Assembly: GCA_013112585.1 (NCBI GenBank)
Contig: JABFGH010000026.1
Span: 1-64,000, forward strand
DNA: 64,000 nt
Direction: 5' to 3'
Source: Ignavibacteriota bacterium
GTDB taxonomy: Bacteria; Bacteroidota; Ignavibacteria; Ignavibacteriales; Melioribacteraceae
Every line of letters begins with the position of its first letter. The stretch's first letter is position 1. The translations under genes were made by a program, and so were the position numbers. Below the pieces are notes generated by a model, which saw only the letters and a program-made list of their open reading frames with translations, did not search any database and had not been told where the DNA came from. This document shows positions 1 through 64,000 of this stretch, piece by piece.

Positions 1-55
1 AGTTTTTAACAGTTTTAGATTTAAGTCTATCACTAAAGTTATTAACTGTTTTCAT
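1..55 (-). CDS. 5' end of an unidentified protein gene, cut by the window edge
   Basis: Eighteen codons are visible on the minus strand, starting at an ATG at 55-53 and running off the left edge. The peptide begins MKTVNNFSDRLKSKTVKN, which is hydrophilic and carries no signal peptide. A good ribosome binding site (AAGAGG, about 8 bases upstream) supports the start. The region upstream of it (65-118) holds two AT-rich palindromes that could be regulatory. The product cannot be identified from so few residues. Confidence 0.5.
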   Translation of the reverse strand, partial: MKTVNNFSDRLKSKTVKN

Positions 56-104
56 TTTGATACCTCTTAGAAGTTTTTATTAAATTTAATAAAACTTCCT
101 TTGG

Positions 105-118
105 GTATCATATGATAC
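105..118. promoter_or_regulatory. 14-bp perfect palindrome, possible operator
   Basis: GTATCATATGATAC is a perfect 7+7 palindrome about 50 bases upstream of the truncated minus-strand gene. A second AT-rich inverted repeat (AAGTTTTTATTAAA / TTTAATAAAACTT, about 71-97) lies between it and the start codon. Symmetry and position fit a repressor operator. No regulator can be assigned. Confidence 0.3.
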
Positions 119-170
119 TAACTATAAGTAAGGAGTAGAATTTAGTATTGTGTAGTTTTAATACAATGGA

Positions 171-207
171 GCCGCCACTCAAATTTTGATTGGCGGCTTT
201 TTTATTT
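171..207 (+). terminator. Rho-independent terminator without a visible upstream gene
   Basis: GCCGCCA (171-177) pairs with TGGCGGC (191-197), the inner TCAAA/TTTGA bases extend the stem, and a T-rich tract (TTTTTTATTT) follows on the plus strand. This is a canonical intrinsic terminator. No plus-strand coding sequence ends just upstream, so it may end a short non-coding transcript starting around 100-130. Confidence 0.6.
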
Positions 208-710
208 GCTGGCTGATAAAGATCAAAATTCGCTAATCGATATTTTAAAATTAAAAAGATTTAATAAAAAGATGATTTAAGAATAACCATTGTTGATTTT
301 TGATTTGAGAAGTAAAAACCAGTGAGAATAGATTACATCAAAAATCTGAAATCGTCAATCCTGCCTACCGGTAGGTAGGGATTGCAGATTTTAGATTTGT
401 GTTGTAAAAGAAACGGAATGCAAAAACAATAACGAATAACGAACACTGAATTTTGAATATCGAATTGCGAATATCGGTAATCCTTATTGCGGTACCATAG
501 GTATCCCTTTGGGGCAGGCAGGCTTCAATCATCAATAATGAATTAAAAATGTTTTCCAAAGATCCTATCTTCAAGGGCGAAGATATGATCTTGTGTTCGA
601 GAATGATATTGAAGGATAATATCAAATATGATACTAAAAACAATTCCTTTCTTTTAATTTGCATTAAAAACGAATGTTTTAATTAGAGACATTATTAGCT
701 ATTGTCCCAT
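208..710. other. Non-coding stretch with word-repeat DNA and a long hairpin
   Basis: No convincing gene is seen. The sequence is built from recurring words such as aatatcg, gaatatcgaattgcgaatatcgg and aaatctgaaatc, as in other spacers of this window. It includes the 339-399 hairpin. A 99-codon minus-strand frame (365-664) crosses these repeats and has the composition of chance coding. Confidence 0.5.
339..399. repeat. 61-bp imperfect inverted repeat around CCTACCGGTAGG
   Basis: The arms, about 30 bases each, meet at 369/370 around the perfect 12-bp palindrome CCTACCGGTAGG (364-375). The outer arms keep CAATCC/GGATTG and AAATCT/AGATTT pairing with a few mismatches and a small bulge. A single strand could fold into a long hairpin. 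There is no T-tract on either side, so it looks like a dispersed palindromic repeat rather than a terminator. Confidence 0.5.
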
Positions 711-726
711 CGTGATACAGATCACA
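711..726. promoter_or_regulatory. CRP/FNR-superfamily-like operator
   Basis: CGTGATACAGATCACA matches the classical CRP consensus TGTGA-N6-TCACA in nine of ten positions, and GTGAT-N4-ATCAC is perfectly symmetric. It lies about 130 bases upstream of the first small membrane-peptide gene. A TATTATTG box resembling the Bacteroidota -7 element follows within about 15 bases. The family and effector of the regulator cannot be told from the site. Confidence 0.45.
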
Positions 727-852
727 TTTTATTATTGTACGAAAACAGCTTGTTTTAGGTCATTTTACAGTGGCATTATAGTTGGACTTATTATTTTACC
801 CGCAACCAGCAAAAGTACTATTAACCTAAAATACCAAGAAAGGACTCACAAA

Positions 853-1032
853 ATGCTTAACATTTTCGTAGGCATGTTATTCGGAATTTTATTTCTGTCA
901 TTAACGGTTTTCTATATTGTTACACTAGGCAGGCTAACGTATTTGGTTATCGAGATTGCTTATACAGGAATTAAACAATCATTATCCGGCAAAACTGTTT
1001 TAATAGAAGATTCGGCTTTTAACATTCAATAG
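853..1032 (+). CDS. Small single-span membrane protein, unknown function
   Basis: This is a 59-residue protein starting MLNIFVGMLFG. One strongly hydrophobic segment covers about residues 2-28, followed by a short amphipathic tail with a few charged residues. The frame is open back to 712, but the ATG at 853 follows an AAAGGA ribosome binding site at a proper distance, and the upstream extension is cysteine-rich and unlike a protein start. A second mini-gene follows after 8 bases. I do not recognise the family; small subunits of respiratory or transport complexes have this look, which is inference only. Confidence 0.45.
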   Translation: MLNIFVGMLFGILFLSLTVFYIVTLGRLTYLVIEIAYTGIKQSLSGKTVLIEDSAFNIQ

Positions 1033-1040
1033 GTATATCG

Positions 1041-1118
1041 ATGCTTTTTGTTTATCTATTAATATTATTTTTAACTGTGCTGCAGTTTTATGTTTACGTT
1101 ACTAACTATAAAAAGTAA
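1041..1118 (+). CDS. 25-residue hydrophobic membrane peptide
   Basis: ATG at 1041 opens a 25-codon frame (MLFVYLLILFLTVLQFYVYV, then TNYKK). It is almost entirely one transmembrane helix with a positively charged C-terminus. It begins 8 bases after the preceding small gene, with an AGG-containing ribosome binding site in the gap, so the two look like a translationally linked pair. The size is that of KdpF- or CydX-like mini-subunits, but no motif decides and no partner large subunit is adjacent. It could be chance, but spacing and composition argue for a real gene. Confidence 0.4.
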   Translation: MLFVYLLILFLTVLQFYVYVTNYKK

Positions 1119-1149
1119 AATTTAACGTTTATTATATAGTCTCGTAAAC

Positions 1150-3771
1150 TCAGCTAAATTCATTCAAAATAGTTTTTAATTTTGTTAATGAATTTTCCCA
1201 GTCTGCTTTTTTAGCTTTTTCCTTTTCCACAACTTCATCGGGTGCATTGTTTACAAATTTTTCGTTCGATAATTTTTTATTTACACCAATCAGCATTCCT
1301 TCAAGTCTCTTAATTTCTTTATTCAACCTTGCTTTCTCAACTTCTAAATCAATCAGTCCTTCAAGAGGAATAAATATTTCGCAGCCCTTAACCACGGCAG
1401 AAGCACATGCTTTGGGCTTGGTTATTTCCTCACCTACTTCAATCGAAGAAACTTTAACCAATGATTTTATGTATGCCTCTTGCACTTCACTAACCTTTGC
1501 TGTTTTTAAAATCAGCTTTATTTCTTTTGATGGAGCAATATTCATTTCGCCCCGTATATTTCTTATTGCTGTCACTACACTCTGAACAAATTCAATTTCA
1601 TCTTCGGCATCTTTGTCAATTTTACTGCTGTCCAATTCCGGCATTGAAGAAATTGAAATACTTTCTCCATCTTTTCTTTCGGCAATAAGATTCCATAACT
1701 CCTCCGTTATAAAGGGCATAAATGGATGAACAATTTTAAGCATATCCTCAAAAAGTTTAATTGACCTTGTAATTACCGCAGCTTTAATTTCTTTATCATC
1801 GGAATAGAGCCTATTTTTTGAAAGCTCTAAATACCAATCGCAGAAGTCATTCCAAACGAAACGGTAAAGTATTTTTGTAGCTCCGTTTATATCATAACTA
1901 TCCAAAGCTTTATACAATTGTGTTAATGTACTTTGCAAACGAGAGGCAATCCATTTATCGGTAAAGTCTAAATGTTTTTCAAGATACTCTTCCTTCATTT
2001 CCACATCTTGAGCATTCATCAATAAAAATCTTCCTGCGTTCCAAATTTTATTTGCAAAGTTTCTGCCTATTTCACATTTCTCGATACTGAAAAGAACATC
2101 TTGCCCCAGCGGTGCCACATAATTAATTGAAAATCTTAAAGCATCGGCGCCGTAATCTTCAATAACTTCAAGTGGATCAGGGGAATTGCCAAGTGACTTG
2201 CTCATTCGTCTTCCCTGCATATCGCGTATGGTACTTGTGAAATAAACATCTTTGAAAGGTATATCACCCATGTAATGCAAACCAGCCATTATCATTCGCG
2301 CTACCCAAAAGAAAATAATATCGGGTGCGGTAACAAGCAGATCGGTGGGATAATAATATTTTTGTTCCTCTTCAGTTTTAAAAACATCCTGCGCCCAAAG
2401 CCAGCTTGATGCCCATGTATCAAGAACATCATCATCCTGCACATAATTTTCAATATCTTTCGGCGGTTCAACGTCGCAGTAAATTTCCTTTGTCTCTTTA
2501 TGATACCAAACCGGTATTCTGTGTCCCCACCAAAGCTGTCGAGAAATGCACCAGTCACGAATATTACTCATCCAATGCTCATAAGTTTTAACCCAATGCG
2601 GGGGATGAAATTTAATATCGCCATCTTTAACAACCTTTAATGCCGGTGCAGATAGTTCCTCCATCTTCATAAACCACTGTTCCGAAAGGTAAGGCTCTAT
2701 TGGTACATTGCCCCTTTGGCTGTAACCAACATTGTTGGTGTAGTCTTCTATCTTTTCAAGCAGACCTAATTCTTCAAATTTTGCAACAACTTTTTTTCTC
2801 ACGTCAAATCTATCAAGGTTCTGAAATTCTTTCGGTACATTTTCATTTGTTGAAGCATTTTCATTAAAGATATTTATCAGTTCTAATTTATTCCTCTTTC
2901 CCATTTCATAATCGTTAAAATCATGTGCGGGAGTAATTTTAACTGCACCGGTTCCAAATTCCATTTCAACATATTCATCTGCAAAAATTGGAATTTCTCT
3001 CCCGACAATAGGTAGAATAATTTTTTTACCAACAAGGTGTTTAAACCTTTCATCTTTTGGATTTACTGCAACGCCTGTATCGCCAAGCATAGTTTCGGGT
3101 CGTGTTGTAGCAACCGTTACAAATTCCTCGGAATCTTTTACGGGATACTTAAAATACCACAGCTTTCCGTTTACCGGTTTAAAGATTACTTCTTCATCAG
3201 AGATTGCAGATTTTGATGCGGGGTCCCAGTTTACCATTCTGTATCCGCGGTAAATTAAGCCTTTGTTATAAAGATCAACAAATGTTTCAATTACTTTTCT
3301 GTAGTAGTGATCATCCATTGTAAAACGTTCTCTGTCCCAATCGCAGCTAACGCCGAGTTTGCGCAACTGACTAATAATTATTCCGCCGTACTTCTCTTTC
3401 CATTGATAGCAATGTTTTAAAAATTCCTCTCTTCCAATATCCCATTTATCAACACCTTGTTCTTTAAGATATGCTATCACTTTGGATTCGGTAGCAATAG
3501 AGGCATGATCGGTACCCGGAACCCAGCAAGCATTAAAGCCGAGCATTCTTTTATATCTAATGTAAACATCTTGAATTGTATTATTAAGAATATGACCTAT
3601 ATGGAGTATGCCTGTAATATTCGGCGGAGGTATAACAATTGTATATGCTTCCTTTGTTTCATCTATTTCGGAATGATAAAATTTATTTTCTTCCCAGTAT
3701 TTGTACCATTTATCTTCAACATCATTAGGGTTATAGGCTTTAGGTATGTTATCAAGATTTTTTACTTTCAT
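1150..3771 (-). CDS. valS: Valyl-tRNA synthetase
   Basis: This is a class I aminoacyl-tRNA synthetase that charges tRNA-Val in the cytoplasm and edits misacylated Thr. About 873 residues is the usual length. Visible motifs are PPPNITG followed by HIGH (residues 57-60), the editing-domain signature TTRPETMLGDT, and the KMSKS-type loop RMSKSLGN near residue 520. The anticodon-binding domain follows, then the C-terminal coiled-coil arm typical of ValRS (about 800-870). The frame opens at a TTG (3777), but the ATG at 3771 is the better start. It is flanked by spacer DNA on both sides and is probably transcribed alone. Confidence 0.97.
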   Translation of the reverse strand: MKVKNLDNIPKAYNPNDVEDKWYKYWEENKFYHSEIDETKEAYTIVIPPPNITGILHIGHILNNTIQDVYIRYKRMLGFNACWVPGTDHASIATESKVIAYLKEQGVDKWDIGREEFLKHCYQWKEKYGGIIISQLRKLGVSCDWDRERFTMDDHYYRKVIETFVDLYNKGLIYRGYRMVNWDPASKSAISDEEVIFKPVNGKLWYFKYPVKDSEEFVTVATTRPETMLGDTGVAVNPKDERFKHLVGKKIILPIVGREIPIFADEYVEMEFGTGAVKITPAHDFNDYEMGKRNKLELINIFNENASTNENVPKEFQNLDRFDVRKKVVAKFEELGLLEKIEDYTNNVGYSQRGNVPIEPYLSEQWFMKMEELSAPALKVVKDGDIKFHPPHWVKTYEHWMSNIRDWCISRQLWWGHRIPVWYHKETKEIYCDVEPPKDIENYVQDDDVLDTWASSWLWAQDVFKTEEEQKYYYPTDLLVTAPDIIFFWVARMIMAGLHYMGDIPFKDVYFTSTIRDMQGRRMSKSLGNSPDPLEVIEDYGADALRFSINYVAPLGQDVLFSIEKCEIGRNFANKIWNAGRFLLMNAQDVEMKEEYLEKHLDFTDKWIASRLQSTLTQLYKALDSYDINGATKILYRFVWNDFCDWYLELSKNRLYSDDKEIKAAVITRSIKLFEDMLKIVHPFMPFITEELWNLIAERKDGESISISSMPELDSSKIDKDAEDEIEFVQSVVTAIRNIRGEMNIAPSKEIKLILKTAKVSEVQEAYIKSLVKVSSIEVGEEITKPKACASAVVKGCEIFIPLEGLIDLEVEKARLNKEIKRLEGMLIGVNKKLSNEKFVNNAPDEVVEKEKAKKADWENSLTKLKTILNEFS

Positions 3772-3777
3772 TTTCAA

Positions 3778-4085
3778 TCCATTGTTCTAAAAATTTAAAT
3801 TGTAAATATAAGGAAAAATTGGAGAAGTGTGAGAAGAATGCATGGTTAAATGATTGCATGGTTGAATGACTGGCAGAAAATAGTAGCTAGTAGTTAGGAG
3901 TTAGGAGTTAGGAGTTAGGAGTTAGAATTCAGAATCCAGAATCCAGAATCAAGAAGTTAAAATATAATGCAGTTAATGATAAAAAGCAGCATGATTGCAT
4001 GGCTGCATGGGGAATGATTGCATAACTTACCTTATATTTTTGGTTTTTGACAATTCAGCAATTAAACAATTAAACCATTTATATT
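3778..4085. repeat. Spacer with 7-bp tandem repeats (taggagt and agaatcc units)
   Basis: No gene is seen. From about 3891 to 3924 the unit taggagt repeats in tandem, followed directly by agaatcc units to about 3955. The word gattgcatgg recurs on both sides (3853-3870, 3993-4020). The same agaatcc satellite appears again at 23327-23375. Such short-period repeats are prone to slippage. Confidence 0.6.
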
Positions 4086-5585
4086 TCACTTCCAGTCTGG
4101 TGTCGTGCCGGTTTTAATTATTCTTTCGCGGTTATTCCCATCTCTATCCATTCTCCATATTTCTTTATTTGAATTTGGAATGTTGCTTGTGTGAACAAAT
4201 AAAATTTGTGTGCCGTCTGAAGAAAATCTGGGATAAAGGTCATTCGTTCCATCCGGTTTATTTACCGATATATCAACGGCTTCAGTGCTATCCACATGAA
4301 TAATAAAAACATGGGCATCTAACTGCCTCCCATCGGCAGATTCATAACCGGAAACATCATGAGTAAAAATTATTTCTCTTCCGTCTATTGAGAAAGAGGG
4401 ACTTTCAACTATTCCCGGTAAGTTAGCAACTAACTCAGTTTGATTATTACCGTCACTATCCATCAGAATAATTTCATTATCATAAATATTTGCTCCAACC
4501 GCCAGTGCTGTAATCTTATTATATTGCGGTGCCCATTCACATTCTCTAAAATGCCTGCCGGCTGGAGCAGTTGTTATCTGATTTAAGTCGGAGCCATCCG
4601 AACGAATAGAATATAATTTTTCGTAATTAGCATATAATAATCTTCCGCCATCCGGTGACCATGAGAAACCCATTCCATAATTATGGTAGCCTGCAACGGG
4701 TAAATTGGTAACTTTTCTTACATCCGAACCATCACGGTTCATAGTATAAATATGTGTCTGCACTTGTTCATCGGAACTGAACGCAATTTTATCCAAATTA
4801 GGGCTCAATCGCGGACTCCAATCCCTGTAAGGTCTGTTTGTCAATTTTACACTATCGGTATCAATTAAATTAGCTGAATATATTTCAAAGTTACCCTCAA
4901 TATTTGCAGAGTAAACTATTCTGTTATCGGGGAAACTTTTTGTATTAAATCTCCAAAGTTCACCGTTGGCTTCTTCATTTTCTTGATCTCGAACAACAAC
5001 CTGCCAAAAGTATGCTGTACTATATTTAAGGTTTTCAACAAGTTTTGTCGTATCGGATAAGTTTTCAGCCGAAGCTACAGGAATTAAATCATTAGATTCA
5101 AATAAATATATATCATAAACTAAACTATCATTTTCATCCGGGTCAGATGCGCTCCAAGATAAATTTAGGGTTGTGGGCTGATCTGTCGATAAATTTTTAG
5201 GGGAAGGATCACTTGGTGTATTTGGTTTACTATTTCCTTCTACTTCCTCTTCAAGCAAAATTGTTGCGTTTGTTGTTTCATCTTCCTTAACACTTATTGT
5301 TACCGATCCATTTTTATAACCGACTTTTTTAGCTGTTATTGTATAATTATCAGTAGGAATATCATCAATTGAAAACATTCCGTTTGCATTAGTAACAATT
5401 GCGTGTGTAGGCGGACCGGTAGTAATACTTGCGCCTTCAATAGGTGTAGAAGTTTCAGCATCAAGCACAACGCCGCTTATGCTTCCGAATAACTCCGGTT
5501 CAAAATTATCCTCGTCACAAGAATAAAGGAGAAATGATAGAAGAATACTTACGACGATTGAATAAAAGTATGTACTGCTGTGCAT
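4086..5585 (-). CDS. Lipoprotein with CarboxypepD_reg, FnIII-like and PD40 (TolB-like) propeller repeats
   Basis: This is a 499-residue predicted lipoprotein. It has a hydrophobic signal ending in a lipobox (LLYSC, Cys about 23). A carboxypeptidase-regulatory-like beta sandwich follows (SISGVVLDAETSTPIEGA, about 35-110), then a fibronectin III-like domain (about 120-215). The C-terminal half is a beta-propeller of PD40/WD40-like units, with repeats such as FSWSPDGGRLLYA and IYTMNRDGSDVR. It likely sits in the outer membrane or periplasm and binds polymers or partner proteins; no catalytic residues are seen. It lies 111 bases downstream of the csgB-like gene in the same direction, so it may be the last gene of the curli transcript. 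A ribosome binding site (AAGGAAAA) supports the start. Confidence 0.75.
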   Translation of the reverse strand: MHSSTYFYSIVVSILLSFLLYSCDEDNFEPELFGSISGVVLDAETSTPIEGASITTGPPTHAIVTNANGMFSIDDIPTDNYTITAKKVGYKNGSVTISVKEDETTNATILLEEEVEGNSKPNTPSDPSPKNLSTDQPTTLNLSWSASDPDENDSLVYDIYLFESNDLIPVASAENLSDTTKLVENLKYSTAYFWQVVVRDQENEEANGELWRFNTKSFPDNRIVYSANIEGNFEIYSANLIDTDSVKLTNRPYRDWSPRLSPNLDKIAFSSDEQVQTHIYTMNRDGSDVRKVTNLPVAGYHNYGMGFSWSPDGGRLLYANYEKLYSIRSDGSDLNQITTAPAGRHFRECEWAPQYNKITALAVGANIYDNEIILMDSDGNNQTELVANLPGIVESPSFSIDGREIIFTHDVSGYESADGRQLDAHVFIIHVDSTEAVDISVNKPDGTNDLYPRFSSDGTQILFVHTSNIPNSNKEIWRMDRDGNNRERIIKTGTTPDWK

Positions 5586-5658
5586 TTTATTTTTTCCTTA
5601 CAATATTTTGAATCGATGCTATTCTATTAAGCGGTTAATTGCTTAATGATTTTAAGTA

Positions 5659-5682
5659 ACTGCCCCGCATATGCGAGGCAGT
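5659..5682. repeat. Inverted repeat between csgB-like gene and PD40 lipoprotein gene
   Basis: ACTGCC and GGCAGT flank the inner palindrome GCATATGC, giving a 24-base hairpin. In the minus direction, that of both neighbouring genes, no U-tract follows; an AT-rich T-containing tract follows only in the plus direction. It may be a weak processing or attenuation signal, or a dispersed repeat. Confidence 0.4.
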
Positions 5683-5696
5683 AAATTATTTTTTTA

Positions 5697-6263
5697 TTAT
5701 TTAATTGTTCCGTTGGTTATAGATATTTTTAATCCATTACCAAACTGTGTTACTTTGTATGATGGTCCTAATTGACCTGTACCGTTTTCAATTTGTAATA
5801 CCTCGTTACTTATACCAAATTGAAAAATGCCGTAATCTAAATTTGTTCCGGTTAATTCTTGTTCAACATTATTATCTATGCCGAACTGATGAACAACAGT
5901 GGAGATATCAATACCATCAGCACTGCCTTCATAATTATTACCGTCGCCAACCTGCAGCACTTCAGTTATAATATCGTTTCCGTTTTGATTAACCGAAGCA
6001 TTATTCTGAAAACCTGCCTGGTTTATAATTGCGGCATTACCCGGTTGTATGTTTGCTGCATTTGTCTGTTCTATTATACCGGAATTTTGAACTCCGATCT
6101 GATTGATAATACTGATGCTGTTATAGTCTTCATTCAATTGAGTGTTCAATTGATTGAGTGCCTCAATTTGAGCAAGCAGCAGTTCTTCCGAAGTTTGTTT
6201 CTGCGCATAATTAAACGAGCACAACAAACATAAAAAAACAATTATTTTAATTAGTGATTTCAT
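5697..6263 (-). CDS. CsgB-like minor curlin / curli nucleator candidate
   Basis: This is a 188-residue secreted protein. It has a signal peptide (MKSLIKIIVFLCLLCSFNYAQ), a glutamine- and asparagine-rich helical stretch (about 22-48), then curlin-type repeats with the spacing N-x-A-x-x-x-Q-x-G (for example IINQAGFQNNASVNQNG and EVLQVGDGNN). At 188 residues it is far shorter than the four curlins upstream and close to E. coli CsgB (151). It is the last curlin gene in the run, 25 bases after its neighbour. Small size and degenerate repeats suggest a nucleator or cap rather than the bulk fibre subunit. The role is inference; the curlin repeat is seen directly. Confidence 0.7.
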   Translation of the reverse strand: MKSLIKIIVFLCLLCSFNYAQKQTSEELLLAQIEALNQLNTQLNEDYNSISIINQIGVQNSGIIEQTNAANIQPGNAAIINQAGFQNNASVNQNGNDIITEVLQVGDGNNYEGSADGIDISTVVHQFGIDNNVEQELTGTNLDYGIFQFGISNEVLQIENGTGQLGPSYKVTQFGNGLKISITNGTIK

Positions 6264-6288
6264 ATCATTTCCATTTTCAAAAAAGCTG

Positions 6289-7509
6289 TTATGGATTTTG
6301 TGTTATTACTGCATTGTTCATTCCACCGGTTTGGGTTATTGTGCCGTTGTGACCAGTACCGTTTGAAGTGATACTTCCGACATTAGAATTCCCGGTTTGT
6401 GATATTTTTGCAATGTTACTAATTCCATCTTGATAAATATCAGCGTCATTTAAGTCACCAATCTGGCTAATACCTCTATTGTTATTATTTGTCCCTGCAA
6501 TATTTCCATCACCCTTTTGAATTACATCAAGTTCATTATCATTGCCTTTTACGTAATTAGAAGATTTATTCCCATCACCATCTTGAAAGATATCAAGATC
6601 ATTGCTATAACTTCCTGAAGCATTGTTTCCATAAATTCGGGAGTTAACATAGTTATTATCACCGACCTGGTTACTCTTCATAACATTGCTGTGGGTATTA
6701 GCTGATGAAGATAAGTATGAAAAGTTATTGTCACCAACAGCATCTTGATCAACATTATTATCACTGCCGGCAACAACAGCCTGTAGGTCATTGTCATCAC
6801 CGAGCATATATTGATCTGCTATATTTCTATGACCTTGCTGACGAATTGATACATTGTTTCCTTTACCGTGTTGTTCTTGTTTAGCATCATTGTCATTACC
6901 TTTTTGATTTACAACTGCATGATTGCTGCCTGTCCAATCACCAAACTCCTGAAATTGATAAGAAGTATTATTATTACCGATTTGTTCAGTTATAGTATAA
7001 CTTGTATAAACGTCAAACTGTTGCGATTCAGCAGAGTTTGAACTACCAACTTGCCGAAAATAACTACTATTTGCTCTGCCTTGTTGGTTCTGGACACTCT
7101 CGTTTAAGTCACCAACTTGATCAACAAATGCATGATTTTCAGCACCCCAAGAATGATTACTTGGATCATCCTGAATAATTTCTGCATTATTTGTATTTCC
7201 TATCTGAGCAATTCCGGCATCACTCCTATGTCGGTTTTGCAAAATCGAACCAGTATTTCCAGTTCCATCCTGTGTTACACCTTTCGCTAACATATACCCG
7301 GTAACTCCATTTGGCCAGCTTATCCATTTTGTATCATCATTTTTATTTTTGTCACCTGTGGTTGTTATTGTACCGGTATTAGAGCTTCCTTTTTGATCGA
7401 CTAAACCTGTATTTTCATCGCCTGTTTGTGTTACTGTTGCTGTGTTGCTTTGTGCAACAAGCAAAGTTGAAACTAGCAGCATCACAAACGTAATTAATAA
7501 TTTTTTCAT
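6289..7509 (-). CDS. Large curlin-repeat amyloid subunit (CsgA-like), paralog 4
   Basis: This is a 406-residue secreted protein with signal peptide MKKLLITFVMLLVSTLLVAQ. The mature chain is almost entirely curlin repeats of about 22 residues (patterns like NTATVTQTGDENTG and ADIYQDGISNIAKISQTG), roughly 16-18 units by length against five in E. coli CsgA. Such repeats form the stacked strand-loop-strand units of curli amyloid. It ends with a block shared with two paralogs (GTITQTGGMNNAVITQNP). A GGAG ribosome binding site precedes the ATG, and the gene follows the previous curlin by only 9 bases with no hairpin between them. Confidence 0.85.
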   Translation of the reverse strand: MKKLLITFVMLLVSTLLVAQSNTATVTQTGDENTGLVDQKGSSNTGTITTTGDKNKNDDTKWISWPNGVTGYMLAKGVTQDGTGNTGSILQNRHRSDAGIAQIGNTNNAEIIQDDPSNHSWGAENHAFVDQVGDLNESVQNQQGRANSSYFRQVGSSNSAESQQFDVYTSYTITEQIGNNNTSYQFQEFGDWTGSNHAVVNQKGNDNDAKQEQHGKGNNVSIRQQGHRNIADQYMLGDDNDLQAVVAGSDNNVDQDAVGDNNFSYLSSSANTHSNVMKSNQVGDNNYVNSRIYGNNASGSYSNDLDIFQDGDGNKSSNYVKGNDNELDVIQKGDGNIAGTNNNNRGISQIGDLNDADIYQDGISNIAKISQTGNSNVGSITSNGTGHNGTITQTGGMNNAVITQNP

Positions 7510-7518
7510 TTCGTACTC

Positions 7519-8730
7519 CTAATTATTTTGAGTTATAACTGCTTCGTTCATTCCGCCAGTTTGGGTAATTGTGCCGGTATGTCCAACACCTGTTGATGAA
7601 ATACTTCCTGTGTTATTATCACCGGTTTGGAATATGACACCAGTGTTTGTATCACCTAACTGCATAATATCGGCAGTATTGTAATCGCCATCAATCACAA
7701 CACCATCTTTACCGTTATACTGCCCGGAAGCTGTTACCATATTAGTATTCCCGGATTGGCTTACGTCAACATCATTACCTTCTCCTCTAATATGACCGGT
7801 TGCATAGTTCCAGTTACCGCTAACTGTAACATCAATATCATTATTGGTTGCATTTGCGTTAAGTAACCAAGATCCTCTGTTGCCGTCTCCCGTTTTCGAG
7901 ATATAAACTTCGTTATAACTGCCGAAGTTTTGAACCCATTCTCTATTTCCAATTCCATCTTGTTTTAAGTCGATTACGTTTGATGCACCTTTAACGGTCA
8001 GATAACCTTGATTTCCATTTCCATCTTGATCAATTTTCACATCATTAAATTCGGCTATTGTAGCTGCATCACCGTAATAGTCAACTGTAATATTACCTAT
8101 ATTGCTATTACCATACTGGTTTACATCAACTGTATTATCATTACCAGTAACTAAAAGTGCAGAGGTGTTTGATAAACCGCCAGCAGGACCAACATTTATT
8201 CCATCTTGAACTAAATATGTTTTGTTATCATTACCTTCTTGCATCAACTTTGAATAGTTTAAATCACCTTTCTGAAATGCTTCAGCATTGTTGTTATTAC
8301 CAACTTGATCAATATCTGTTTCATTACCGGAAACTACACCGCCGAACGCTTGCTGCCATACATCAGCATCGTTTAATACTCCATCTTGATAAACATCAGC
8401 AATATTTTTTTGATTATTTTGATAAAGCCCAAGCACATTTTCATTGCCTTGCTGGTTCAGATTTAATAAGCTGGTTGCTCGTTGTTTTGCAAAGCCTATA
8501 TCGCTTGTAACGATATCTGAATTTTGAAGTTTATTTTCTGCTCCATTCTGTATCACATTAGCAGTGTTACTTTTTACTTCTTGAATTAATTTGCTAACAT
8601 TTTCATTACCCGTTTGAGTTATAGTAGCATTGTTATTGTTTCCGCTTTGATCTGTAATTGCTTCATTGTTTTGTGCAACAATTGAAGATGCAAGCAACAA
8701 AAACAAACCTGCTATTAATAATTTTTTCAT
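7519..8730 (-). CDS. Large curlin-repeat amyloid subunit (CsgA-like), paralog 3
   Basis: This is a secreted protein of about 403 residues starting MKKLLIAGLFLLLASSIVAQ at 8730; the frame is open four codons further, but the GGAGAAG ribosome binding site fits 8730. The mature region is a long array of curlin repeats (for example NNNATITQTGNENVSKLIQ and NTADIMQLGDTNTG). The C-terminal block GTITQTGGMNEAVITQNN is nearly identical to that of paralogs 1 and 4. A terminator-like hairpin sits just upstream (8757-8776). Expected to be exported by the Sec system and then through the CsgG pore to form surface fibres. Confidence 0.85.
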   Translation of the reverse strand: MKKLLIAGLFLLLASSIVAQNNEAITDQSGNNNNATITQTGNENVSKLIQEVKSNTANVIQNGAENKLQNSDIVTSDIGFAKQRATSLLNLNQQGNENVLGLYQNNQKNIADVYQDGVLNDADVWQQAFGGVVSGNETDIDQVGNNNNAEAFQKGDLNYSKLMQEGNDNKTYLVQDGINVGPAGGLSNTSALLVTGNDNTVDVNQYGNSNIGNITVDYYGDAATIAEFNDVKIDQDGNGNQGYLTVKGASNVIDLKQDGIGNREWVQNFGSYNEVYISKTGDGNRGSWLLNANATNNDIDVTVSGNWNYATGHIRGEGNDVDVSQSGNTNMVTASGQYNGKDGVVIDGDYNTADIMQLGDTNTGVIFQTGDNNTGSISSTGVGHTGTITQTGGMNEAVITQNN

Positions 8731-8756
8731 TTTCTTCTCCAAAAATTTTTATAAAA

Positions 8757-8776
8757 GAGGGGAACGTATTCCCCTC
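8757..8776 (-). terminator. Terminator-like hairpin inside the curlin operon
   Basis: On the minus strand GAGGGGAA-TACG-TTCCCCTC forms an 8-bp GC-rich stem with a 4-base loop, followed by TTTTATAAAAATTTTTGG. The next ribosome binding site (GGAGAAG) follows at once. It lies between the stop of one curlin gene and the start of the next, so it may terminate part of the transcripts or act as a processing barrier. An almost identical spacer occurs at 9917-9936. Confidence 0.55.
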
Positions 8777-8786
8777 AATTAAATAC

Positions 8787-9890
8787 TTAATTACTTTGTG
8801 TTACATTAGCTGTATTGTTATCACCAGTTTGGAAAACAGACGCATCATTACCTACACCATACTGATATACATTTGCAGTATTCAGGTCACCTGTCTGCTG
8901 AATCAATGCAACATCACCTTGATTTTGGATCAAATCAATATCGTTATTATTTCCTGCTTGAAAGCTCTCATGTTTTAAAGTTGCGCCGTCGTTTTGTGTA
9001 CCTACAAAAATGTTATCATCTCCATCCTGTTCAAAATATGCATTACGCTTATCAACTAATGCTGTTGCAGCAGGATCATAGCCAAGAATATTACCTGCAC
9101 CATTTTGTGTAAGGGTAAATTGATTCCCATCACCTAACTGCATAGTTTTTGCCACGTTATCATCACCTAACTGATCTATTGCAACAAAGTTATCTTGAGT
9201 GTTGAACACCGGGTAAGTATAATTATAGGCACCGTCTTCATAAATAAAACCTTGGCTGATTGAAGCAGTATTTGATAGGCCTGTTTGATTTATATTTGTA
9301 GTATTATTGTCGCCGCCATACTGCCAAACTCTTGCATCATTATTATCATTAACTTGAGAAATGTCCACAGTGCTATTATAACTTGCTAGCGCAGAAGTTA
9401 TCGGGGTTTCTCCCCAAAAACCATATGCCCAACCTTGATAAATATATCCCTTATTTCCATTACCATTTTGTGTAAAGTTACCAATGTTATTATCACCAAC
9501 TTGTATAAATTCTCCAATAATGTTACCAGCACCATCTTGGTCAACAGTTGCTAGGTTACTATTAGCATCCATATCAGTTGATGTTTGTCCATAATAATTC
9601 TCAACCATACCTTGTGTTACATACGCTTCATTTCCAGTTCCATCTTGATCAACCGTAACTGTATTAAAAGTGCTATTTAACTGATCTACAATAGCTGTGT
9701 TGGTACCGACTTGCCCAACATTTGCAGTATTAGTATTACCATCCTGCAATACTTCGGAAGTATTTGCTCCTGTTTGTCCAACTGTGGAATTGTTATCATC
9801 ACCGGTTTGTGTTGTTGTTGCTGTATTGCTTTGTGCGATCAATGCAGTTGAAATCAAAAGAAAAACAACTGCTGTTAATAATTTTTTCAT
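8787..9890 (-). CDS. Large curlin-repeat amyloid subunit (CsgA-like), paralog 2
   Basis: This is a secreted protein of about 367 residues starting MKKLLTAVVFLLISTALIAQ at 9890. The frame is open further to 9938, but that extension covers the hairpin and ribosome binding site (GGAGAAG) and is not a signal sequence. The chain is curlin repeats (NTATTTQTGDDNNSTVGQTG, NTANVYQYGVGNDASVFQTG). Unlike its three large paralogs it lacks the GTITQTGGMN C-terminal block and ends NNTANVTQSN. The signal peptide is almost identical to that of paralog 1, pointing to tandem duplication. Confidence 0.85.
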   Translation of the reverse strand: MKKLLTAVVFLLISTALIAQSNTATTTQTGDDNNSTVGQTGANTSEVLQDGNTNTANVGQVGTNTAIVDQLNSTFNTVTVDQDGTGNEAYVTQGMVENYYGQTSTDMDANSNLATVDQDGAGNIIGEFIQVGDNNIGNFTQNGNGNKGYIYQGWAYGFWGETPITSALASYNSTVDISQVNDNNDARVWQYGGDNNTTNINQTGLSNTASISQGFIYEDGAYNYTYPVFNTQDNFVAIDQLGDDNVAKTMQLGDGNQFTLTQNGAGNILGYDPAATALVDKRNAYFEQDGDDNIFVGTQNDGATLKHESFQAGNNNDIDLIQNQGDVALIQQTGDLNTANVYQYGVGNDASVFQTGDNNTANVTQSN

Positions 9891-9916
9891 TTTCTTCTCC
9901 AAAAATTTTTCTAAAA

Positions 9917-9936
9917 GAGGGGAACGAATTCCCCTC
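9917..9936 (-). terminator. Second copy of the terminator-like hairpin in the curlin operon
   Basis: On the minus strand GAGGGGAA-TTCG-TTCCCCTC forms an 8-bp stem capped by a stable UUCG tetraloop, followed by TTTTAGAAAAATTTTTGG and the GGAGAAG ribosome binding site of the next gene. It matches the 8757-8776 copy in arms and 3' flank and differs only in the loop and a base or two. It lies in the 56-base gap between two curlin genes. Confidence 0.55.
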
Positions 9937-9946
9937 ATTGATAAAC

Positions 9947-11344
9947 TTAGTTACTCTGTGTAATTACTGCTTCGTTCATTCCGCCGGTTTGGGTAATTGT
10001 ACCAGAATGACCATTGCCAACAGAAGTAATTGTACCGAAATTATCAACACCTGTTTGGGTAATGTTGCCAATATGTAAATTACCATCCTGCATACTTTTA
10101 GCATAGTTATCAGCACCATCTTGCGATAGGGTCATTTGGCTTCCATCTCCATTTTTTTGAGTCAATGTTGCATAATTGTTAAATCCCCAAGTACCTGGTT
10201 GATTTTCAACTGGATCGAAACTAATATCACCAACTTGAGTTGCATTTATAAGACCATTTGTACCTTGTTGGGAAGTTACGAGTCCGTTGGTATAACCTGA
10301 TTGGTTTCCTGTTAAAATATTACCGCTACCACTTTGATAGACTTGTGCCAAATTATTATAACCCATTCTTAAAGTTCCGCCTATACCACCTAATTGATTA
10401 ATAGTGGCAGTATTACCTGAGCCAAATTGTTGATTTACATGAGCCCAATCAGCAAATCCACTCTGGTTTACATCAGCAAAGTTAAATTCATGGTATTGGG
10501 TAACTGATGCTTTATTTCTGTCGCCAATTTGATCAACAAAAACTTGTTGAGCTTCTCCATTTTGAGAACTTGATGCAATGTTATCGAATCCATCCTGTAC
10601 AAAATCAGCGTAAATATTACGTCCGTTACCAGTTTGGTCAGCTACGTTGTCATCACCAATTTGCTGAATATCAGCACTATTTCCATGGCTGGTTCCAACT
10701 CCTGTAAAAGTTTGTGTAGCTAAATTGCCATTCCCAAATTGATCAATAAGTATTCTTTCATTTGAGTAAATGCCGCCATAATAGCCATTATTTGTACCGG
10801 CTAAAGTTTGTGTAGCAGTATTGTTATTACCTTCTGTAAAAATCTTTGCAGTATTTGTTGTTATTCCGGTACCGGTTTGAGTTGCTGTATTTGAGTTACC
10901 TATTTGTTCTGCATAAAAATAATCTGTATAACCGCCTGTTATTGATTGAGTAACAGTATTGCCGATACCATCTTGCAGTGCTTCAACATCTTGACCTCCA
11001 TTATACCCAGGCGCATAAGTAGTTTGTGTAGAGACATTATCTGTACCATTTTGAGTTATCTTTGCGTCATTGCCACCTTTATTTCCTCCGCCTAATTCAT
11101 CTTGAGTAACAGTAGCAATATTGTGTGTTCCTGTTTGATCAACAATTGCTTTGTTCATATAAGCAGGTGAGTTCGCAGGTGTTCCGGATTGTGTTTGTGT
11201 TACTGTAGCTTCATTTAGTGTTCCGGTTTGGGTTGTATTTGCTTCCTGCAAATTACCGGTTTGTGTTGTTGTTGCGGTATTACTCTGCGCAACTAATGCA
11301 GTTGAAATCAAAAGAAAAACAACTGCTGTTAATAATTGTTTCAT
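9947..11344 (-). CDS. Large curlin-repeat amyloid subunit (CsgA-like), paralog 1
   Basis: This is a 465-residue secreted protein, the longest and first of the curlin run. Signal peptide MKQLLTAVVFLLISTALVAQ; a CTGGAGAAG ribosome binding site precedes the ATG. The mature chain is a tandem array of curlin repeats (NTATTTQTGNLQEANTTQTG, HIGNITQTGVDNFGTITSVG) ending in GTITQTGGMNEAVITQSN. Short glycine- and tyrosine-containing insertions break the repeat rhythm more than in its paralogs. It is preceded by a 355-base leader after csgG, so it is probably the first gene of a separately controlled fibre-subunit transcript. Confidence 0.85.
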   Translation of the reverse strand: MKQLLTAVVFLLISTALVAQSNTATTTQTGNLQEANTTQTGTLNEATVTQTQSGTPANSPAYMNKAIVDQTGTHNIATVTQDELGGGNKGGNDAKITQNGTDNVSTQTTYAPGYNGGQDVEALQDGIGNTVTQSITGGYTDYFYAEQIGNSNTATQTGTGITTNTAKIFTEGNNNTATQTLAGTNNGYYGGIYSNERILIDQFGNGNLATQTFTGVGTSHGNSADIQQIGDDNVADQTGNGRNIYADFVQDGFDNIASSSQNGEAQQVFVDQIGDRNKASVTQYHEFNFADVNQSGFADWAHVNQQFGSGNTATINQLGGIGGTLRMGYNNLAQVYQSGSGNILTGNQSGYTNGLVTSQQGTNGLINATQVGDISFDPVENQPGTWGFNNYATLTQKNGDGSQMTLSQDGADNYAKSMQDGNLHIGNITQTGVDNFGTITSVGNGHSGTITQTGGMNEAVITQSN

Positions 11345-11699
11345 TTTACTTCTCCAGGTTTGTTATAAAATATGCTGTTAATAGTGTTTCTACGTCTTGC
11401 TTTACCTGGCAGTTAGTTATTCCATTTTTACCTTTTAATTACTATTTTTTTATAAGTAATTAGTAAAGTAAAAATTGTAAATAAAGTTGGTAACGGTAGA
11501 GGTCGCACGATCTCAGATTCGATGTGTTTTTATAACACTTCATAAATTTGATTTCGCTCTATCGTTACCTTTTATTTTTAATAACTGCCTCGTTATAAAA
11601 TAGCTTATAGTGCTTTGCTGTGTTTTCGTTTTAACCTCCTCCGGTTTTATTTATATTCATTTTATTTAATTATTTTTTTTAAGTTTTATTAATTAGTGT
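11345..11699 (-). promoter_or_regulatory. 355-base structured leader between csgG and the curlin genes
   Basis: No gene is seen. In the direction of transcription it contains a GGAGGAGG motif inside a small hairpin (about 11637-11648) without a following start codon, the small hairpin ATAAC-GAGGCA-GTTAT (about 11580-11595), the 81-base element at 11489-11569, and a hairpin of TAATTACT/AGTAATTA (11436-11462). I see no good TAnnTTTG promoter in it, so it may be a control region read through from csgG. It does not match any riboswitch class I know by sequence. Confidence 0.4.
11489..11569 (-). ncRNA. 81-base stem-closed RNA element in the curlin leader
   Basis: GGTAACGGTAGAG (11489-11501) and CTCTATCGTTACC (11557-11569) form a 13-pair closing stem with one imperfect position. 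The enclosed 55 bases hold at least one further hairpin (GTGTT/AACAC). On the plus strand it is followed by TTTTATTTTTA, so it could also be read as a plus-strand terminator, but no plus-strand gene lies upstream. Position before the fibre-subunit genes suggests a cis-acting control element. Function is inference. Confidence 0.35.
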
Positions 11700-13097
11700 T
11701 TAGGGAGTTATATAAAATTTTGCGCCGAATCTAATTCCCCAATAGTAATCGTTAATTTTTCCGTAATCGCTGCCGTCCACTTTATCGCTTAATATATAAT
11801 GGTAATCTACCAGAGCATTTATACCAAAATTATTCAGTACTAAATACTCAACTCCAACTCCGGTAAAAACAACCGGCAGCCATCTATCTTCTAATGTTGT
11901 AAGTTTACCTTTTTTGTTAAAGTCGGATATATTTAATACACCTGCTCCTGCAATTACATTAGGTGTAAATTGACTATGTCCAAATAGATTGTAAGTCATT
12001 TGCAGCTCCGCTGTTCGGAGGGTTGTAGTAAAATTTTTCCCGTCGGAAAGTTTTTCGCGTGCTAAAGTTAACCCGAAAAATAGATTGGGATTATACCGTG
12101 CAGAGATTGTAAAACCAAGCGAGGGCTTATCTTCGGAGCCGGGGTAATCCCCTTTATATTTTTGTACGCCCCCTTTTAAGCCGATAGCAAATAAACCCCT
12201 CTGCTCATCTTCCAGATTGTTCATCAAATAATCTGTTTCGTCGTTATCAATTTTTTCTTCTCTATAATTTAAAATTGCATCTGCAAGTCTGTCATCAGGA
12301 TTCTCTAATTCCCAAAGCCCGTCAACAATACCTTCAATTATTAAACTGTGAACAGCTTTATCGATGGCTGCCGTAACACACATTTGCGGGGGTTCGTTAT
12401 AACTGTATCCGGCTTCAATTTCTAAAAGTCTTTTAAATTCAACATAGCGGAAAAGCCCAACATCCACCAATTGGGATAATATAGTTTTTGAAGTGTAAAC
12501 AGTTTTTAACACTCTCCCGTTTTGTGTTGAAATTGCGCGAAGGTAAATTGTAACTCTATCTTGATTATACTGACCGGAAGCACCTGCACCGAAATACTTT
12601 GCTCCTACTCCGCCGGTAATAACATTAGTTTCGTACGAAATTATTCCGCCTTCCAATAGAATTCCGGCATACAATAATGGCGGCAGCGGAGGCAGGTCTT
12701 GTCCGTCAGCCCCTTTAAAATTTGCCCTGCTTGAACGTATAATTTTTCGTTCATTTAATAAGTTTGATAATCCTTCTCTTTCAATAGGAATAAACCAATT
12801 TGATTCCTCAAGTGCTTCGAGCAGAATTGACGTTGCCCCTTGAGTGACGGCGGTTGACCAGCTTGCACCGGATGCGGCTGATTTATACTGCCCTGTTTGA
12901 TCTCGGAATTTATATACTGCTGCTACAATTTTCTCTTTCGGCTTAGGTAAGTTTTTCAATTCTTTGTTAGATGATGATTTTGCACCTAATCTCGCCGGTT
13001 CTGTTTTATAAGGTTCAAAGTATGAAAGACAGCCTGAGAATGACTGCATCAAACAAAACAGAAGTGAGGCGGTAATAAATGATTTCAATAATTGCAT
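11700..13097 (-). CDS. csgG: Curli secretion pore lipoprotein CsgG with extra C-terminal beta-barrel-like domain
   Basis: CsgG forms the nonameric outer-membrane pore that exports curlin subunits. The start at 13097 (MQLLKSFITASLLF) follows a GAGGATAAT ribosome binding site; the open frame to 13154 runs over csgF and is unlikely. The lipobox is SFSGC with Cys23. Family features include PIEREGLSNLLNERKIIR, GGIISYETNVITGGVGAKY and VTIYLRAISTQNGRVLKTV (about 25-290). Residues about 310-465 are extra compared with E. coli CsgG (277 residues in total) and show alternating beta strands (ISARYNPNLFFGLTLA, YYWGIRFGAKFYITP) like a small OmpA/OmpW-type barrel. It lies 7 bases after csgF. Confidence 0.92.
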   Translation of the reverse strand: MQLLKSFITASLLFCLMQSFSGCLSYFEPYKTEPARLGAKSSSNKELKNLPKPKEKIVAAVYKFRDQTGQYKSAASGASWSTAVTQGATSILLEALEESNWFIPIEREGLSNLLNERKIIRSSRANFKGADGQDLPPLPPLLYAGILLEGGIISYETNVITGGVGAKYFGAGASGQYNQDRVTIYLRAISTQNGRVLKTVYTSKTILSQLVDVGLFRYVEFKRLLEIEAGYSYNEPPQMCVTAAIDKAVHSLIIEGIVDGLWELENPDDRLADAILNYREEKIDNDETDYLMNNLEDEQRGLFAIGLKGGVQKYKGDYPGSEDKPSLGFTISARYNPNLFFGLTLAREKLSDGKNFTTTLRTAELQMTYNLFGHSQFTPNVIAGAGVLNISDFNKKGKLTTLEDRWLPVVFTGVGVEYLVLNNFGINALVDYHYILSDKVDGSDYGKINDYYWGIRFGAKFYITP

Positions 13098-13104
13098 ATT
13101 ATCC

Positions 13105-13539
13105 TCAATAGTAAGGTATTTCAATATTTGTTTGATCGCCGGTAGAAATATCATTTATTATTATTTTTACTCCGGAACCGCCCGGAATAATATCAATAAA
13201 AAAATTACCGATTTCGTAATGCCCTTCTTCCTGAAAAGATTCTTCGCCAAAGGCATTGTTTATAAGGTCACGCGATAACCTGTTCAATATTTGCCTGTTC
13301 AGACTTTCATTAAAATCAGTTAACGGATCATTGCGGTAACTCTTATAGTCGAAGTCTGATGATTCTTTAATATTATTTTGAGCTTGTGCTTGTGCAAGCA
13401 GCCATTGACCGTTAAAGTAATTACCGCCTACAAAAGATGGGTTGATTGGATTGTAAACCAATTCCTGCGCCGATAAACTGCCTGAGCAGAAAAACATTAC
13501 CAAAGCTAATCCCGTTAAAATAAGTTTTATCAATTTCAT
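13105..13539 (-). CDS. csgF: Curli assembly factor CsgF
   Basis: This is a 144-residue secreted protein. CsgF plugs into the CsgG pore mouth and couples secretion to nucleation on CsgB. The signal peptide is MKLIKLILTGLALVMFF...SLSAQ. The conserved CsgF N-terminal segment follows at once: NPINPSFVGGNYFNGQWLLAQAQ, split here by the typical NPxFGGN-like and LLxxAQAQN motifs. Length matches E. coli CsgF (138). It sits between csgE and csgG with tight spacing, the same order as in the enterobacterial csgEFG. Confidence 0.93.
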   Translation of the reverse strand: MKLIKLILTGLALVMFFCSGSLSAQELVYNPINPSFVGGNYFNGQWLLAQAQAQNNIKESSDFDYKSYRNDPLTDFNESLNRQILNRLSRDLINNAFGEESFQEEGHYEIGNFFIDIIPGGSGVKIIINDISTGDQTNIEIPYY

Positions 13540-13563
13540 AAAACTACCTCTGTTATTTTAAAA

Positions 13564-14022
13564 CTAAAAAATTCCCGAACCCTGCATATCTTCACCTTGC
13601 AATTCATTTTGAATCATCTCCCAATTTTCCAGATAACCTTTTACCCTTTGTATGCCTACATCAGCGCGTTCTTCAATCGCTTCCCAGCGCGGCTGAACAA
13701 ATTCGCTGAACACCTTTAAATCATTTATTTGAATTGATACTAAAGCGCCTAAGCGGGGCATCGGTTTTTCTGAAATGGTAATTGTGAAATCTTTTGCGTT
13801 TGCAGGTACGGTCCATTTATTATAAAAAATATCGTAAAAATCTCTGCCGATTTTTGTTCGTGTTTCGTCAACAATCAAACCTTCAATTTCAACAAAGTTT
13901 TCACTGTTCAAATTGCTAAGGTTATTCTTTTCGGTTTGCGAATAAATCAATGCAGGTTTGAAAACTATTGTTTGCAAAACAAAAAGTAGAAAAACTATGT
14001 GGGTAAATTGATTTCTAATAAT
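13564..14022 (-). CDS. csgE: Curli chaperone/gatekeeper CsgE
   Basis: CsgE is a periplasmic protein that caps CsgG and feeds it curlin. Family features are GLIVDETRTKIGRDFYDIFY, ISEKPMPRLGALVSIQIND and a C-terminal helix (VGIQRVKGYLENWEMIQNEL). The first canonical start in frame is TTG at 13977, but this truncates the signal peptide. Upstream codons down to an in-frame stop encode IIRNQFTHIVFLLFVLQ, a proper basic and hydrophobic leader. The only ribosome binding site (AGAGAGG, 14031-14037) lies 8 bases before an ATT (14022-14020) and 5 before an ATC (14025-14023). I therefore extend the gene to 14022, as a probable non-canonical start. Confidence 0.8.
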   Translation of the reverse strand: MIRNQFTHIVFLLFVLQTIVFKPALIYSQTEKNNLSNLNSENFVEIEGLIVDETRTKIGRDFYDIFYNKWTVPANAKDFTITISEKPMPRLGALVSIQINDLKVFSEFVQPRWEAIEERADVGIQRVKGYLENWEMIQNELQGEDMQGSGIF

Positions 14023-14104
14023 GATGCTTGCCTCTCTTTATCCAGTACATTCTTCAACGTGATAAATTTGATTAATTATTAAAGAACTAATAAATCAATT
14101 TTTT

Positions 14105-14121
14105 CGTTTTATAATAAAACG
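14105..14121 (-). other. Small hairpin in the csgE 5' leader
   Basis: CGTTTTA-TAA-TAAAACG is a perfect 7-bp stem with a 3-base loop, located between the candidate promoter and csgE. In the minus direction it is followed by AAAAAATTG rather than a U-tract, so it is not an intrinsic terminator. It may stabilise the leader mRNA. Confidence 0.3.
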
Positions 14122-14185
14122 TTTGTGGGGTTAGATTTTTTTTGATCGGTTTTGGTTTGTTTATAGTACACACCCGATAACAACC

Positions 14186-14209
14186 CAAATATACTATAGA
14201 TTTATCTAT
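14186..14209 (-). promoter_or_regulatory. Candidate csgEFG promoter with overlapping palindrome
   Basis: On the minus strand TATATTTG (14193-14186) matches the Bacteroidota -7 consensus TAnnTTTG exactly. Directly upstream lies the palindrome ATAGAT-TT-ATCTAT (14196-14209), placed where a repressor would occlude the promoter. A good -33 TTTG is not evident; TTT occurs at about the right distance. It is about 165 bases upstream of csgE and downstream of the xre gene. Confidence 0.4.
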
Positions 14210-14265
14210 TACTAAACATTCAATTGGAAAAATAATTTTCCATTTGACGAATAGGATTTGAGGTG

Positions 14266-14886
14266 CTATTTAATAACTCTCTCGGTAATGACTAAGCCCT
14301 TATTTTTTGTATAATAGTCCCAGATTGAATTCATATTATCGCCCATAAATACTGCTGTTAAAAAGGTGCCTGCTTTTACGGAATATATTATTTCATTATT
14401 GTTCTTTTCTTTTCTTAAAATATCACCTGGCAAATAATTTTCAGTTTTGCCGTTGGGCAGCTTTAAAGTTATTTCACCTTTACTTATATATGCCATAAAC
14501 TGGTAATCTGATTTTATGATTTCATCATATTTATTAAGCATAGCTTCATAATCTTTCAAGTATCTCAAATAAAATCCGAATACTTTTTTATCCTCGCTCA
14601 AATAAATATCAGCCAGCATAAAATCAGTTTCAATAACTGCGGAATTAAGATTTAAGGGCTTTCCAAAAGCACTATCACTCTTTTCATTATTGAAAAATAT
14701 TCCTGGTGAAACTTCCAAAACTTTGGCTATACTTTCTATTTTATCAAATCGAGGTTGTAATTGATTATTAATAAGCTTTGATAGGTGCGATTGTGAAATA
14801 CCCGAACTGAACGACAATTCTTTTGCTGTAATGTTTTTTGTAGTTAAGATGTAACGTAACTTATCGCCGAACAATTTACCCTCCAT
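14266..14886 (-). CDS. XRE-family regulator with C-terminal cupin-like domain
   Basis: This is a 206-residue cytoplasmic DNA-binding protein. The N-terminus is an HTH_3/XRE helix-turn-helix (about residues 5-60: LSFSSGISQSHLSKLINNQLQPRFDKIESIA). The C-terminal half (about 85-195) carries a beta-rich, cupin-like segment (GEITLKLPNGKTENYLPGDIL), the organisation of XRE-cupin regulators that sense small molecules. It is the gene immediately upstream of csgEFG in the same direction, separated by about 240 bases that contain their own promoter, so it is a plausible local regulator of curli. That link is positional inference. A palindrome in its own promoter region (14927-14946) suggests autoregulation. 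Confidence 0.75.
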   Translation of the reverse strand: MEGKLFGDKLRYILTTKNITAKELSFSSGISQSHLSKLINNQLQPRFDKIESIAKVLEVSPGIFFNNEKSDSAFGKPLNLNSAVIETDFMLADIYLSEDKKVFGFYLRYLKDYEAMLNKYDEIIKSDYQFMAYISKGEITLKLPNGKTENYLPGDILRKEKNNNEIIYSVKAGTFLTAVFMGDNMNSIWDYYTKNKGLVITERVIK

Positions 14887-14926
14887 ATTAAATTACTTCC
14901 TTATAATATTTCTATTGTTACAAAGT

Positions 14927-14946
14927 AGTTTAAAATACTTTAAACT
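14927..14946. promoter_or_regulatory. 20-bp palindrome upstream of the xre gene
   Basis: AGTTTAAA-ATAC-TTTAAACT is a perfect 8-4-8 palindrome 41-60 bases upstream of the xre start codon, next to a near-consensus TACTTTG element. Symmetry, length and place fit an autoregulatory operator, also reachable from the divergent M28 peptidase gene. It differs in sequence from the palindrome before csgE. Confidence 0.4.
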
Positions 14947-15124
14947 CTCTTGAATTTACAACTTCAAACAGTGATTTTCAACATTTTAATAAATTAACCT
15001 AAACAAATCACATTTTTTTATCATCAAACCTTAATTATTATTCATTTAGAATATCTTATTTTTTTATTTTTGATTGCTTGAATTATAATTAATAATTTTT
15101 TTCTGATTAAATGTATCCGAACAT

Positions 15125-16615
15125 ATGACTCTTTATTTTCGACTTCCACTGCTTCTGTTAATGATATTTACATTAAACTGCTGTGATAACTTAAGACAAA
15201 ATTCAATTATACCCGGACTCGAATCAATTAACCAAAATGACTTGATGAAAAATGTTGACTACTTTACCGGCGAAGAATTAGACGGCAGGCTTTCCGGGAG
15301 CTCCGGTTACTATAAAGCCGCTGAGTATGCTAAAGAAAAATTTAAAAGCTTAAGGTTAGAACCGGCGTTTGGTGATAAATATTTTCAACCCCTTTTTGTT
15401 GAATATAACGAGATTAAGTCAGCATCATTAACTTTATTCAATAGTAAAAGTGATATTAAAATTTTTGAGCTGGGTGAAGATTTTGTATGCAGAGGTTTTT
15501 CCGGATCAGGTAATTTTACAGCCGATGCTGCATTTTGCGGATACGGATTATCGGAGCCGGGACTGGGTTACGATGATTATAAAAACATTGATGTTAGTGG
15601 GAAAATTGTAATTGTATTTAAACAAAATCCTAAATGGAAAATAAATAACTTAAATTGGAAACAGATAACACCGAGACAAAAATCAGCCATTGCCGCCGAA
15701 CATGGAGCAAGGGGAATATTATTTGTATCACGACCAAATGATAAAAATCCGCAGGGAATTATCGGCAGTGTTTACAGCGGAGAGGGTGAACAAAATGTGA
15801 ACTTTCCGCAGCTTCATATAAGTAAGGAGACTGCAAATGATTTTTTAGAAAAAACAGGTGCAGCAATATCGGAGTACCAAACTAAAATTGATTCATTGAA
15901 AACTCCGCACTCAATTTTATTAAATAATAAAGCTGCAATAAAAGTTGAAGCAGAATACAACAAAAGAAAAGAAACTGTCAATATCGCTGCAATGCTGAAA
16001 GGCTCTTACCCGGTAATGAAAAACGAGTATGTTGTTGTAGGTGCTCACTTAGACCATGTAGGAAGACAAGGAGAAATATATTTCCCGGGTGCAAATGATA
16101 ACGCATCCGGTTCATCTGCTCTTCTGGAAATTGCTGAAGCATTTGTGGTTGGAGAAATTGAACCGAAACGTTCAATCATTTTTGTTTTGTTTGCAAGTGA
16201 AGAAGCAGGGTTGTTCGGTTCTAAATATTTTGTCAATACTTTTCCGCAACCGTTAAATGCAATAACCGCAATGCTTAATTTAGACTGCATCGGTTACGGT
16301 GACAGTATTCAAGTTCACAATGGTAAAGGTGCGCCGGAGTTATGGAACCTTGCAAAACAAATTGATGAAGTTTATACAAAATCTATGATAAGTAAAACCT
16401 GGGGCGGCGGGGGTGCCGATGCAACTCCTTTTCATGAAAGAGGTATCCCGAGTATTTACTTCGTTTCAACAAATAGTTATGATCATCTTCATTCCATAAG
16501 CGATAAACCTGAAACATTAAACCGTGAGTTAATTGAGAAAATTACAAGGCTGGCTTATTTAACTGTTTATGAAACAGCAATTGGGAATTATTCACGTGAG
16601 GAAGTGAATAATTAA
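15125..16615 (+). CDS. M28-family metallopeptidase, lipoprotein
   Basis: This is a 496-residue zinc aminopeptidase-type enzyme with a lipoprotein signal (LLLLMIFTLNCC, Cys about 19-20). A PA-like inserted domain covers about 140-250 (GKIVIVFKQNP, HGARGILFV). The catalytic di-zinc M28 motifs follow: GAHLDHVG (about 306-313), NDNASGSSALLE (about 322), FASEEAGLFGS (about 358), LDCIGYGD (about 385) and a late His in DHLHSISDKPE (about 457). All metal ligands and the Glu base appear present. It probably trims peptides at the cell envelope. Divergent from xre and convergent with the PorV-like gene. No clear ribosome binding site, common in this group. Confidence 0.88.
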   Translation: MTLYFRLPLLLLMIFTLNCCDNLRQNSIIPGLESINQNDLMKNVDYFTGEELDGRLSGSSGYYKAAEYAKEKFKSLRLEPAFGDKYFQPLFVEYNEIKSASLTLFNSKSDIKIFELGEDFVCRGFSGSGNFTADAAFCGYGLSEPGLGYDDYKNIDVSGKIVIVFKQNPKWKINNLNWKQITPRQKSAIAAEHGARGILFVSRPNDKNPQGIIGSVYSGEGEQNVNFPQLHISKETANDFLEKTGAAISEYQTKIDSLKTPHSILLNNKAAIKVEAEYNKRKETVNIAAMLKGSYPVMKNEYVVVGAHLDHVGRQGEIYFPGANDNASGSSALLEIAEAFVVGEIEPKRSIIFVLFASEEAGLFGSKYFVNTFPQPLNAITAMLNLDCIGYGDSIQVHNGKGAPELWNLAKQIDEVYTKSMISKTWGGGGADATPFHERGIPSIYFVSTNSYDHLHSISDKPETLNRELIEKITRLAYLTVYETAIGNYSREEVNN

Positions 16616-16651
16616 TTTGTATAATTTTTTTGCTGTTGCGTTTCTGCGTTT

Positions 16652-16673
16652 GAGACGTTCTGCCGAACGTCTC
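16652..16673. repeat. Perfect 9-bp hairpin between convergent genes (GAGACGTTC repeat)
   Basis: GAGACGTTC-TGCC-GAACGTCTC is a perfect 9-4-9 inverted repeat in the 73-base gap between the M28 peptidase and the PorV-like gene. It could terminate or protect both transcripts, though no T-tract follows. Related gagacgt words occur at 37431-37448, so it belongs to the dispersed repeats of this genome. Confidence 0.5.
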
Positions 16674-16688
16674 TACGATTGTTAAATT

Positions 16689-18335
16689 TTATCTGAAACA
16701 GTAGCCCACTTTTAAGGAAAAATCAAATTGATTCCATCCCTGCATTCTTGGAGATGAACCGGTTGCTCTTTCAAAAGTCAACAACCAGTCAATTGATGGA
16801 ATAATTACGAGACCTCCATATATATCAACCTCTGCTCCAATGCCTGCAGTAAAAACTGCATTGTACTCATATCTCGGCGTGCTTTTAATAACCGGGTTCC
16901 ATCTATAAATTCCAAATCCCGCTTGAACAAATGGTGCTTTAAATTCATCAACAGGGTGATGCCTTAATGAACTTAGTACTGTAATGGTTTCATATTTTGT
17001 GAATGGATAGCTTTTATTATTAATCTTTAGATTAACATCGTATGGATGATAAATAAATGATGAAACAAGTGCTGTATTTTCAGCTATATAAAAAGCAGCA
17101 TCCAAGTAATAGCTCAGTCCATTATCAAATGATAGAAATACTTCCGGCTCTGCAAATTTCCCAACTTTATTGCTGTAGCCTGTTCCTGCAGAAATAACAA
17201 TTCGATCAAGTTTGGTATCATAATTTTGTGTTTGACTTTCTCCCCAAAAATATTTTTCTGAAAGTCCAAGAGTAAACTGAACTGTTTCATAAGGAAATGT
17301 CCATTCCAAATAATTTGGATAATGAACATTATGCCAATATCCGGCATAGCCTGCTGTAAATCTAATTCCGGCATACTCAATACCCATCAGAGCACTTTGA
17401 GTATAGAAGTTTTGCAAACCGGATTTTATTCCTCTTGATCTATTCCCAACGTAAAACTCCTGCCAAAAATAAATTTCGTTTCCAAAGCTTAAAGGTTTCC
17501 AAATATATCCCAAGCCCGTATTCAGTATTGCATCATTTGGAAAATCATCCCAATCTGAAAAGAGTGTTTTGAATGATGATTTTGCATCCTCACCGGAAGA
17601 CCTATCAAAGGGTTTTGAAAATGCAAGCTGAATACCGAGTGAATAAAAATTATTACTTACAGGTTCTGAATATAATCCTATATTAATATTTGATGGGGGT
17701 GAATCTTCCATCGATTTATTTTGATAAAATGTATTATCTAGTTCGAATGTTACGGCTGGTCCTAAATTCATTAGGGAAACACCAAGATTGAATTGTTTAC
17801 AGAATAATTCAAAGTTATAATTTATTCCTAAACTTAGTGAGAACAAATCGGCGCTCCCCTGCCCAATTTCAACTTTGCTATACTTTAACGCTGCACCCAA
17901 AGCAAGTTTATCATTTATTATCCTGCCAAAACCCAGGGCAAAGCTTCTATCAATATTATCATAATATCCTAAAGGCGTCGGGTCAGTCGGTGAAGTAATA
18001 GTCCACGTGCCATAATCCTGATTCCTATATTCAAAACTGAATACACCTAAATCCGGATATTCAAATATTCCGGAATAATTTGATACGGGGTAATGTCCTC
18101 CGGTAATTTGAAACGGCTGACGGAAAAATGAAAGATGCAGCCCTTTATTATAAACTAAGTTCGCAGGGTTAAAGGTTAATGCATCCTTACCGCTTGTTAA
18201 AGCTACTGATTGATTACCCATACCAAATGAAGCGGTTGAAATTGGATAGTTGATAAAATTGAGTGCTTGGGATTGTGCCAAGTATGTTTGAGATGAAACT
18301 AAGAAAATTAGAAGTAATAATTTCGATAAATTCAT
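16689..18335 (-). CDS. PorV/PorQ-like outer-membrane beta-barrel protein
   Basis: This is a 548-residue protein with signal peptide (MNLSKLLLLIFLVSSQTYLAQSQA) and alternating beta strands to the end (FDFSLKVGYCFR). The start of the mature chain has the PorV/PorQ/FadL-like pattern ASFGMGNQSVALTSGKDA followed by FNPANL. PorV shuttles T9SS cargo and PorQ is a related barrel; both are about 330-400 residues, so this one is longer, with a second barrel-like half (about 360-548). With two T9SS cargo genes in this window, a role in that pathway is plausible but not shown; a generic porin is the alternative. Confidence 0.65.
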   Translation of the reverse strand: MNLSKLLLLIFLVSSQTYLAQSQALNFINYPISTASFGMGNQSVALTSGKDALTFNPANLVYNKGLHLSFFRQPFQITGGHYPVSNYSGIFEYPDLGVFSFEYRNQDYGTWTITSPTDPTPLGYYDNIDRSFALGFGRIINDKLALGAALKYSKVEIGQGSADLFSLSLGINYNFELFCKQFNLGVSLMNLGPAVTFELDNTFYQNKSMEDSPPSNINIGLYSEPVSNNFYSLGIQLAFSKPFDRSSGEDAKSSFKTLFSDWDDFPNDAILNTGLGYIWKPLSFGNEIYFWQEFYVGNRSRGIKSGLQNFYTQSALMGIEYAGIRFTAGYAGYWHNVHYPNYLEWTFPYETVQFTLGLSEKYFWGESQTQNYDTKLDRIVISAGTGYSNKVGKFAEPEVFLSFDNGLSYYLDAAFYIAENTALVSSFIYHPYDVNLKINNKSYPFTKYETITVLSSLRHHPVDEFKAPFVQAGFGIYRWNPVIKSTPRYEYNAVFTAGIGAEVDIYGGLVIIPSIDWLLTFERATGSSPRMQGWNQFDFSLKVGYCFR

Positions 18336-18418
18336 GAGCCCTCCTAAGGCAATAACAAGATGATTTTATACTTTAAATTAAATAATACCTCACTTAACAA
18401 TCAAGAATAATCGGACTT

Positions 18419-18448
18419 TAAAAAAATCCCGATCGATTGACCGGGATT
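18419..18448 (-). terminator. Rho-independent terminator after the DUF4340 gene
   Basis: On the minus strand AATCCCG-N10-CGGGATT forms a 7-bp GC-containing stem followed by a run of seven T. It lies 28 bases past the DUF4340 stop, ending the gldAFG-type operon before the PorV-like gene starts at 18335. Confidence 0.75.
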
Positions 18449-18475
18449 AAATAAAACTATTTATCGCAATAAAAA

Positions 18476-19453
18476 TTATTTATCAGGCATCACCTTGCTC
18501 ATTCCTACAAATATTTTCTCGCCCAATTTTGCATTGTTACCATCAAAGTATGCTTCGCTATTTTGAGATGAATGAATTATATATTTACCCTGTTTGAAAT
18601 AAGCATTAATGTCAATTACCTCTCCATCTTCAGTTTTAATTGTCAACTTATAATCTGAAGCACCGAGATTTTCCGTATCAACATCATCAATAAAACCATT
18701 ATTACGGATGTTAGCCAATTGCCGTAGGAAATTTACAGTCTTAGCAGAGTCGGTTTTCTCGTCATTTGCAAACCACTCATCATTCATTTTTATTAATTGA
18801 AATGATGTGTCTGCAGGATATGAAAATGTTAACTCGTTCCATTTTTGATAATCACTTTTAACTATGCTTCCATTTCTAAATGCGTTTGGTGCTTGATTGA
18901 AATATGTTTCTAAAAATCCGTCAACTTCATAAATATCAGTATCGCTGCCAAGACGAACATACGTTGACATCTTAGGCTGCTGGCGCCCAAAGTTAGGCAT
19001 GCCTTGCTGCTGCGGCTGCTGCTGAAAATTAAACCTGCCGAGAATTATATCCAGAGTTTCATCGCCGTCCTCATAAACTTTTACTCTCGTTCCGGTTGAA
19101 TCAACTTGGAAATCTGTGAACTTATCTTTTCCGCGTGCAGCTAATCGCTGCGGCTTAATTGATGTAAGCTGCGTTAACAAACCTGCTATTTTATCATCGG
19201 CAACCGGGGCAGATGATTCCTCATCAAGTTTAACTCTCCAGTTTTCATCATCCTTAAAAAGTTTTACTTCACCATGCTGTTTGGCTTTGGGCATTATCAC
19301 TATTTCGGTAACAGACGCAGTATCTATTGTTACAAGTTCATTTCTAAACGAGCGTTCATTTTTATCGCCGTTCCAAACAAACAGAAATAAAAAGATAAAA
19401 GCTAAAACGCCGAAAATTCCGGCAAGTGTTTTGTTTGATATTTTATTCGACAT
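18476..19453 (-). CDS. DUF4340 domain protein, membrane-anchored
   Basis: This is a 325-residue protein with one N-terminal transmembrane helix (about 9-27, LAGIFGVLAFIFLFLFVW), then a beta-rich extracytoplasmic region made of repeated DUF4340 units (for example VKLFKDDENWRVKLDEESSA and LTIKTEDGEVIDINAYFKQG). A glutamine-rich loop (about residues 144-160) lies mid-protein. DUF4340 proteins are regularly encoded after GldG-type genes; here the start overlaps the gldG end by 11 bases. It likely works with that ABC transporter as an extracytoplasmic accessory. The precise function is unknown. Confidence 0.8.
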   Translation of the reverse strand: MSNKISNKTLAGIFGVLAFIFLFLFVWNGDKNERSFRNELVTIDTASVTEIVIMPKAKQHGEVKLFKDDENWRVKLDEESSAPVADDKIAGLLTQLTSIKPQRLAARGKDKFTDFQVDSTGTRVKVYEDGDETLDIILGRFNFQQQPQQQGMPNFGRQQPKMSTYVRLGSDTDIYEVDGFLETYFNQAPNAFRNGSIVKSDYQKWNELTFSYPADTSFQLIKMNDEWFANDEKTDSAKTVNFLRQLANIRNNGFIDDVDTENLGASDYKLTIKTEDGEVIDINAYFKQGKYIIHSSQNSEAYFDGNNAKLGEKIFVGMSKVMPDK

Positions 19454-20972
19454 AATCTACGGTACTTAATTTGTTGCGTAATTTTCTTTTAACCTGAAAA
19501 CGGAAAACACCATAACCGATTATCAATATCAGCGGCAGTAAAAAATTCAAATATTTTAATAATGTTTTGGTCCCGTCTTCTAATGAAGCATCAATTGGTC
19601 GCGCGGTTATTCCCCTGGTACGCAATTCAATCAACCCGGTATCATCCGATAACCAGTCAATTGCGTTTACCATTAGGTTTACATTATCGCCCTGAAGCTG
19701 CTGTGCCTCCTGTCCTTCGCCATTCACGACAAAATCGCCGTCACCAAATACAACCATTTTAGATTTGGTATCGCCTGCTAATTTTCCCTCCATAACTGCG
19801 GCAACTGTTACCGACGGCAAATTAAAATCACTCGGCTTCCATTCCTTTTGAATATTAAAAAATACCGGCGCTTTTTCTACACCCGACTTACCTGAGCTTG
19901 ATGCAATTGGGTAGATAGTTATGGATGTATCTTTAGGAACAATATTAAGCGGACTTGCAAACGGCAATATTACCGCTTCCAAGCCTTCTGTAATTGGGTG
20001 TTCCATAAATGTTGTAATGATCGGAAGATATGGAAATCTAACCGGAGTGTTCATTACAAACATGCCCTGCCTCTGCTGCACTGTAATACTTGCACAGCTT
20101 TGATCAACAACAAAACTTGGTTCAACTTCCAATCCTTTTTCCGCAAGCCAATCGCCGAAACCTGTGCTTTGTACTTTACCCTGGCTATTCTGCAGATCGC
20201 CTTCAACTTTATTTAGGGCAACTATCATTCTTCCGCCTTTTGAAAGATACTCATCGAAGCGGCTGAAATATTCTGCGGGAAGAGAATCGGTTGGAGCAAC
20301 CACAATAAAAGTTTTGTAAATGAAAGGAATAGTTTTTACGGAATCATTGAATTCAAATTCCTCAACCTCATACATTACAGATAAAGCTTGATTCAATTGC
20401 TGAAGAGCCGCTAAACTTGGCGAACCGTTCCCTTTAAAAAATGCTACCTTTGGTTTGCTGTGTACTGCCAATTTTTTAATATTCGATGAAAGAGTAAACT
20501 CCATTGCCGTACCGGGCTGAATAAGAGGAATGACCTCTTTCTTTTCACCCAATTGAATTACCGCACCGAGATAAGCACGCTGCTGCTTCATCTGATCTCG
20601 CTCGCGTACATTTATCATTACGGGAGAAATTCCACTCTGCTGTGCTTCCATTTCTGTCTGCTGATCTTCATTCGGATTGATAAATTCAAATACTACCTGC
20701 CCGTTAGAAAGGCTTGAATATTCAACCAGCAGATCTTGAAAATCCTGACGGACTTTTGCTACATCCGGCGGAAGATCTTCAGAAAAATAAGCGGTTACTG
20801 TTACGGGATCATTCAATTCATCTAAAATATTTTCTGTTGCTTCACTCAAGCTGTATCTTTTATCGGCAGTAAAATCAAGCCTAAAAAACATTTTGCTCGA
20901 AATAAGATTTAATAAAATTAAAATCCCGAAAACTAAAACTATTGACGTCTGTATTTTTTTTCGTGTTAACAT
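19443..20972 (-). CDS. gldG: GldG-like ABC transporter auxiliary protein
   Basis: This 509-residue protein has a transmembrane helix near the N-terminus (about 9-27), an ABC_transp_aux periplasmic domain (RYSLSEATENILDELNDPVTVTAYFS at the start, split by family-typical residues), and a second helix near the C-terminus (about 476-495) before a basic tail. Many motifs match GldG/IFT52-like proteins, such as VAFFKGNGSPSLAALQQL and AVDWLSDD-like NAIDWLSDD. It is expected to pair with the permease (gldF-like, 8 bases upstream) and the ATPase. In gliding Bacteroidota GldAFG supports motility and secretion; that role is not implied here, since no other gld genes are seen. Confidence 0.8.
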   Translation of the reverse strand: MLTRKKIQTSIVLVFGILILLNLISSKMFFRLDFTADKRYSLSEATENILDELNDPVTVTAYFSEDLPPDVAKVRQDFQDLLVEYSSLSNGQVVFEFINPNEDQQTEMEAQQSGISPVMINVRERDQMKQQRAYLGAVIQLGEKKEVIPLIQPGTAMEFTLSSNIKKLAVHSKPKVAFFKGNGSPSLAALQQLNQALSVMYEVEEFEFNDSVKTIPFIYKTFIVVAPTDSLPAEYFSRFDEYLSKGGRMIVALNKVEGDLQNSQGKVQSTGFGDWLAEKGLEVEPSFVVDQSCASITVQQRQGMFVMNTPVRFPYLPIITTFMEHPITEGLEAVILPFASPLNIVPKDTSITIYPIASSSGKSGVEKAPVFFNIQKEWKPSDFNLPSVTVAAVMEGKLAGDTKSKMVVFGDGDFVVNGEGQEAQQLQGDNVNLMVNAIDWLSDDTGLIELRTRGITARPIDASLEDGTKTLLKYLNFLLPLILIIGYGVFRFQVKRKLRNKLSTVDYVE

Positions 20973-20980
20973 AAGCTCTT

Positions 20981-21706
20981 TTATTCAACTATGTTTCTTT
21001 TAGAAAGTGATGTTTCAGCAAGCATTAAGCCGAAAAATGAAATTGATAAAAAGTAGATCAAATCTTTGGAGTCAATTACTCCTCGTGATATTGATTCATA
21101 ATGTGTTGATATGCTTAGGAAGTTAAAAAACTGCCCCATTGAACCGGTAAAATTTCCGGCAAGCACATCAAAAATTATTAGAAAAAACACACTCACGAAT
21201 AATGCTAATAAAAATGCAACTATTTGATTATTGGTTATACTGCTTGCAAATAATCCAATGCTGATATAAGCCATGCTCATAAGCAGCATGCCAAAATAGC
21301 CTGTCCAAACAGCACCGTGATCAACCGGACCAATGAATGAAAGTGTAATATAGTACGGCAGTGTAAGGAGAAGCGCGATTGCTATTAAAGCGAGGCAAGC
21401 TGAAAACTTTCCAAGTATAACCTGCCAATCATTTACTGATTTGGTAAGGAGCAGTTCAATAGTTCCACTCCGTTTTTCTTCTGCAAGCATGCGCATTGTA
21501 AGCGCGGGAATAAAAAAGAATAGTGTCCACATTGCTATTGAGAAAAACGGCTGCAGAGTTGCTTGTCCAATAAAGAAAATATCAGAACCATATAGCCATG
21601 TAAAGAATCCGCTTAATCCTAAAAATACAGTTAATAAAATGTATGCAGTAAGCGAATCGAAAAATGAGCTAAGTTCCCGTTTTGTAATTACCCAAATTGA
21701 ATTCAT
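20981..21706 (-). CDS. gldF: ABC-2 type permease, GldF-like
   Basis: This is a 241-residue integral membrane protein with six predicted helices. It begins with the GldF/NosY-like pattern WVITKRELSSFFDSLTAYI and has the conserved RMLAEEKRSGTIELLLTKSV segment (about 70-90) that follows the second helix in ABC-2 permeases. It sits between the ATPase gene (7 bases upstream) and the gldG-like gene (8 bases downstream), a standard gldA-F-G order. The substrate is unknown. Confidence 0.85.
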   Translation of the reverse strand: MNSIWVITKRELSSFFDSLTAYILLTVFLGLSGFFTWLYGSDIFFIGQATLQPFFSIAMWTLFFFIPALTMRMLAEEKRSGTIELLLTKSVNDWQVILGKFSACLALIAIALLLTLPYYITLSFIGPVDHGAVWTGYFGMLLMSMAYISIGLFASSITNNQIVAFLLALFVSVFFLIIFDVLAGNFTGSMGQFFNFLSISTHYESISRGVIDSKDLIYFLSISFFGLMLAETSLSKRNIVE

Positions 21707-21713
21707 ATCGTTT

Positions 21714-22646
21714 TTAATTTGTTGTTAATTCTCTAAAAATATCTTCTAGTTTAGTTTCTATCGGTGTCATTTCCGTCAACACCCAATTATTCAGCACGCA
21801 AAGGTTAAATATCGGTTTGCGCGATGATAAATTTTCATTGCTGTTAATTATGAATGTATTGTTGTTATCCTCAACCGGATCAACAAGCGCAACAGATTCG
21901 AGTCCGCTTAATGATGAAATAACAGAATCTCTATCACCCGCTTCAGAAATTTGAACTCTTAGAATTTCTTGTCCCTGTGCCTGTTTCCTCAGCATATCGG
22001 ATGTACCGTCGGCAACAATTTTTCCGTTATTGATTATCATTATTCTATCGCAGGTTGCTTCAACTTCGGGGAGAATGTGCGTGCTTAGCACAACGGTTTT
22101 TTCTTTACCCAATTCTTTTATCAATTTTCTGATCTCAACAATTTGGTTCGGGTCCAGCCCTGTTGTTGGTTCATCAAGGATCAGTATTTCCGGATCATGG
22201 ATCATTGCCTGAGCCAAACCTACACGCTGTCTGTAGCCTTTAGAAAGCTCGCCTATCTTTTTATGCTTTTCAACATTCAGCCCCGTCATTACAACCATTT
22301 CGGCAATTCGCTTTTGAATTTTTTCTTTCGGCACACCTTGCAGATTTGCAACGAACTCGAGATAATCCAATACCAGCATATCATAATAGAGCGGATTGTT
22401 TTCCGGCAGGTAGCCAATTTTCTTTTTGATTTCGTCCTGATGTTCATGAATTGATAGACCGCCGACTTTAATATCGCCGTCAGATGGAGCCATAAAGCAT
22501 GTGATTATCTTCATGGTTGTTGTCTTTCCGGCACCGTTTGGACCAAGAAAACCAAGGACTTCCCCGGTTTTTACTTCAAATGATATATTATCAACCGCCC
22601 TTTGCGTGCCGTACTTTTTTGTAAGATTCTCTACAACTATACTCAT
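21714..22646 (-). CDS. gldA: ABC transporter ATPase, GldA-like
   Basis: This is a 310-residue ATP-binding subunit. Walker A is GPNGAGKTTT (about 35-44), the signature LSKGYRQRVGLAQA (about 134-147), Walker B ILILDEPTTGLDP (about 155-167), and the switch His is in LSTHILPEVE. The C-terminal about 80 residues form the regulatory extension found in GldA/CcmA-type exporters. First gene of the gldAFG-DUF4340 operon. It powers the adjacent permease. Confidence 0.87.
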   Translation of the reverse strand: MSIVVENLTKKYGTQRAVDNISFEVKTGEVLGFLGPNGAGKTTTMKIITCFMAPSDGDIKVGGLSIHEHQDEIKKKIGYLPENNPLYYDMLVLDYLEFVANLQGVPKEKIQKRIAEMVVMTGLNVEKHKKIGELSKGYRQRVGLAQAMIHDPEILILDEPTTGLDPNQIVEIRKLIKELGKEKTVVLSTHILPEVEATCDRIMIINNGKIVADGTSDMLRKQAQGQEILRVQISEAGDRDSVISSLSGLESVALVDPVEDNNNTFIINSNENLSSRKPIFNLCVLNNWVLTEMTPIETKLEDIFRELTTN

Positions 22647-22724
22647 ATTTTTTCAATTTTATTTTTAAACGATTGCAAATTTATAAACGACAAAATAAAA
22701 TTTCAAGTCCTTATAAATTATTAA

Positions 22725-23027
22725 TTATTTTTTTGTTCCAATCCAATCGGAAATTGTTTTATCATTTTTCACGGGATTGAATTCAATGTACTGGTAATGG
22801 GCTAATCCCTCCGCCAAATATGGGTCATTCGAAAAATATTCTGCCAATGCTTCCATCGATTCAGCACGTGCAATTACAATTCCGCCAATGCGCGGCACTT
22901 GCGGACCCGACATTAATAGCATCCCATTTTTATAACCTTCATCTAAAAAATCACGGTGCTTTTCGATCACAGCTTCAATTTTATCTATCGGCGCTTTATA
23001 AATAATTTCCACAACAAAATGCTTCAT
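22725..23027 (-). CDS. YciI-related (YCII domain) protein
   Basis: This 100-residue protein covers one YCII domain. The family's His and Asp pair is visible in KHRDFLDEGYKNGMLLMSG (His24, Asp26/29 region) along with the GGIVIARAESMEALAEYF pattern and NDPYLAEGLAHYQYIEF. YciI-like proteins are small dimeric alpha/beta barrels of poorly known, possibly catalytic, function. The gene stands alone, 78 bases upstream of the gldA-like gene, and could be co-transcribed with it. Confidence 0.8.
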   Translation of the reverse strand: MKHFVVEIIYKAPIDKIEAVIEKHRDFLDEGYKNGMLLMSGPQVPRIGGIVIARAESMEALAEYFSNDPYLAEGLAHYQYIEFNPVKNDKTISDWIGTKK

Positions 23028-23625
23028 TGTTCATCCTTTCTTCAAAAAATAATAATTGGAATGAACTAAGTTAAGAAAGGAGAGAACCGATTACAAGATT
23101 GAAAGATTACAAGATTGAAAGATTGAAAGATTTCTCGGCTGTCGAGGAATGGTCCTCGATAACCTTGAAATTAACATTAAACAATTATACCAATTGAATT
23201 AGTATTTATTTAATTGTTTAATGCATCAGATGGAAATGGACATTTAAAGAAATTAAAAACTGCATACTTGATTGAGGTTCATCTTTATGTCTATAAATGA
23301 CGGTAAAGCATAAGTCAGAAGTTAGGATCAAGAATCCAGGATCAAGAATCCAGAATCCAGAATCCAGAATCCAGTAGTCAGAATAAATGACAACAAATGA
23401 CGTTTCATCAAATGACTATAAATGACAATAGAATAACAACCGAATTACCACAGAATTCCCATCGAATAACCACTGCATAACAACCGAACAAGTATTTAAA
23501 ATCTACCAATCATTCTAAAAGCAAACCGGACACAATATCCAACAACCCTACAAATTTTATCAGTTGAAAATTAAATAGAAGTTTTTACCTTATAGTAAGC
23601 AAATAATTATAATTAAGGGCATTTT
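23028..23625. repeat. 598-base spacer filled with short-period repeats
   Basis: No gene is seen. In order: tandem gattgaaa/gattacaa words (about 23091-23131); a perfect hairpin TCGAGGA-ATGG-TCCTCGA (23142-23159); 7-bp agaatcc units (about 23327-23375); AAATGAC heptamers starting at 23385, 23395, 23410 and 23420; and an 11-bp-period repeat (gaataacaacc and variants, five units, 23431-23485). The last about 100 bases before the T9SS gene are ordinary AT-rich DNA that probably carries its promoter. Confidence 0.6.
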
Positions 23626-25371
23626 ATGAAAAAGTTATTTTTCATTTTTCTCCTCACACTTACCTACACCATAAACCTAACCACCAATGCCGAAGTACGC
23701 TTTGTAAGCAAAACCGGCAGCAGCACACCACCCTACACAAGCTGGGCAACTGCGGCGGATAGCATACAGAAGTGTATAGACATTAGCAGCTTTGGTGATA
23801 CTATATTTGTTGGCGAAGGAACTTACCGTGAGTTTGTTAGACTAAACGAAGGGAGGAGTTTAATTGGAACCGGTTATGATAATTGTATTATTGATGGCAG
23901 AACACTTGGAATAAATTCAGACACAACCAATTTAATTGAAATTAAAGATAGTTGCTTAATTAGTGGATTTAAGATTATTGTCTCTAATTTTTTTGTTTCA
24001 TTTTACAGAGGACATGCGATCTGGGCGCATACCGATTCTACTGAAGGAAACTATACATCGACAATAAAAAATAATTTTATTACACAAGCTTATTACGGAA
24101 TTAGAACAAACTTAATTGATGCAATCATTACTGAAAACATAATCACAGAATGTGAAGTTGGGATTATTTTTAGCTTAACATTTTATTCAAGTGATCATTA
24201 TGTAAGTGAAAATATTATACGTGCAACTGGTACTAGCGTTAAGAGCGGGCCTGGTAATAAAGCAAACATATATAATAATGTGATTTATTTAGAATCAACT
24301 ACTGCTAAAGCTTCAGTTTCTAATTGGGAATTAAATTTTTATAATAATTTGATTATATCAAAAGGCAACAGCAGCAGGGGTGTCGCTAATTCAACATTTA
24401 CCACAAATATTATCAACAATACATTTATAGGTTACACAGTCATACCAATATTGGCACATGATAACAATGTAATTAAAAACAACATTATATTTAATAGTGG
24501 AATAGGTATTGATAATGATGCCTTAAATACCACAATAAAGTATAATTGTTTATGGGATTTAATTGTAATATCAAGACCATACCCGCTGGATACAACAAAT
24601 ATAATTGCTGACCCAATGTTTGCAGATACATCAAATGAGGATTATCATTTACAAATGTTTTCACCGTGCATTGATGTAGGTGATCCTACAATATTTGACA
24701 AGGATGGTTCAAGAAGTGATATTGGAGTTTACGGGGGACCTAATGGAGAAAGTTATACATATCAAAACTTAGATCCTCGCCCTCCAAGAAATATTCACGG
24801 GGAAATAATTGAAGAAAATAAAGTGAAAATTGATTGGAAACCAAATAGTGAAGCAGATTTATTTGGTTACAAAATTTACAGGGATAGTATTGCGAACTTT
24901 TCAATATCACCTTTGACATTAATTTCAGCAATAAGTGATACGGTATTTATTGAGGAGTATAAAGCTGAAACGAATTTGTACTATAAAGTAACGGCAATAG
25001 ATTCAACTGAAAATGAATCGGAGCCGGGAGAAGAAGTAACAATACTACTAACTGGAATTAATGAAATAGAAATAAAAGAAAAAGATTTTCAATTATACCA
25101 GAATTATCCTAATCCATTCAATCCAACTACAAACATTTCTTTTCATTTAGATGAACCCGGTTTTGTAAAACTTATAATTTATGATGCCAAAGGTGAAAAA
25201 ATAAATCAGCTGATAAGCAAGGAAATGGGTAAAGGATATTTTGAAGTAGAGTATCCGGCAGAAAATAATAATAATAATTTGGCTGCAGGTGTTTATGTCT
25301 ATTCAATAACAATAACTGGAAAGGATAAAAAGATAAGACACGCTGCAAAAAAAATGATGCTTTTAAAATAA
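23626..25371 (+). CDS. Secreted right-handed beta-helix protein with T9SS type A sorting domain
   Basis: This is a 581-residue exported protein. Signal peptide about 1-22 (MKKLFFIFLLTLTYTINLTT). Residues about 25-370 have the pectate-lyase-like parallel beta-helix pattern (FGDTIFVGEGTYREFVRL, then repeated NNxI/IxNNTFxG rungs). A fibronectin III-like domain follows (about 385-475). The C-terminal domain (about 490-581) carries NYPNPFNPTT and ends with a basic tail KKMMLLK, the type IX sorting signal for outer-membrane passage and surface attachment. No polysaccharide lyase active site can be assigned. A homologously sorted gene follows after 45 bases. Confidence 0.85.
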   Translation: MKKLFFIFLLTLTYTINLTTNAEVRFVSKTGSSTPPYTSWATAADSIQKCIDISSFGDTIFVGEGTYREFVRLNEGRSLIGTGYDNCIIDGRTLGINSDTTNLIEIKDSCLISGFKIIVSNFFVSFYRGHAIWAHTDSTEGNYTSTIKNNFITQAYYGIRTNLIDAIITENIITECEVGIIFSLTFYSSDHYVSENIIRATGTSVKSGPGNKANIYNNVIYLESTTAKASVSNWELNFYNNLIISKGNSSRGVANSTFTTNIINNTFIGYTVIPILAHDNNVIKNNIIFNSGIGIDNDALNTTIKYNCLWDLIVISRPYPLDTTNIIADPMFADTSNEDYHLQMFSPCIDVGDPTIFDKDGSRSDIGVYGGPNGESYTYQNLDPRPPRNIHGEIIEENKVKIDWKPNSEADLFGYKIYRDSIANFSISPLTLISAISDTVFIEEYKAETNLYYKVTAIDSTENESEPGEEVTILLTGINEIEIKEKDFQLYQNYPNPFNPTTNISFHLDEPGFVKLIIYDAKGEKINQLISKEMGKGYFEVEYPAENNNNNLAAGVYVYSITITGKDKKIRHAAKKMMLLK

Positions 25372-25416
25372 CGTTTCACTTAAAAATATACTCCAAAAAC
25401 TTATATAGAGGTGTTT

Positions 25417-28161
25417 ATGAAAGCAAGCATTATTTTATATCTAATCTCAAGTTTATTTTTCTCCGGAAATTTAGCTGCGCAAGCACTACAAGGTATTCCT
25501 GATAAGATAACATTAGGCACGTACGCAGGTACCGCAACAAGTCATAATGATGATTCAACATACTTAAGATATGTAAGGGAATTAAACTTAAATACTGTAA
25601 TTCACAATCTCAATAATCAAAACAAACCTTTTCTCACAAATTTAGAAGTGATTGCCTCAACAGCAAAAGATGAATACGATCGCATTTATTACTATACACA
25701 AGGTTATAATTCGCAATGGGAAATTAATTCAAGTACAATTACCACAAATGAAGTTGGATTTAAGCAATCTAACGGCATACTTTATTCAGATAGATGGTCA
25801 AATGGGGGTAACATTGATGCTGAATTAAGAGGTCCGCGTTATGATCAGGAAAAAAAATATCGACAAAATTCGTTTATGAGAAATGACTCTCTTTTTTACG
25901 TTGTAAAAATTAGAATTAGAACTGAGCAATCATATGAAACTGCAGCGAATATCTGTAAAGTTGAATTTATTTATGCTGATGATTCAACTAATATGCCATT
26001 AAGATACCCTGAAATATTAAATACTATTCAAGTGGGCGCAAATTGGACAGACGTGTTATTAGAATATGACTACTATGCACTGACTTCAAAAACAAATTTT
26101 CCTAACAATGAAATGATTGAAAATGTGTATGGTAAGGGTTTGTATATTGTAATATCATCAATGACACCCCGCTTGAAATTTGAAATTGATTTTATTGAAT
26201 TTTTGGATAAAGAAATCTGGAAGGATAATTATTTAGATAATACCGGTTCAACATCCGAACTAGAGACCTATATTTCGAAACCTGAATTCAGTGATATAAA
26301 ATATTTTTACTCACAAGACGAACCAAATTTACGTGAACAGGCAATTCCTTTTAACACCGTAAAAGAGGCAATATCTGGTCACGCAAATTACAAACCATTG
26401 TTTACAACCTACTACCCAAAATGGGATGAAAAATATTGTGGAGAGCTTCAGTTTCCTTTAATAAAAACTTTTAATTACGATCAAATGATGTTTTATTATT
26501 ATCCGGTAATTAGGGAAAAGTGGCTGCATAGCGACTATACAAGCCTAAATTATGGAGAAGCCTATAATTTACTCAGTTTTGCCCGGCACTTGCTAAACAG
26601 ATCGAAAGAAGAATTTGCTGATGAGAATATCTGGTACGGACTTCAAGTTCATGGTTATCAAAATGACAATAATCCGAGCTATTCTCCATTAAGAAATCCT
26701 ACAACTAATGAAATAAAGGTTCAAACCTTAATGGCATTAGCTCATGGGATGAAGGGAATATTTTTCTATAACGTACCAACAAATATTTCAACCAGCGGAC
26801 CAATAAGCTATAACCTTGGTCTTATTGATATGGACTTAACAAGAAATTATAAGTATTTCTTTTTACGCGATGATCTTATCCCAAGAATAAGAAATAGTTG
26901 GGAAACCCATTTGGTTAAGTTGGAATACTATAATAAATACGATCAATACTTTTATGATCCTACTGTTGGTGATTTGAGTCCTTACAACAATACCGGGAAT
27001 ATTAATGGATTTGAACTTGAAAATCTCAGTGGAACTAATCATCATATTCTTGTAACTCAATTAGATAATAAAGTAGAACCCTCTAAAAGCATCTACTATT
27101 CAGTAATTAATTTGGTCACATCAACATCGTATCATCCGAATTCAATTCAACCAATAAGTATTAAATATGAGATACCCTCTCTGTTCAATGGCTATCGCAA
27201 CATACGCTTTAGGGATTTAGAAGATTCCTTTGACGAAACATTTGATAATAATTCTACACAAGCAAATTACCTTAACCATAACCTTTCACCTGGTGACGGA
27301 GTATTTATTCAAACCGGACCCGTATTAAAAATTGGCGGCAACTTTGTTTTTGATGATACAGTAAAAACTGCTATTACCCTAACTGAAGCTATGACAATTA
27401 AACCAAATGCAACGTTAACTCTGAATAAGTTTTATTCTATTTCTGAAGATATCTATGTTGAAGACGGTGGAATGGTTGAAACTAATTTGTATGGCGGTAT
27501 TGCATTTAGTAATAACGCTGAACTTTTATTTGCAGATTGGAGTGATGGACTTGTAATTTCACAAAATGACACTCATCCAAAACTTTATTGGACAGAATAT
27601 CCAAGTGAAGAATCAACAGTAAAGTATGAGATTTATAGAAAGAAGGATTCACCAAATTTTCAATTAGTTCATACAATAACAGACAAATCAATAACAGAGT
27701 TTACAGACACTGATGTTAATATAATGCTTACACCGGCAGCAAATCCAACCAATGCAAAATATTATGTAAAAGTATATGAAAGACCAACTAAGGTTTGGAT
27801 AGAGCAAGACCAAACCATAACGGTAACAATAACACCGGTATATGGTGAAGCACCGGCAAAGAAATTAGCAGAAGAACTTATCATTACTGAATATAAATTA
27901 GAACAAAATCACCCCAACCCTTTTAACCCAACAACAGTAATAACTTACCAGGTACCAAAACAAAGTCATGTAACAATAAAAGTTTACGATATACTCGGGA
28001 AGGAAATAACTGAACTTGTAAACTCCACAAAAGCGGTTGGCATTTACAATGTAACATTTGATGCAACATCCGTCAGCCGACGGATTTCAAGCGGCACATA
28101 TATTTATAGAATGGAGGCAGGTAAATATGTGGAGAGCAGGAAGATGATAATTTTAAAGTAG
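25417..28161 (+). CDS. Large secreted protein with T9SS type A sorting domain, possible glycoside-hydrolase-like fold
   Basis: This is a protein of 914 residues. The frame opens at GTG 25411 but AGAGG lies 5 bases before the ATG at 25417, and MKASIILYLISSLFFSGNLAAQ is a clear signal peptide. The middle (about 250-510) contains FYSQDEPN and LMALAHGMKGIFFYNVPT, reminiscent of TIM-barrel glycosidases with a conserved Glu; this is a resemblance only. The C-terminus has the sorting domain (HPNPFNPTT, ESRKMIILK). Within that domain six residues, SVSRRI (about 885-890), are encoded by an 18-bp palindrome found also in the repeats at 47176 and 48540. Confidence 0.75.
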   Translation: MKASIILYLISSLFFSGNLAAQALQGIPDKITLGTYAGTATSHNDDSTYLRYVRELNLNTVIHNLNNQNKPFLTNLEVIASTAKDEYDRIYYYTQGYNSQWEINSSTITTNEVGFKQSNGILYSDRWSNGGNIDAELRGPRYDQEKKYRQNSFMRNDSLFYVVKIRIRTEQSYETAANICKVEFIYADDSTNMPLRYPEILNTIQVGANWTDVLLEYDYYALTSKTNFPNNEMIENVYGKGLYIVISSMTPRLKFEIDFIEFLDKEIWKDNYLDNTGSTSELETYISKPEFSDIKYFYSQDEPNLREQAIPFNTVKEAISGHANYKPLFTTYYPKWDEKYCGELQFPLIKTFNYDQMMFYYYPVIREKWLHSDYTSLNYGEAYNLLSFARHLLNRSKEEFADENIWYGLQVHGYQNDNNPSYSPLRNPTTNEIKVQTLMALAHGMKGIFFYNVPTNISTSGPISYNLGLIDMDLTRNYKYFFLRDDLIPRIRNSWETHLVKLEYYNKYDQYFYDPTVGDLSPYNNTGNINGFELENLSGTNHHILVTQLDNKVEPSKSIYYSVINLVTSTSYHPNSIQPISIKYEIPSLFNGYRNIRFRDLEDSFDETFDNNSTQANYLNHNLSPGDGVFIQTGPVLKIGGNFVFDDTVKTAITLTEAMTIKPNATLTLNKFYSISEDIYVEDGGMVETNLYGGIAFSNNAELLFADWSDGLVISQNDTHPKLYWTEYPSEESTVKYEIYRKKDSPNFQLVHTITDKSITEFTDTDVNIMLTPAANPTNAKYYVKVYERPTKVWIEQDQTITVTITPVYGEAPAKKLAEELIITEYKLEQNHPNPFNPTTVITYQVPKQSHVTIKVYDILGKEITELVNSTKAVGIYNVTFDATSVSRRISSGTYIYRMEAGKYVESRKMIILK
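28068..28085. repeat. 18-bp palindromic repeat unit in frame inside a T9SS cargo gene
   Basis: ATCCGTC-AGCC-GACGGAT is a perfect 7-4-7 palindrome. The identical 18 bases occur at 48540-48557, and the inverted form with one mismatch at 47176-47193, both inside the MITE-like elements. Here it lies in the sorting domain coding region and keeps the frame. Confidence 0.7.
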
Positions 28162-28199
28162 CATTTACTCCACATCTGAAAAAGGCTTTCACTAAAGTA

Positions 28200-28320
28200 C
28201 AAGCGTCATCACGAGAGAAGCGAAGTGGGCTAATTTAATATTCATATTCGAAAGATTGCTTCAGCAAAAAACGCTTCGCAATGACATTAATACAATTTTG
28301 AGATAGCCTCCTCAAAATAA
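28200..28320. repeat. Degenerate GTCATTGCGA-type dispersed repeat and hairpin
   Basis: GCGTCATCACGAGAGAAGCG (from about 28203) and the inverted CGCTTCGCAATGAC (about 28272-28285) flank AGATTGCTTC, the same words as in the elements at 47127 and 48505, but without their terminal inverted repeats. A hairpin of ATTTTGAG/CTCAAAAT (28295-28318) follows, which may end the T9SS transcript although no T-tract is present. Confidence 0.5.
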
Positions 28321-28392
28321 ATCAACTCTCTTAATTATTTAAATCAGATTTCATATCTTTAATTAATCAATAATAAATTTAAATGATGCAAG

Positions 28393-29277
28393 ATGAATTA
28401 CAGAGTACTTCTATTTTATAAATATGTAAATGTTAGCGATCCGCAAAAATTTCAAAAGGAGCATTTGGAGTTTTGTTTTGCAAATGATATTAAGGGTCGT
28501 GTTTTTGTTGCCGACGAAGGAATAAACGGAACCGTTTCCGGCACAGTTGAAAATATTGAAAAGTATAAAACTCACTTAACAAGCTTTGCTGAATTTAATG
28601 ATATTTGGTTCAAGGAAGATGAGGCAAGTGAACATGCTTTTAGGAAAACTCACGTACGTGTTAAAAAGGAAATTGTAAACTCGGATGTACTGGATGTAGA
28701 TTTTGCTAACGGCGGTAAACGACTGCAGCCTGATGAACTGAATAAATTTTATGAGTCGGGTAAAGATTTTATAATTGTTGATGCACGAAATAATTATGAA
28801 AGTGTAATAGGTAATTTCAAAAATTCTATCACCCCCAATATGGATACTTTCCGTGATTGGAAAGATGTTGCGGCACAGCTTGCAGAGCAGAAGGATAAAA
28901 CTGTTGTAACCTACTGCACAGGCGGCATCCGATGTGAAAAAGCATCAGCGTATTTAGTGGAGCAGGGCTTCAAAGATGTTTACCAACTTGAAGGCGGAAT
29001 TGTAAACTATACAAAACAATACCCCGATAAATTTTGGCAGGGCAGCATTTTTGTTTTTGATGAACGCAGAATAGTTGAACCAAACACGAAGGAAGAATTA
29101 AAGCATACCGCCGAATGCTACTACTGCAGCAAGCCTACCTCATACTACATTAATTGTCACAATCAAAATTGCGATAAATTATTAATTAGCTGTCACGATT
29201 GCAAAGTTGAAAATGAATACTGCTGCAGTGATGAATGCCGTGCCTCTGATAATAAGAGAAAAGCTTTTCACGGTTAA
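28393..29277 (+). CDS. trhO: tRNA uridine(34) hydroxylase TrhO, rhodanese-domain protein
   Basis: TrhO (YceA family) makes 5-hydroxyuridine at the wobble base of tRNA using oxygen. The 294-residue protein has the N-terminal acylphosphatase-like domain (RVFVADEGINGTVSGT, about 36-51), a rhodanese domain (about 120-220) with the catalytic Cys in TYCTGGIRCEKAS (about 175), and a C-terminal Cys-rich zinc-binding tail (CYYC, CHNQNC, CHDC, CCSDEC; about 240-285). Starts near MNYRVLLFYKY. It converges with the rRNA methyltransferase gene, sharing 4 bases at the stops. Confidence 0.93.
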   Translation: MNYRVLLFYKYVNVSDPQKFQKEHLEFCFANDIKGRVFVADEGINGTVSGTVENIEKYKTHLTSFAEFNDIWFKEDEASEHAFRKTHVRVKKEIVNSDVLDVDFANGGKRLQPDELNKFYESGKDFIIVDARNNYESVIGNFKNSITPNMDTFRDWKDVAAQLAEQKDKTVVTYCTGGIRCEKASAYLVEQGFKDVYQLEGGIVNYTKQYPDKFWQGSIFVFDERRIVEPNTKEELKHTAECYYCSKPTSYYINCHNQNCDKLLISCHDCKVENEYCCSDECRASDNKRKAFHG

Positions 29278-30710
29278 TCGGCTGGAAAAATTATTTCATG
29301 CGAGCGCAATGAGCGAGGGAATTGACTTTTGAGTCCATCGCCGGATGCTGAAGCTGTTCCCAATATTTCATTTTTCCACTTAATTGCTTTTTGCCCCTTT
29401 TCCGTACTTTCACCCTTAACAGTTTGACCCTGCAAATATTTTTTTAAGTCCGCTTCATTCTCTAACTCAATTATATTTAAGTTTATGTATTCCGCCAAAA
29501 CCCTTGCCGCATTAGAATGTAAGTGAATATACCCTCTTCTATCGAACACACCAAACTTAGAACCGATGCGTGTAAATGGATTAAGGTTATCGGCTTCCCA
29601 ACTTCCATCTATAAAAAATATGTCATTTTTCTTGATCAAAAATTTGTAACGGTTCAAAACGTCAAACGGTATTCCAAATCGTTCTTCAATTTGTTTAAGT
29701 TTGTCAATCATGTCTTTGCTGTGTGCAGTAATTAATTTTTGATCTTTACCGTTTATCGTTATCTGTTCATTCGCATCAATATTTTCAAGCTTACGCAGCT
29801 TTGCTACAAAAAAACCTTCGGAGTCAACTTCCCACGGTATAACCCGTTTGGCATTTTTTATTTGCGGGTTTAATTTTTCTTCCTCGAATTCTATAAATGC
29901 ATCTTCACATTTAATCGGAAGCTCAATCGGCAGCAATTCAACGGGATAATTATTCAATATTTTGTTCAGCACTAATTCATTCTCTTCAATTGCTAATGTG
30001 CAGGTTGAGTAAATTATTTCCCCTCCCGTTTTTAGCATTTTTATTGCGCTGACAAGAAGTTTGTACTGAATGTTAGCAAGCAGTTCGGTTTTACTTTCTT
30101 CCCACCAGTTATTAACCTCATTCTTTTTTTGAAGCACACCCAAAGCCGTACAGGGTGCGTCAACTAAAATTTTATCAAAATAGTTATTGTAAACCTTGCT
30201 TAAATTTTCACCCTTAAAATTTATTATTCCCATGTTTATTGATTTCATCTTATCCAGATTATAGACGAGCACCCTAATACGTGAATTGGAAACTTCATTT
30301 GCATAAAGCGTACCTTGATAATTCATCAGTTCCGAAAGCTGTGTTGATTTGGAACCGGGGGCAGCACATAAATCAAGCGTCCGATCCTCTTTAGCCGGGT
30401 TTAAAATTAGCGGCGGCACCATTGATGAAAGACTCTGGATATAATATTTGCCGATTGTGTATTCAATCGTTTTACCTATTAATTCATTACCCTTAATTAC
30501 ACGATAAGCTGATTCGATGCTTCCAACTTGCTCAACTTCAATATTATACTTTTTCAAACCTTCAATTATTTCACCGGGGTTATCAAAAGTTGTAGGAATT
30601 CGAATATACTGGCTATGATCTTCTTCAACATAGTCGGAATATTTTTTTAAGTATTCTGCTCCGAAATGTTTAAGGATATACTCTGAAATATTGCTGCCTA
30701 TTTTGAACAT
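29274..30710 (-). CDS. NOL1/NOP2/Sun-family (RsmB/RsmF-like) 5-methylcytosine RNA methyltransferase
   Basis: This 478-residue cytoplasmic enzyme methylates cytosine C5 in rRNA with S-adenosylmethionine. The SAM loop is DLCAAPGSKSTQLS (about 110), the motif IV catalytic Pro-Cys is DAPCTALGV (about 184), and the second Cys is in YSTCTLAIEENE (about 237). The C-terminal about 110 residues (FTRIGSKFGVFDRRGYIHL) look like the PUA-like domain of RsmF/YebU rather than RsmB, which has an N-terminal NusB domain instead. Last gene of the co-directional run from zur. The exact target base is not decidable here. Confidence 0.88.
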   Translation of the reverse strand: MFKIGSNISEYILKHFGAEYLKKYSDYVEEDHSQYIRIPTTFDNPGEIIEGLKKYNIEVEQVGSIESAYRVIKGNELIGKTIEYTIGKYYIQSLSSMVPPLILNPAKEDRTLDLCAAPGSKSTQLSELMNYQGTLYANEVSNSRIRVLVYNLDKMKSINMGIINFKGENLSKVYNNYFDKILVDAPCTALGVLQKKNEVNNWWEESKTELLANIQYKLLVSAIKMLKTGGEIIYSTCTLAIEENELVLNKILNNYPVELLPIELPIKCEDAFIEFEEEKLNPQIKNAKRVIPWEVDSEGFFVAKLRKLENIDANEQITINGKDQKLITAHSKDMIDKLKQIEERFGIPFDVLNRYKFLIKKNDIFFIDGSWEADNLNPFTRIGSKFGVFDRRGYIHLHSNAARVLAEYINLNIIELENEADLKKYLQGQTVKGESTEKGQKAIKWKNEILGTASASGDGLKSQFPRSLRSHEIIFPAD

Positions 30711-30715
30711 CCGCC

Positions 30716-31144
30716 CTAAAACCTTTGAATATTCAATGCTTGAAAAATATGACTGGAGATTTCTAAAAATCTTGTTGATTCAGGAAATTCCAATTTGAAT
30801 TCCTTTTCAACTTCTTTTAAAATAGTATCCAGATGAAGTTCATATTGCTTAACAATTTTGGCAGTATCATTATCATCTAAAGGCAGGTTTATCTTTGAGG
30901 GCTTATACCTGTTTGCATATAGTACAAATTTAGCTTCTGTAAAAGAGGAAGCGTTAAAAATTAAATTGCCCCCGACATCAAGCAGTTCGAAAGACCCAAA
31001 TAATTCAGGACCAAGAATTAAGTTTTTATTGGGCAATGAAATTTCTTTAGTTGGAACACTCTCAACAAAATCATCAGGAAAGACTTTCAGCTTTTCATCT
31101 TTTATCAACTTAATCCATTTCTGCTGAAAATCTTTTTGTGTCAT
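30716..31144 (-). CDS. Hypothetical protein in the lgt/rRNA methyltransferase run
   Basis: This 142-residue soluble protein has mixed alpha/beta composition, no signal peptide and no cysteines. Its start overlaps the stop of the upstream PD40 lipoprotein gene by 4 bases (ATGA) and its stop lies 5 bases before the rRNA methyltransferase start, so it is translationally coupled on both sides and surely real. I do not recognise a family. Features such as LPNKNLILGPELFGSFELLD and an acidic helical C-terminus are the only notable ones. Confidence 0.75.
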   Translation of the reverse strand: MTQKDFQQKWIKLIKDEKLKVFPDDFVESVPTKEISLPNKNLILGPELFGSFELLDVGGNLIFNASSFTEAKFVLYANRYKPSKINLPLDDNDTAKIVKQYELHLDTILKEVEKEFKLEFPESTRFLEISSHIFQALNIQRF

Positions 31145-32295
31145 TTAGCAGCCGCACTATTAGGTTTCTTAAAATTCATATCTGCGGCGTTTGGTTTCTC
31201 AATCCAATCGGCAACAAAAACATTAGTCTCACGGCTTTCGGCTTCATCCGTTCTTCGGTTAGAAGCAAATGCAATTTTTTTACCATCATGCGAGAACATA
31301 GGGAAAGCATCGAAAGTGTTGGAGTTTGTAATTTGCTGCAATCCGGTTCCATCAATATTTATAAGGAATATGTCAAATATTCTTCCGCCTTGTTTAAGAG
31401 AATGGTGATTTGAGGCGAAAACAATTTTTTGATTACTCGGATGAAAATAGGGAGCCCAATTTGCGCCTAAAAAATTTGTTACTTGAACTGCATTTTTCCC
31501 ATCAATATCGGCAACAAAAATATTTAATGCTTTTGGTTCAACAAATCCGTCTTCCAGTAAATCTTTATAAATCTCTGCTTGTGTTCCTGTTGGTCTGCTT
31601 GCACGCCAAACAATTTTTTTTGAATCATGAGAGAAAAATGCACCGCCGTCATAACCAAGTTCCGAAGTAAGCTGTAGTAATTCTTCCGTTGCTATTTCGT
31701 AACGCCAAAGTTCAAGGTCACCGCTTCGGGTAGATGTAAAAATTATATATTTGCCATCGGGCGAAACTGTCGGTTCGGCATCGTAGCCTTCTCCGCCAAT
31801 TAATAATTTTTCATTTTCATAATTTTCATCGGTAACATAAATATCATAAGTATCATAAATTGCCCAAACATACCTGCCGCCCATAAACATTGGTGCATCG
31901 GGGCAGTCTTTGTCAGCCGCATGCGTTGATGAATAAATTATTCTCCCGTCGGTTAAAAAATAGCTGCATGTTGTTCTCCCCAATCCTGTTGAAACTAATT
32001 GGTATTGTTTACCGCTGCCGAGTTTTGATCCATCGGCATTCATTACATATATTTGGTCGCAGCCTTGATTATTTATTTTATCCCAGTCACTTTGGAATAC
32101 TAGTTTTTGATTATCAAAACTCCAATATGCTTCTGCGTTATTTCCGCCGAAGGTTAACTGTGTTACATTTCTTAAATGATATTCACCGGTAAACCGTAAT
32201 GAGTCTGCACCCGGATTATATTCTGAATCCTTATCGGTACTGCAGGAAAAGATTATAGATATAAAAACTAGTAAAGCAAAAATTTTCCGTATCAA
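31141..32295 (-). CDS. PD40 (TolB-like) beta-propeller lipoprotein
   Basis: This 384-residue predicted lipoprotein has the signal MIRKIFALLVFISIIFSC (Cys18). The chain is made of TolB-like PD40 blades: AYWSFDNQKLVFQSD, PTVSPDGKYIIFTSTRSGDLELW, FSHDSKKIVWRAS, FHPSNQKIVFAS and FSHDGKKIAFASNRR. It likely sits on the periplasmic face of a membrane and binds other envelope proteins or polymers. It lies 14 bases after lgt, the enzyme that lipidates such proteins. It belongs to the same fold class as the protein at 4086-5585 but lacks its N-terminal domains. Confidence 0.8.
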   Translation of the reverse strand: MIRKIFALLVFISIIFSCSTDKDSEYNPGADSLRFTGEYHLRNVTQLTFGGNNAEAYWSFDNQKLVFQSDWDKINNQGCDQIYVMNADGSKLGSGKQYQLVSTGLGRTTCSYFLTDGRIIYSSTHAADKDCPDAPMFMGGRYVWAIYDTYDIYVTDENYENEKLLIGGEGYDAEPTVSPDGKYIIFTSTRSGDLELWRYEIATEELLQLTSELGYDGGAFFSHDSKKIVWRASRPTGTQAEIYKDLLEDGFVEPKALNIFVADIDGKNAVQVTNFLGANWAPYFHPSNQKIVFASNHHSLKQGGRIFDIFLINIDGTGLQQITNSNTFDAFPMFSHDGKKIAFASNRRTDEAESRETNVFVADWIEKPNAADMNFKKPNSAAAK

Positions 32296-32309
32296 TTTAT
32301 CACCATAAC

Positions 32310-33122
32310 TTATTTTTTAGTTTCAATTTTAATTACTTTTTTAGGTTGCCAAAATAATAGCACAATTCCCAGTATTACTAATGGTATGCTAAGAATCTGC
32401 CCCATGTTCAATGCCATTCCGGCTTCAAAACTTGATTGAACTTCTTTAAAGCGTTCAACAAAAATTCTAAATCCAAAAATCATTATTAAGAAAATTCCAA
32501 AAATTAGTCCGTCCTTAACTTTCCCGTCCTTAATTTTATAGATAAAAAATATTGTTAAAAAAGTAATCAAGTAAGCAATAGCTTCATAAAGCTGGGCGGG
32601 GTGTCTTGGCATTAATCGTTCCTGCGCTGTTAAACCGGGTGCTGCTAAAAATTTTATTGCCCAGGGCACATCACCCGGTACGCCGATTATTTCAGAATTA
32701 AAAAAGTTACCAACGCGGATAAAAAATGCCGCAAGTGCAACAGTAATAACTACTCTATCCATCACCCATAAGTAAGTCTGGTCATTTCTTCCTTTAATGT
32801 AAAGGTAAACAGCAATTAAAATTCCAACGGCAGCGCCATGACTTGCTAAACCGCCTTCCCAGACTTTAAGTATCTCAATCGGGTTACTAAGATAATAGCT
32901 TGGATTATAAAATAAACAATGTCCTAACCGTGCCCCTATTACTGTTCCGCCAACCATATACCAAACTAAATCGTTTAGATCCTTCTCTTTCTTCTTTTCC
33001 TTTTTGAATATCCACAACATTATTTGGAAGCCTACAATGAAAGATGTGGCGAATAGTAAACCATACCATCTAACTGTAAACGGACCAATCGAAAATATTT
33101 CCGGACTGATACTCCATTCCAT
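32310..33122 (-). CDS. lgt: Prolipoprotein diacylglyceryl transferase
   Basis: Lgt transfers diacylglycerol from phosphatidylglycerol to the lipobox cysteine of prolipoproteins at the inner membrane. The 270-residue protein has about seven transmembrane helices. The family signature is IRVGNFFNSEIIG (about 139-151), followed by VPWAIKF, and the conserved HPAQLYEA (about 182-189) and GLASHGAAVG (about 91) are present. The gene lies 20 bases after znuB in the same direction, so it could be read through from the zinc operon. Confidence 0.95.
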   Translation of the reverse strand: MEWSISPEIFSIGPFTVRWYGLLFATSFIVGFQIMLWIFKKEKKKEKDLNDLVWYMVGGTVIGARLGHCLFYNPSYYLSNPIEILKVWEGGLASHGAAVGILIAVYLYIKGRNDQTYLWVMDRVVITVALAAFFIRVGNFFNSEIIGVPGDVPWAIKFLAAPGLTAQERLMPRHPAQLYEAIAYLITFLTIFFIYKIKDGKVKDGLIFGIFLIMIFGFRIFVERFKEVQSSFEAGMALNMGQILSIPLVILGIVLLFWQPKKVIKIETKK

Positions 33123-33142
33123 TTATTAGTATTCCTTAAATA

Positions 33143-33967
33143 TTATTTTGCAAAATTCTTGCTGTTAAATCTATATTTATTTATTACTGCTGCAAGCAGG
33201 TAGCTGAAAACTGCAACCATTATTATTGTTGAACCTGAAGGTAAATTTAAGTAATAGGAAAGTAATAAGCCAACAAGCATAAAAGCTAATGCAAGCAATA
33301 CCGAAACAAACATCATAGATTTTAATCCTTTATTGAACTTAACACTTATTGCCGATGGAATAGAAAGCAGAGCAATAACTAAAATTATTCCCACTAACTT
33401 TATTAGTACAACAATTGTAATTGCTATTAAACTCATTAATAGAAAATAGAGTTTGTCAACAGGCAGCCCGGTTGTTTGAGCGAACTCTTCGTCAAACGTA
33501 ATTGCCCTTAACTGCTTAAACAACACAGCAACAATAGTTACAATCACTAAATCTAAAATTACCATTAACCAAATTTCTGTGCCGGAAATTGTAAGAATAT
33601 TACCGAACAAATAACTCATTAAATCAGGCACGTAGCCCGGCACGAAGCTTATGAATAAAACTCCGAGCGCCATTCCGAATGCCCACATCAATCCGATTAG
33701 TATATCTTCATTTTCATTATTTCGTTTACGCATAAATGAGATAAAGCCCGCTGCACCAAGTGAAAAACCTACAGCGCCAATCAATGGATTGAATCCTAAA
33801 AGATAGCCGAGCCCGATACCTCCGTAAGCTGTGTGGGCAATACCGCCGGTAATGAAAACAATTCTCTTTACAATTATATACGACCCGATAATGCCGCATG
33901 CTATGCTTGCCAGCAGACTTGCAGTTATTGCATTTAGCATAAAATCATATTCTAAAAATTCAAGCAT
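33143..33967 (-). CDS. znuB: Zinc/metal ABC transporter permease
   Basis: This is a 274-residue ABC-3 family permease with eight or so helices. Recognisable parts are GGIAHTAYGGIGLGYLLG (about 36-53), EDILIGLMWAFGMALG (about 87) and the GIILVIALLSIPSAIS segment (about 192-208) typical of ZnuB/TroC. It starts 2 bases after the ATPase gene. It moves zinc, or possibly manganese, across the inner membrane; the zur-type regulator in the operon favours zinc. Confidence 0.9.
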   Translation of the reverse strand: MLEFLEYDFMLNAITASLLASIACGIIGSYIIVKRIVFITGGIAHTAYGGIGLGYLLGFNPLIGAVGFSLGAAGFISFMRKRNNENEDILIGLMWAFGMALGVLFISFVPGYVPDLMSYLFGNILTISGTEIWLMVILDLVIVTIVAVLFKQLRAITFDEEFAQTTGLPVDKLYFLLMSLIAITIVVLIKLVGIILVIALLSIPSAISVKFNKGLKSMMFVSVLLALAFMLVGLLLSYYLNLPSGSTIIMVAVFSYLLAAVINKYRFNSKNFAK

Positions 33968-33969
33968 TC

Positions 33970-34725
33970 TTAATCTCCATGCTCATCTAAAACCCTGTGC
34001 GGCAAACCGTGTGCTATTAAATCAACGGGGCATTGGTATGTATCTTCCAACATCTCTTTTGTTATTTCTTTAGAGTCGTGATAAACAAGTGTTTTATTTA
34101 AGCATGCTATTTTTCTAACATAGCGCGATATTGCACTCATGTCATGCGATACTAAAATTATTGTTGTAGTTTCATTTAATTTGTTCAGCAGCTCATAAAC
34201 ATTTTGCCCGGTTTTTGTATCAACACTTGCGGTTGGTTCATCAAGTAAAAGTATTTTTGGTTTCATTGCAAGTGCGCGTGCAATAAGAACCCGCTGTTTT
34301 TGTCCGCCTGAAAGATGACCAATTGTTTTAGATTTAAATTCACTCATGCTCACCATTTCAATTGCTTCATCCACAATCTGTTTATCATCTTTTGATGTTC
34401 TCGAAAATATTTTTTTTTCGCCTACCCTCCCCATCATCACAACATCCCAAACTGATATTGGGAAATCTTTTGTGAACTCCGACTGCTGCGGAACATAGCC
34501 GACAGAAGAACTATTGTGAGATGCCGACTTACCGAACACTAAAACCCTGCCGCTTGTCGGCGGAAGTAAGCCCAAAATAATTTTTAATAATGAAGTTTTT
34601 CCGCCGCCGTTTGGACCTATTATTCCTATAAAATCATTTTGCTGAACCGTGAGATTTATCTTTTCTAAAATTGAAGTATTCCCGATGCTTAAGTTTACAT
34701 CACTTAATTGAATTGCGTTAATCAT
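33970..34725 (-). CDS. znuC: Zinc/metal ABC transporter ATPase
   Basis: This 251-residue ATP-binding subunit has Walker A GPNGGGKTSLLK (about 38-49), signature LSGGQKQRVLIARAL (about 140), Walker B ILLLDEPTASVD (about 161) and the switch His in LVSHDMSAI. The ABC family is ZnuC/MntB-like. It lies 1 base after znuA and 2 bases before the permease gene. No C-terminal regulatory domain is present beyond a short tail. Confidence 0.92.
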   Translation of the reverse strand: MINAIQLSDVNLSIGNTSILEKINLTVQQNDFIGIIGPNGGGKTSLLKIILGLLPPTSGRVLVFGKSASHNSSSVGYVPQQSEFTKDFPISVWDVVMMGRVGEKKIFSRTSKDDKQIVDEAIEMVSMSEFKSKTIGHLSGGQKQRVLIARALAMKPKILLLDEPTASVDTKTGQNVYELLNKLNETTTIILVSHDMSAISRYVRKIACLNKTLVYHDSKEITKEMLEDTYQCPVDLIAHGLPHRVLDEHGD

Positions 34726-34726
34726 T

Positions 34727-35566
34727 TTATTTATTGTACCTCATAATTTCTTCGCTTACTTCTTTTATATTTTCTAAATAATTTTCCGGCAGCGGATTGA
34801 TATAACTTACACTTATACCTAATTGGTCGACAATCGCTTTAGCATTTGAAACATCGGAACGCGAATCTACAAATATTGCTTTAACATTTTTATTCTCCGC
34901 AAGATCAATCAACTCTTTTAATTGTTTTGCCTTCGGACTTTTTCCTTCGTGCTCAATTGAAATTTCTTCTAAATTAAACTCCTCTGCAAAGTAGGTCCAT
35001 GCCGGGTGAAATACCATCAAAGTTCGATTTTCTAATCTCTCAAATTTAGCAAGCAGTTCTTCTTCCAAATTGATCAAATGTTTTGAATAGGTTTCATATC
35101 GTTCTAAAAAATATTTTTTATTTTCGGGCGCGGCTTTTAATAATGAATTTAATATTGTTAATACTATTTGCTTAGCATTTTTAATACTAAGCCACATATG
35201 CGGGTTTCCGCTAATCTTTCTTAAACCTTCACTGCAGTCAGTTGCAATTACACTGTCGTTTTCAAGATCATATTTATCATAAAATATTTTTTCAAATTCA
35301 AACGGCTCGCCTACTTTAAAAATTACATCTGCATTCTCAATCACTTTTATTGATTTTGGCGAGGGCTCAAATGTATGCGGATTTTCATTAGCGGGTATCA
35401 GAATATCAACGTTTACTTTTTCGCCGCCGATTTGTTTTACAAAGTCGGCATAAGTTACAATGGACACTACAGCATTTAATTTTCCGGTTGGAGTATTTTC
35501 TTTTGTGCCGCATCCGCCTAAAAACAATATTGATAGAAATAGAATAAGATTAGTAAATATTTTCAT
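34727..35566 (-). CDS. znuA: Zinc/metal ABC transporter substrate-binding lipoprotein
   Basis: This 279-residue cluster A-I binding protein has a lipoprotein signal (LFLGGC, Cys19). Metal ligands visible are His in ENPHTFEPSP (about 61), His in GNPHMWLS (about 124), His in MVFHPAW (about 190), and an acidic residue in FVDSRSD (about 254). The His-rich loop of many zinc-specific ZnuA proteins is missing, so manganese cannot be excluded from this gene alone. Its start overlaps the regulator gene by 4 bases. Confidence 0.9.
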   Translation of the reverse strand: MKIFTNLILFLSILFLGGCGTKENTPTGKLNAVVSIVTYADFVKQIGGEKVNVDILIPANENPHTFEPSPKSIKVIENADVIFKVGEPFEFEKIFYDKYDLENDSVIATDCSEGLRKISGNPHMWLSIKNAKQIVLTILNSLLKAAPENKKYFLERYETYSKHLINLEEELLAKFERLENRTLMVFHPAWTYFAEEFNLEEISIEHEGKSPKAKQLKELIDLAENKNVKAIFVDSRSDVSNAKAIVDQLGISVSYINPLPENYLENIKEVSEEIMRYNK

Positions 35567-35955
35567 TTTTTACACTCCGGGCAAATGCCGATAAATTCCA
35601 TTGAATGATCTACAATTCGGTAATCGGTAAGCTTTCTCACCTTATCAATAATACAAATTTCAAGTTCCTCAATCTTACCGCAATTTTTACATAAAATATG
35701 ATGCGGATGATTATCTTTTTTAATCAGCGAGTATCTTAACTGTTTATCATTAAAATTTGTGGATTGCAGTAAACCTTTGGAGGAAAATAATTTTACTGTT
35801 CTAAAAACAGTTGTAAAATCAGCCCCGCCGCACTTATTCACAATTTCAGAAATGGTTAACGGCTTATTGCTCTCATTTAAAACATTTAAAATCTGCCTGC
35901 GGGGAACTGTAATTTTTAATCCAAGTTCTTTTATTCGTGAAAGAAGTTTTTCCAT
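35563..35955 (-). CDS. zur: Fur-family regulator, Zur-like
   Basis: This 130-residue metalloregulator has the winged helix N-terminus (LKITVPRRQILNVLNES, about 13-29, then GGADFTTVFRTVKLF) and two CxxC zinc-site motifs in the C-terminal half (CKNC, about 93-96; CPEC, about 125-128), plus HPHHILC. First gene of an operon with znuACB, which points to Zur rather than Fur. The 15-bp symmetric site at 35985-35999 just upstream suggests autoregulation. Confidence 0.87.
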   Translation of the reverse strand: MEKLLSRIKELGLKITVPRRQILNVLNESNKPLTISEIVNKCGGADFTTVFRTVKLFSSKGLLQSTNFNDKQLRYSLIKKDNHPHHILCKNCGKIEELEICIIDKVRKLTDYRIVDHSMEFIGICPECKK

Positions 35956-35984
35956 AGTTAAATTTAATAATCAAAGTTTCTAAT

Positions 35985-35999
35985 TGCAAATAACTTGCA
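35985..35999 (-). promoter_or_regulatory. Candidate Zur operator
   Basis: TGCAA-ATAAC-TTGCA is a 5-5-5 palindrome 30-44 bases upstream of the zur start. Its layout is like the actinobacterial Zur box (TGAAA-N5-TTTCA). A further palindrome AAATTTA-TAC-TAAATTT lies at 36037-36053 and may belong to the promoter. Only one copy is seen, so the assignment rests on position. Confidence 0.35.
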
Positions 36000-36199
36000 T
36001 TTAGAGAAAGCGAAAATTAAAATTGACAATGGAAAAATTTATACTAAATTTAAGAATGTCGAACAACATTATATTTTATATTGATATTTTTAGTTTTAAT
36101 TATATTATTTGCATCAGTACATGATGAGTACATCGTCTTGATAAATATCTAAGTTAGAAAAATATGTTGAAATAGAATTTCCAAGTAAACGGAGTAAAA

Positions 36200-37420
36200 A
36201 TGATTAGCAACAGAGAACTCTACAGATTACCATGGACGTTACCGGATAATGCAATTTCATGGCTGGAACCTACAGCAATGTGTAACCTGGCTTGCGACGG
36301 ATGCTACAGAGAAAACGAAGCCGGTTCACATAAGCCTTTTGATGAAGTAAAACATGAACTCGACATTTTCCAGAAATATAGAAACACAGACTGCATCTCA
36401 ATTGCAGGCGGCGATCCTTTATTATATCCCGATATTGTTAAACTTGTTGCTGAAATTAAGTCACGCGGATTAAAGCCGATTGTAAACACAAACGGTAAAG
36501 CCCTAACAAAAGAGCTTTTAATGGATTTGAAAAAAGCCGGGGTGTTTGGATTCACCTTTCACGTGGATAGCAAGCAAGGGCGGGGAAAGGAATGGAAAGA
36601 TAAAAATGAAGTAGAGCTTAATGAACTTAGGTATCACTATGCAAAAATGCTGGCAGATGCAGGGGATATCGCATGCTCCTTCAACTCTACAGTTTATGAG
36701 GACACACTTCAGTATGTTCCCGAACTTGTAGAGTGGGCACATAAAAACATAGACATTGTGCACACGATGGTTTTTATTGCCTTCCGACATGTTGTGCCGA
36801 CTATGCCATTCGATTGGTATGCAGGAGGACAAAAAGTTGATTGGGATAAAATTATGTACCACTCCGACACCAAAAGAAATGTTGATATTCTTTCAACAGA
36901 TGTGCTTGCCAAAGTGAAAGAAAAATTTCCGGAGTTTGAACCATGCGCCTACTTGAATGGAACTAAAAAAGCTGATTCATACAAATGGCTATTATCGGAA
37001 AGAGTTGGAACTAAGAAAAAAATTTACGGCTATGTTGGACCAAAATTTTTAGAACTTATAATGGCAGGTCACCACTTTATTAAAGGTACATATATTTCAT
37101 ACAGTTCCCCAAAGCTTAACCGCATGGCAAAATCTGCAATGCTGCTCCTCTTTCCTTTTGATAAGGGATTAAGACAGGCGACTAAGCAGCTTCTTAAAAA
37201 TCCTATTAGATTATTCAAGAAAACACATATGCAGTCAGTGCTGTTCATTCAGCCGGTTGATTTTATGGAAAATGGAGATCAAAGCATGTGTGACGGCTGC
37301 CCCGATATCACAGTTCATAAAGATGAACTTGTTTGGTCGTGCCGGCTTGAAGAATTGAAAAACTATGGCGTGTTTTTGCGAACAGTTCCAAAGAATAATG
37401 AGAAGTTAGAAGTGGAGTAG
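36200..37420 (+). CDS. Radical SAM protein with C-terminal cysteine cluster
   Basis: This is a 406-residue radical SAM enzyme. The iron-sulfur motif is CNLACDGC (CxxxCxxC, about 28-35), and GGDPLLYPDI (about 71-80) is the SAM-binding GGE-like motif. Additional cysteines near the C-terminus (CDGCPD and WSCRLEE, about 370-395) suggest a second cluster or SPASM-like extension. A CGGAG ribosome binding site precedes the ATG. It stands alone, divergent from zur. The substrate cannot be inferred. No peptide precursor gene is adjacent. Confidence 0.85.
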   Translation: MISNRELYRLPWTLPDNAISWLEPTAMCNLACDGCYRENEAGSHKPFDEVKHELDIFQKYRNTDCISIAGGDPLLYPDIVKLVAEIKSRGLKPIVNTNGKALTKELLMDLKKAGVFGFTFHVDSKQGRGKEWKDKNEVELNELRYHYAKMLADAGDIACSFNSTVYEDTLQYVPELVEWAHKNIDIVHTMVFIAFRHVVPTMPFDWYAGGQKVDWDKIMYHSDTKRNVDILSTDVLAKVKEKFPEFEPCAYLNGTKKADSYKWLLSERVGTKKKIYGYVGPKFLELIMAGHHFIKGTYISYSSPKLNRMAKSAMLLLFPFDKGLRQATKQLLKNPIRLFKKTHMQSVLFIQPVDFMENGDQSMCDGCPDITVHKDELVWSCRLEELKNYGVFLRTVPKNNEKLEVE

Positions 37421-37764
37421 TTTAGGAGTGGAGACGTAGAGACGTAGAAATATTAAAAATTTCTATGGTCATTTGATTTTGAAATAAATTTGTAGAAAAA
37501 TTTCGGTAATCGGTAATCGAAAATATTAAATCAAAAACTAGGTCACACTGAGCTCCGTCGAAGTGCGGCGGCAATGTATAAGTAGTTTAGGAGTGTAGTA
37601 GTATAGAATTGAAACAGAAAGTATAATAAAGGATCAAGATGAATAAAAACTTTTATTAAACAATTATTCCCTCAGTCTGAATCGCAAATCAAAAATCGTT
37701 AATCGTTGATCTTAAATCAATTTTGTATTGCTGCATTATTAACAAACTATTGAACATTAAAATT
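37421..37764. repeat. Spacer with word repeats and a GTCAC-CTGAGC dispersed repeat
   Basis: No gene is seen. Words such as tttaggagt, gagacgtagagacgtag, ggtaatcggtaatcg and aatcaaaaatcgttaatcgttgatc recur. At 37542-37565 GTCACACTGAGCTCCGTCGAAGTG matches the half-palindrome GTCA-CTGAGC-GTCGAAG that is dispersed in many bacterial genomes. Nothing indicates an RNA gene. Confidence 0.5.
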
Positions 37765-37804
37765 AAATTAGTCATTCTTCACAAAAGTAAAGAATGACTA
37801 ATTT
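37765..37804 (-). terminator. 15-bp stem terminator of the AbgT transporter gene
   Basis: AAATTAGTCATTCTT (37765-37779) pairs perfectly with AAGAATGACTAATTT (37790-37804) around a 10-base loop. In the minus direction the stem ends in TTT and continues AATTTTAATG. It lies 20 bases past the transporter stop. Confidence 0.6.
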
Positions 37805-37824
37805 ATAATTAATTGCTTTTATGA

Positions 37825-39348
37825 TCACGGTGTATAAAACAAGGGTGCATCCGGTCCAAGCGGTATTTCAAATAACAGCCAGACAATCATCATTACAATT
37901 CTAATAATTGCAAAAACAATTGCGTAGGGCAGCATTGATGAAATTATTGTTCCAAGCCCAATGTTCTTAACATATTTTTGCGCAAACACAATTATTATCG
38001 GGAAATACGGCAGTAATGGAGTAAGAATATTTGTGTATGAATCACCAACCCTATAAGCTGCTTGAGTTACTTCCGGAGAGTATCCCATCAGCATTAACAT
38101 CGGTACAAACACGGGAGCCATAATCGCCCACTTTGCAGAAGCACTGCCGATAGCAATGTTGATAAGTGATGCAACAATAATAAAAGCAATTATCAAAGGA
38201 ATACCTGTTAGATTAATTGCCTTTAAAACTTCTGCTCCTTTAACAGCAACGATCAATCCTAAATTAGACCAGTTGAAATATGCAACAAACTGAGCCGCTA
38301 CAAATGCAAGCACAATATATCCGCCCATGCTCGCCATTGATTCCGCTGTGAATTGAGCTACCTCTTTATCTGTCTTTATCGATTTGGTAACAATTCCAAA
38401 AACCAAACCCGGTATAAAAAATAAAAATAACATAAGTGGAACAATACTAACATAAAAAGGAGAAAGACTGCCGTCATCACCTCTTAAAACACCCCATTCA
38501 GGTATAAACATAAAGCCGGTTATTATTGCTGAAACTGCAAGCGAGATCCCGGACCAGCGTAAACCTTTTCTATCTAATTCGGTTAAATCATTTTTTTCCT
38601 CTTCAACATGATCTTCCTGCTGATATTTACCTAATCGGGGTTCTAAAATTTTCTCTGTCACCCATGTTCCGGCGATACCTATTATAGGAACTGAAGCTGC
38701 CATTAAATACCAGTTGGAAGTTTCAAGCACAACATAATCGGGATCAATAATTTGTGCAGCGGGAGTTGTAAATCCGGCAAGTAATGGATCGAGAGAAGTT
38801 AAAAGAAGGTTAGCTCCGAATCCGCCCGATACTCCTGCGAAAGCTGCTGCAAGTCCTGCAATGGGGTGTCTTCCCATTCCAAAAAATATTGCAGCACCCA
38901 AAGGAATCAAAACAACATAACCCGCATCAGCAGCAACACTGGAAAGCATACCCGCTGTTACAATAGTAAAGGTAATTAATTTTGAAGGGACACTTGCTAC
39001 AAATGCTTTTAGAGCCGCGGCAATTAACCCTGTTCGCTCTGCTACACCAATACCAATCATTACAACAAGCACTAATCCCAATGGCGGGAAGTCTGTGAAC
39101 ACTTTTACCATAGAAGTAAATATTCTTCTAATACCCTCGCCGCTTAATAAATTTACAGCTTTAATCTCTTCTTGTGTGCCGGGATGAATTGCGCTTATTT
39201 CAAGCATCGAAAATATCCAGGAAGCAATCAGTACGATTGCTGCTAAAATTAAAAATAGTGTAACCGGCTGGGGAAGTTTGTTTCCGGCAATTTCTACTCT
39301 ATTCAAAACTCGTTGAAATAGTCCGGGCTTACTTTTGTTTTCTTCCAT
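37825..39348 (-). CDS. AbgT-family transporter
   Basis: This 507-residue inner-membrane protein has 11-13 predicted helices. The AbgT pattern is visible in NRVEIAGNKLPQPVTLFL (about 11-28), VSGGFGANLLLTSLDPLLAGFT (about 172, Ser/Asn-rich re-entrant loop) and GSASAKWAIMAPVFVPM (about 407). AbgT proteins import p-aminobenzoyl-glutamate or, in others such as MtrF and YdaH, export sulfonamides and PABA. No amidohydrolase gene of the abg type is adjacent. It is a single gene ending in a strong hairpin. Confidence 0.88.
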   Translation of the reverse strand: MEENKSKPGLFQRVLNRVEIAGNKLPQPVTLFLILAAIVLIASWIFSMLEISAIHPGTQEEIKAVNLLSGEGIRRIFTSMVKVFTDFPPLGLVLVVMIGIGVAERTGLIAAALKAFVASVPSKLITFTIVTAGMLSSVAADAGYVVLIPLGAAIFFGMGRHPIAGLAAAFAGVSGGFGANLLLTSLDPLLAGFTTPAAQIIDPDYVVLETSNWYLMAASVPIIGIAGTWVTEKILEPRLGKYQQEDHVEEEKNDLTELDRKGLRWSGISLAVSAIITGFMFIPEWGVLRGDDGSLSPFYVSIVPLMLFLFFIPGLVFGIVTKSIKTDKEVAQFTAESMASMGGYIVLAFVAAQFVAYFNWSNLGLIVAVKGAEVLKAINLTGIPLIIAFIIVASLINIAIGSASAKWAIMAPVFVPMLMLMGYSPEVTQAAYRVGDSYTNILTPLLPYFPIIIVFAQKYVKNIGLGTIISSMLPYAIVFAIIRIVMMIVWLLFEIPLGPDAPLFYTP

Positions 39349-39531
39349 TAATACCTCAATTTGGATTTTAAAAGATTGTGCAAAATACTGCTTTTGTTAT
39401 TTTAGATGCAAACCATCAGGATGAATGATTTTGCAAATTGCTCGATATATTAGCCTAATCTTGAAGCTACTAAATTCAGGGATTATTTATTAAATAAGAA
39501 AGTTCATTTTAAATACGGATAAACTAATTGT

Positions 39532-42447
39532 TTAGTTTTCACTTAAGGTAACACGTTCGTTCACAAGTGTGATCAATAATTCATAAAGTCTTTGCAAAAT
39601 TGTTTCATCTATATTGAACGCCCTAAATATGGTTTCATCAAACTCAATTCTATCTTGCATTTCAACTTCTTGATCTATATTCATTATTTCTCTACTAGTT
39701 AATGAGGCAAACGATGCTAAGATCTTGCTTCTTGATGATTGTGAGAGAGTTGATGGATTAAGTAATTTTAATTTTTTAAAATAACTCGCATTTAAATCAA
39801 GTGAACCTAAATTTCTTGAAGTACCTTTTAATTCGATTGCTAAAAGTGACAAAACTGAATTTAACAAGGCAGCTATGAGTTTAACGTTGTTTACATCGAC
39901 AACACTTATGGCAGCTAATCGTTGATCAATTGTAAACCCGTCCTCCGAATAACAAAAAAATAATCTTTTATAAGGATTAATTGCCGTAACAATATGAGCT
40001 GTTTTGGGTGACAATGAATACCAATAAGGTTTGTTACTTGAACAGGCTTCGGGAATCGTTTTGGAAGAATTTTTATTCCTAACATTTAAAAAACTTTGAA
40101 TCCATCGATATGCTCCAGGAAAATCTCTCCTTAATTCGTCAATCCCTTTATCGCAAACAAATAAGTAAAAATTATATTCATTTTTGAATTCAAAAGATTT
40201 GATTTCGACAGGACCTTTGATGTAAGGCACTAGAAACTGTCTCTCTATTTGACTTTCTTCGACCTTTTCTAAAGGAATTATAAACATTTTATTCCAACCC
40301 GTTCTTTCACCGCGAAAAACATTAATAAAATCTGGATAAAGCTGAGCTTGATGAGCTAAGAATAGATCAAAAATATTTGCTGAAATAAAGTATTGTGACC
40401 AATTAGCTTTATCTTCTAATGATTGCTCTAAAACTGACCTCTCAATTGAGCTGACAGAAATCTTTTTATTGAAGTTATGTTTTAAGTTTTCAAAATTATC
40501 ATCGTTGTTCCAATTACTATTTAATGGGTCTTCACAATATTCTATATCTGAATAAAAATCTTCAATTTGTAACAAATAATTATTATCACTTACATTGAAA
40601 AGTTCATCTAATTTAGTATTTATCGAAATAAATTTTGTTGCTTGTTCAGATTCTATTTTTTGTAAGACCACAAAAATAGTTGAGACTTTTGAATCAGCAA
40701 ACCAATGCTCTGCACTACTTTTTATAACATACTTAATGTGAAAGTTATCAAGTATAAATTTTTTGAATTGAATTCCGTATTCTTTACCCAACCACGCATT
40801 AGAAGTTATGGCAGAAATAAATCCCTCTTCATTTAAAAATCTAAATGAATTATAGATACAATAAGTAAAATAGTCTGATCGTTCATTTATTTTGAAAGAA
40901 TTATCGGGTAAGAATGCTTGTTGTGTTGATTCAAATTGTTCTCTAAAATGTTCAGTCATTACCTCGTTTGGGATATCTTCTTGCCGAATGAAAGGAAAAT
41001 TGCTGATAATTGAGTTAAAAGTAGGAATAGACATCTCAATCTGGTTAAGGTAATTATTTGAATCTGGAAATATTTTGGTAGCACCCGGCAATAAATTAAA
41101 AAAATCCTCTCTCATTACTCTTGGGAAATTATCAGTTTCCAAAACATTTTGTTTATAAAGATTTACGACTGATAAAATTGCGGGAAAATGTGATATGTCA
41201 TTGCCCCAAATCTGATTTAATAATTGGGAGTGTTTCTGTATACCAAAATATTTTAAAATTTTGTAAGCCGAATTTAAAAATGATCCGGTACCTGACGTAG
41301 GATCAAAAATTATATCTTGTGCCGAAGTAATTGCTGGGAATGAAACAATATCTGCTAAAATTTCAGATGTAAAGTATTGCCCAAATTTCTGTTTTTCTTC
41401 TTTAGGTACAAGGTTTTCCAGTATCTTCCCAATAACATCTGATGGGAGAATTTTAAAGTCAAATTCATTAATAACTTTGATAAGTTTAGAGACAGCATTA
41501 CTAACGACATTTGAAAAACTAATAATATCTGTGAAATAAGGTTTAAAAATTGCATGATAATCAATACGTCTTGCTTCAGCAAAATATTCGAATAAACTTG
41601 TTTTTACATTAATGCCGGTTTGTGATTCTATGACTATTCGATTTAAATTTCCCGATAGATTTTCAGAGAGTGTTGAATAAAATAAAATTCTTCCAATCAA
41701 ATTATAAAATGTAAATTTTGCTAGAACATTTTCAGCAACAATGTTTTCTAGTCTTCTGGAAGATGAAGATAAAATTCGCAAAGTAGAATTCTCATAAATC
41801 TTCCATTTATTAAATTCTTCTCTAAAAGTATGGTTAGCATTCTTTAAGTTTATAATCTCCTTTTGGAATTGTGGAATTATAATTTTGGATGCAGATTTAA
41901 TCGCCTCAATGATGCTACCGCTAATATTAACAGCTTGTCTAAATTCTCCTATATTATATAGTTGTTCTAAATCATGAAGAATTTCATTTAGTTGAGTTTT
42001 CAAAAACAACTCATTTTCACGATATCTTTCGGGGTTTGCCAAATCCTCTCTTGAATTAATATTGAGATTTTTGGGGTAGACTTTTTTTTGACTTAGCGCC
42101 TCTGTTGAATAATTATCATTTTCTATCTTCCAAATAATTGCTTCCGAGCCATTCCAGGTAACGAATGAATTCGCACCAATTCTTTCTGCTTTTTCCAGTG
42201 CATTCTCAAGCATATCAATATCATCAATTTTTGTATCGGGAAACTTTAACTCCCATCCATTAAAAATAATACCCGAAACTTTATCTGAAAAAAGCAGAAT
42301 ATCTGGAAATTTTGTTTTGCCAGACTCCAGTACAATACCAGCATCATTTGTTGCGTCTTGAAATACTGTTCGCCCCTGACGAATTGCCTCTTGTATCCAA
42401 CTAATTACATGTCCAGTCCAAACTCTTTCGTTATATCTTGTTGACAT
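39532..42447 (-). CDS. Type IIG-like restriction-modification enzyme (nuclease plus N6-adenine methylase)
   Basis: This 971-residue protein starts with a PD-(D/E)xK-like nuclease core: FPDILLF (Asp49) and GWELKFPD (Glu66, Lys68), followed by ALEKAERIGANSFVTWNG. A helical spacer (about 130-360) precedes an N6-methylase domain with motif I DPTSGTGSFLNSAYK (about 377-391) and motif IV NFPF (about 483), a variant of NPPF. The C-terminal about 350 residues (about 600-960) should hold target recognition. The combination is that of single-chain Eco57I-like enzymes. It overlaps the downstream end of the beta-class methylase gene by 17 bases, so both form one unit. No specificity subunit or helicase is nearby. 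Confidence 0.72.
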   Translation of the reverse strand: MSTRYNERVWTGHVISWIQEAIRQGRTVFQDATNDAGIVLESGKTKFPDILLFSDKVSGIIFNGWELKFPDTKIDDIDMLENALEKAERIGANSFVTWNGSEAIIWKIENDNYSTEALSQKKVYPKNLNINSREDLANPERYRENELFLKTQLNEILHDLEQLYNIGEFRQAVNISGSIIEAIKSASKIIIPQFQKEIINLKNANHTFREEFNKWKIYENSTLRILSSSSRRLENIVAENVLAKFTFYNLIGRILFYSTLSENLSGNLNRIVIESQTGINVKTSLFEYFAEARRIDYHAIFKPYFTDIISFSNVVSNAVSKLIKVINEFDFKILPSDVIGKILENLVPKEEKQKFGQYFTSEILADIVSFPAITSAQDIIFDPTSGTGSFLNSAYKILKYFGIQKHSQLLNQIWGNDISHFPAILSVVNLYKQNVLETDNFPRVMREDFFNLLPGATKIFPDSNNYLNQIEMSIPTFNSIISNFPFIRQEDIPNEVMTEHFREQFESTQQAFLPDNSFKINERSDYFTYCIYNSFRFLNEEGFISAITSNAWLGKEYGIQFKKFILDNFHIKYVIKSSAEHWFADSKVSTIFVVLQKIESEQATKFISINTKLDELFNVSDNNYLLQIEDFYSDIEYCEDPLNSNWNNDDNFENLKHNFNKKISVSSIERSVLEQSLEDKANWSQYFISANIFDLFLAHQAQLYPDFINVFRGERTGWNKMFIIPLEKVEESQIERQFLVPYIKGPVEIKSFEFKNEYNFYLFVCDKGIDELRRDFPGAYRWIQSFLNVRNKNSSKTIPEACSSNKPYWYSLSPKTAHIVTAINPYKRLFFCYSEDGFTIDQRLAAISVVDVNNVKLIAALLNSVLSLLAIELKGTSRNLGSLDLNASYFKKLKLLNPSTLSQSSRSKILASFASLTSREIMNIDQEVEMQDRIEFDETIFRAFNIDETILQRLYELLITLVNERVTLSEN

Positions 42448-43324
42448 AATTTACAGTATGATATTCTATAAATGGTTCTTTGAAGAGTGTTAATGCTTCA
42501 TCTTTATTTTTTTTCTGGCGAAGTGTTTCTTCAATTCTATTTGCACATACTTTTATATAGTCAATAGGCCTTACCTTATGTAGAAGAACATCTTCGTTTT
42601 TTTCAATTCCAATAAAGTTTCTGTTTTCCAATATTGCAGATAGTAGAAAACTTCCGCTGCCGCAGGCGTTATCTAAAACTATATCGCCGGGTTTTGTAAA
42701 CGTCCGTATTAAATATCGTCCAAGCTCTATTGGTTTTTGTGTTGGATGATAAACCTTTCCCTCTGATTCAGCAGTTTTAGCATAAATGTAATCATCGTGA
42801 TAATCTTCATCAAAAAATAAAATATCATTTGGATATCTTTCACCATTACTTTTTACATGTCTTGGTTTAAAGTCACCATAACTTCCCGTGTATTGATCTT
42901 TTCTAACTCCCTTATCATACGGAATACCTTTTGTCATTTGAGGATTGTAGGTGGGTTGTTTTTTATAAAATATACATATATCCTCATGCTTCCTAAGCGG
43001 TTGAATCTTCGCATTTAAAAAATTTGTTGGTTTAGATTTAATCCAAACTAATTTGTACTTGAATAACTTTTCATTACTAAGAATTAATTTTGCTGTAAAA
43101 AGTCCCTGCCCAGTTAAAACAATTGCACCTCTATCTTTTATTATCCTTTCATAATGTTTCCATAATGTGCTTAAATCAATAATTGAATCCCACTTATTTC
43201 TTGTTGTTCCATATGGTAAATCGCATAAAATCATATTAATGCTTTTATTCGGCAATTTGTCCATTTCTTCCAGACAATCACCTTGTATCACTTTGTTTAA
43301 GAAAGTGTCAATACTTTTTTTCAT
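42431..43324 (-). CDS. Beta-class site-specific DNA methyltransferase
   Basis: This 297-residue amino-methyltransferase has the catalytic motif IV DLPYG at 35-39 near the N-terminus and the SAM motif DNACGSGSFLL (about 218-228) near the C-terminus, after PTQKPIELGRYLI, an order that defines the beta class (N6-adenine or N4-cytosine). DLPYG is a common variant of DPPY. The first gene of the unit; its stop lies inside the start of the large enzyme. It may protect sites cut by the large enzyme, or modify the complementary strand; the recognition sequence cannot be read from the protein. Confidence 0.88.
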   Translation of the reverse strand: MKKSIDTFLNKVIQGDCLEEMDKLPNKSINMILCDLPYGTTRNKWDSIIDLSTLWKHYERIIKDRGAIVLTGQGLFTAKLILSNEKLFKYKLVWIKSKPTNFLNAKIQPLRKHEDICIFYKKQPTYNPQMTKGIPYDKGVRKDQYTGSYGDFKPRHVKSNGERYPNDILFFDEDYHDDYIYAKTAESEGKVYHPTQKPIELGRYLIRTFTKPGDIVLDNACGSGSFLLSAILENRNFIGIEKNEDVLLHKVRPIDYIKVCANRIEETLRQKKNKDEALTLFKEPFIEYHTVNYVNKI

Positions 43325-43516
43325 GTTATTTTTTTATCTAATTTGAATTGAAGCTTAATTATATGATTATATAAAATATAGAAATTTTATGTCATTTATT
43401 GAGAAAAAACATTTTGAATCTATCTAACAGAAATTAAAATATTTTTTTAGTTTATTAAATTAAATCAACCATTAAGATAGTATTAAACAATTTCAAGTTG
43501 ACATTAGCCTAACAAT

Positions 43517-43539
43517 CTTCGTATTTACGAAGTATAATT
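43517..43539 (+). promoter_or_regulatory. Palindromic operator next to TATAAT before the hydroxyproline gene cluster
   Basis: CTTCGTA-TT-TACGAAG (43517-43532) is a perfect 7-2-7 palindrome, followed after one base by TATAAT (43534-43539). A TTGACA at 43498-43503 is too far for a standard spacer. It lies 28 bases upstream of the hydroxyproline dehydratase ATG. The shape fits a GntR/LacI-type operator; no such regulator gene is adjacent. Confidence 0.45.
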
Positions 43540-43566
43540 ATAATATGATAAACCTCTGAACCGAAT

Positions 43567-44616
43567 ATGAAAAATTTTGATTTAAGTAAATTAAGAGAAT
43601 TGACTCCGCCCAATAACTGGCTTAAAATCTCAACCTTAGACACACACACAGAAGGCGAACCGTTAAGAATTATCACAAGCGGTTTACCGCAAATTAAAGG
43701 CACCACAATTTTAGAAATGCGTAAAGATTTAATTGAGAATCATGACTACATTAGAACAGCATTGATGTGGGAGCCGCGCGGACATGCCGACATGTACGGA
43801 TGCATCATCACCCCGCCAACAACTGACGATGCAGATTTTGGCGTAATCTTTCTCCATAACGAGGGCTACAGTTCAATGTGCGGACACGGAATTATTGCCG
43901 TGACAAAAATTGCTGTAGAGTCCGGTTTGGTTAAAATGATTGAACCAGAAACTACAATAAAAATTAATGCTCCGGCAGGTTTGATAACTTCAACAGCAAA
44001 TATAAAAGATGGCAAAGTTGAAAGTGTTTCTTTCTTAAATGTGCCCTCCTTCGTTTTAATGAAAAATAAAAAAGTTAATGTAGATGGAATCGGCGAAGTG
44101 AAGTTTGATATTGCATACGGCGGCGCTTTTTACGCATACGTTAATGCAGATGACCTAGAAATAAAAATGACACCCCAAAATTATGATGAGCTGATTGACA
44201 AAGGCAGAAAAATTAAAAACGCTGTAATGAATAATTTCGAGATCAATCACCCGTTCGAAAAAGATCTAAGTTTTCTTTACGGAACAATTTTTATCGGTAA
44301 ACCCCATACTCAAAATGCTGACAGCCGAAACGTCTGCATCTTTGCTGAGGGTGAAGTAGATAGGAGTCCGACAGGTACGGGAGTGAGTGGTCGCGCTGCT
44401 TTGCACTATTTCAGTAATGAAATTAAATTAAATGAATCAATGACGATAGAAAGCATTTTAGGCACAAATTTTAATGTTAGTGTTAAACAGGTAACCAAGT
44501 TCGGTAATTTTGATGCTGTAATTCCAAAAGTAACCGGCACTGCTCATATAACGGGCAAACACGAATTTTTAATTGATCCTGATGATCCTCTTAAAAACGG
44601 ATTTATTTTTAGATAA
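43567..44616 (+). CDS. trans-3-hydroxy-L-proline dehydratase-type enzyme (proline racemase family)
   Basis: The 349-residue protein belongs to the proline racemase fold, with two symmetric lobes. The first catalytic residue is Cys105 in SSMCGHG. The second site, Cys in proline racemases and hydroxyproline epimerases, is Thr269 here (DRSPTGTG). Family knowledge assigns Cys/Thr enzymes, including human L3HYPDH, to dehydration of trans-3-hydroxy-L-proline to pyrroline-2-carboxylate. Other conserved parts are DTHTEGEPLR and RGHADMYG. First gene of a cluster with a peptide transporter and an Xaa-Pro peptidase (40- and 15-base gaps). The ATG has a poor ribosome binding site. Confidence 0.85.
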   Translation: MKNFDLSKLRELTPPNNWLKISTLDTHTEGEPLRIITSGLPQIKGTTILEMRKDLIENHDYIRTALMWEPRGHADMYGCIITPPTTDDADFGVIFLHNEGYSSMCGHGIIAVTKIAVESGLVKMIEPETTIKINAPAGLITSTANIKDGKVESVSFLNVPSFVLMKNKKVNVDGIGEVKFDIAYGGAFYAYVNADDLEIKMTPQNYDELIDKGRKIKNAVMNNFEINHPFEKDLSFLYGTIFIGKPHTQNADSRNVCIFAEGEVDRSPTGTGVSGRAALHYFSNEIKLNESMTIESILGTNFNVSVKQVTKFGNFDAVIPKVTGTAHITGKHEFLIDPDDPLKNGFIFR

Positions 44617-44656
44617 TTTTATTTAACCATTTTTATAACCCAATAAGGAATACTTT

Positions 44657-45931
44657 ATGCTTGAAGATCACCCCAAAGGAATTATGGTAATGTTCACAAC
44701 TGAAATGTGGGAGCGTTTTGGTTTTTATATAATGATGGCAATTTTAGTTTTGTACATGGGCAGCGAGTTCGGCTGGAGTGACTCTGTTAAAGGTGACCAC
44801 TACGGAGTATTTCTTGGGCTGGTTTATCTTATTCCATTATTAGGCGGATATTTCGGCGATAAACTTTTCGGGCAAATAAATACAGTAATTGCCGGAGCTT
44901 CATTAATGATGTTCGGCTATGTAGCACTCGCCATTTCCTCCGCAGATCAACTGGTTTCATTTTATATCGGTTTGTTTTTAGTAGCATTCGGAACCGGAAT
45001 ATTTAAGGTAAACATGGCTGTGCTTATTGGTAATTTGTATCGAGATAAAATTCATCTTAAGGATGCCGGATTTAATATCTTTTATATGGGCGTTAATGTT
45101 GGGGCTACAATTGCGCCATTGGCTGCTACTTTACTCGGATATTTCTTTAATGATTATAGAATGTCATTTTGGGCTGCCGCTTTTGGAATGCTCATCTGTT
45201 TAATAACTTTTTATTCCGGAAAAGGAAAGCTGATGACGGCGGATGTAAAACAATCTAAAAATTCTGAAAAAGAAATTGTCTTTGAGGAGATGTCAAAAAA
45301 AGAATCAACTTCAAGGATTTTAACTTTAGGTTTACTTTTTACGATTGTAATATTTTTCTGGATGGCTTTTTATCAGAACGGTTTTGCACTTACACTTTTT
45401 GCAGAAAGATCAACAAAGATTTATGATTTTCTGCGACCTGAAACTTATCAATTTTTTAATCCATTTTTTATTCTTGTTCTAACTCCAATATTACTGACCA
45501 TTTTTAGTAAACTTAACAAAAAAGGAAAAGAACCAAGTACGCCCGTAAAAATCTTTATTGGAATGATTATTATGAGTGCATCAATGTTAATAATGGTTGT
45601 GGCATCTTTACAAGGCGGCAATGATGATGCAAACAATATGTTTCCCGGCTGGTTAATTTCAACGTACCTAATTGTAACTCTATCTGAAATTTTAATTTCT
45701 CCGTTAGGGCAATCTTATGTTTCAAAAGTTGCGCCGCCTAAAATACAGGGGTTAATGATGGGCGGATGGTTTTTAGCCACCTCGATCGGGGCGTTAGGTT
45801 CAGGTTTAATCGGCAAGTTTTACAGTGATTTTTTACATCACGAATATTTTCTGATTCTAACCGGAATACTTCTATTTTCAGTGTTTCTTGCATTCATCTC
45901 TATGAAAAAATTAAAAAGATTTGCGAACTAA
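44657..45931 (+). CDS. POT-family proton-dependent oligopeptide transporter
   Basis: The 424-residue MFS protein has the PTR2/POT signatures: TEMWERFGFY (ExxERFxYY-like proton site, residues about 15-24), GGYFGDKLFG (about 67) and FNIFYMGVNVGATIAPL (about 139). About 12 helices are expected in the family (usually 450-500 residues), so it is on the short side, but both ends look complete. It imports di- and tripeptides with protons. Located between the hydroxyproline dehydratase and the Xaa-Pro peptidase genes; that suggests Pro/Hyp-rich peptides as substrates, which is inference. Confidence 0.9.
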   Translation: MLEDHPKGIMVMFTTEMWERFGFYIMMAILVLYMGSEFGWSDSVKGDHYGVFLGLVYLIPLLGGYFGDKLFGQINTVIAGASLMMFGYVALAISSADQLVSFYIGLFLVAFGTGIFKVNMAVLIGNLYRDKIHLKDAGFNIFYMGVNVGATIAPLAATLLGYFFNDYRMSFWAAAFGMLICLITFYSGKGKLMTADVKQSKNSEKEIVFEEMSKKESTSRILTLGLLFTIVIFFWMAFYQNGFALTLFAERSTKIYDFLRPETYQFFNPFFILVLTPILLTIFSKLNKKGKEPSTPVKIFIGMIIMSASMLIMVVASLQGGNDDANNMFPGWLISTYLIVTLSEILISPLGQSYVSKVAPPKIQGLMMGGWFLATSIGALGSGLIGKFYSDFLHHEYFLILTGILLFSVFLAFISMKKLKRFAN

Positions 45932-45946
45932 AATTTAGGAAATAAA

Positions 45947-47128
45947 ATGCTGGTAAAAGAAAAAGTAGAGCAAGCGAAAAATATTCTAAAAGAATTTGAT
46001 GTTGACTGCTGGATTACATTTGTACGTGAAAGCCAAATAAATGGTGATCCTACATTAGCATTTTTAGTTGAAGCTGATTTAACCTGGCACTCAGCAATAA
46101 TAATTACTAAAAGCGGTAAAACCCATGCTATTGTTGGCAGATATGATGTAGCAACAGTTGAGGAACTTGGTGCTTATGATAAAGTAGTTGGATTTGTTAC
46201 AGGCGCAAAAGAACCGCTCCATGAATTTTTAAATGAATTGAATCCAAAACAAATAGCATTGAATTATTCCGAAGGGAGTGAGATTTGTGACGGCATTACG
46301 CACGGTATGTTTACAACAATGCAGGGATATTTATCCGAGATAAATATGGCGGATAGAATTATCTCGGCAGAAAATATTGTTTCCGCATTGCGTGAACGGA
46401 AATCACCAAGCGAGGTTGAAAATATTAAATCGGCAATAAAACATACTGAGGAAATTTTTGAACTGGTTCATAATTATATTAAGCCGGGAGTAACAGAAAA
46501 AGAGATTGCCTCATTCATAAAAGCCGAGATAAATAAACGAGAATTAGAATATGCATGGGAAGAAACTGTATGCCCTGCAGTTTTTACAGGTCCCGACACA
46601 GCCGGTGCACACTTTGCTCCAACAGATAAAAAGGTTGAACGCGGGCATATTCTAAATATGGATTTCGGTGTTAAGGTAAACGGCTACTGTTCCGATATGC
46701 AGCGCACATTTTATATAATGAAAGAGAATGAAACCTCTGTTCCCGATGATGTACAAAAAGGATTTGACACAATTGTAAACGCAATTGAATTATCCAAACA
46801 GGGTATGAAGCCGGGAGTACAGGCTTTAGAGATTGATGCAATTGCGCGCAAAACTGTTGTTGATGCCGGTTACGAAGAATTCCCGCATGGATTGGGTCAT
46901 CAAGTCGGGAGATTTTCACACGACGGCACCGCTTTGCTCGGTCCCCCCTGGGAAAAATACGCGCAGAAACCTTTTAAGTATTTAGAAGAAGGAATGGTAT
47001 TTACCATTGAGCCGCGATTAACAGTTGAAAACCGGGGCACCGCTACTATTGAAGAAATGGTAATTGTAACAAGCAGCGGAGCAGATTGGCTGACAACTCC
47101 GCAAAAGGACATTCTTATTATTACTTGA
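45947..47128 (+). CDS. M24-family Xaa-Pro peptidase (prolidase-like)
   Basis: The 393-residue metallopeptidase has a creatinase-like N-terminal domain (about 1-150) and a pita-bread catalytic domain. The metal ligands are in LNMDFGVKVNGYCSD (Asp about 240 and 251), GLGHQVGRFSHD (His about 315), TIEPRLTV (Glu about 350) and ATIEEMVIV (Glu about 366). It would release amino acids from Xaa-Pro or Xaa-Hyp peptides in the cytoplasm. The stop codon TGA (47126-47128) overlaps the first two bases of the MITE-like element, so the insertion touches the gene end. Confidence 0.9.
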   Translation: MLVKEKVEQAKNILKEFDVDCWITFVRESQINGDPTLAFLVEADLTWHSAIIITKSGKTHAIVGRYDVATVEELGAYDKVVGFVTGAKEPLHEFLNELNPKQIALNYSEGSEICDGITHGMFTTMQGYLSEINMADRIISAENIVSALRERKSPSEVENIKSAIKHTEEIFELVHNYIKPGVTEKEIASFIKAEINKRELEYAWEETVCPAVFTGPDTAGAHFAPTDKKVERGHILNMDFGVKVNGYCSDMQRTFYIMKENETSVPDDVQKGFDTIVNAIELSKQGMKPGVQALEIDAIARKTVVDAGYEEFPHGLGHQVGRFSHDGTALLGPPWEKYAQKPFKYLEEGMVFTIEPRLTVENRGTATIEEMVIVTSSGADWLTTPQKDILIIT

Positions 47129-47295
47129 AGCCTTTGAATAACCTGCGAAAAAACTTTTTCGGGTCATTGCGAGGAGTCCGTCGGCTGACGGATTCCGAAG
47201 CAATCTGTCGAAAAGTGAGAGATTGGCACATCCGTCTCCGTCAGCTGACGGATGACGGATTAGCAATGACAAAACCTATATTATTCAATGGTTTC
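47127..47295. mobile_element. MITE-like element, copy A (169 bp)
   Basis: Terminal inverted repeats GAAGCCTTTGAATAAC (47127-47142) and ATTATTCAATGGTTTC (47280-47295) match in 13 of 16 positions. The interior carries GGGTCATTGCGA, the palindrome GTCCGTCGGCTGACGGAT (47176-47193), AAGCAATCTG, AAAAGTGAGAGATTG and a 31-base nested palindrome (47230-47260), ending GCAATGAC. It matches copy B (48505-48657) throughout when one is reversed. No open reading frame of substance and no obvious target duplication are seen. Confidence 0.65.
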
Positions 47296-47325
47296 TAATT
47301 AATTATTTTGTAAAGGATTGAATCA

Positions 47326-48249
47326 ATGGGTTTATCAAGAACAGCATTGTTGTGGTGTTCGCAGAATAAATGGATGAAAACAAATGTGCCCAAATACGCC
47401 TTTGTTAAAAAAGCAGTAAAAAAATTTATGCCGGGTGAGACTGTCGAGGATGCTGTAGCAGCTGCTTTAGAGTTTAACAATAAAAACATTGGAACCCTTT
47501 TTACTCAACTTGGTGAGAACATTTCCAATCTTGATGAAGCTGATTCTGTTACTCAACATTATTTAGATGTTCTAAAAATAATTTCTTCTCAAAATCTCAC
47601 CGCGGAGATTTCAATTAAACTTACACAACTCGGGTTCGATTTCTCATTTGATCAAACTTTTAAAAATATTTCTTTAATTGCTGCTAAAGCTAAAGAACTT
47701 AATAATTTTGTATGGATTGATATGGAGCAGAGTTATTATGTTGATGACACTATTAAAGTTTATAAAAAATTAAAATCGGAGTTTGATAATATTGGGCTTT
47801 GTCTTCAATCATATTTAATGCGTACAAAAAGCGATTTGGAAGAAATGATAAATATTTCACCGGCTATTCGTTTAGTTAAAGGCGCTTATATGGAACCGGC
47901 AAATGTCGCATTCAAAAAAAAATTTGATGTTGACGAAAATTATTTTGAGCTTACGAAATATATGCTTACTGCCGGTTTAGAAAATAATGCCCGAATTGCA
48001 ATTGCTACTCATGATTTAAAGATGATCTCCCGAATAAAGGAGTATGCGAAATCAAACAATATTAGTAATGATAGGTTTGAATTCAATATGCTGTATGGAA
48101 TAAAAACCGATGAGCAGAAAAAATTAGTTGAGCAGGGCAAAAGGTTAAGTGTATTAATTAGCTATGGGGAAAACTGGTACCCCTGGTATGTAAGAAGATT
48201 AGCTGAACGCCCGGCAAATATAGGTTTTGTAATTAGAAATATGTTTTAA
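47326..48249 (+). CDS. Proline dehydrogenase (possibly hydroxyproline dehydrogenase)
   Basis: The 307-residue stand-alone FAD enzyme has a beta8-alpha8 barrel: SIKLTQLGFDFS (about 89), FVWIDMEQSYYVDDT (about 127), LCLQSYLMRT (about 156), IRLVKGAYMEP (about 182) and the substrate-binding YVRRLAERPAN (about 287-297). It oxidises proline to pyrroline-5-carboxylate and passes electrons to quinone. Sequence alone does not separate proline from hydroxyproline dehydrogenase, but the downstream genes favour hydroxyproline. A clear AAAGGA ribosome binding site is present. It is bracketed by two inverted copies of a MITE-like element. Confidence 0.9.
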   Translation: MGLSRTALLWCSQNKWMKTNVPKYAFVKKAVKKFMPGETVEDAVAAALEFNNKNIGTLFTQLGENISNLDEADSVTQHYLDVLKIISSQNLTAEISIKLTQLGFDFSFDQTFKNISLIAAKAKELNNFVWIDMEQSYYVDDTIKVYKKLKSEFDNIGLCLQSYLMRTKSDLEEMINISPAIRLVKGAYMEPANVAFKKKFDVDENYFELTKYMLTAGLENNARIAIATHDLKMISRIKEYAKSNNISNDRFEFNMLYGIKTDEQKKLVEQGKRLSVLISYGENWYPWYVRRLAERPANIGFVIRNMF

Positions 48250-48294
48250 AATTTTTAATGTTGTTATAATTCTTAATAATTATCAAATTCTGTT

Positions 48295-48504
48295 CTTTTT
48301 ATATCACTCCTTCGGAGTTTCTTAGTCTGTTTGATTTAATCTATAAAAATTTCACCCCCATCGGGGTTATAATCAATAAGCAAAATCTCTAAGCCAAAAC
48401 ATTTTAACATTAAAAAATATTTTGACAAATCCCGAATGGGTGATATGTTTATAAAAGTTTATACGAAAACAGTACTCAAACCCCTTAGGGGTGATATATT
48501 TAAA
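48295..48504. repeat. Four dispersed copies of a CCCC-N4-GGGGTGATAT repeat
   Basis: Hairpin-forming units appear at about 48302-48322 (TATCACTCCTTCGGAGTTT), 48351-48371 (TTCACCCCCATCGGGGTTAT), 48426-48445 (AAATCCCGAATGGGTGATAT) and 48477-48497 (AAACCCCTTAGGGGTGATAT). The first two read in one direction and the last two in the other. No gene is visible in this 462-base gap (48250-48711) besides these and the MITE-like element. Confidence 0.6.
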
Positions 48505-48657
48505 GAAGCCTTTGAATAACATATGTTTTGTCATTGCGAATCCGTCAGCCGACGGATGTGGCAATCTCTCACTTTTTGGCAGATTGCTTCTCCCGACAAA
48601 CAGCATCGGAATCGCAATGACCCGAACCAGTTTATTCAGAGGTTATTCAAAGGTTTC
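48505..48657. mobile_element. MITE-like element, copy B (153 bp), inverted relative to copy A
   Basis: Terminal inverted repeats GAAGCCTTTGAATAAC (48505-48520) and GTTATTCAAAGGTTTC (48642-48657) match in 15 of 16 positions. Read on the minus strand its interior aligns with copy A: TTCGGGTCATTGCGA, GAAGCAATCTG, AAAAGTGAGAGATTG, CACATCCGTC, GCAATGACAAAAC. It carries the 18-bp palindrome ATCCGTCAGCCGACGGAT at 48540-48557. It lies 54 bases upstream of the aldolase gene. Confidence 0.68.
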
Positions 48658-48711
48658 TTAGAAGAAATAATTAGATGATCCAAACTAAATAAATAAGTCC
48701 ACAGGAAAACT

Positions 48712-49596
48712 ATGATCAAAGGAATTTTTCCGCCAATCCCAACACCATTTGTAGATGGAGAATTATCAACGGAAATGCTTAGAGCAAATATTGATAAATG
48801 GAACTCTACTGATTTAGCAGGCTATGTTGTAATGGGTTCCAATGGTGAAAGTGTATTTTTAACATTCGAAGAAAAGCTACGCTTAACAGAATCTGCCAAA
48901 CAATTTGCTGCACCGGGTAAAATTATAATTGCGGGAACCGGTTCCGACAGCTACAAAGATACCATTGAACTTTCAAACCGTGCCGCAGAAGCCGGAGCTG
49001 ATTATGCATTAGTTCTTACACCTTCGTACTACACAAATCAAATGGACAGCCTTGCAATGTTAAGCTATTTTAAAAGGGTGGCGGATGAAGTAAAAATACC
49101 AATAATAATTTATAACGTACCAAAATTTACAAGTGTAAATATTGAACCGGAAACAGTTGCAAAACTTAGTGGGCACGAAAACATAGTCGGTATAAAAAAT
49201 AGTTCTGAAGATATTGAACATCTTGCAAAAATTAATAAATTAACTCCAGACGACTTTTCGATTCTAGTCGGTACCGCTTCTGTTTTGTATCCCGCATTTA
49301 AAGCCGGCGCAGTTGGCGGTATTGCTGCACTCGCCAATATCGCACCGAATGAATGCATCGAAGTTCTTCAAAAAATTATTGATGGAAATTTAACGGAAGC
49401 TGAATCTCTTCAAGCGAGATTAGTTGAACCAAACAAGGCAGTGACTGCAAAATACGGTGTGCCCGGTTTAAAATCCGCAATGGATATGATAGGCTACTTC
49501 GGCGGTGAGCCGCGTATTCCTTTAACAAAATTACCGCCGGATGAAGTGGTGGAATTAAAAAATATTTTATTACGAAATGGATTATTAAAAAATTAG
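48712..49596 (+). CDS. DapA-superfamily aldolase, probable 4-hydroxy-2-oxoglutarate aldolase
   Basis: The 294-residue Schiff-base enzyme has active-site Tyr134 (IIYNVP) and Lys162 (VGIKNSS). Where DapA has GTTGE it has MGSNGESVFLT (41-51), and the C-terminus has RLVEPNKAVTAKYGVPGLK, MDMIGYFGG and NGLL, all as in animal HOGA1 from memory of that sequence. HOGA splits 4-hydroxy-2-oxoglutarate into pyruvate and glyoxylate, the last step of hydroxyproline breakdown. It is followed after 12 bases by a glyoxylate aminotransferase gene, which supports this over dihydrodipicolinate synthase. AGGAAAAC ribosome binding site. Confidence 0.82.
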   Translation: MIKGIFPPIPTPFVDGELSTEMLRANIDKWNSTDLAGYVVMGSNGESVFLTFEEKLRLTESAKQFAAPGKIIIAGTGSDSYKDTIELSNRAAEAGADYALVLTPSYYTNQMDSLAMLSYFKRVADEVKIPIIIYNVPKFTSVNIEPETVAKLSGHENIVGIKNSSEDIEHLAKINKLTPDDFSILVGTASVLYPAFKAGAVGGIAALANIAPNECIEVLQKIIDGNLTEAESLQARLVEPNKAVTAKYGVPGLKSAMDMIGYFGGEPRIPLTKLPPDEVVELKNILLRNGLLKN

Positions 49597-49608
49597 GGAA
49601 ATTATTTT

Positions 49609-50730
49609 ATGAACTTTCAAACTTACAATCCCCCCGAAAGAGTTTTAATGGGTCCGGGACCATCGAACATTAACCCAAGAGTTTTAAATGCATTATCAAA
49701 ACCAACAATTGGGCATCTCGATCCAAGGTTTATCGATTTGATGGATGAGATAAAACAGTTGTTAAAGTATGCATTCCAAACCGAGAATGATGTAACTTTT
49801 CCCGTGTCGGCGCCCGGCTCAACAGGAATGGAAACTTGTTTGGTTAATCTTATTGAACCCGGCGAAAAAGTTGTTGTATGCGTTAATGGTGTATTCGGCG
49901 GAAGGATGAAAGAAATTATTGAAAGATGCGGGGGAATACCTGTTGTTGTAAATGACGACTGGGGCACATCCGTTGGTCCCTCAAAATTAGAGGAGGCACT
50001 TACTGAAAATCCCGTTGCAAAAATAGCTGCATTCGTTCACGCGGAAACCTCAACCGGGGCTTTATCGGATGTAAAAACATTGGCGGAAATTTCACGCAAG
50101 CATGACTGTTTAACAATTGTTGATACAGTTACTTCGCTTGGCGGTTCTGAGTTGAAAGTTGATGAATGGGAACTTGATGCAGTTTATTCCGGCACACAAA
50201 AATGTTTATCATGCCCGCCGGGATTATCGCCGGTGACATTTAGTGAAAAAGCAATTAATAAGATCAAAAATAGAAAAACAAAAGTGCAAAGCTGGTTTAT
50301 GGATTTGAATCTCGTTCTCGGTTATTGGGGTTCCGGTTCAAAGCGTTCTTATCATCACACGGCGCCAATCAATTCACTTTACGGTCTGCATGAGGCATTG
50401 CTTATTCTGCATGAAGAAGGAATTGAAAATGCATGGCAGAGACATACTGCTAATGGTAAAATTTTCTGTAACGAAATTAAAAAAATCGGGCTTTCTCCTT
50501 TTGTGAAAGAGGAAGAAAGACTGTCACAATTAATTTCAGTGACTGTGCCCAAGCATGCGGATGAAGCATTGGTAAGAACTAATTTATTAGAAAAATATAA
50601 TATTGAAATTGGTGCCGGACTTGGTGCATTGGCAGGCAAAGTTTGGCGAGTTGGTTTGATGGGTCATACATCAAATATTAATAATATTAATTTGTGTGTG
50701 GATGCGTTGAGTAAGGAGTTAGCTGTTTAA
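49609..50730 (+). CDS. Class V aminotransferase, alanine/serine-glyoxylate aminotransferase-like
   Basis: The 373-residue PLP enzyme has LMGPGPSNINPRVLNAL (13-29), Asp172 in IVDTVTSLGG, and the PLP Lys198 in SGTQKCLSCPPG, the AGXT1/SPT pattern. It would convert glyoxylate to glycine using alanine or serine. Pairing with the HOGA-like gene (12-base gap) gives it the obvious substrate, glyoxylate. Serine-pyruvate transaminase activity is the alternative. No peroxisomal or other targeting is relevant in a bacterium. Last gene of the proline/hydroxyproline block. Confidence 0.87.
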   Translation: MNFQTYNPPERVLMGPGPSNINPRVLNALSKPTIGHLDPRFIDLMDEIKQLLKYAFQTENDVTFPVSAPGSTGMETCLVNLIEPGEKVVVCVNGVFGGRMKEIIERCGGIPVVVNDDWGTSVGPSKLEEALTENPVAKIAAFVHAETSTGALSDVKTLAEISRKHDCLTIVDTVTSLGGSELKVDEWELDAVYSGTQKCLSCPPGLSPVTFSEKAINKIKNRKTKVQSWFMDLNLVLGYWGSGSKRSYHHTAPINSLYGLHEALLILHEEGIENAWQRHTANGKIFCNEIKKIGLSPFVKEEERLSQLISVTVPKHADEALVRTNLLEKYNIEIGAGLGALAGKVWRVGLMGHTSNINNINLCVDALSKELAV

Positions 50731-50837
50731 TCGATGGATAATATTGTTCAACAGAACCCAGTACTGGTCATTCATTTTTGACAACTTTGTTTTGTCTTTT
50801 TAGCTGCTTCATTATATATATTGTTTTTAAGCCAAAA

Positions 50838-53165
50838 ATGAAAATGAAGAAATTAGCATCATATTTAATTTTACTAATAACAATATGTACTGGCTCTTCT
50901 CGAGCCAATCAAATAAGTGTTATTGGTTTTGTTAAGGATGCAAAAACCAATGAAAGATTAATTGGTGCAGTAATTTTAAACGGAGGAATCGGGCTGGCAG
51001 TGTCCGATTCCTCCGGTTATTTTTCATTTAAATTAAATCCCGGCAAATATTTTTTAGAATGCAAATACATTGGTTATGAAACAGCTATCAAAGAAATAAA
51101 TTTAGAAGAAACCGATGAAGAATTTGAAATATTCTATTTCCTGAAGCCGCAACCAATTGAGATTGAAAAAGTAACCGTCAGCGGAGTTAGATATAAAGAG
51201 TTAGAAGATTTTAAAACTTATGAATTACAAAGCGGGGATTTATCAAATATACCGGTATTTCTTGAATCAGATGTGCTGAGGGCTTTTCAAGCATTACCTG
51301 GTATAACGTCTGTTCATGATCTCTCAGCACAGATTTATTTGCGAGGCGGAAATTATGATGAGACATTGATAACACTTGATGGCGTTCCTATTTATAACCC
51401 TTACCATTTAGGCGGAATCTTCGGTTCAGTTAATCCGGAGATTGTTGATAAGGCAGTTATCTATCCCTCAAATTATCCGGTTAACTATGACGGTGTACTT
51501 TCCGGCGTGCTGAATCTAAATTCTAAAACAGGGAACAGCGAGAAAATTAAAGGAACTGGATCAATTGGATTGGTATCTTCAAAACTTTATTTAAATGGTC
51601 CTTTATTAAATGGTAATTTTATTTTTTCAGCACGCAGGACCTACCCTGATTTACTATTTAATTTGTTGTCAAAATCCGGCGAATTATTTCCATATTATTT
51701 TTATGATTTTTATAGTAAATATACAATACCGGTAGATTCAAAGAATTTATTTTCTTTATCAGCATTTTACTCGAAGGACATTTATCGCGTATTTGAAGAT
51801 GTAAAAAATAGTGTTGTTGATAAAAAGGAAAACCCAAACTGGGGAAACTTAATTGGTAATTTAAAATTCAATCATTTGTTCAATTCTGGTGAATTTGAAT
51901 TAGGCGCCTATTACTCAATTTCAAATCTAGACAGCGATGCAAAGAGCTCCCCTTTGAGTAGTCCATTATTTTCTTCTGCCGCAGATTCTTTAGAAGCTGT
52001 TCATTATGTTTATGCTAATAACAGTATAAAAGAGTTCAACTTAAATTCTCAATTCAAATTAAAGTTAACGGGTCAAGATATACTATTAGGTGTGGAATAT
52101 AAAAATCTATCGATCAGTTATTTTTGGAATATTAAGGAATATGATATAGGCGCAAGTATAAATGGAAACGTTGAGGATATTTTTTTTGACTTTGCACCAG
52201 CCAAATTTAAGTATAATGATGAAACGGAAATCGTTTCAGCTTATTTTTCCGATAAGATTCAAATCACAAAAGTATTTGATGTGATGCTGGGTTATAGGGG
52301 CATGTATATTAAGAATGTAAAAAAATATTTAAACTCTCCATACGCTAAGATTAGATACAAGTTAAATAACAATCTAGAACTCTCCTCAAGTTACGGCAAA
52401 TATCATCAATATTTTTTTACCAAAAGAGAATTAATTAACCAATCTTATTATTATCCCTTCTCAATATATTTTATTGCTGATAACTCAAAGAACATCCCTT
52501 CTTCAGATCATTATAGCTTGGGTATACAAATTAAAGAAATTATTCCCGGCATAGCCTTAGAAGTAGAAGGCTATTATAAAACAAGAAATAACATTTATAC
52601 CTCAGATGAACTAACTAAAACTTATTCATACACAAAAGGCTATACAGCCGGTGTTGACGCACTCTTAAAGAAAGAAATGGGAGCAGTAACTGGATGGGCA
52701 AGTTATACTTTTTCGCGAACAGTAAAAAATGATAGCAGCAATAAATACTTTGCTAACTATGATAGGACACACAACTTCAAACTTATGCTTAATTACAATC
52801 TCTCAGAAAAATGGAAATTAAACGCGCTCTGGTTATATTCTACCGGGCTGCCTTTTACGCCAGCAATTGGCAAATATATTAAACATGAATATTATCGAGA
52901 TGGCGGAGGGGAAAAATTGGAACATGCATTTGGCAGAAAAAATAGCAGCCGTTACCAGGATTACCATAGGCTCGATGTTGGTATTACCGGAAATTTTATT
53001 TGGTGGGATTCGATTATCGCAAAACCATATTTACAAATAATGAATGTTTATATGAGTAAAAATCCATTTAATTATGACCCCAATCCAAACGACGTTAGTC
53101 TGGAGGATGGACAAGAAGTTGGTTCAATGATAATTCCAACTATAGGTATTACTTTGGAGTTTTAA
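50838..53165 (+). CDS. TonB-dependent receptor with CarboxypepD_reg-like domain
   Basis: The protein is about 775 residues when started at the ATG at 50838 (MKMKKLASYLILLI...SSRA signal peptide). The frame opens further up at TTG 50778, but that part is unlike a leader. A beta-sandwich domain (VIGFVKDAKTNERLIGAVILN, about 28-100) precedes a plug (YLRGGNYDETLITLDGVPIYNP, about 170-190) and a beta barrel to the C-terminal Phe (GITLEF). Imports an unknown ligand using TonB. Two bases separate it from the following lipoprotein gene. Confidence 0.88.
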   Translation: MKMKKLASYLILLITICTGSSRANQISVIGFVKDAKTNERLIGAVILNGGIGLAVSDSSGYFSFKLNPGKYFLECKYIGYETAIKEINLEETDEEFEIFYFLKPQPIEIEKVTVSGVRYKELEDFKTYELQSGDLSNIPVFLESDVLRAFQALPGITSVHDLSAQIYLRGGNYDETLITLDGVPIYNPYHLGGIFGSVNPEIVDKAVIYPSNYPVNYDGVLSGVLNLNSKTGNSEKIKGTGSIGLVSSKLYLNGPLLNGNFIFSARRTYPDLLFNLLSKSGELFPYYFYDFYSKYTIPVDSKNLFSLSAFYSKDIYRVFEDVKNSVVDKKENPNWGNLIGNLKFNHLFNSGEFELGAYYSISNLDSDAKSSPLSSPLFSSAADSLEAVHYVYANNSIKEFNLNSQFKLKLTGQDILLGVEYKNLSISYFWNIKEYDIGASINGNVEDIFFDFAPAKFKYNDETEIVSAYFSDKIQITKVFDVMLGYRGMYIKNVKKYLNSPYAKIRYKLNNNLELSSSYGKYHQYFFTKRELINQSYYYPFSIYFIADNSKNIPSSDHYSLGIQIKEIIPGIALEVEGYYKTRNNIYTSDELTKTYSYTKGYTAGVDALLKKEMGAVTGWASYTFSRTVKNDSSNKYFANYDRTHNFKLMLNYNLSEKWKLNALWLYSTGLPFTPAIGKYIKHEYYRDGGGEKLEHAFGRKNSSRYQDYHRLDVGITGNFIWWDSIIAKPYLQIMNVYMSKNPFNYDPNPNDVSLEDGQEVGSMIIPTIGITLEF

Positions 53166-53167
53166 CC

Positions 53168-53986
53168 ATGTTAAAAAGAATACTTAAATATTTATTTTAC
53201 ATTTTTATTTTACTCTTTCAAGCGTGCGAAAATTTGAATGAACCGGGTGAAACTGAGTTTAAGAATAGTGTAATACTACAATTGCAAAATGGAAACGCAA
53301 AGCAGCAATTATACGTTTATCATACTTTTCCAATTTCATTTTCGTTGGGCGACCCGTTATTTCTTGACGGGTATTCAAATCCTTTAGCAAATGATGCAGC
53401 CATCTCAATAATCCATGGAGATACTGTTTATAGCGATTTTATAATTGAATTTAGGGATAGTACCAAAAGGCATAAATATTATACTAATGCTAGTAATTTA
53501 TTTATTGAACCAAATTCAGAATATGATATTAAAGTGGAATCAAACGGGGAATTAATTGAAGGTCATTTAAAAACTATTGGTGACTTTGAAATAATTGAAG
53601 TTAATTTGGAAGAGAACAATGCCGCAAGTTTTTCTCTGGTAAATATAAAATGGGGAAAAGCTGATCAAGCTAAGTTTTATTCAGTAAGTGTATCGTATAA
53701 ATATTGGTTTAATGACCCACGGACAGGAGATTCAGTAAAATATTCAGTTTCCGGTTATCCATTTTTATTTGATCCGGATACAGCTAATGGAGAAAATTAT
53801 TTTTCAAAACAATTGAAGATTAGGAGTAATGCAGATTCATTAGAAATTGAAATCAATGCATATGATCAAAACAGTTACAATTATTTTGTAGAAAAGATTC
53901 AAAGAGTAGGAATTGAAAATGCATATGGTTATTTAGGTTCGAACACAAGTAGAAAAGTTAATTTATATTCTAATAAATCTGAATGA
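53168..53986 (+). CDS. Lipoprotein partner of the TonB receptor (DUF4249-like)
   Basis: The 272-residue protein has a lipobox (LLFQAC, Cys20) followed by ENLNEPGE. The rest is beta-rich with short repeats of charged residues and an FnIII-like part (VNIKWGKADQAKFYSVSVSYKY, about 158). It begins 2 bases after the receptor gene, the arrangement known for DUF4249-type surface lipoproteins that accompany small TonB receptors in Bacteroidota. The family assignment is inference from context and size; membership cannot be confirmed by eye. Confidence 0.6.
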   Translation: MLKRILKYLFYIFILLFQACENLNEPGETEFKNSVILQLQNGNAKQQLYVYHTFPISFSLGDPLFLDGYSNPLANDAAISIIHGDTVYSDFIIEFRDSTKRHKYYTNASNLFIEPNSEYDIKVESNGELIEGHLKTIGDFEIIEVNLEENNAASFSLVNIKWGKADQAKFYSVSVSYKYWFNDPRTGDSVKYSVSGYPFLFDPDTANGENYFSKQLKIRSNADSLEIEINAYDQNSYNYFVEKIQRVGIENAYGYLGSNTSRKVNLYSNKSE

Positions 53987-54285
53987 AAATATTTTCCCTA
54001 AACCTATTATCCTTTAGTGCTAAGTATCAATTTCCCATATAAAAACTACAAGAATAAAATTAAACCCCCTCTAGAATAAAGTGAGTGTGGGCTAAAACCC
54101 CTAGTTCTTTTTTTAATTATATCCCCGACATACCCGCATGCTGCCTGTCTGGTTCTATTATTTTTTTCGAAATTTCTACGTTTTAATTTTTCAAACATTT
54201 TATAGTATAAATCTCTATCAATGTTTATAGCGATTCCTTAACTTATTATTCAAATTTTTGATATAAATAATTAGAATACATATAA

Positions 54286-55578
54286 ATGAGCAAAACAAAT
54301 AAAATAGAACTAATCACACTCGGCTGTTCAAAAAACACTGTTGATTCCGAAAGATTAATGAGCCAGTTAAAAGCCAACAATTTTGAATTTGTGGATTCCT
54401 CGGATGATGCAGATTCAATAATTATAAATACATGCGGATTTATTGACGCCGCAAAAGAAGAATCAGTTAATACAATTCTTGAAGCAATTGAATTAAAGAA
54501 GCAGGGCAAAATTAAAAAAGTTGTTGTTGCAGGCTGCCTTTCCGAACGATACATGGATGATCTTAAAAAAGAGATTCCCGATGTCGATTCTTTTTTCGGA
54601 ACAGAAAAGTATGAAGAGATCGTTAAAGATTTCGGCGGGCAGTTCAGTTACGATCTTTTAGGAGAACGATTAGTTACAACTCCAAAGCATTACGCATACT
54701 TAAAAATTTCAGAAGGATGCGATAATCCTTGCAGTTTTTGCGCAATTCCGCTTATGCGCGGCGGGCATGTTTCCAAACCGATGGATATGCTGTTAGATGA
54801 AGCCTCGAGATTGGCAGATAAGGGCGTTAAAGAATTAATCATTATCGGTCAGGATACAACAGATTACGGAAAAGACATTAGTGGAAAAAGAAATCTCTCG
54901 GAACTTCTTGAGCGATTAAGTAATCTAAAGGGTATTGAATGGATTAGATTGCTTTACGCATATCCTTCTCATTTTCCTGATGATGTAATTGATACTCTTG
55001 CAAATAATCCAAAAGTTCTTAAATATGTTGATATGCCTTTACAGCACATTTCTGATAATGTACTTAAATCTATGAGGCGCGGAATAACTAAGCGAAGGAC
55101 AAAAGAGCTTCTTTACAAATTGAAGGAACAGGTTCCCGGAATTACTTTACGAACAACTTTTATTTCCGGTTATCCTGCTGAAACAGAAAAAGATTTTCTA
55201 GAGCTTTGTGATTTTGTTAAAGATATTCAATTTGATAGGTTCGGCGTTTTTAATTATTCGGTCGAAGAGAATACTCCTTCATATATTTTGAGCGATCCGA
55301 TATCGGCTGATGAAAAAGAAGCGCGCCGTGCCGAGCTAATGAAAATTCAAAGTGAAATTTCATTAGAGAAAAATAGAAACTATGTAGGCAAAACTATGAA
55401 CTGCATAGTTGATGATATTGAAAACGATTTTTACATTGCACGTTCGGAAAGGGATGCGCCTGAAGTGGATGGCGAAGTGCTGATCAAGGCAGAAAATAAG
55501 TTGCTGAAGTTGGGTGAGTTTTACCCCATTGAAATTATTGATTGTAATGAGTATGATTTATTTGGTAAAATAAAATAG
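54286..55578 (+). CDS. rimO: Ribosomal protein S12 methylthiotransferase RimO
   Basis: RimO methylthiolates the Asp of ribosomal protein S12 using radical SAM chemistry. The 430-residue protein has the UPF0004 N-terminal domain with cluster cysteines (Cys14 in TLGCSKN, Cys50 in NTCGF, and Cys in VAGCLSERY about 84), the radical SAM motif CDNPCSFC (Cys145, 149, 152), and a C-terminal TRAM domain (about 365-430). LGCSKNTVDSE distinguishes it from MiaB. The gene begins a plus-strand group with the GWxTD gene (18-base gap). Confidence 0.95.
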   Translation: MSKTNKIELITLGCSKNTVDSERLMSQLKANNFEFVDSSDDADSIIINTCGFIDAAKEESVNTILEAIELKKQGKIKKVVVAGCLSERYMDDLKKEIPDVDSFFGTEKYEEIVKDFGGQFSYDLLGERLVTTPKHYAYLKISEGCDNPCSFCAIPLMRGGHVSKPMDMLLDEASRLADKGVKELIIIGQDTTDYGKDISGKRNLSELLERLSNLKGIEWIRLLYAYPSHFPDDVIDTLANNPKVLKYVDMPLQHISDNVLKSMRRGITKRRTKELLYKLKEQVPGITLRTTFISGYPAETEKDFLELCDFVKDIQFDRFGVFNYSVEENTPSYILSDPISADEKEARRAELMKIQSEISLEKNRNYVGKTMNCIVDDIENDFYIARSERDAPEVDGEVLIKAENKLLKLGEFYPIEIIDCNEYDLFGKIK

Positions 55579-55596
55579 AACAAAGTTGGTAAAAAC

Positions 55597-56871
55597 ATGA
55601 TAAAATTTTTAATTGTTTTTTTCGTTTCATTCGCAGCTATTTTTGCTCAAGTTGAGCAATCACGGGCAGTGAACCCTTATTCAATTGGTCCTGATTTTTA
55701 TATCGAATTAGCCAATTACAAGGGAGACCTCCCCGGTAAAACGAGAGTCGATGTTTTTATTCAAGTACCATATAAAAACGTTTCATTCATTCGTGCCGAA
55801 AACGGCTATACAGCCGAATACTCCATTACGCTCACCTTCTATACAGAAGATAAGGAGGATATTATTTATGAGAGTTTATGGAATGAAAAAATAAGCGTAG
55901 ATAATTTTGAACTAACTGAAAGTAAAAGAGGTCAAAATTTAAGCTATAGAAAATCACACCTTACGCCGGGTAAATATTTGCTTAATTGCGCAGTTGAAGA
56001 CTTAAATTCTAACAGAAATGTTGTTGCAGAATCGATTGTGAATATTAAAGAATTTGACGACCCTGTTGAACTTAGCGATATTGTTCTTGTTGCAAAAAGA
56101 ATTGAGACCGAAAACACCCAAAGTATAATTCCTAATGTAAGTAAAACCGTTTCTGAGGATTTTGAGAATTTGGATTTCTTTTTTGAAGTTTATTCCGATA
56201 AAGAAAGAAAACTTTTTGTGGAATACAGTATTGAAGATAAAAACGAGCAGAGAACCTTTACTGAAATGGTACATCAGGATATTGCCGAAGGAACAAATTT
56301 AATTAATCATGTAATTGAAAATCCAAATATTTCACTCGGTGATTATTCCTTATACGTAAAGCTGATAGAAGAAAATGATAATGAACTAACAAGCGTACGA
56401 AAAAAGATTTCATCTAAACTGCCGGGCTTTCCTGCAATTATAAAAGACCTTGAGACAGCCGTAAGTCAAATGCAGTATATAGCTTCAAATGAAGAGATGA
56501 ACTATATTGAAGAAGCCGAGAATTATACTGAAATGCTTCAAAGATTTAAAGATTTTTGGAAAGCAAAAGACCCATCACCAAACACACCGGAAAACGAAGT
56601 ACTAACCGAATACTACAGAAGAGTTGCTTACGCCACTAAAAATTTTGAAAGCTATTACGACGGCTGGAAAACTGATATGGGAATGATTTACATTACATTG
56701 GGTCCGCCTAACCAAGTTGATCGTCATCCATTTGATTACGATTCAAAGCCTTATGAAGTATGGGATTACTATCAGTTAAATAGAAGATTTGTTTTTGTTG
56801 ATCAAACGGGATTTGGTGACTACAGACTTTTAGATAGAGATTACGGTGATTGGAATAGATACAGATATTAA
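55597..56871 (+). CDS. GWxTD domain-containing secreted protein
   Basis: The 424-residue protein has a signal peptide (MIKFLIVFFVSFAAIFAQ). The middle is beta-rich (about 25-270) and the last 100 residues hold the GWxTD domain: YYDGWKTDMGMIYITLGPPN (about 350-370) and PYEVWDYYQLNRRFVFVD. The domain is found in Ignavibacteria and Bacteroidota in proteins of unknown role. It lies 18 bases after rimO and 16 before the PfkB kinase gene, so is probably co-transcribed. Confidence 0.85.
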   Translation: MIKFLIVFFVSFAAIFAQVEQSRAVNPYSIGPDFYIELANYKGDLPGKTRVDVFIQVPYKNVSFIRAENGYTAEYSITLTFYTEDKEDIIYESLWNEKISVDNFELTESKRGQNLSYRKSHLTPGKYLLNCAVEDLNSNRNVVAESIVNIKEFDDPVELSDIVLVAKRIETENTQSIIPNVSKTVSEDFENLDFFFEVYSDKERKLFVEYSIEDKNEQRTFTEMVHQDIAEGTNLINHVIENPNISLGDYSLYVKLIEENDNELTSVRKKISSKLPGFPAIIKDLETAVSQMQYIASNEEMNYIEEAENYTEMLQRFKDFWKAKDPSPNTPENEVLTEYYRRVAYATKNFESYYDGWKTDMGMIYITLGPPNQVDRHPFDYDSKPYEVWDYYQLNRRFVFVDQTGFGDYRLLDRDYGDWNRYRY

Positions 56872-56887
56872 TTACAAGGTACATTAA

Positions 56888-57850
56888 TTGGTTCTTACCG
56901 TTACACTAAATCCTCTTCTTGAAAGAAGAGTGCATAAAAGAAAACAAAAATCCGAAAAAGTAAATCCGGCAGAAACTTTATTTGCCGGCGGCAAAGGAAT
57001 AAATGTAAGCAGACAATTAAACCATCTGGGTATAAAAAATCATGCTCTAACATTTATGGGCGGCAAAAACGGCAAACTGCTTCGTAAAACTTTGGCTGAT
57101 GAAAATATAGAATTCAGTTTTATCTCAACTCAAAGTGACACCCGTGCTGCCGATATTTTAATTGATGAAAACAGACTCGAATACAAAACTGAATTTGAAC
57201 CTAACCCGATAATCACAAAATCTGAAGCTGAGCAATTTTTAGGCAAGTTTGAAAAAATGGTGCGCAACTCTTCTATAGTTGTGTTCTCGGGCAGTTCCCC
57301 TTCTCAGGAAGCTGATATGATTTTCTCCGCCGGAATTGAAATTGCTAACGAATTGGACAAAATTTGTGTTCTGGATACGTACGGCAGCCACCTTGAAAAT
57401 GCAATCAGCAAAGGTCCGTTAGTTCTGCACAATAATAAGGATGAAATTGAAAGTTCACTCGGAATAAGGCTTAATGATGAAAATGATTATTTGAATTTAC
57501 TTATCTACCTCAATAAAAATAATATTAAACTTGCCTTTGTTACAGATGGATCAAATAATTTTTATGCTTCAAAATTTGGATTTAACTACCGCGTATCACC
57601 GCCCAAAGTTGATGCAATAAATTCAACCGGAAGCGGAGATGCCTTTACTGCCGGAATAATATATGGACTTGAAAAATCAATGATATTTGATGATTTTATA
57701 AAAACTGCTGCAGCTTTAGGATCTGCAAATGCCGAAAGATGGGATGCGTGTAATCTTAAAAAAGAAGATTTTGAAAAATATATTGAAAAAGTAAAAATTG
57801 AAGCCATCGGTAAAAAGGTTAAATTGATTGATGACTCGCCTAATTATTAA
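56888..57850 (+). CDS. PfkB-family sugar kinase, 1-phosphofructokinase/LacC-like
   Basis: The 320-residue kinase has GGKGINVSRQLNHLG (about 32-46) and the anion-hole/catalytic motif STGSGDAFTAG (about 244-254, Asp about 249), typical of FruK/LacC/PfkB enzymes that phosphorylate sugar phosphates. The start is TTG, with an AAGG ribosome binding site 8 bases upstream; no ATG lies near. VTLNPLLERR at the N-terminus matches the family's VTLNPALDR. Exact substrate undecided. It overlaps the next gene by 20 bases. Confidence 0.85.
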   Translation: MVLTVTLNPLLERRVHKRKQKSEKVNPAETLFAGGKGINVSRQLNHLGIKNHALTFMGGKNGKLLRKTLADENIEFSFISTQSDTRAADILIDENRLEYKTEFEPNPIITKSEAEQFLGKFEKMVRNSSIVVFSGSSPSQEADMIFSAGIEIANELDKICVLDTYGSHLENAISKGPLVLHNNKDEIESSLGIRLNDENDYLNLLIYLNKNNIKLAFVTDGSNNFYASKFGFNYRVSPPKVDAINSTGSGDAFTAGIIYGLEKSMIFDDFIKTAAALGSANAERWDACNLKKEDFEKYIEKVKIEAIGKKVKLIDDSPNY

Positions 57851-59606
57851 ATTTTATTTTATCGTTTCATTTATTGCTGTCCTAAGCTATTCAGCATCGG
57901 CTCAAACAATTACCGAATTTGATATTGAAGGCAACTCGAACTTTTCTGAAAGTGAATATATTGATTGGTCGGGTATAGCAATAAACAGCAGTTACTTTAA
58001 TGGTATTCTCGATTCGGCAAAGCAGAGAATTAGCGAACAACTTACACAGCAAGGTTATTTTAATTTTGAATTTACTTCAAGCAATGCTGCTTTTTCAGAT
58101 GACTCTCAATCTGTTAATTTGAAATTGGAAATTGAGGAAGGAACACCCACCTATTTAAATCGTATTATTACAAATGAAATAAGCTCGGCTGATTCTGCTA
58201 TTCTAAATAAATCTTTTGAATATTTAATCGGATCAATTTTTTATCAATCGGAATTTGAAACTGCAATTAACGAACTGCTTACCTATTATGAAGAAAATGC
58301 GTTCCCCTTTTATGCAATTAAAATTCAATCAGTATATTTTTCTCGCGATTCCGTTGAAGAAAAATATTTAGCAAATGTTTATCTCAATATTAAAAAAGGT
58401 GACCCTAGTACAATTACCAAAGTAGAAATAATTGGGAATGATAAAACAAAAGACTATGTAATTCTGCGGAGTATAAATCTTAATGAAAATGAAAAGTACT
58501 CTCAAACAAGAATTGAAGATATACCTAAAAGTCTGAACAGATTAAGGTTTTTTGAACCCGTCAGCATACCGACATTTTATCTCAATTCAAAAAATGAAGG
58601 GGTACTGCAGATAAAAGTAAAGGAAAAACAAACAAATAATTTTGACGGAATAATCGGCTATGTACCCGATACACGCGAAGGTGAAACAGGGTATTTTACC
58701 GGATTCGTAAATATTAGTCTGCGTAATATTTTAGGCACAGGCAGAGCGGCAGCCATTAAGTGGCAGCAACAGGAAAGAAACACACAGGAAATTGAACTTA
58801 AATATTTGGAACCCTGGATTTTTGGTTTCCCTTTTAATATCGGGACAGCTTTCTTTCAGAGGAAGCAAGATACGAGCTATGTTCAAAGAAAGTTTGACGG
58901 AACATTAGACTATATTGCTACAGAGGATATTACCGCATCGTTGTTAATTTCAACGGAAACAACAATCCCAACAGAATCTGATTTCTCTCAATTTACAGTT
59001 TTCAACTCAAACAGCTTCACCACCGGATTAAGCCTGCTAATTAATACTTCCGATGATTTTTATGCACCAACAAGCGGAATGATATTTAGAAACACTTATA
59101 AGTTTTCGCGTAAAAAAATTAATGGTCCCGAAGATTATATAACTTCAACAACCGAGACTAAAATTAACTTGCAGCGAATTGAAGTTGACTTTTCATATTT
59201 TTTCGAATTTTTTACCAGACAAATTGCAGCACTCAGTTTACACGGCAGAGAAATGAGAGGCTCTTCTTTCGATCAGAGTGATTTGTATAGATTGGGCGGT
59301 ACTTATTCATTAAGGGGCTACCGCGAGAATCAGTTTATTGCCAACAGAATATTTTGGTCGAACCTGGAATACAGATACTTATTAACCAAAAGAACTTTTG
59401 CATACCTGTTTTTTGATACCGGCTATTATTTAAGGAATGAAGAACCGGAAAGAAATATTGAGCGTAATGAAGGATTTAAAATTGGTTATGGATTAGGACT
59501 AAATTTAGAAACCGGTATTGGTGTTCTGGGAGTTAATTTTGGTATAGCAAAGGGTGATTCATTTAGTGATGGTAAAATTCATTTTGGAATTTTGAATGAG
59601 TTTTAG
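57831..59606 (+). CDS. BamA/TamA-like outer-membrane protein with POTRA domains
   Basis: A 591-residue Omp85-superfamily protein with signal peptide (MTRLIIKFYFIVSFIAVLSYSASA). The frame opens at TTG 57828, but ATG 57831 is preferred. POTRA-like domains (about 25-270) include ITEFDIEGNSNFSESEY and ITKVEIIGNDKTKDYVILRSI, followed by a barrel (about 280-591) with the Omp85 motif YSLRGYRENQF (about 490). Shorter than BamA (about 800 residues) with two or three POTRA units, so a TamA-like or accessory role in outer-membrane protein or lipid assembly is more likely. Confidence 0.82.
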   Translation: MTRLIIKFYFIVSFIAVLSYSASAQTITEFDIEGNSNFSESEYIDWSGIAINSSYFNGILDSAKQRISEQLTQQGYFNFEFTSSNAAFSDDSQSVNLKLEIEEGTPTYLNRIITNEISSADSAILNKSFEYLIGSIFYQSEFETAINELLTYYEENAFPFYAIKIQSVYFSRDSVEEKYLANVYLNIKKGDPSTITKVEIIGNDKTKDYVILRSINLNENEKYSQTRIEDIPKSLNRLRFFEPVSIPTFYLNSKNEGVLQIKVKEKQTNNFDGIIGYVPDTREGETGYFTGFVNISLRNILGTGRAAAIKWQQQERNTQEIELKYLEPWIFGFPFNIGTAFFQRKQDTSYVQRKFDGTLDYIATEDITASLLISTETTIPTESDFSQFTVFNSNSFTTGLSLLINTSDDFYAPTSGMIFRNTYKFSRKKINGPEDYITSTTETKINLQRIEVDFSYFFEFFTRQIAALSLHGREMRGSSFDQSDLYRLGGTYSLRGYRENQFIANRIFWSNLEYRYLLTKRTFAYLFFDTGYYLRNEEPERNIERNEGFKIGYGLGLNLETGIGVLGVNFGIAKGDSFSDGKIHFGILNEF

Positions 59607-59867
59607 AAAATGAAAGAATGTGTGAAAAGCGAATGATTGAATGAATGCATGGGTGGATGGTTAAAATGTAAATATCCAAATTAGGTTGCAATATTTTCTT
59701 TTAGTGCCTTGGTGACTTTGTGGCTTCTCCGTTTTTGCCACGAAGACACGAAGACTCAAAGGTTTTACAGGCCCCCGCCAAATCCATTTACTTGAAAAAT
59801 ATTCACTAAGATTTATTTTAAGATTATTAAATAGTTAGCACCTAAAAAATATTTATTAAATTATAGC
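59607..59867. repeat. Spacer with gaatgattgaatg words and a GCCACGAAG-type inverted repeat
   Basis: Words such as gaatgattgaatgaatgcatgg (about 59631-59652) recall the 3841-4020 spacer. GTGCCTTGGTGACTTTGTGGC (59704-59724) and GCCACGAAGACACGAAGAC (59737-59755) form an imperfect hairpin with about 15 paired positions; this word is known as a dispersed repeat in many bacteria. No gene is seen. Confidence 0.5.
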
Positions 59868-60491
59868 ATGAAAAATTTCGACAATTCATTTCTATCAAAT
59901 AAAATAAAATTAATATGCGGAGTTGATGAAGCAGGGCGGGGTCCTTTAGCCGGTCCCGTAGTTGCGGCTTCGGTTTTATTCGATTCCGATACAGATATTC
60001 CTCGTATAAATGATTCAAAAAAATTAAGCAGTAAATTAAGAGAAGAACTTTTTATTGAGATAACGCAGAAAGCTTTAGCCTACAGAGTAAGTATTGTTGA
60101 TGAAAGAGATATTGATAAAATCAATATTCTGCAGGCAACACTAAAAGCAATGAAACAATCAGTTGAAGAGTTGACGATAAAACCCGATTTAATTTTGATA
60201 GACGGCAACAAATCATTCTATTCCAAAACTCCCGTTAAAACTATTGTAAAAGGTGATTCAAAATCACATGCAATCGCTGCCGCATCAATACTGGCAAAGG
60301 TTTCTCGTGATAAACTAATGATTAATGCAGCTGAAAAATATCCGCTATACTTTTGGGAAAAGAATAAAGGTTACGGCACTAAGCAGCACATTGAAGCAAT
60401 AAAAAAAATTGGTCCATGCACCATGCATAGAAAAACTTTTTTAAGTAATATTATTGAACAAAAAGAATTAGAAATTATTTTTGGAAGATAG
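59868..60491 (+). CDS. rnhB: Ribonuclease HII
   Basis: RNase HII cuts RNA in RNA-DNA hybrids and removes single ribonucleotides from DNA. The 207-residue protein has GVDEAGRGPLAGPV (Asp20-Glu21), PDLILIDGNKSF (catalytic Asp about 111) and the GDSKSHAIAAASILAKVSRD segment (about 125-143, with the fourth acidic residue), and ends with the YGTKQHIEAI and CTMHRKTF motifs. It runs straight into the YraN-family gene, whose ATG follows the stop directly. Confidence 0.95.
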   Translation: MKNFDNSFLSNKIKLICGVDEAGRGPLAGPVVAASVLFDSDTDIPRINDSKKLSSKLREELFIEITQKALAYRVSIVDERDIDKINILQATLKAMKQSVEELTIKPDLILIDGNKSFYSKTPVKTIVKGDSKSHAIAAASILAKVSRDKLMINAAEKYPLYFWEKNKGYGTKQHIEAIKKIGPCTMHRKTFLSNIIEQKELEIIFGR

Positions 60492-60851
60492 ATGCCTCAT
60501 CAAAAACAAACCATTGGTAAAATTGGTGAAGACTTAGCCGAAGAATACCTATTAAACAAAGGCTATAAAATTTTACAGCGGAACTACCGTTATGGGCATG
60601 GCGAAATAGACATAATTGCAAAGGATAAAAACATACTTGTATTTATTGAAGTGAAAACCCGCAATAATCTTGAATTTGGTCCACCCGAACTTGCAGTTAC
60701 AAAAAATAAACAACGGCAAATCCGTAAAATTGCCGAATCGTATCTATACGAAAAAGAGATAAAGGAGACTGACTGCAGAATAGATGTTATCGCTATTCTG
60801 CTTATTAAAAACCAAGACCCGCAAATCAATCACATTGTAAATGCTTTTTAG
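60492..60851 (+). CDS. YraN/UPF0102 family protein
   Basis: The 119-residue protein has the nuclease-like fold of UPF0102: GEDLAEEYLLNKGYKILQRNYR (split here by charge) and GEIDIIAKDKN followed by VFIEVKTR, giving the Asp...Glu-x-Lys core of the restriction-endonuclease-like fold. Found next to rnhB in many bacteria. Its function is not established. It begins immediately after the rnhB stop. Confidence 0.9.
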   Translation: MPHQKQTIGKIGEDLAEEYLLNKGYKILQRNYRYGHGEIDIIAKDKNILVFIEVKTRNNLEFGPPELAVTKNKQRQIRKIAESYLYEKEIKETDCRIDVIAILLIKNQDPQINHIVNAF

Positions 60852-60953
60852 CTGAATAGAATTCAAATATTTATCAATCATTAAATGATTATTAAGTTTA
60901 GTTTAGAATTACTATTTTGCATTAATAATTTGATATAATTGAAACATTAAAAA

Positions 60954-61766
60954 ATGAAAATACCTGTAGTAAAATACTTACGCCGACCTACAATTGAGCA
61001 GAACATTTACAATTTTTTTGCTACCATTACAGGACTTACAATTTTTTCTTTTGAATTTTTTAAAAATGTTTTCATTCCCCCTTATGATGTTGGCGAAATA
61101 AAAAGGCACATGGATGAATTAGGAGTAAAAACTTTTCCGATAGTAAGCATAACCGGAATTGTTATCGGGTTAGTTATGGCAATGCAGCTTCAGCCTGTAA
61201 TGGAAAGATTCGGAGCATCCGACTTTCTTCCCGCTACTCTTTCCTTATCGATAGTTAGGGAATTGGGACCGGTTATTACCGCGCTGATTTTTGCAGGCAG
61301 AGTAAGTTCAGGTATTGGTGCTGAACTCGGTTCGATGAGAGTTACCGAGCAAATTGATGCAATGGAAGTTTCAGCTGTTCATCCCTTTAAATATTTAGTT
61401 GTTACAAGAATTTTTGCAACAACAATGATACTGCCAATCCTTACAATCTATGTAATTTTTCTTTCGCTATTCGGAGGTTACATTGCAGTAATTATTGTTG
61501 ACAACATGAGTCCGGCTTACTACGTAAATTCAATTTTATCATCAATGAAATTTGGTGATTTTATTCCGGCAATTGCTAAAACTTTTGTGTTCGGCTACAT
61601 TGTTGGCTTAGTTGGCTGCTATAAAGGTTTTACAACAGACGGCGGTACAGAAGGAGTAGGACGTTCAGCAACTACTGCAGTTGTTATCGCCTCACTCCTA
61701 ATTCTTTTATTCGACACAGTTTTAGTTAAAATTACATTAATCTTATGGCCGACACTCGACGCGTAG
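60954..61766 (+). CDS. mlaE: MlaE-family lipid transport permease
   Basis: The 270-residue permease has five or six helices; MlaE signatures are SIVRELGPVITALIFAGRVSSGIGAE (residues about 90-115, read in two pieces), MRVTEQIDAMEVSAV (about 119) and YKGFTTDGGTEGVGRSATTAVV (about 222). It works with MlaF and MlaD in phospholipid movement between the two membranes. The end overlaps the mlaF start by 22 bases, so one operon. Confidence 0.9.
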   Translation: MKIPVVKYLRRPTIEQNIYNFFATITGLTIFSFEFFKNVFIPPYDVGEIKRHMDELGVKTFPIVSITGIVIGLVMAMQLQPVMERFGASDFLPATLSLSIVRELGPVITALIFAGRVSSGIGAELGSMRVTEQIDAMEVSAVHPFKYLVVTRIFATTMILPILTIYVIFLSLFGGYIAVIIVDNMSPAYYVNSILSSMKFGDFIPAIAKTFVFGYIVGLVGCYKGFTTDGGTEGVGRSATTAVVIASLLILLFDTVLVKITLILWPTLDA

Positions 61767-62503
61767 AAATAAAAAATCTATCAAAAGGATTTGGTGACAA
61801 GGTTGTTCTCGACGGCATTTCACTTCATGTAGATATTGGTGAAAACCTTGTTGTGTTTGGAAGAAGCGGTTCCGGTAAAAGTGTACTGCTTAAGTGTTTG
61901 ATTGGATTAATTAAAGCAGATAGCGGTGAAATTTATATTAATGGTAAATTTATTCCCGACTTAACACAAAATGAGTTGAATAAAGTAAGAAAAAATATCG
62001 GCTTTCTTTTTCAAAGTGCTGCTTTATATGATTCCATGAGCGTACGTGAAAATTTAGAATTTCCGTTAAAGCGGCTTTTTGATTTTAGCCAAACAGAAAT
62101 CGATGAAAAAGTTATGCAGACTTTAGAACACGTATCTTTAACTGAAGCAGTTGATAAAGCCCCATCTGAATTATCGGGCGGAATGAGAAAAAGAATTGGG
62201 CTTGCAAGATCGATTATAACCGAACCGGAGTTGATGCTTTATGACGAACCCACTACCGGTTTAGACCCGATAAGTTCAAAAGAAATTAGCGCACTTATAT
62301 TGGAACTACAGAAAAAATTAAATATGACATCAATTGTAGTTACTCATGATGTAACTTGTGCGCAAATTATTGCAGATAGAGCAATATTTTTAGGAGACGG
62401 GAAAGTCAGGTTCGAAGGAGATATGGATTCACTTTCAAATTCCGATCATCCTTTTCTACGTGATTTTTTCAGTCATAATATTATTAATGAGCAGGAGAAT
62501 TAA
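61745..62503 (+). CDS. mlaF: MlaF-like ABC transporter ATPase
   Basis: The 252-residue ATP-binding subunit has Walker A FGRSGSGKSVLLK (about 38-50), signature LSGGMRKRIGLARSI (about 143), Walker B LMLYDEPTTGLDP (about 161-173) and switch His in VVTHDVTCA. The start codon is inside mlaE (22-base overlap) and its stop is directly followed by the mlaD ATG. It drives the MlaE-MlaD lipid transport complex. Confidence 0.9.
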   Translation: MADTRRVEIKNLSKGFGDKVVLDGISLHVDIGENLVVFGRSGSGKSVLLKCLIGLIKADSGEIYINGKFIPDLTQNELNKVRKNIGFLFQSAALYDSMSVRENLEFPLKRLFDFSQTEIDEKVMQTLEHVSLTEAVDKAPSELSGGMRKRIGLARSIITEPELMLYDEPTTGLDPISSKEISALILELQKKLNMTSIVVTHDVTCAQIIADRAIFLGDGKVRFEGDMDSLSNSDHPFLRDFFSHNIINEQEN

Positions 62504-63553
62504 ATGTTAAAACATCTCGAAGGCGCGAGACTCGGTTTGTTTATATTCCTTGGCACTGTATTAATTGTTTTATCAATTTTTTTAATCGGTAATAGGGAAT
62601 CACTTTTTGTAAGCAGCATTTATGTTAAAACTTATTTTACTACGGTTGAAGGATTGAAAGCCGGCGCACCGGTAAGAATGAGCGGCTATACAATAGGCAG
62701 TGTTAGAAGTATTTCTCTCGCGAATGATACTTCCGGCAGAGTTGAAGTAGAAATGAGAATTGAAACTGATGTTCGTCAGTTTTTAAGGCTCGATAGTGAA
62801 GCATCGGTTGAAACTGAAGGATTAGTCGGTAAAAAAATTGTTAATATTACCGCCGGTTCACCCGATTTAGAAATTGTTGCAGAAGGCGGAATAATAAAAT
62901 CGAAAGACCCGATTAACATTACAGCTATTATAAGAGAAACCAGAGACTTAATGGCTTATCTAAATGATATAACGAAAGACTTTTCAAGTATTGTTGCAAA
63001 AATTAATTCCGGTGAAGGCACAATTGGTAAATTGGTTAATGATGATGAACTTTATACATCAACGGTAAGCATTACTAAAACTGCCGATACGAGTTTAGCT
63101 GCAATTACAAACAGAATGAACGAGGTAACAGATTTTATTGTTGATCTTGGTACCGGTTTCGAAAGCATTGTTTCAAATGTTGATACATCAATTACTGAAA
63201 TTAAAATGCTGATTGATAATGTAAAAAAAGGGGAAGGTGTAATAGGCGCGCTGTTTGCCGATGAAAGCTCCTACGATTCAATTAAAACTGTAATTTCAAA
63301 TTTGGTTTCAACTACAAATTATGCGGCAGATGGTGCAGCCAGTTTTGCCGAAAATATGGAGGCACTTAAACACAATTGGCTTTTCAAAGCTTACTTTGAG
63401 GAAAGAGGATATTGGGATAAAGCTGAATTTGAAGTTCAATTGGATAACAGAATTGAAGAGGTAAACAAGAAGAAAGAAATTTTAGAGCAGAAAATTCAAG
63501 AGTTGAAAGAACTTGAAAAACGTGTTGATAATTCCTCAACCAAAAATAATTAG
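62504..63553 (+). CDS. mlaD: MlaD-like MCE-domain protein
   Basis: The 349-residue protein has one N-terminal transmembrane helix (about 8-28) and an MCE domain (about 35-125): VKTYFTTVEGLKAGAPVRMSG and EGLVGKKIVNITAG. A long helical region (about 150-349) ends in a charged coiled coil (KKKEILEQKIQELKELEKRV). Longer than E. coli MlaD (183 residues), as in many non-proteobacterial MCE proteins, possibly forming a tunnel across the periplasm. Third gene of the mlaEFD operon; its stop overlaps the convergent methyltransferase gene. Confidence 0.88.
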   Translation: MLKHLEGARLGLFIFLGTVLIVLSIFLIGNRESLFVSSIYVKTYFTTVEGLKAGAPVRMSGYTIGSVRSISLANDTSGRVEVEMRIETDVRQFLRLDSEASVETEGLVGKKIVNITAGSPDLEIVAEGGIIKSKDPINITAIIRETRDLMAYLNDITKDFSSIVAKINSGEGTIGKLVNDDELYTSTVSITKTADTSLAAITNRMNEVTDFIVDLGTGFESIVSNVDTSITEIKMLIDNVKKGEGVIGALFADESSYDSIKTVISNLVSTTNYAADGAASFAENMEALKHNWLFKAYFEERGYWDKAEFEVQLDNRIEEVNKKKEILEQKIQELKELEKRVDNSSTKNN

Positions 63554-64000
63554 TGTTTCTTTTCACCTACATACTGAATAACCGAAGCTGTTCCATTGTG
63601 TAAATCTCCCTCGTTCAGGTGTATGGTTTCATTTGAAAATTTAATTATATCTAAATCCTGAAAGTCTTCAAAGATATCTTCTAATGAATAGAGAAGGTCA
63701 ATATTCTTAGGTCCGCCGGTGTCGTTTTTAATTTGACTTTTTTCAAAAACTTCTAAAATTATCTTGCCATTTGGTTTTAATATATCAATAACATTCTTGT
63801 GAACTTTATTTCTATCTTTTTCATTCAGGTGGAGATAAATAATTACGGCAGCATCAAAATTATTTTCTTCAAAATCAAATTTAGTAACATCGCCAACCAT
63901 ATAATTAAGATTAACATTTTCCTGCTCGGCAAGTTTCAGAGCTTTTAATTTTCCTGCTTCGCTGTAATCAACCGCATCTACATCCCAGCCTAACTTGGCG
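63550..64000 (-). CDS. 3' part of a class I SAM-dependent methyltransferase, cut by window edge
   Basis: The frame stays open from 63550 past an internal ATG (63900) to the window end, so the gene starts beyond 64000. About 149 C-terminal residues are visible: LGWDVDAVDYSEAGKLKAL (motif II region), GDVTKFDFEENNFDAAVII (motifs III-IV), LKPNGKIILEVFEKSQ and a tail HNGTASVIQYVGEKKH. The pattern resembles TehB-like small-molecule methyltransferases. The SAM GxGxG loop lies outside the window. Stops overlap convergently with mlaD. Confidence 0.8.
   Translation of the reverse strand, partial: AKLGWDVDAVDYSEAGKLKALKLAEQENVNLNYMVGDVTKFDFEENNFDAAVIIYLHLNEKDRNKVHKNVIDILKPNGKIILEVFEKSQIKNDTGGPKNIDLLYSLEDIFEDFQDLDIIKFSNETIHLNEGDLHNGTASVIQYVGEKKH

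What the first reader, a model, noticed from the sequence alone, without database searches (positions are those of the whole stretch)
47127..48657. Two inverted MITE-like elements bracket the proline dehydrogenase gene
Copy A (47127-47295) and copy B (48505-48657) share about 16-bp terminal inverted repeats (GAAGCCTTTGAATAAC) and a similar interior when one is reversed. They flank one gene in opposite orientation, like a miniature composite transposon. No transposase is in the window.
Basis: seen in the sequence. Interest (0 to 1): 0.65.

Follow-up and report, generated by a model that had tools for sequence, protein, structure and literature searches.

The report
IS5-type MITEs carrying palindrome cargo
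Two copies of a small non-coding jumping element landed separately on either side of one gene in a peptide/proline-breakdown gene cluster; they do not form a gene-carrying transposon, but the family is interesting because it moves with IS5-type ends while carrying bacterial palindromes of a kind for which a published survey found no mobiliser.

Summary
Copies A (47127-47295) and B (48505-48657) are opposite-facing members of a family with at least two dozen copies in this Melioribacteraceae-family genome, and in 10 of 79 genomes of the family (exact-end search). They are genuine MITEs: 16-17 bp ends (GAAGSCTTTGMATAACC) and a 5-bp target duplication, consensus TAWTA. In relatives 63 of 91 copies have an exact duplication (6.8 expected after shuffling), and only length 5 gives a signal.

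The "composite transposon" reading fails. A and B each have their own near-perfect duplication (4/5); the outer pair does not (1/5). Each is closer to other copies than to its partner. Relatives keep the gene order peptidase-ProDH-DapA-aminotransferase with short spacers and no element. The two insertions are independent.

The likely mobiliser is an IS5-family (IS5_4) transposase. A 1.25-kb IS in a relative (L176) and a second (L183) have similar ends and 4/5 duplications. None was found in this genome.

The interior is a dimer of GTCATTGC...AGCAAT hairpins, resembling the CGTC-tagged REPs that Di Nocera 2013 reports as lacking a transposase. Three core types ride inside the same ends in relatives. 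This cargo arrangement is the new part. Effects on the operon are inferred only.

The parts
47127..47295 (+). MITE copy A, 169 bp
   Evidence: closest copy G000:C42 (92% over 106 bp)
47122..47126 (.). Left 5-bp target duplication of A (TACTT)
   Evidence: sequence; family-wide test
47296..47300 (.). Right 5-bp target duplication of A (TAATT), 4/5 match to the left copy
   Evidence: sequence
47127..47142 (+). Left terminal inverted repeat of A
47280..47295 (-). Right terminal inverted repeat of A (3 mismatches)
47163..47204 (+). REP-like hairpin 1 of A: GTCATTGC-(TCCGTC..GACGGA)-AGCAAT
47210..47270 (-). REP-like hairpin 2 of A (facing the first), with a TCCGTCAGCTGACGGA inner stem
48505..48657 (-). 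MITE copy B, 153 bp, opposite orientation to A
   Evidence: closest copy G000:C22 (96% over 104 bp)
48500..48504 (.). Target duplication of B, low side (TTAAA)
   Evidence: sequence
48658..48662 (.). Target duplication of B, high side (TTAGA), 4/5 match
   Evidence: sequence
48583..48621 (-). REP-like hairpin 1 of B: GTCATTGC..AGCAAT
48530..48577 (+). REP-like hairpin 2 of B
44657..45931 (+). POT-family (PTR2) transporter, first gene of the conserved cluster
   Evidence: synteny
45947..47128 (+). M24-family (Xaa-Pro type) peptidase; its stop codon overlaps the first two bases of A
47326..48249 (+). Proline dehydrogenase-family gene between the two MITEs, in its conserved operon place
48712..49596 (+). 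DapA-family (DHDPS) lyase/aldolase
49609..50730 (+). Class-V aminotransferase

Best explanation
A and B are two independent insertions of one non-autonomous IS5-type MITE family into two neighbouring spacers of a conserved operon (POT transporter, M24 peptidase, proline dehydrogenase, DapA-family enzyme, class-V aminotransferase). SHOWN: conserved 16-17 bp ends, a 5-bp TAWTA-like target duplication, at least two dozen copies in this genome, the same ends in 10 of 79 family genomes, element-free loci in relatives, and ISs in relatives (IS5_4 DDE transposase) with similar ends and similar 5-bp flanks. INFERRED: such a transposase, now absent or unrecognised in this genome, cut and pasted the elements in trans by their ends. 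SHOWN: the interior is a head-to-head pair of GTCATTGC..AGCAAT hairpins that also occurs outside these ends. INFERRED: it is REP-like cargo that was captured and is replicated passively. INFERRED: the transcribed elements form very stable RNA hairpins in the operon mRNA that could alter stability or relative expression; the operon genes and the ProDH start region look intact.
For: Family and ends. Target duplication in this and related genomes: (76/95 matches against 50.2 shuffled, only for length 5); larger set from relatives: (404/455 against 273.7; 63 exact against 6.8; lengths 3, 4, 6 and 7 show nothing). Records outside the family also show exact 5-bp duplications, e.g. TACGA, TCATA, TATTA. 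IS with similar ends; assignment to IS5_4 (258 bits, cut-off 140). Element-free relatives with short spacers. A and B have different nearest copies. REP-like cores. RNA folding: z -8.0; z -7.2.
Against: Only two IS with similar ends were recovered, the match is not perfect (L176: 15/17 at one end) and their flanking duplications are 4/5. No partner was found in the window's own genome, so the mobiliser there is inferred. A and B duplications are 4/5, not exact. No relative in the same genus is held, so empty sites are shown at the level of gene order, not base by base. A 5-bp duplication is not the textbook value for the classical IS5 subgroups (2-4, 8 or 9 bp; from memory).
Confidence: 0.9

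Rival explanations
1. Composite (TIME-COMP-like) transposon: A and B together mobilised the proline dehydrogenase gene to this place.
For: Inverted pair around one gene; such structures exist for Tn3-derived MITEs (PMC13367494).
Against: The outer flanks TACTT/TTAGA match at 1 of 5 positions, while A and B each have their own 4/5 duplication. The gene is in its conserved order in relatives that have no element. A and B are not nearest copies of each other.
Confidence: 0.03
2. A and B are conserved regulatory RNA or terminator structures of the operon, not mobile elements.
For: Both lie in operon spacers and fold far better than shuffled sequence.
Against: Spacers of relatives lack them; they are family members found at many unrelated loci with target duplications; no Rfam match; the terminator scan found no site inside either element and no excess over shuffles.
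Confidence: 0.03
3. The elements are REP dimers (REPIN/BIME-like) moved by a RAYT (Y1) transposase; the TIRs are incidental.
For: The interior is a REP-like dimer and RAYT-type Y1 genes exist in this genome.
Against: Of the 12 Y1 loci inspected, the three from this genome have neither GTCATT cores nor these TIRs in the checked flanks, and the others only scattered matches. The 5-bp duplication abuts the TIR, not the REP core. MITEs with these ends also exist without a core: 16 of 91.
Confidence: 0.04

Closest known systems
IS5-family derived MITEs: BrickBuilt of Porphyromonas gingivalis and ATR of Neisseria (PMC4596501)
   Same: IS5-type ends with the same GA..CCTTTGCA pattern (ISNme1 GAGACCTTTGCAAAA, BrickBuilt GAGACCTTCGCA; here GAAGSCTTTGMATAACC); no transposase inside; BrickBuilt also traps another repeat type as cargo and lies between genes.
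   Different: BrickBuilt duplications were inconsistent in length; here a uniform 5 bp. The cargo is a REP-like hairpin dimer, not a 23-nt minisatellite. Host group differs (Melioribacteraceae/Ignavibacteriales).
Chunjie MITE of Geobacter uraniireducens (cited in PMC10969869)
   Same: Multi-copy MITE inserted into an operon, reported as not disturbing operon structure.
   Different: Its sequence and ends were not compared here.
CGTC-tagged REPs, including RPE-4/RPE-6 and dRS3 (PMC3733652)
   Same: GTC tag before a stem that begins with AT, head-to-head dimers, intergenic, many copies.
   Different: Inner hairpins are longer than the published 4-5 nt loops, tails are mostly CTG/CTC rather than CCA, and here many copies lie inside TIR-bounded mobile elements.
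TIME-COMPs, composite structures bounded by Tn3-derived MITEs (PMC13367494)
   Same: Two inverted MITEs around a gene; 5-bp duplications in AT-rich targets.
   Different: No duplication outside the pair here, ends of IS5 type rather than Tn3 type, and the gene has not moved.

Membership tests
MITE (non-autonomous DNA transposon) | Short, non-coding, with terminal inverted repeats | tested here: met
   Elements about 60-260 bp with 16-17 bp TIRs and no transposase
MITE (non-autonomous DNA transposon) | Target site duplication of fixed length | tested here: met
   5 bp
MITE (non-autonomous DNA transposon) | Multiple dispersed copies | tested here: met
MITE (non-autonomous DNA transposon) | Autonomous element with matching ends | tested here: met
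   L176 (G059) and L183 (G025); similar rather than identical ends, in relatives only, not in this genome
IS5-derived MITE | Partner transposase belongs to the IS5 family | tested here: met
   NF033581 transpos_IS5_4 above cut-off for both partners; PF01609 plus PF05598
IS5-derived MITE | Transposase acts on these ends | not testable with these tools
   needs a transposition assay
Composite transposon / TIME-COMP | Duplication flanking the outermost ends of the pair | tested here: not met
   TACTT against TTAGA, 1 of 5
Composite transposon / TIME-COMP | Intervening gene found away from its ancestral place | tested here: not met
   Conserved gene order in relatives
CGTC-tagged REP | CGTC/TGTC tag and stem starting with AT | tested here: met
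   GTC-ATTGC..GCAAT in 79 places in the genome, 0 for the reversed control pattern; the base before GTC varies
CGTC-tagged REP | 8-9 bp stem, 4-5 nt loop, CCA-like tail | tested here: not met
   Inner extended hairpins and CTG/CTC tails
CGTC-tagged REP | Predominantly head-to-head dimers | tested here: met
   The complete aligned MITE copies of this genome and many free copies are dimers

The most novel reading that the evidence does not exclude
CGTC-type REP palindromes, reported to lack a dedicated transposase, spread in Ignavibacteriales as captured cargo of MITEs that borrow DDE (IS5-type) transposases: several core types (GTCATTGCG, GTCATTCTG, GTCATTCCG) occur inside the same TIRs, and in this genome the same core also occurs inside a second family with different ends and free of any TIR.
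Probability: 0.4. Interest if true: 0.6.

Novelty: new variant of a known kind. Interest (0 to 1): 0.4.

Why it matters
It settles the bracketed gene as part of an operon that took two independent hits, with 5-bp duplications and candidate IS5_4 partners. More broadly it offers a concrete, testable route by which CGTC-type palindromes, which a 2013 survey (PMC3733652) found without any associated transposase, can be copied around genomes: as passengers of IS5-type MITEs. It also gives a system, with dozens of closely related copies in one relative (66 exact ends in G099), for asking how such inserts affect operon mRNA.

Tried and rejected
Sequence-string searches of the literature for the core motifs gave nothing relevant. 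Rfam: no match. The one PF01609 transposase of this genome (C9, IS1182-like) has different ends. Widely spaced TIR pairs in G099 (1.2-6 kb) looked like cargo elements but resolved mostly into separate small MITEs; a Cytophagales TIR pair around a sulfatase gene (L235) probably does too. A composite transposon, conserved regulatory RNA, and RAYT mobilisation were considered and rejected (see rivals). A 2-bp TA or 4-bp IS5-like duplication was tested and not supported; only 5 bp works.

Full report
CHECK OF THE OBSERVATION. Left ends are identical 16-mers at 47127 and 48505; right ends match with 3 (A) and 1 (B) mismatches. With 3 mismatches allowed, 6 matches occur in the window against 1.13 expected. 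The reversed interiors are 84-93% complementary in three blocks.

GENOME-WIDE FAMILY. Copy A as a query finds 64 matches in its own 4.94-Mb genome. The 16-bp end with up to 2 mismatches is found 43 times against 6 for the reversed control pattern. Aligned copies share the ends, sub-terminal blocks and the centre GAAGCAATCTGCCAAAAAGTGAGAGATTGCC. Two positions vary and hold different palindromes. I count at least two dozen recognisable copies, about half with both ends. A is closest to the copy on C42 (92% over 106 bp) and B to the copy on C22 (96% over 104 bp), while A and B are only 74% identical.

TARGET DUPLICATION. In 19 copies (own genome and relatives), 5-bp flanks match at 76 of 95 positions against 50.2 after shuffling; lengths 2-4 and 6-9 show nothing significant. 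In 91 copies from relatives and other records, flanks match at 404 of 455 positions against 273.7 (sd 7.3), with 63 exact 5-mers against 6.8; lengths 3, 4, 6 and 7 show nothing. The consensus is T-A-W-T-A. Many of the 91 come from one genome (G099), and a few copies of relatives are in both sets, so the two sets are not wholly separate. For the window copies: A has TACTT/TAATT (4/5), B has TTAAA/TTAGA (4/5), and the outer pair TACTT/TTAGA matches at 1 of 5.

EMPTY LOCI. Proteins of this cluster mapped on relatives' loci show POT, M24 peptidase, ProDH, DapA-family and class-V aminotransferase genes in the same order in several relatives (L062, L063; partly L066, L070, L073). The peptidase-to-ProDH gap is about 24-66 bp and the ProDH-to-DapA gap about 19-60 bp there, against 197 and 462 bp here. 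No TIR or GTCATTGCGA core was found in any of the 12 relatives' loci scanned. The upstream stop codon TGA at 47126-47128 now uses the first two bases of copy A. The rest of the second spacer (48250-48500) is other sequence that I did not explain; one relative (L064) also has a long ProDH-DapA gap without the element.

PARTNER. DDE_Tnp_1 loci from nine relatives with these MITEs were scanned for the ends. L176 (G059) is a 1248-bp element with GAATCCTTTGCAAAACC and the inverse of GAGGGCTTTGCAAAACA around a 332-aa open frame, flanked by TATTA/TAATA. L183 (G025) has GAAACCTTT..-type ends, flanked by TGTTA/TATTA. Both proteins are IS5_4 (NF033581, 258 and 252 bits, cut-off 140). A search for L176 homologues found matches in 7 of 79 family genomes, most broken, and none in this genome; the IS5_4 model finds only the IS1182-like gene on C9, below its cut-off. 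So the mobiliser is inferred from relatives.

DISTRIBUTION. TAGAAGSCTTTGMATAACC in genome contigs gives 88 stretches, most in records titled Melioribacteraceae, Ignavibacteriales or Chlorobiota, with a few in Balneolales, Labilibacter, Fodinibius, Cytophagales and an archaeal MAG. Several of the outliers are paired ends with exact 5-bp duplications; a few single matches are expected by chance. Contig lengths link the G handles to these records (e.g. G099 C51 and WGCV01000051.1, both 49291 bases), which suggests that the window's family is Melioribacteraceae.

INTERIOR. GTCATTGC..AGCAAT hairpins occur 79 times in this genome, against 0 for the reversed control. Inner stems exceed shuffled sequence (mean 6.8 against 4.75 pairs; 67 of 77 at least 5 bp against 41) with many different sequences. 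Requiring both ends, 18 hairpins were classed as inside this TIR family, though the tolerance used makes a few assignments (e.g. L014) unreliable; others lie in a second family with AAAGTGGTTTTCG-type ends (L019, L325, L331), in tandem arrays (L312, L344, L347, L354) or free. In relatives 75 of 91 MITEs have a GTCATT core next to a TIR, of CTG, GCG and CCG types, and 16 have none. This fits capture of REP-like dimers by IS5-type ends. Di Nocera et al. 2013 (PMC3733652) describe CGTC-tagged REPs with TGTC variants, AT at the start of the stem, head-to-head dimers and no associated transposase. The cores here share the tag, stem start and dimer arrangement but not the loop length or tail, so I call them CGTC-like, not members.

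KNOWN RELATIVES. ISNme1, ISPg1, BrickBuilt and ATR have closely similar IS5-type ends (PMC4596501), so an IS5-type MITE is a known kind; a MITE inside an operon is also precedented (Chunjie, via PMC10969869). What is new, as far as the searched library shows, is the REP-like cargo in several forms within one set of ends, with a uniform 5-bp duplication.

FUNCTION. Both elements fold far better than shuffled sequence and would be transcribed with the operon. Whether they stabilise, cut or terminate mRNA is untested; no terminator-like site was found in them. The gene cluster itself suggests uptake and breakdown of proline- or hydroxyproline-containing peptides; that is inference from family names.

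Noticed in passing
window 44657-50730: POT transporter, M24 peptidase, ProDH, DapA-family and class-V aminotransferase form a cluster whose order is conserved in relatives; it looks like a (hydroxy)proline-peptide breakdown operon.
   Followed up: partly
window 48290-48510: The rest of the ProDH-DapA spacer holds several short hairpins and a 32-bp direct repeat (48426-48457, 48477-48508; 78%) unrelated to the MITE.
   Followed up: no
window 28255-28285: A free GTCATTGC..AGCAAT hairpin without the MITE ends.
   Followed up: no
L019, L325, L331 (also L104 in G026): A second family with AAAGTGGTTTTCG-type ends carries the same GTCATTGC cores.
   Followed up: partly
L312, L344, L347, L354: Tandem arrays of the GTCATTGC hairpin dimers (e.g. 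139-bp and about 303-bp periods).
   Followed up: no
G099 (L147-L153): A relative with 66 exact ends of this MITE, with a GTCATTCTG core: an apparent recent burst.
   Followed up: partly
L006 1-126, L345 start, L050 end: A shared sequence with TAGTCAACCTATTTCAGGAC / GTCCTGAAAAAGGTTGACT ends lies at contig ends and inside one MITE copy; looks like another insertion sequence.
   Followed up: no
L117 (G000:C9): A 481-aa IS1182-like transposase, the only DDE_Tnp_1 match in this genome.
   Followed up: partly
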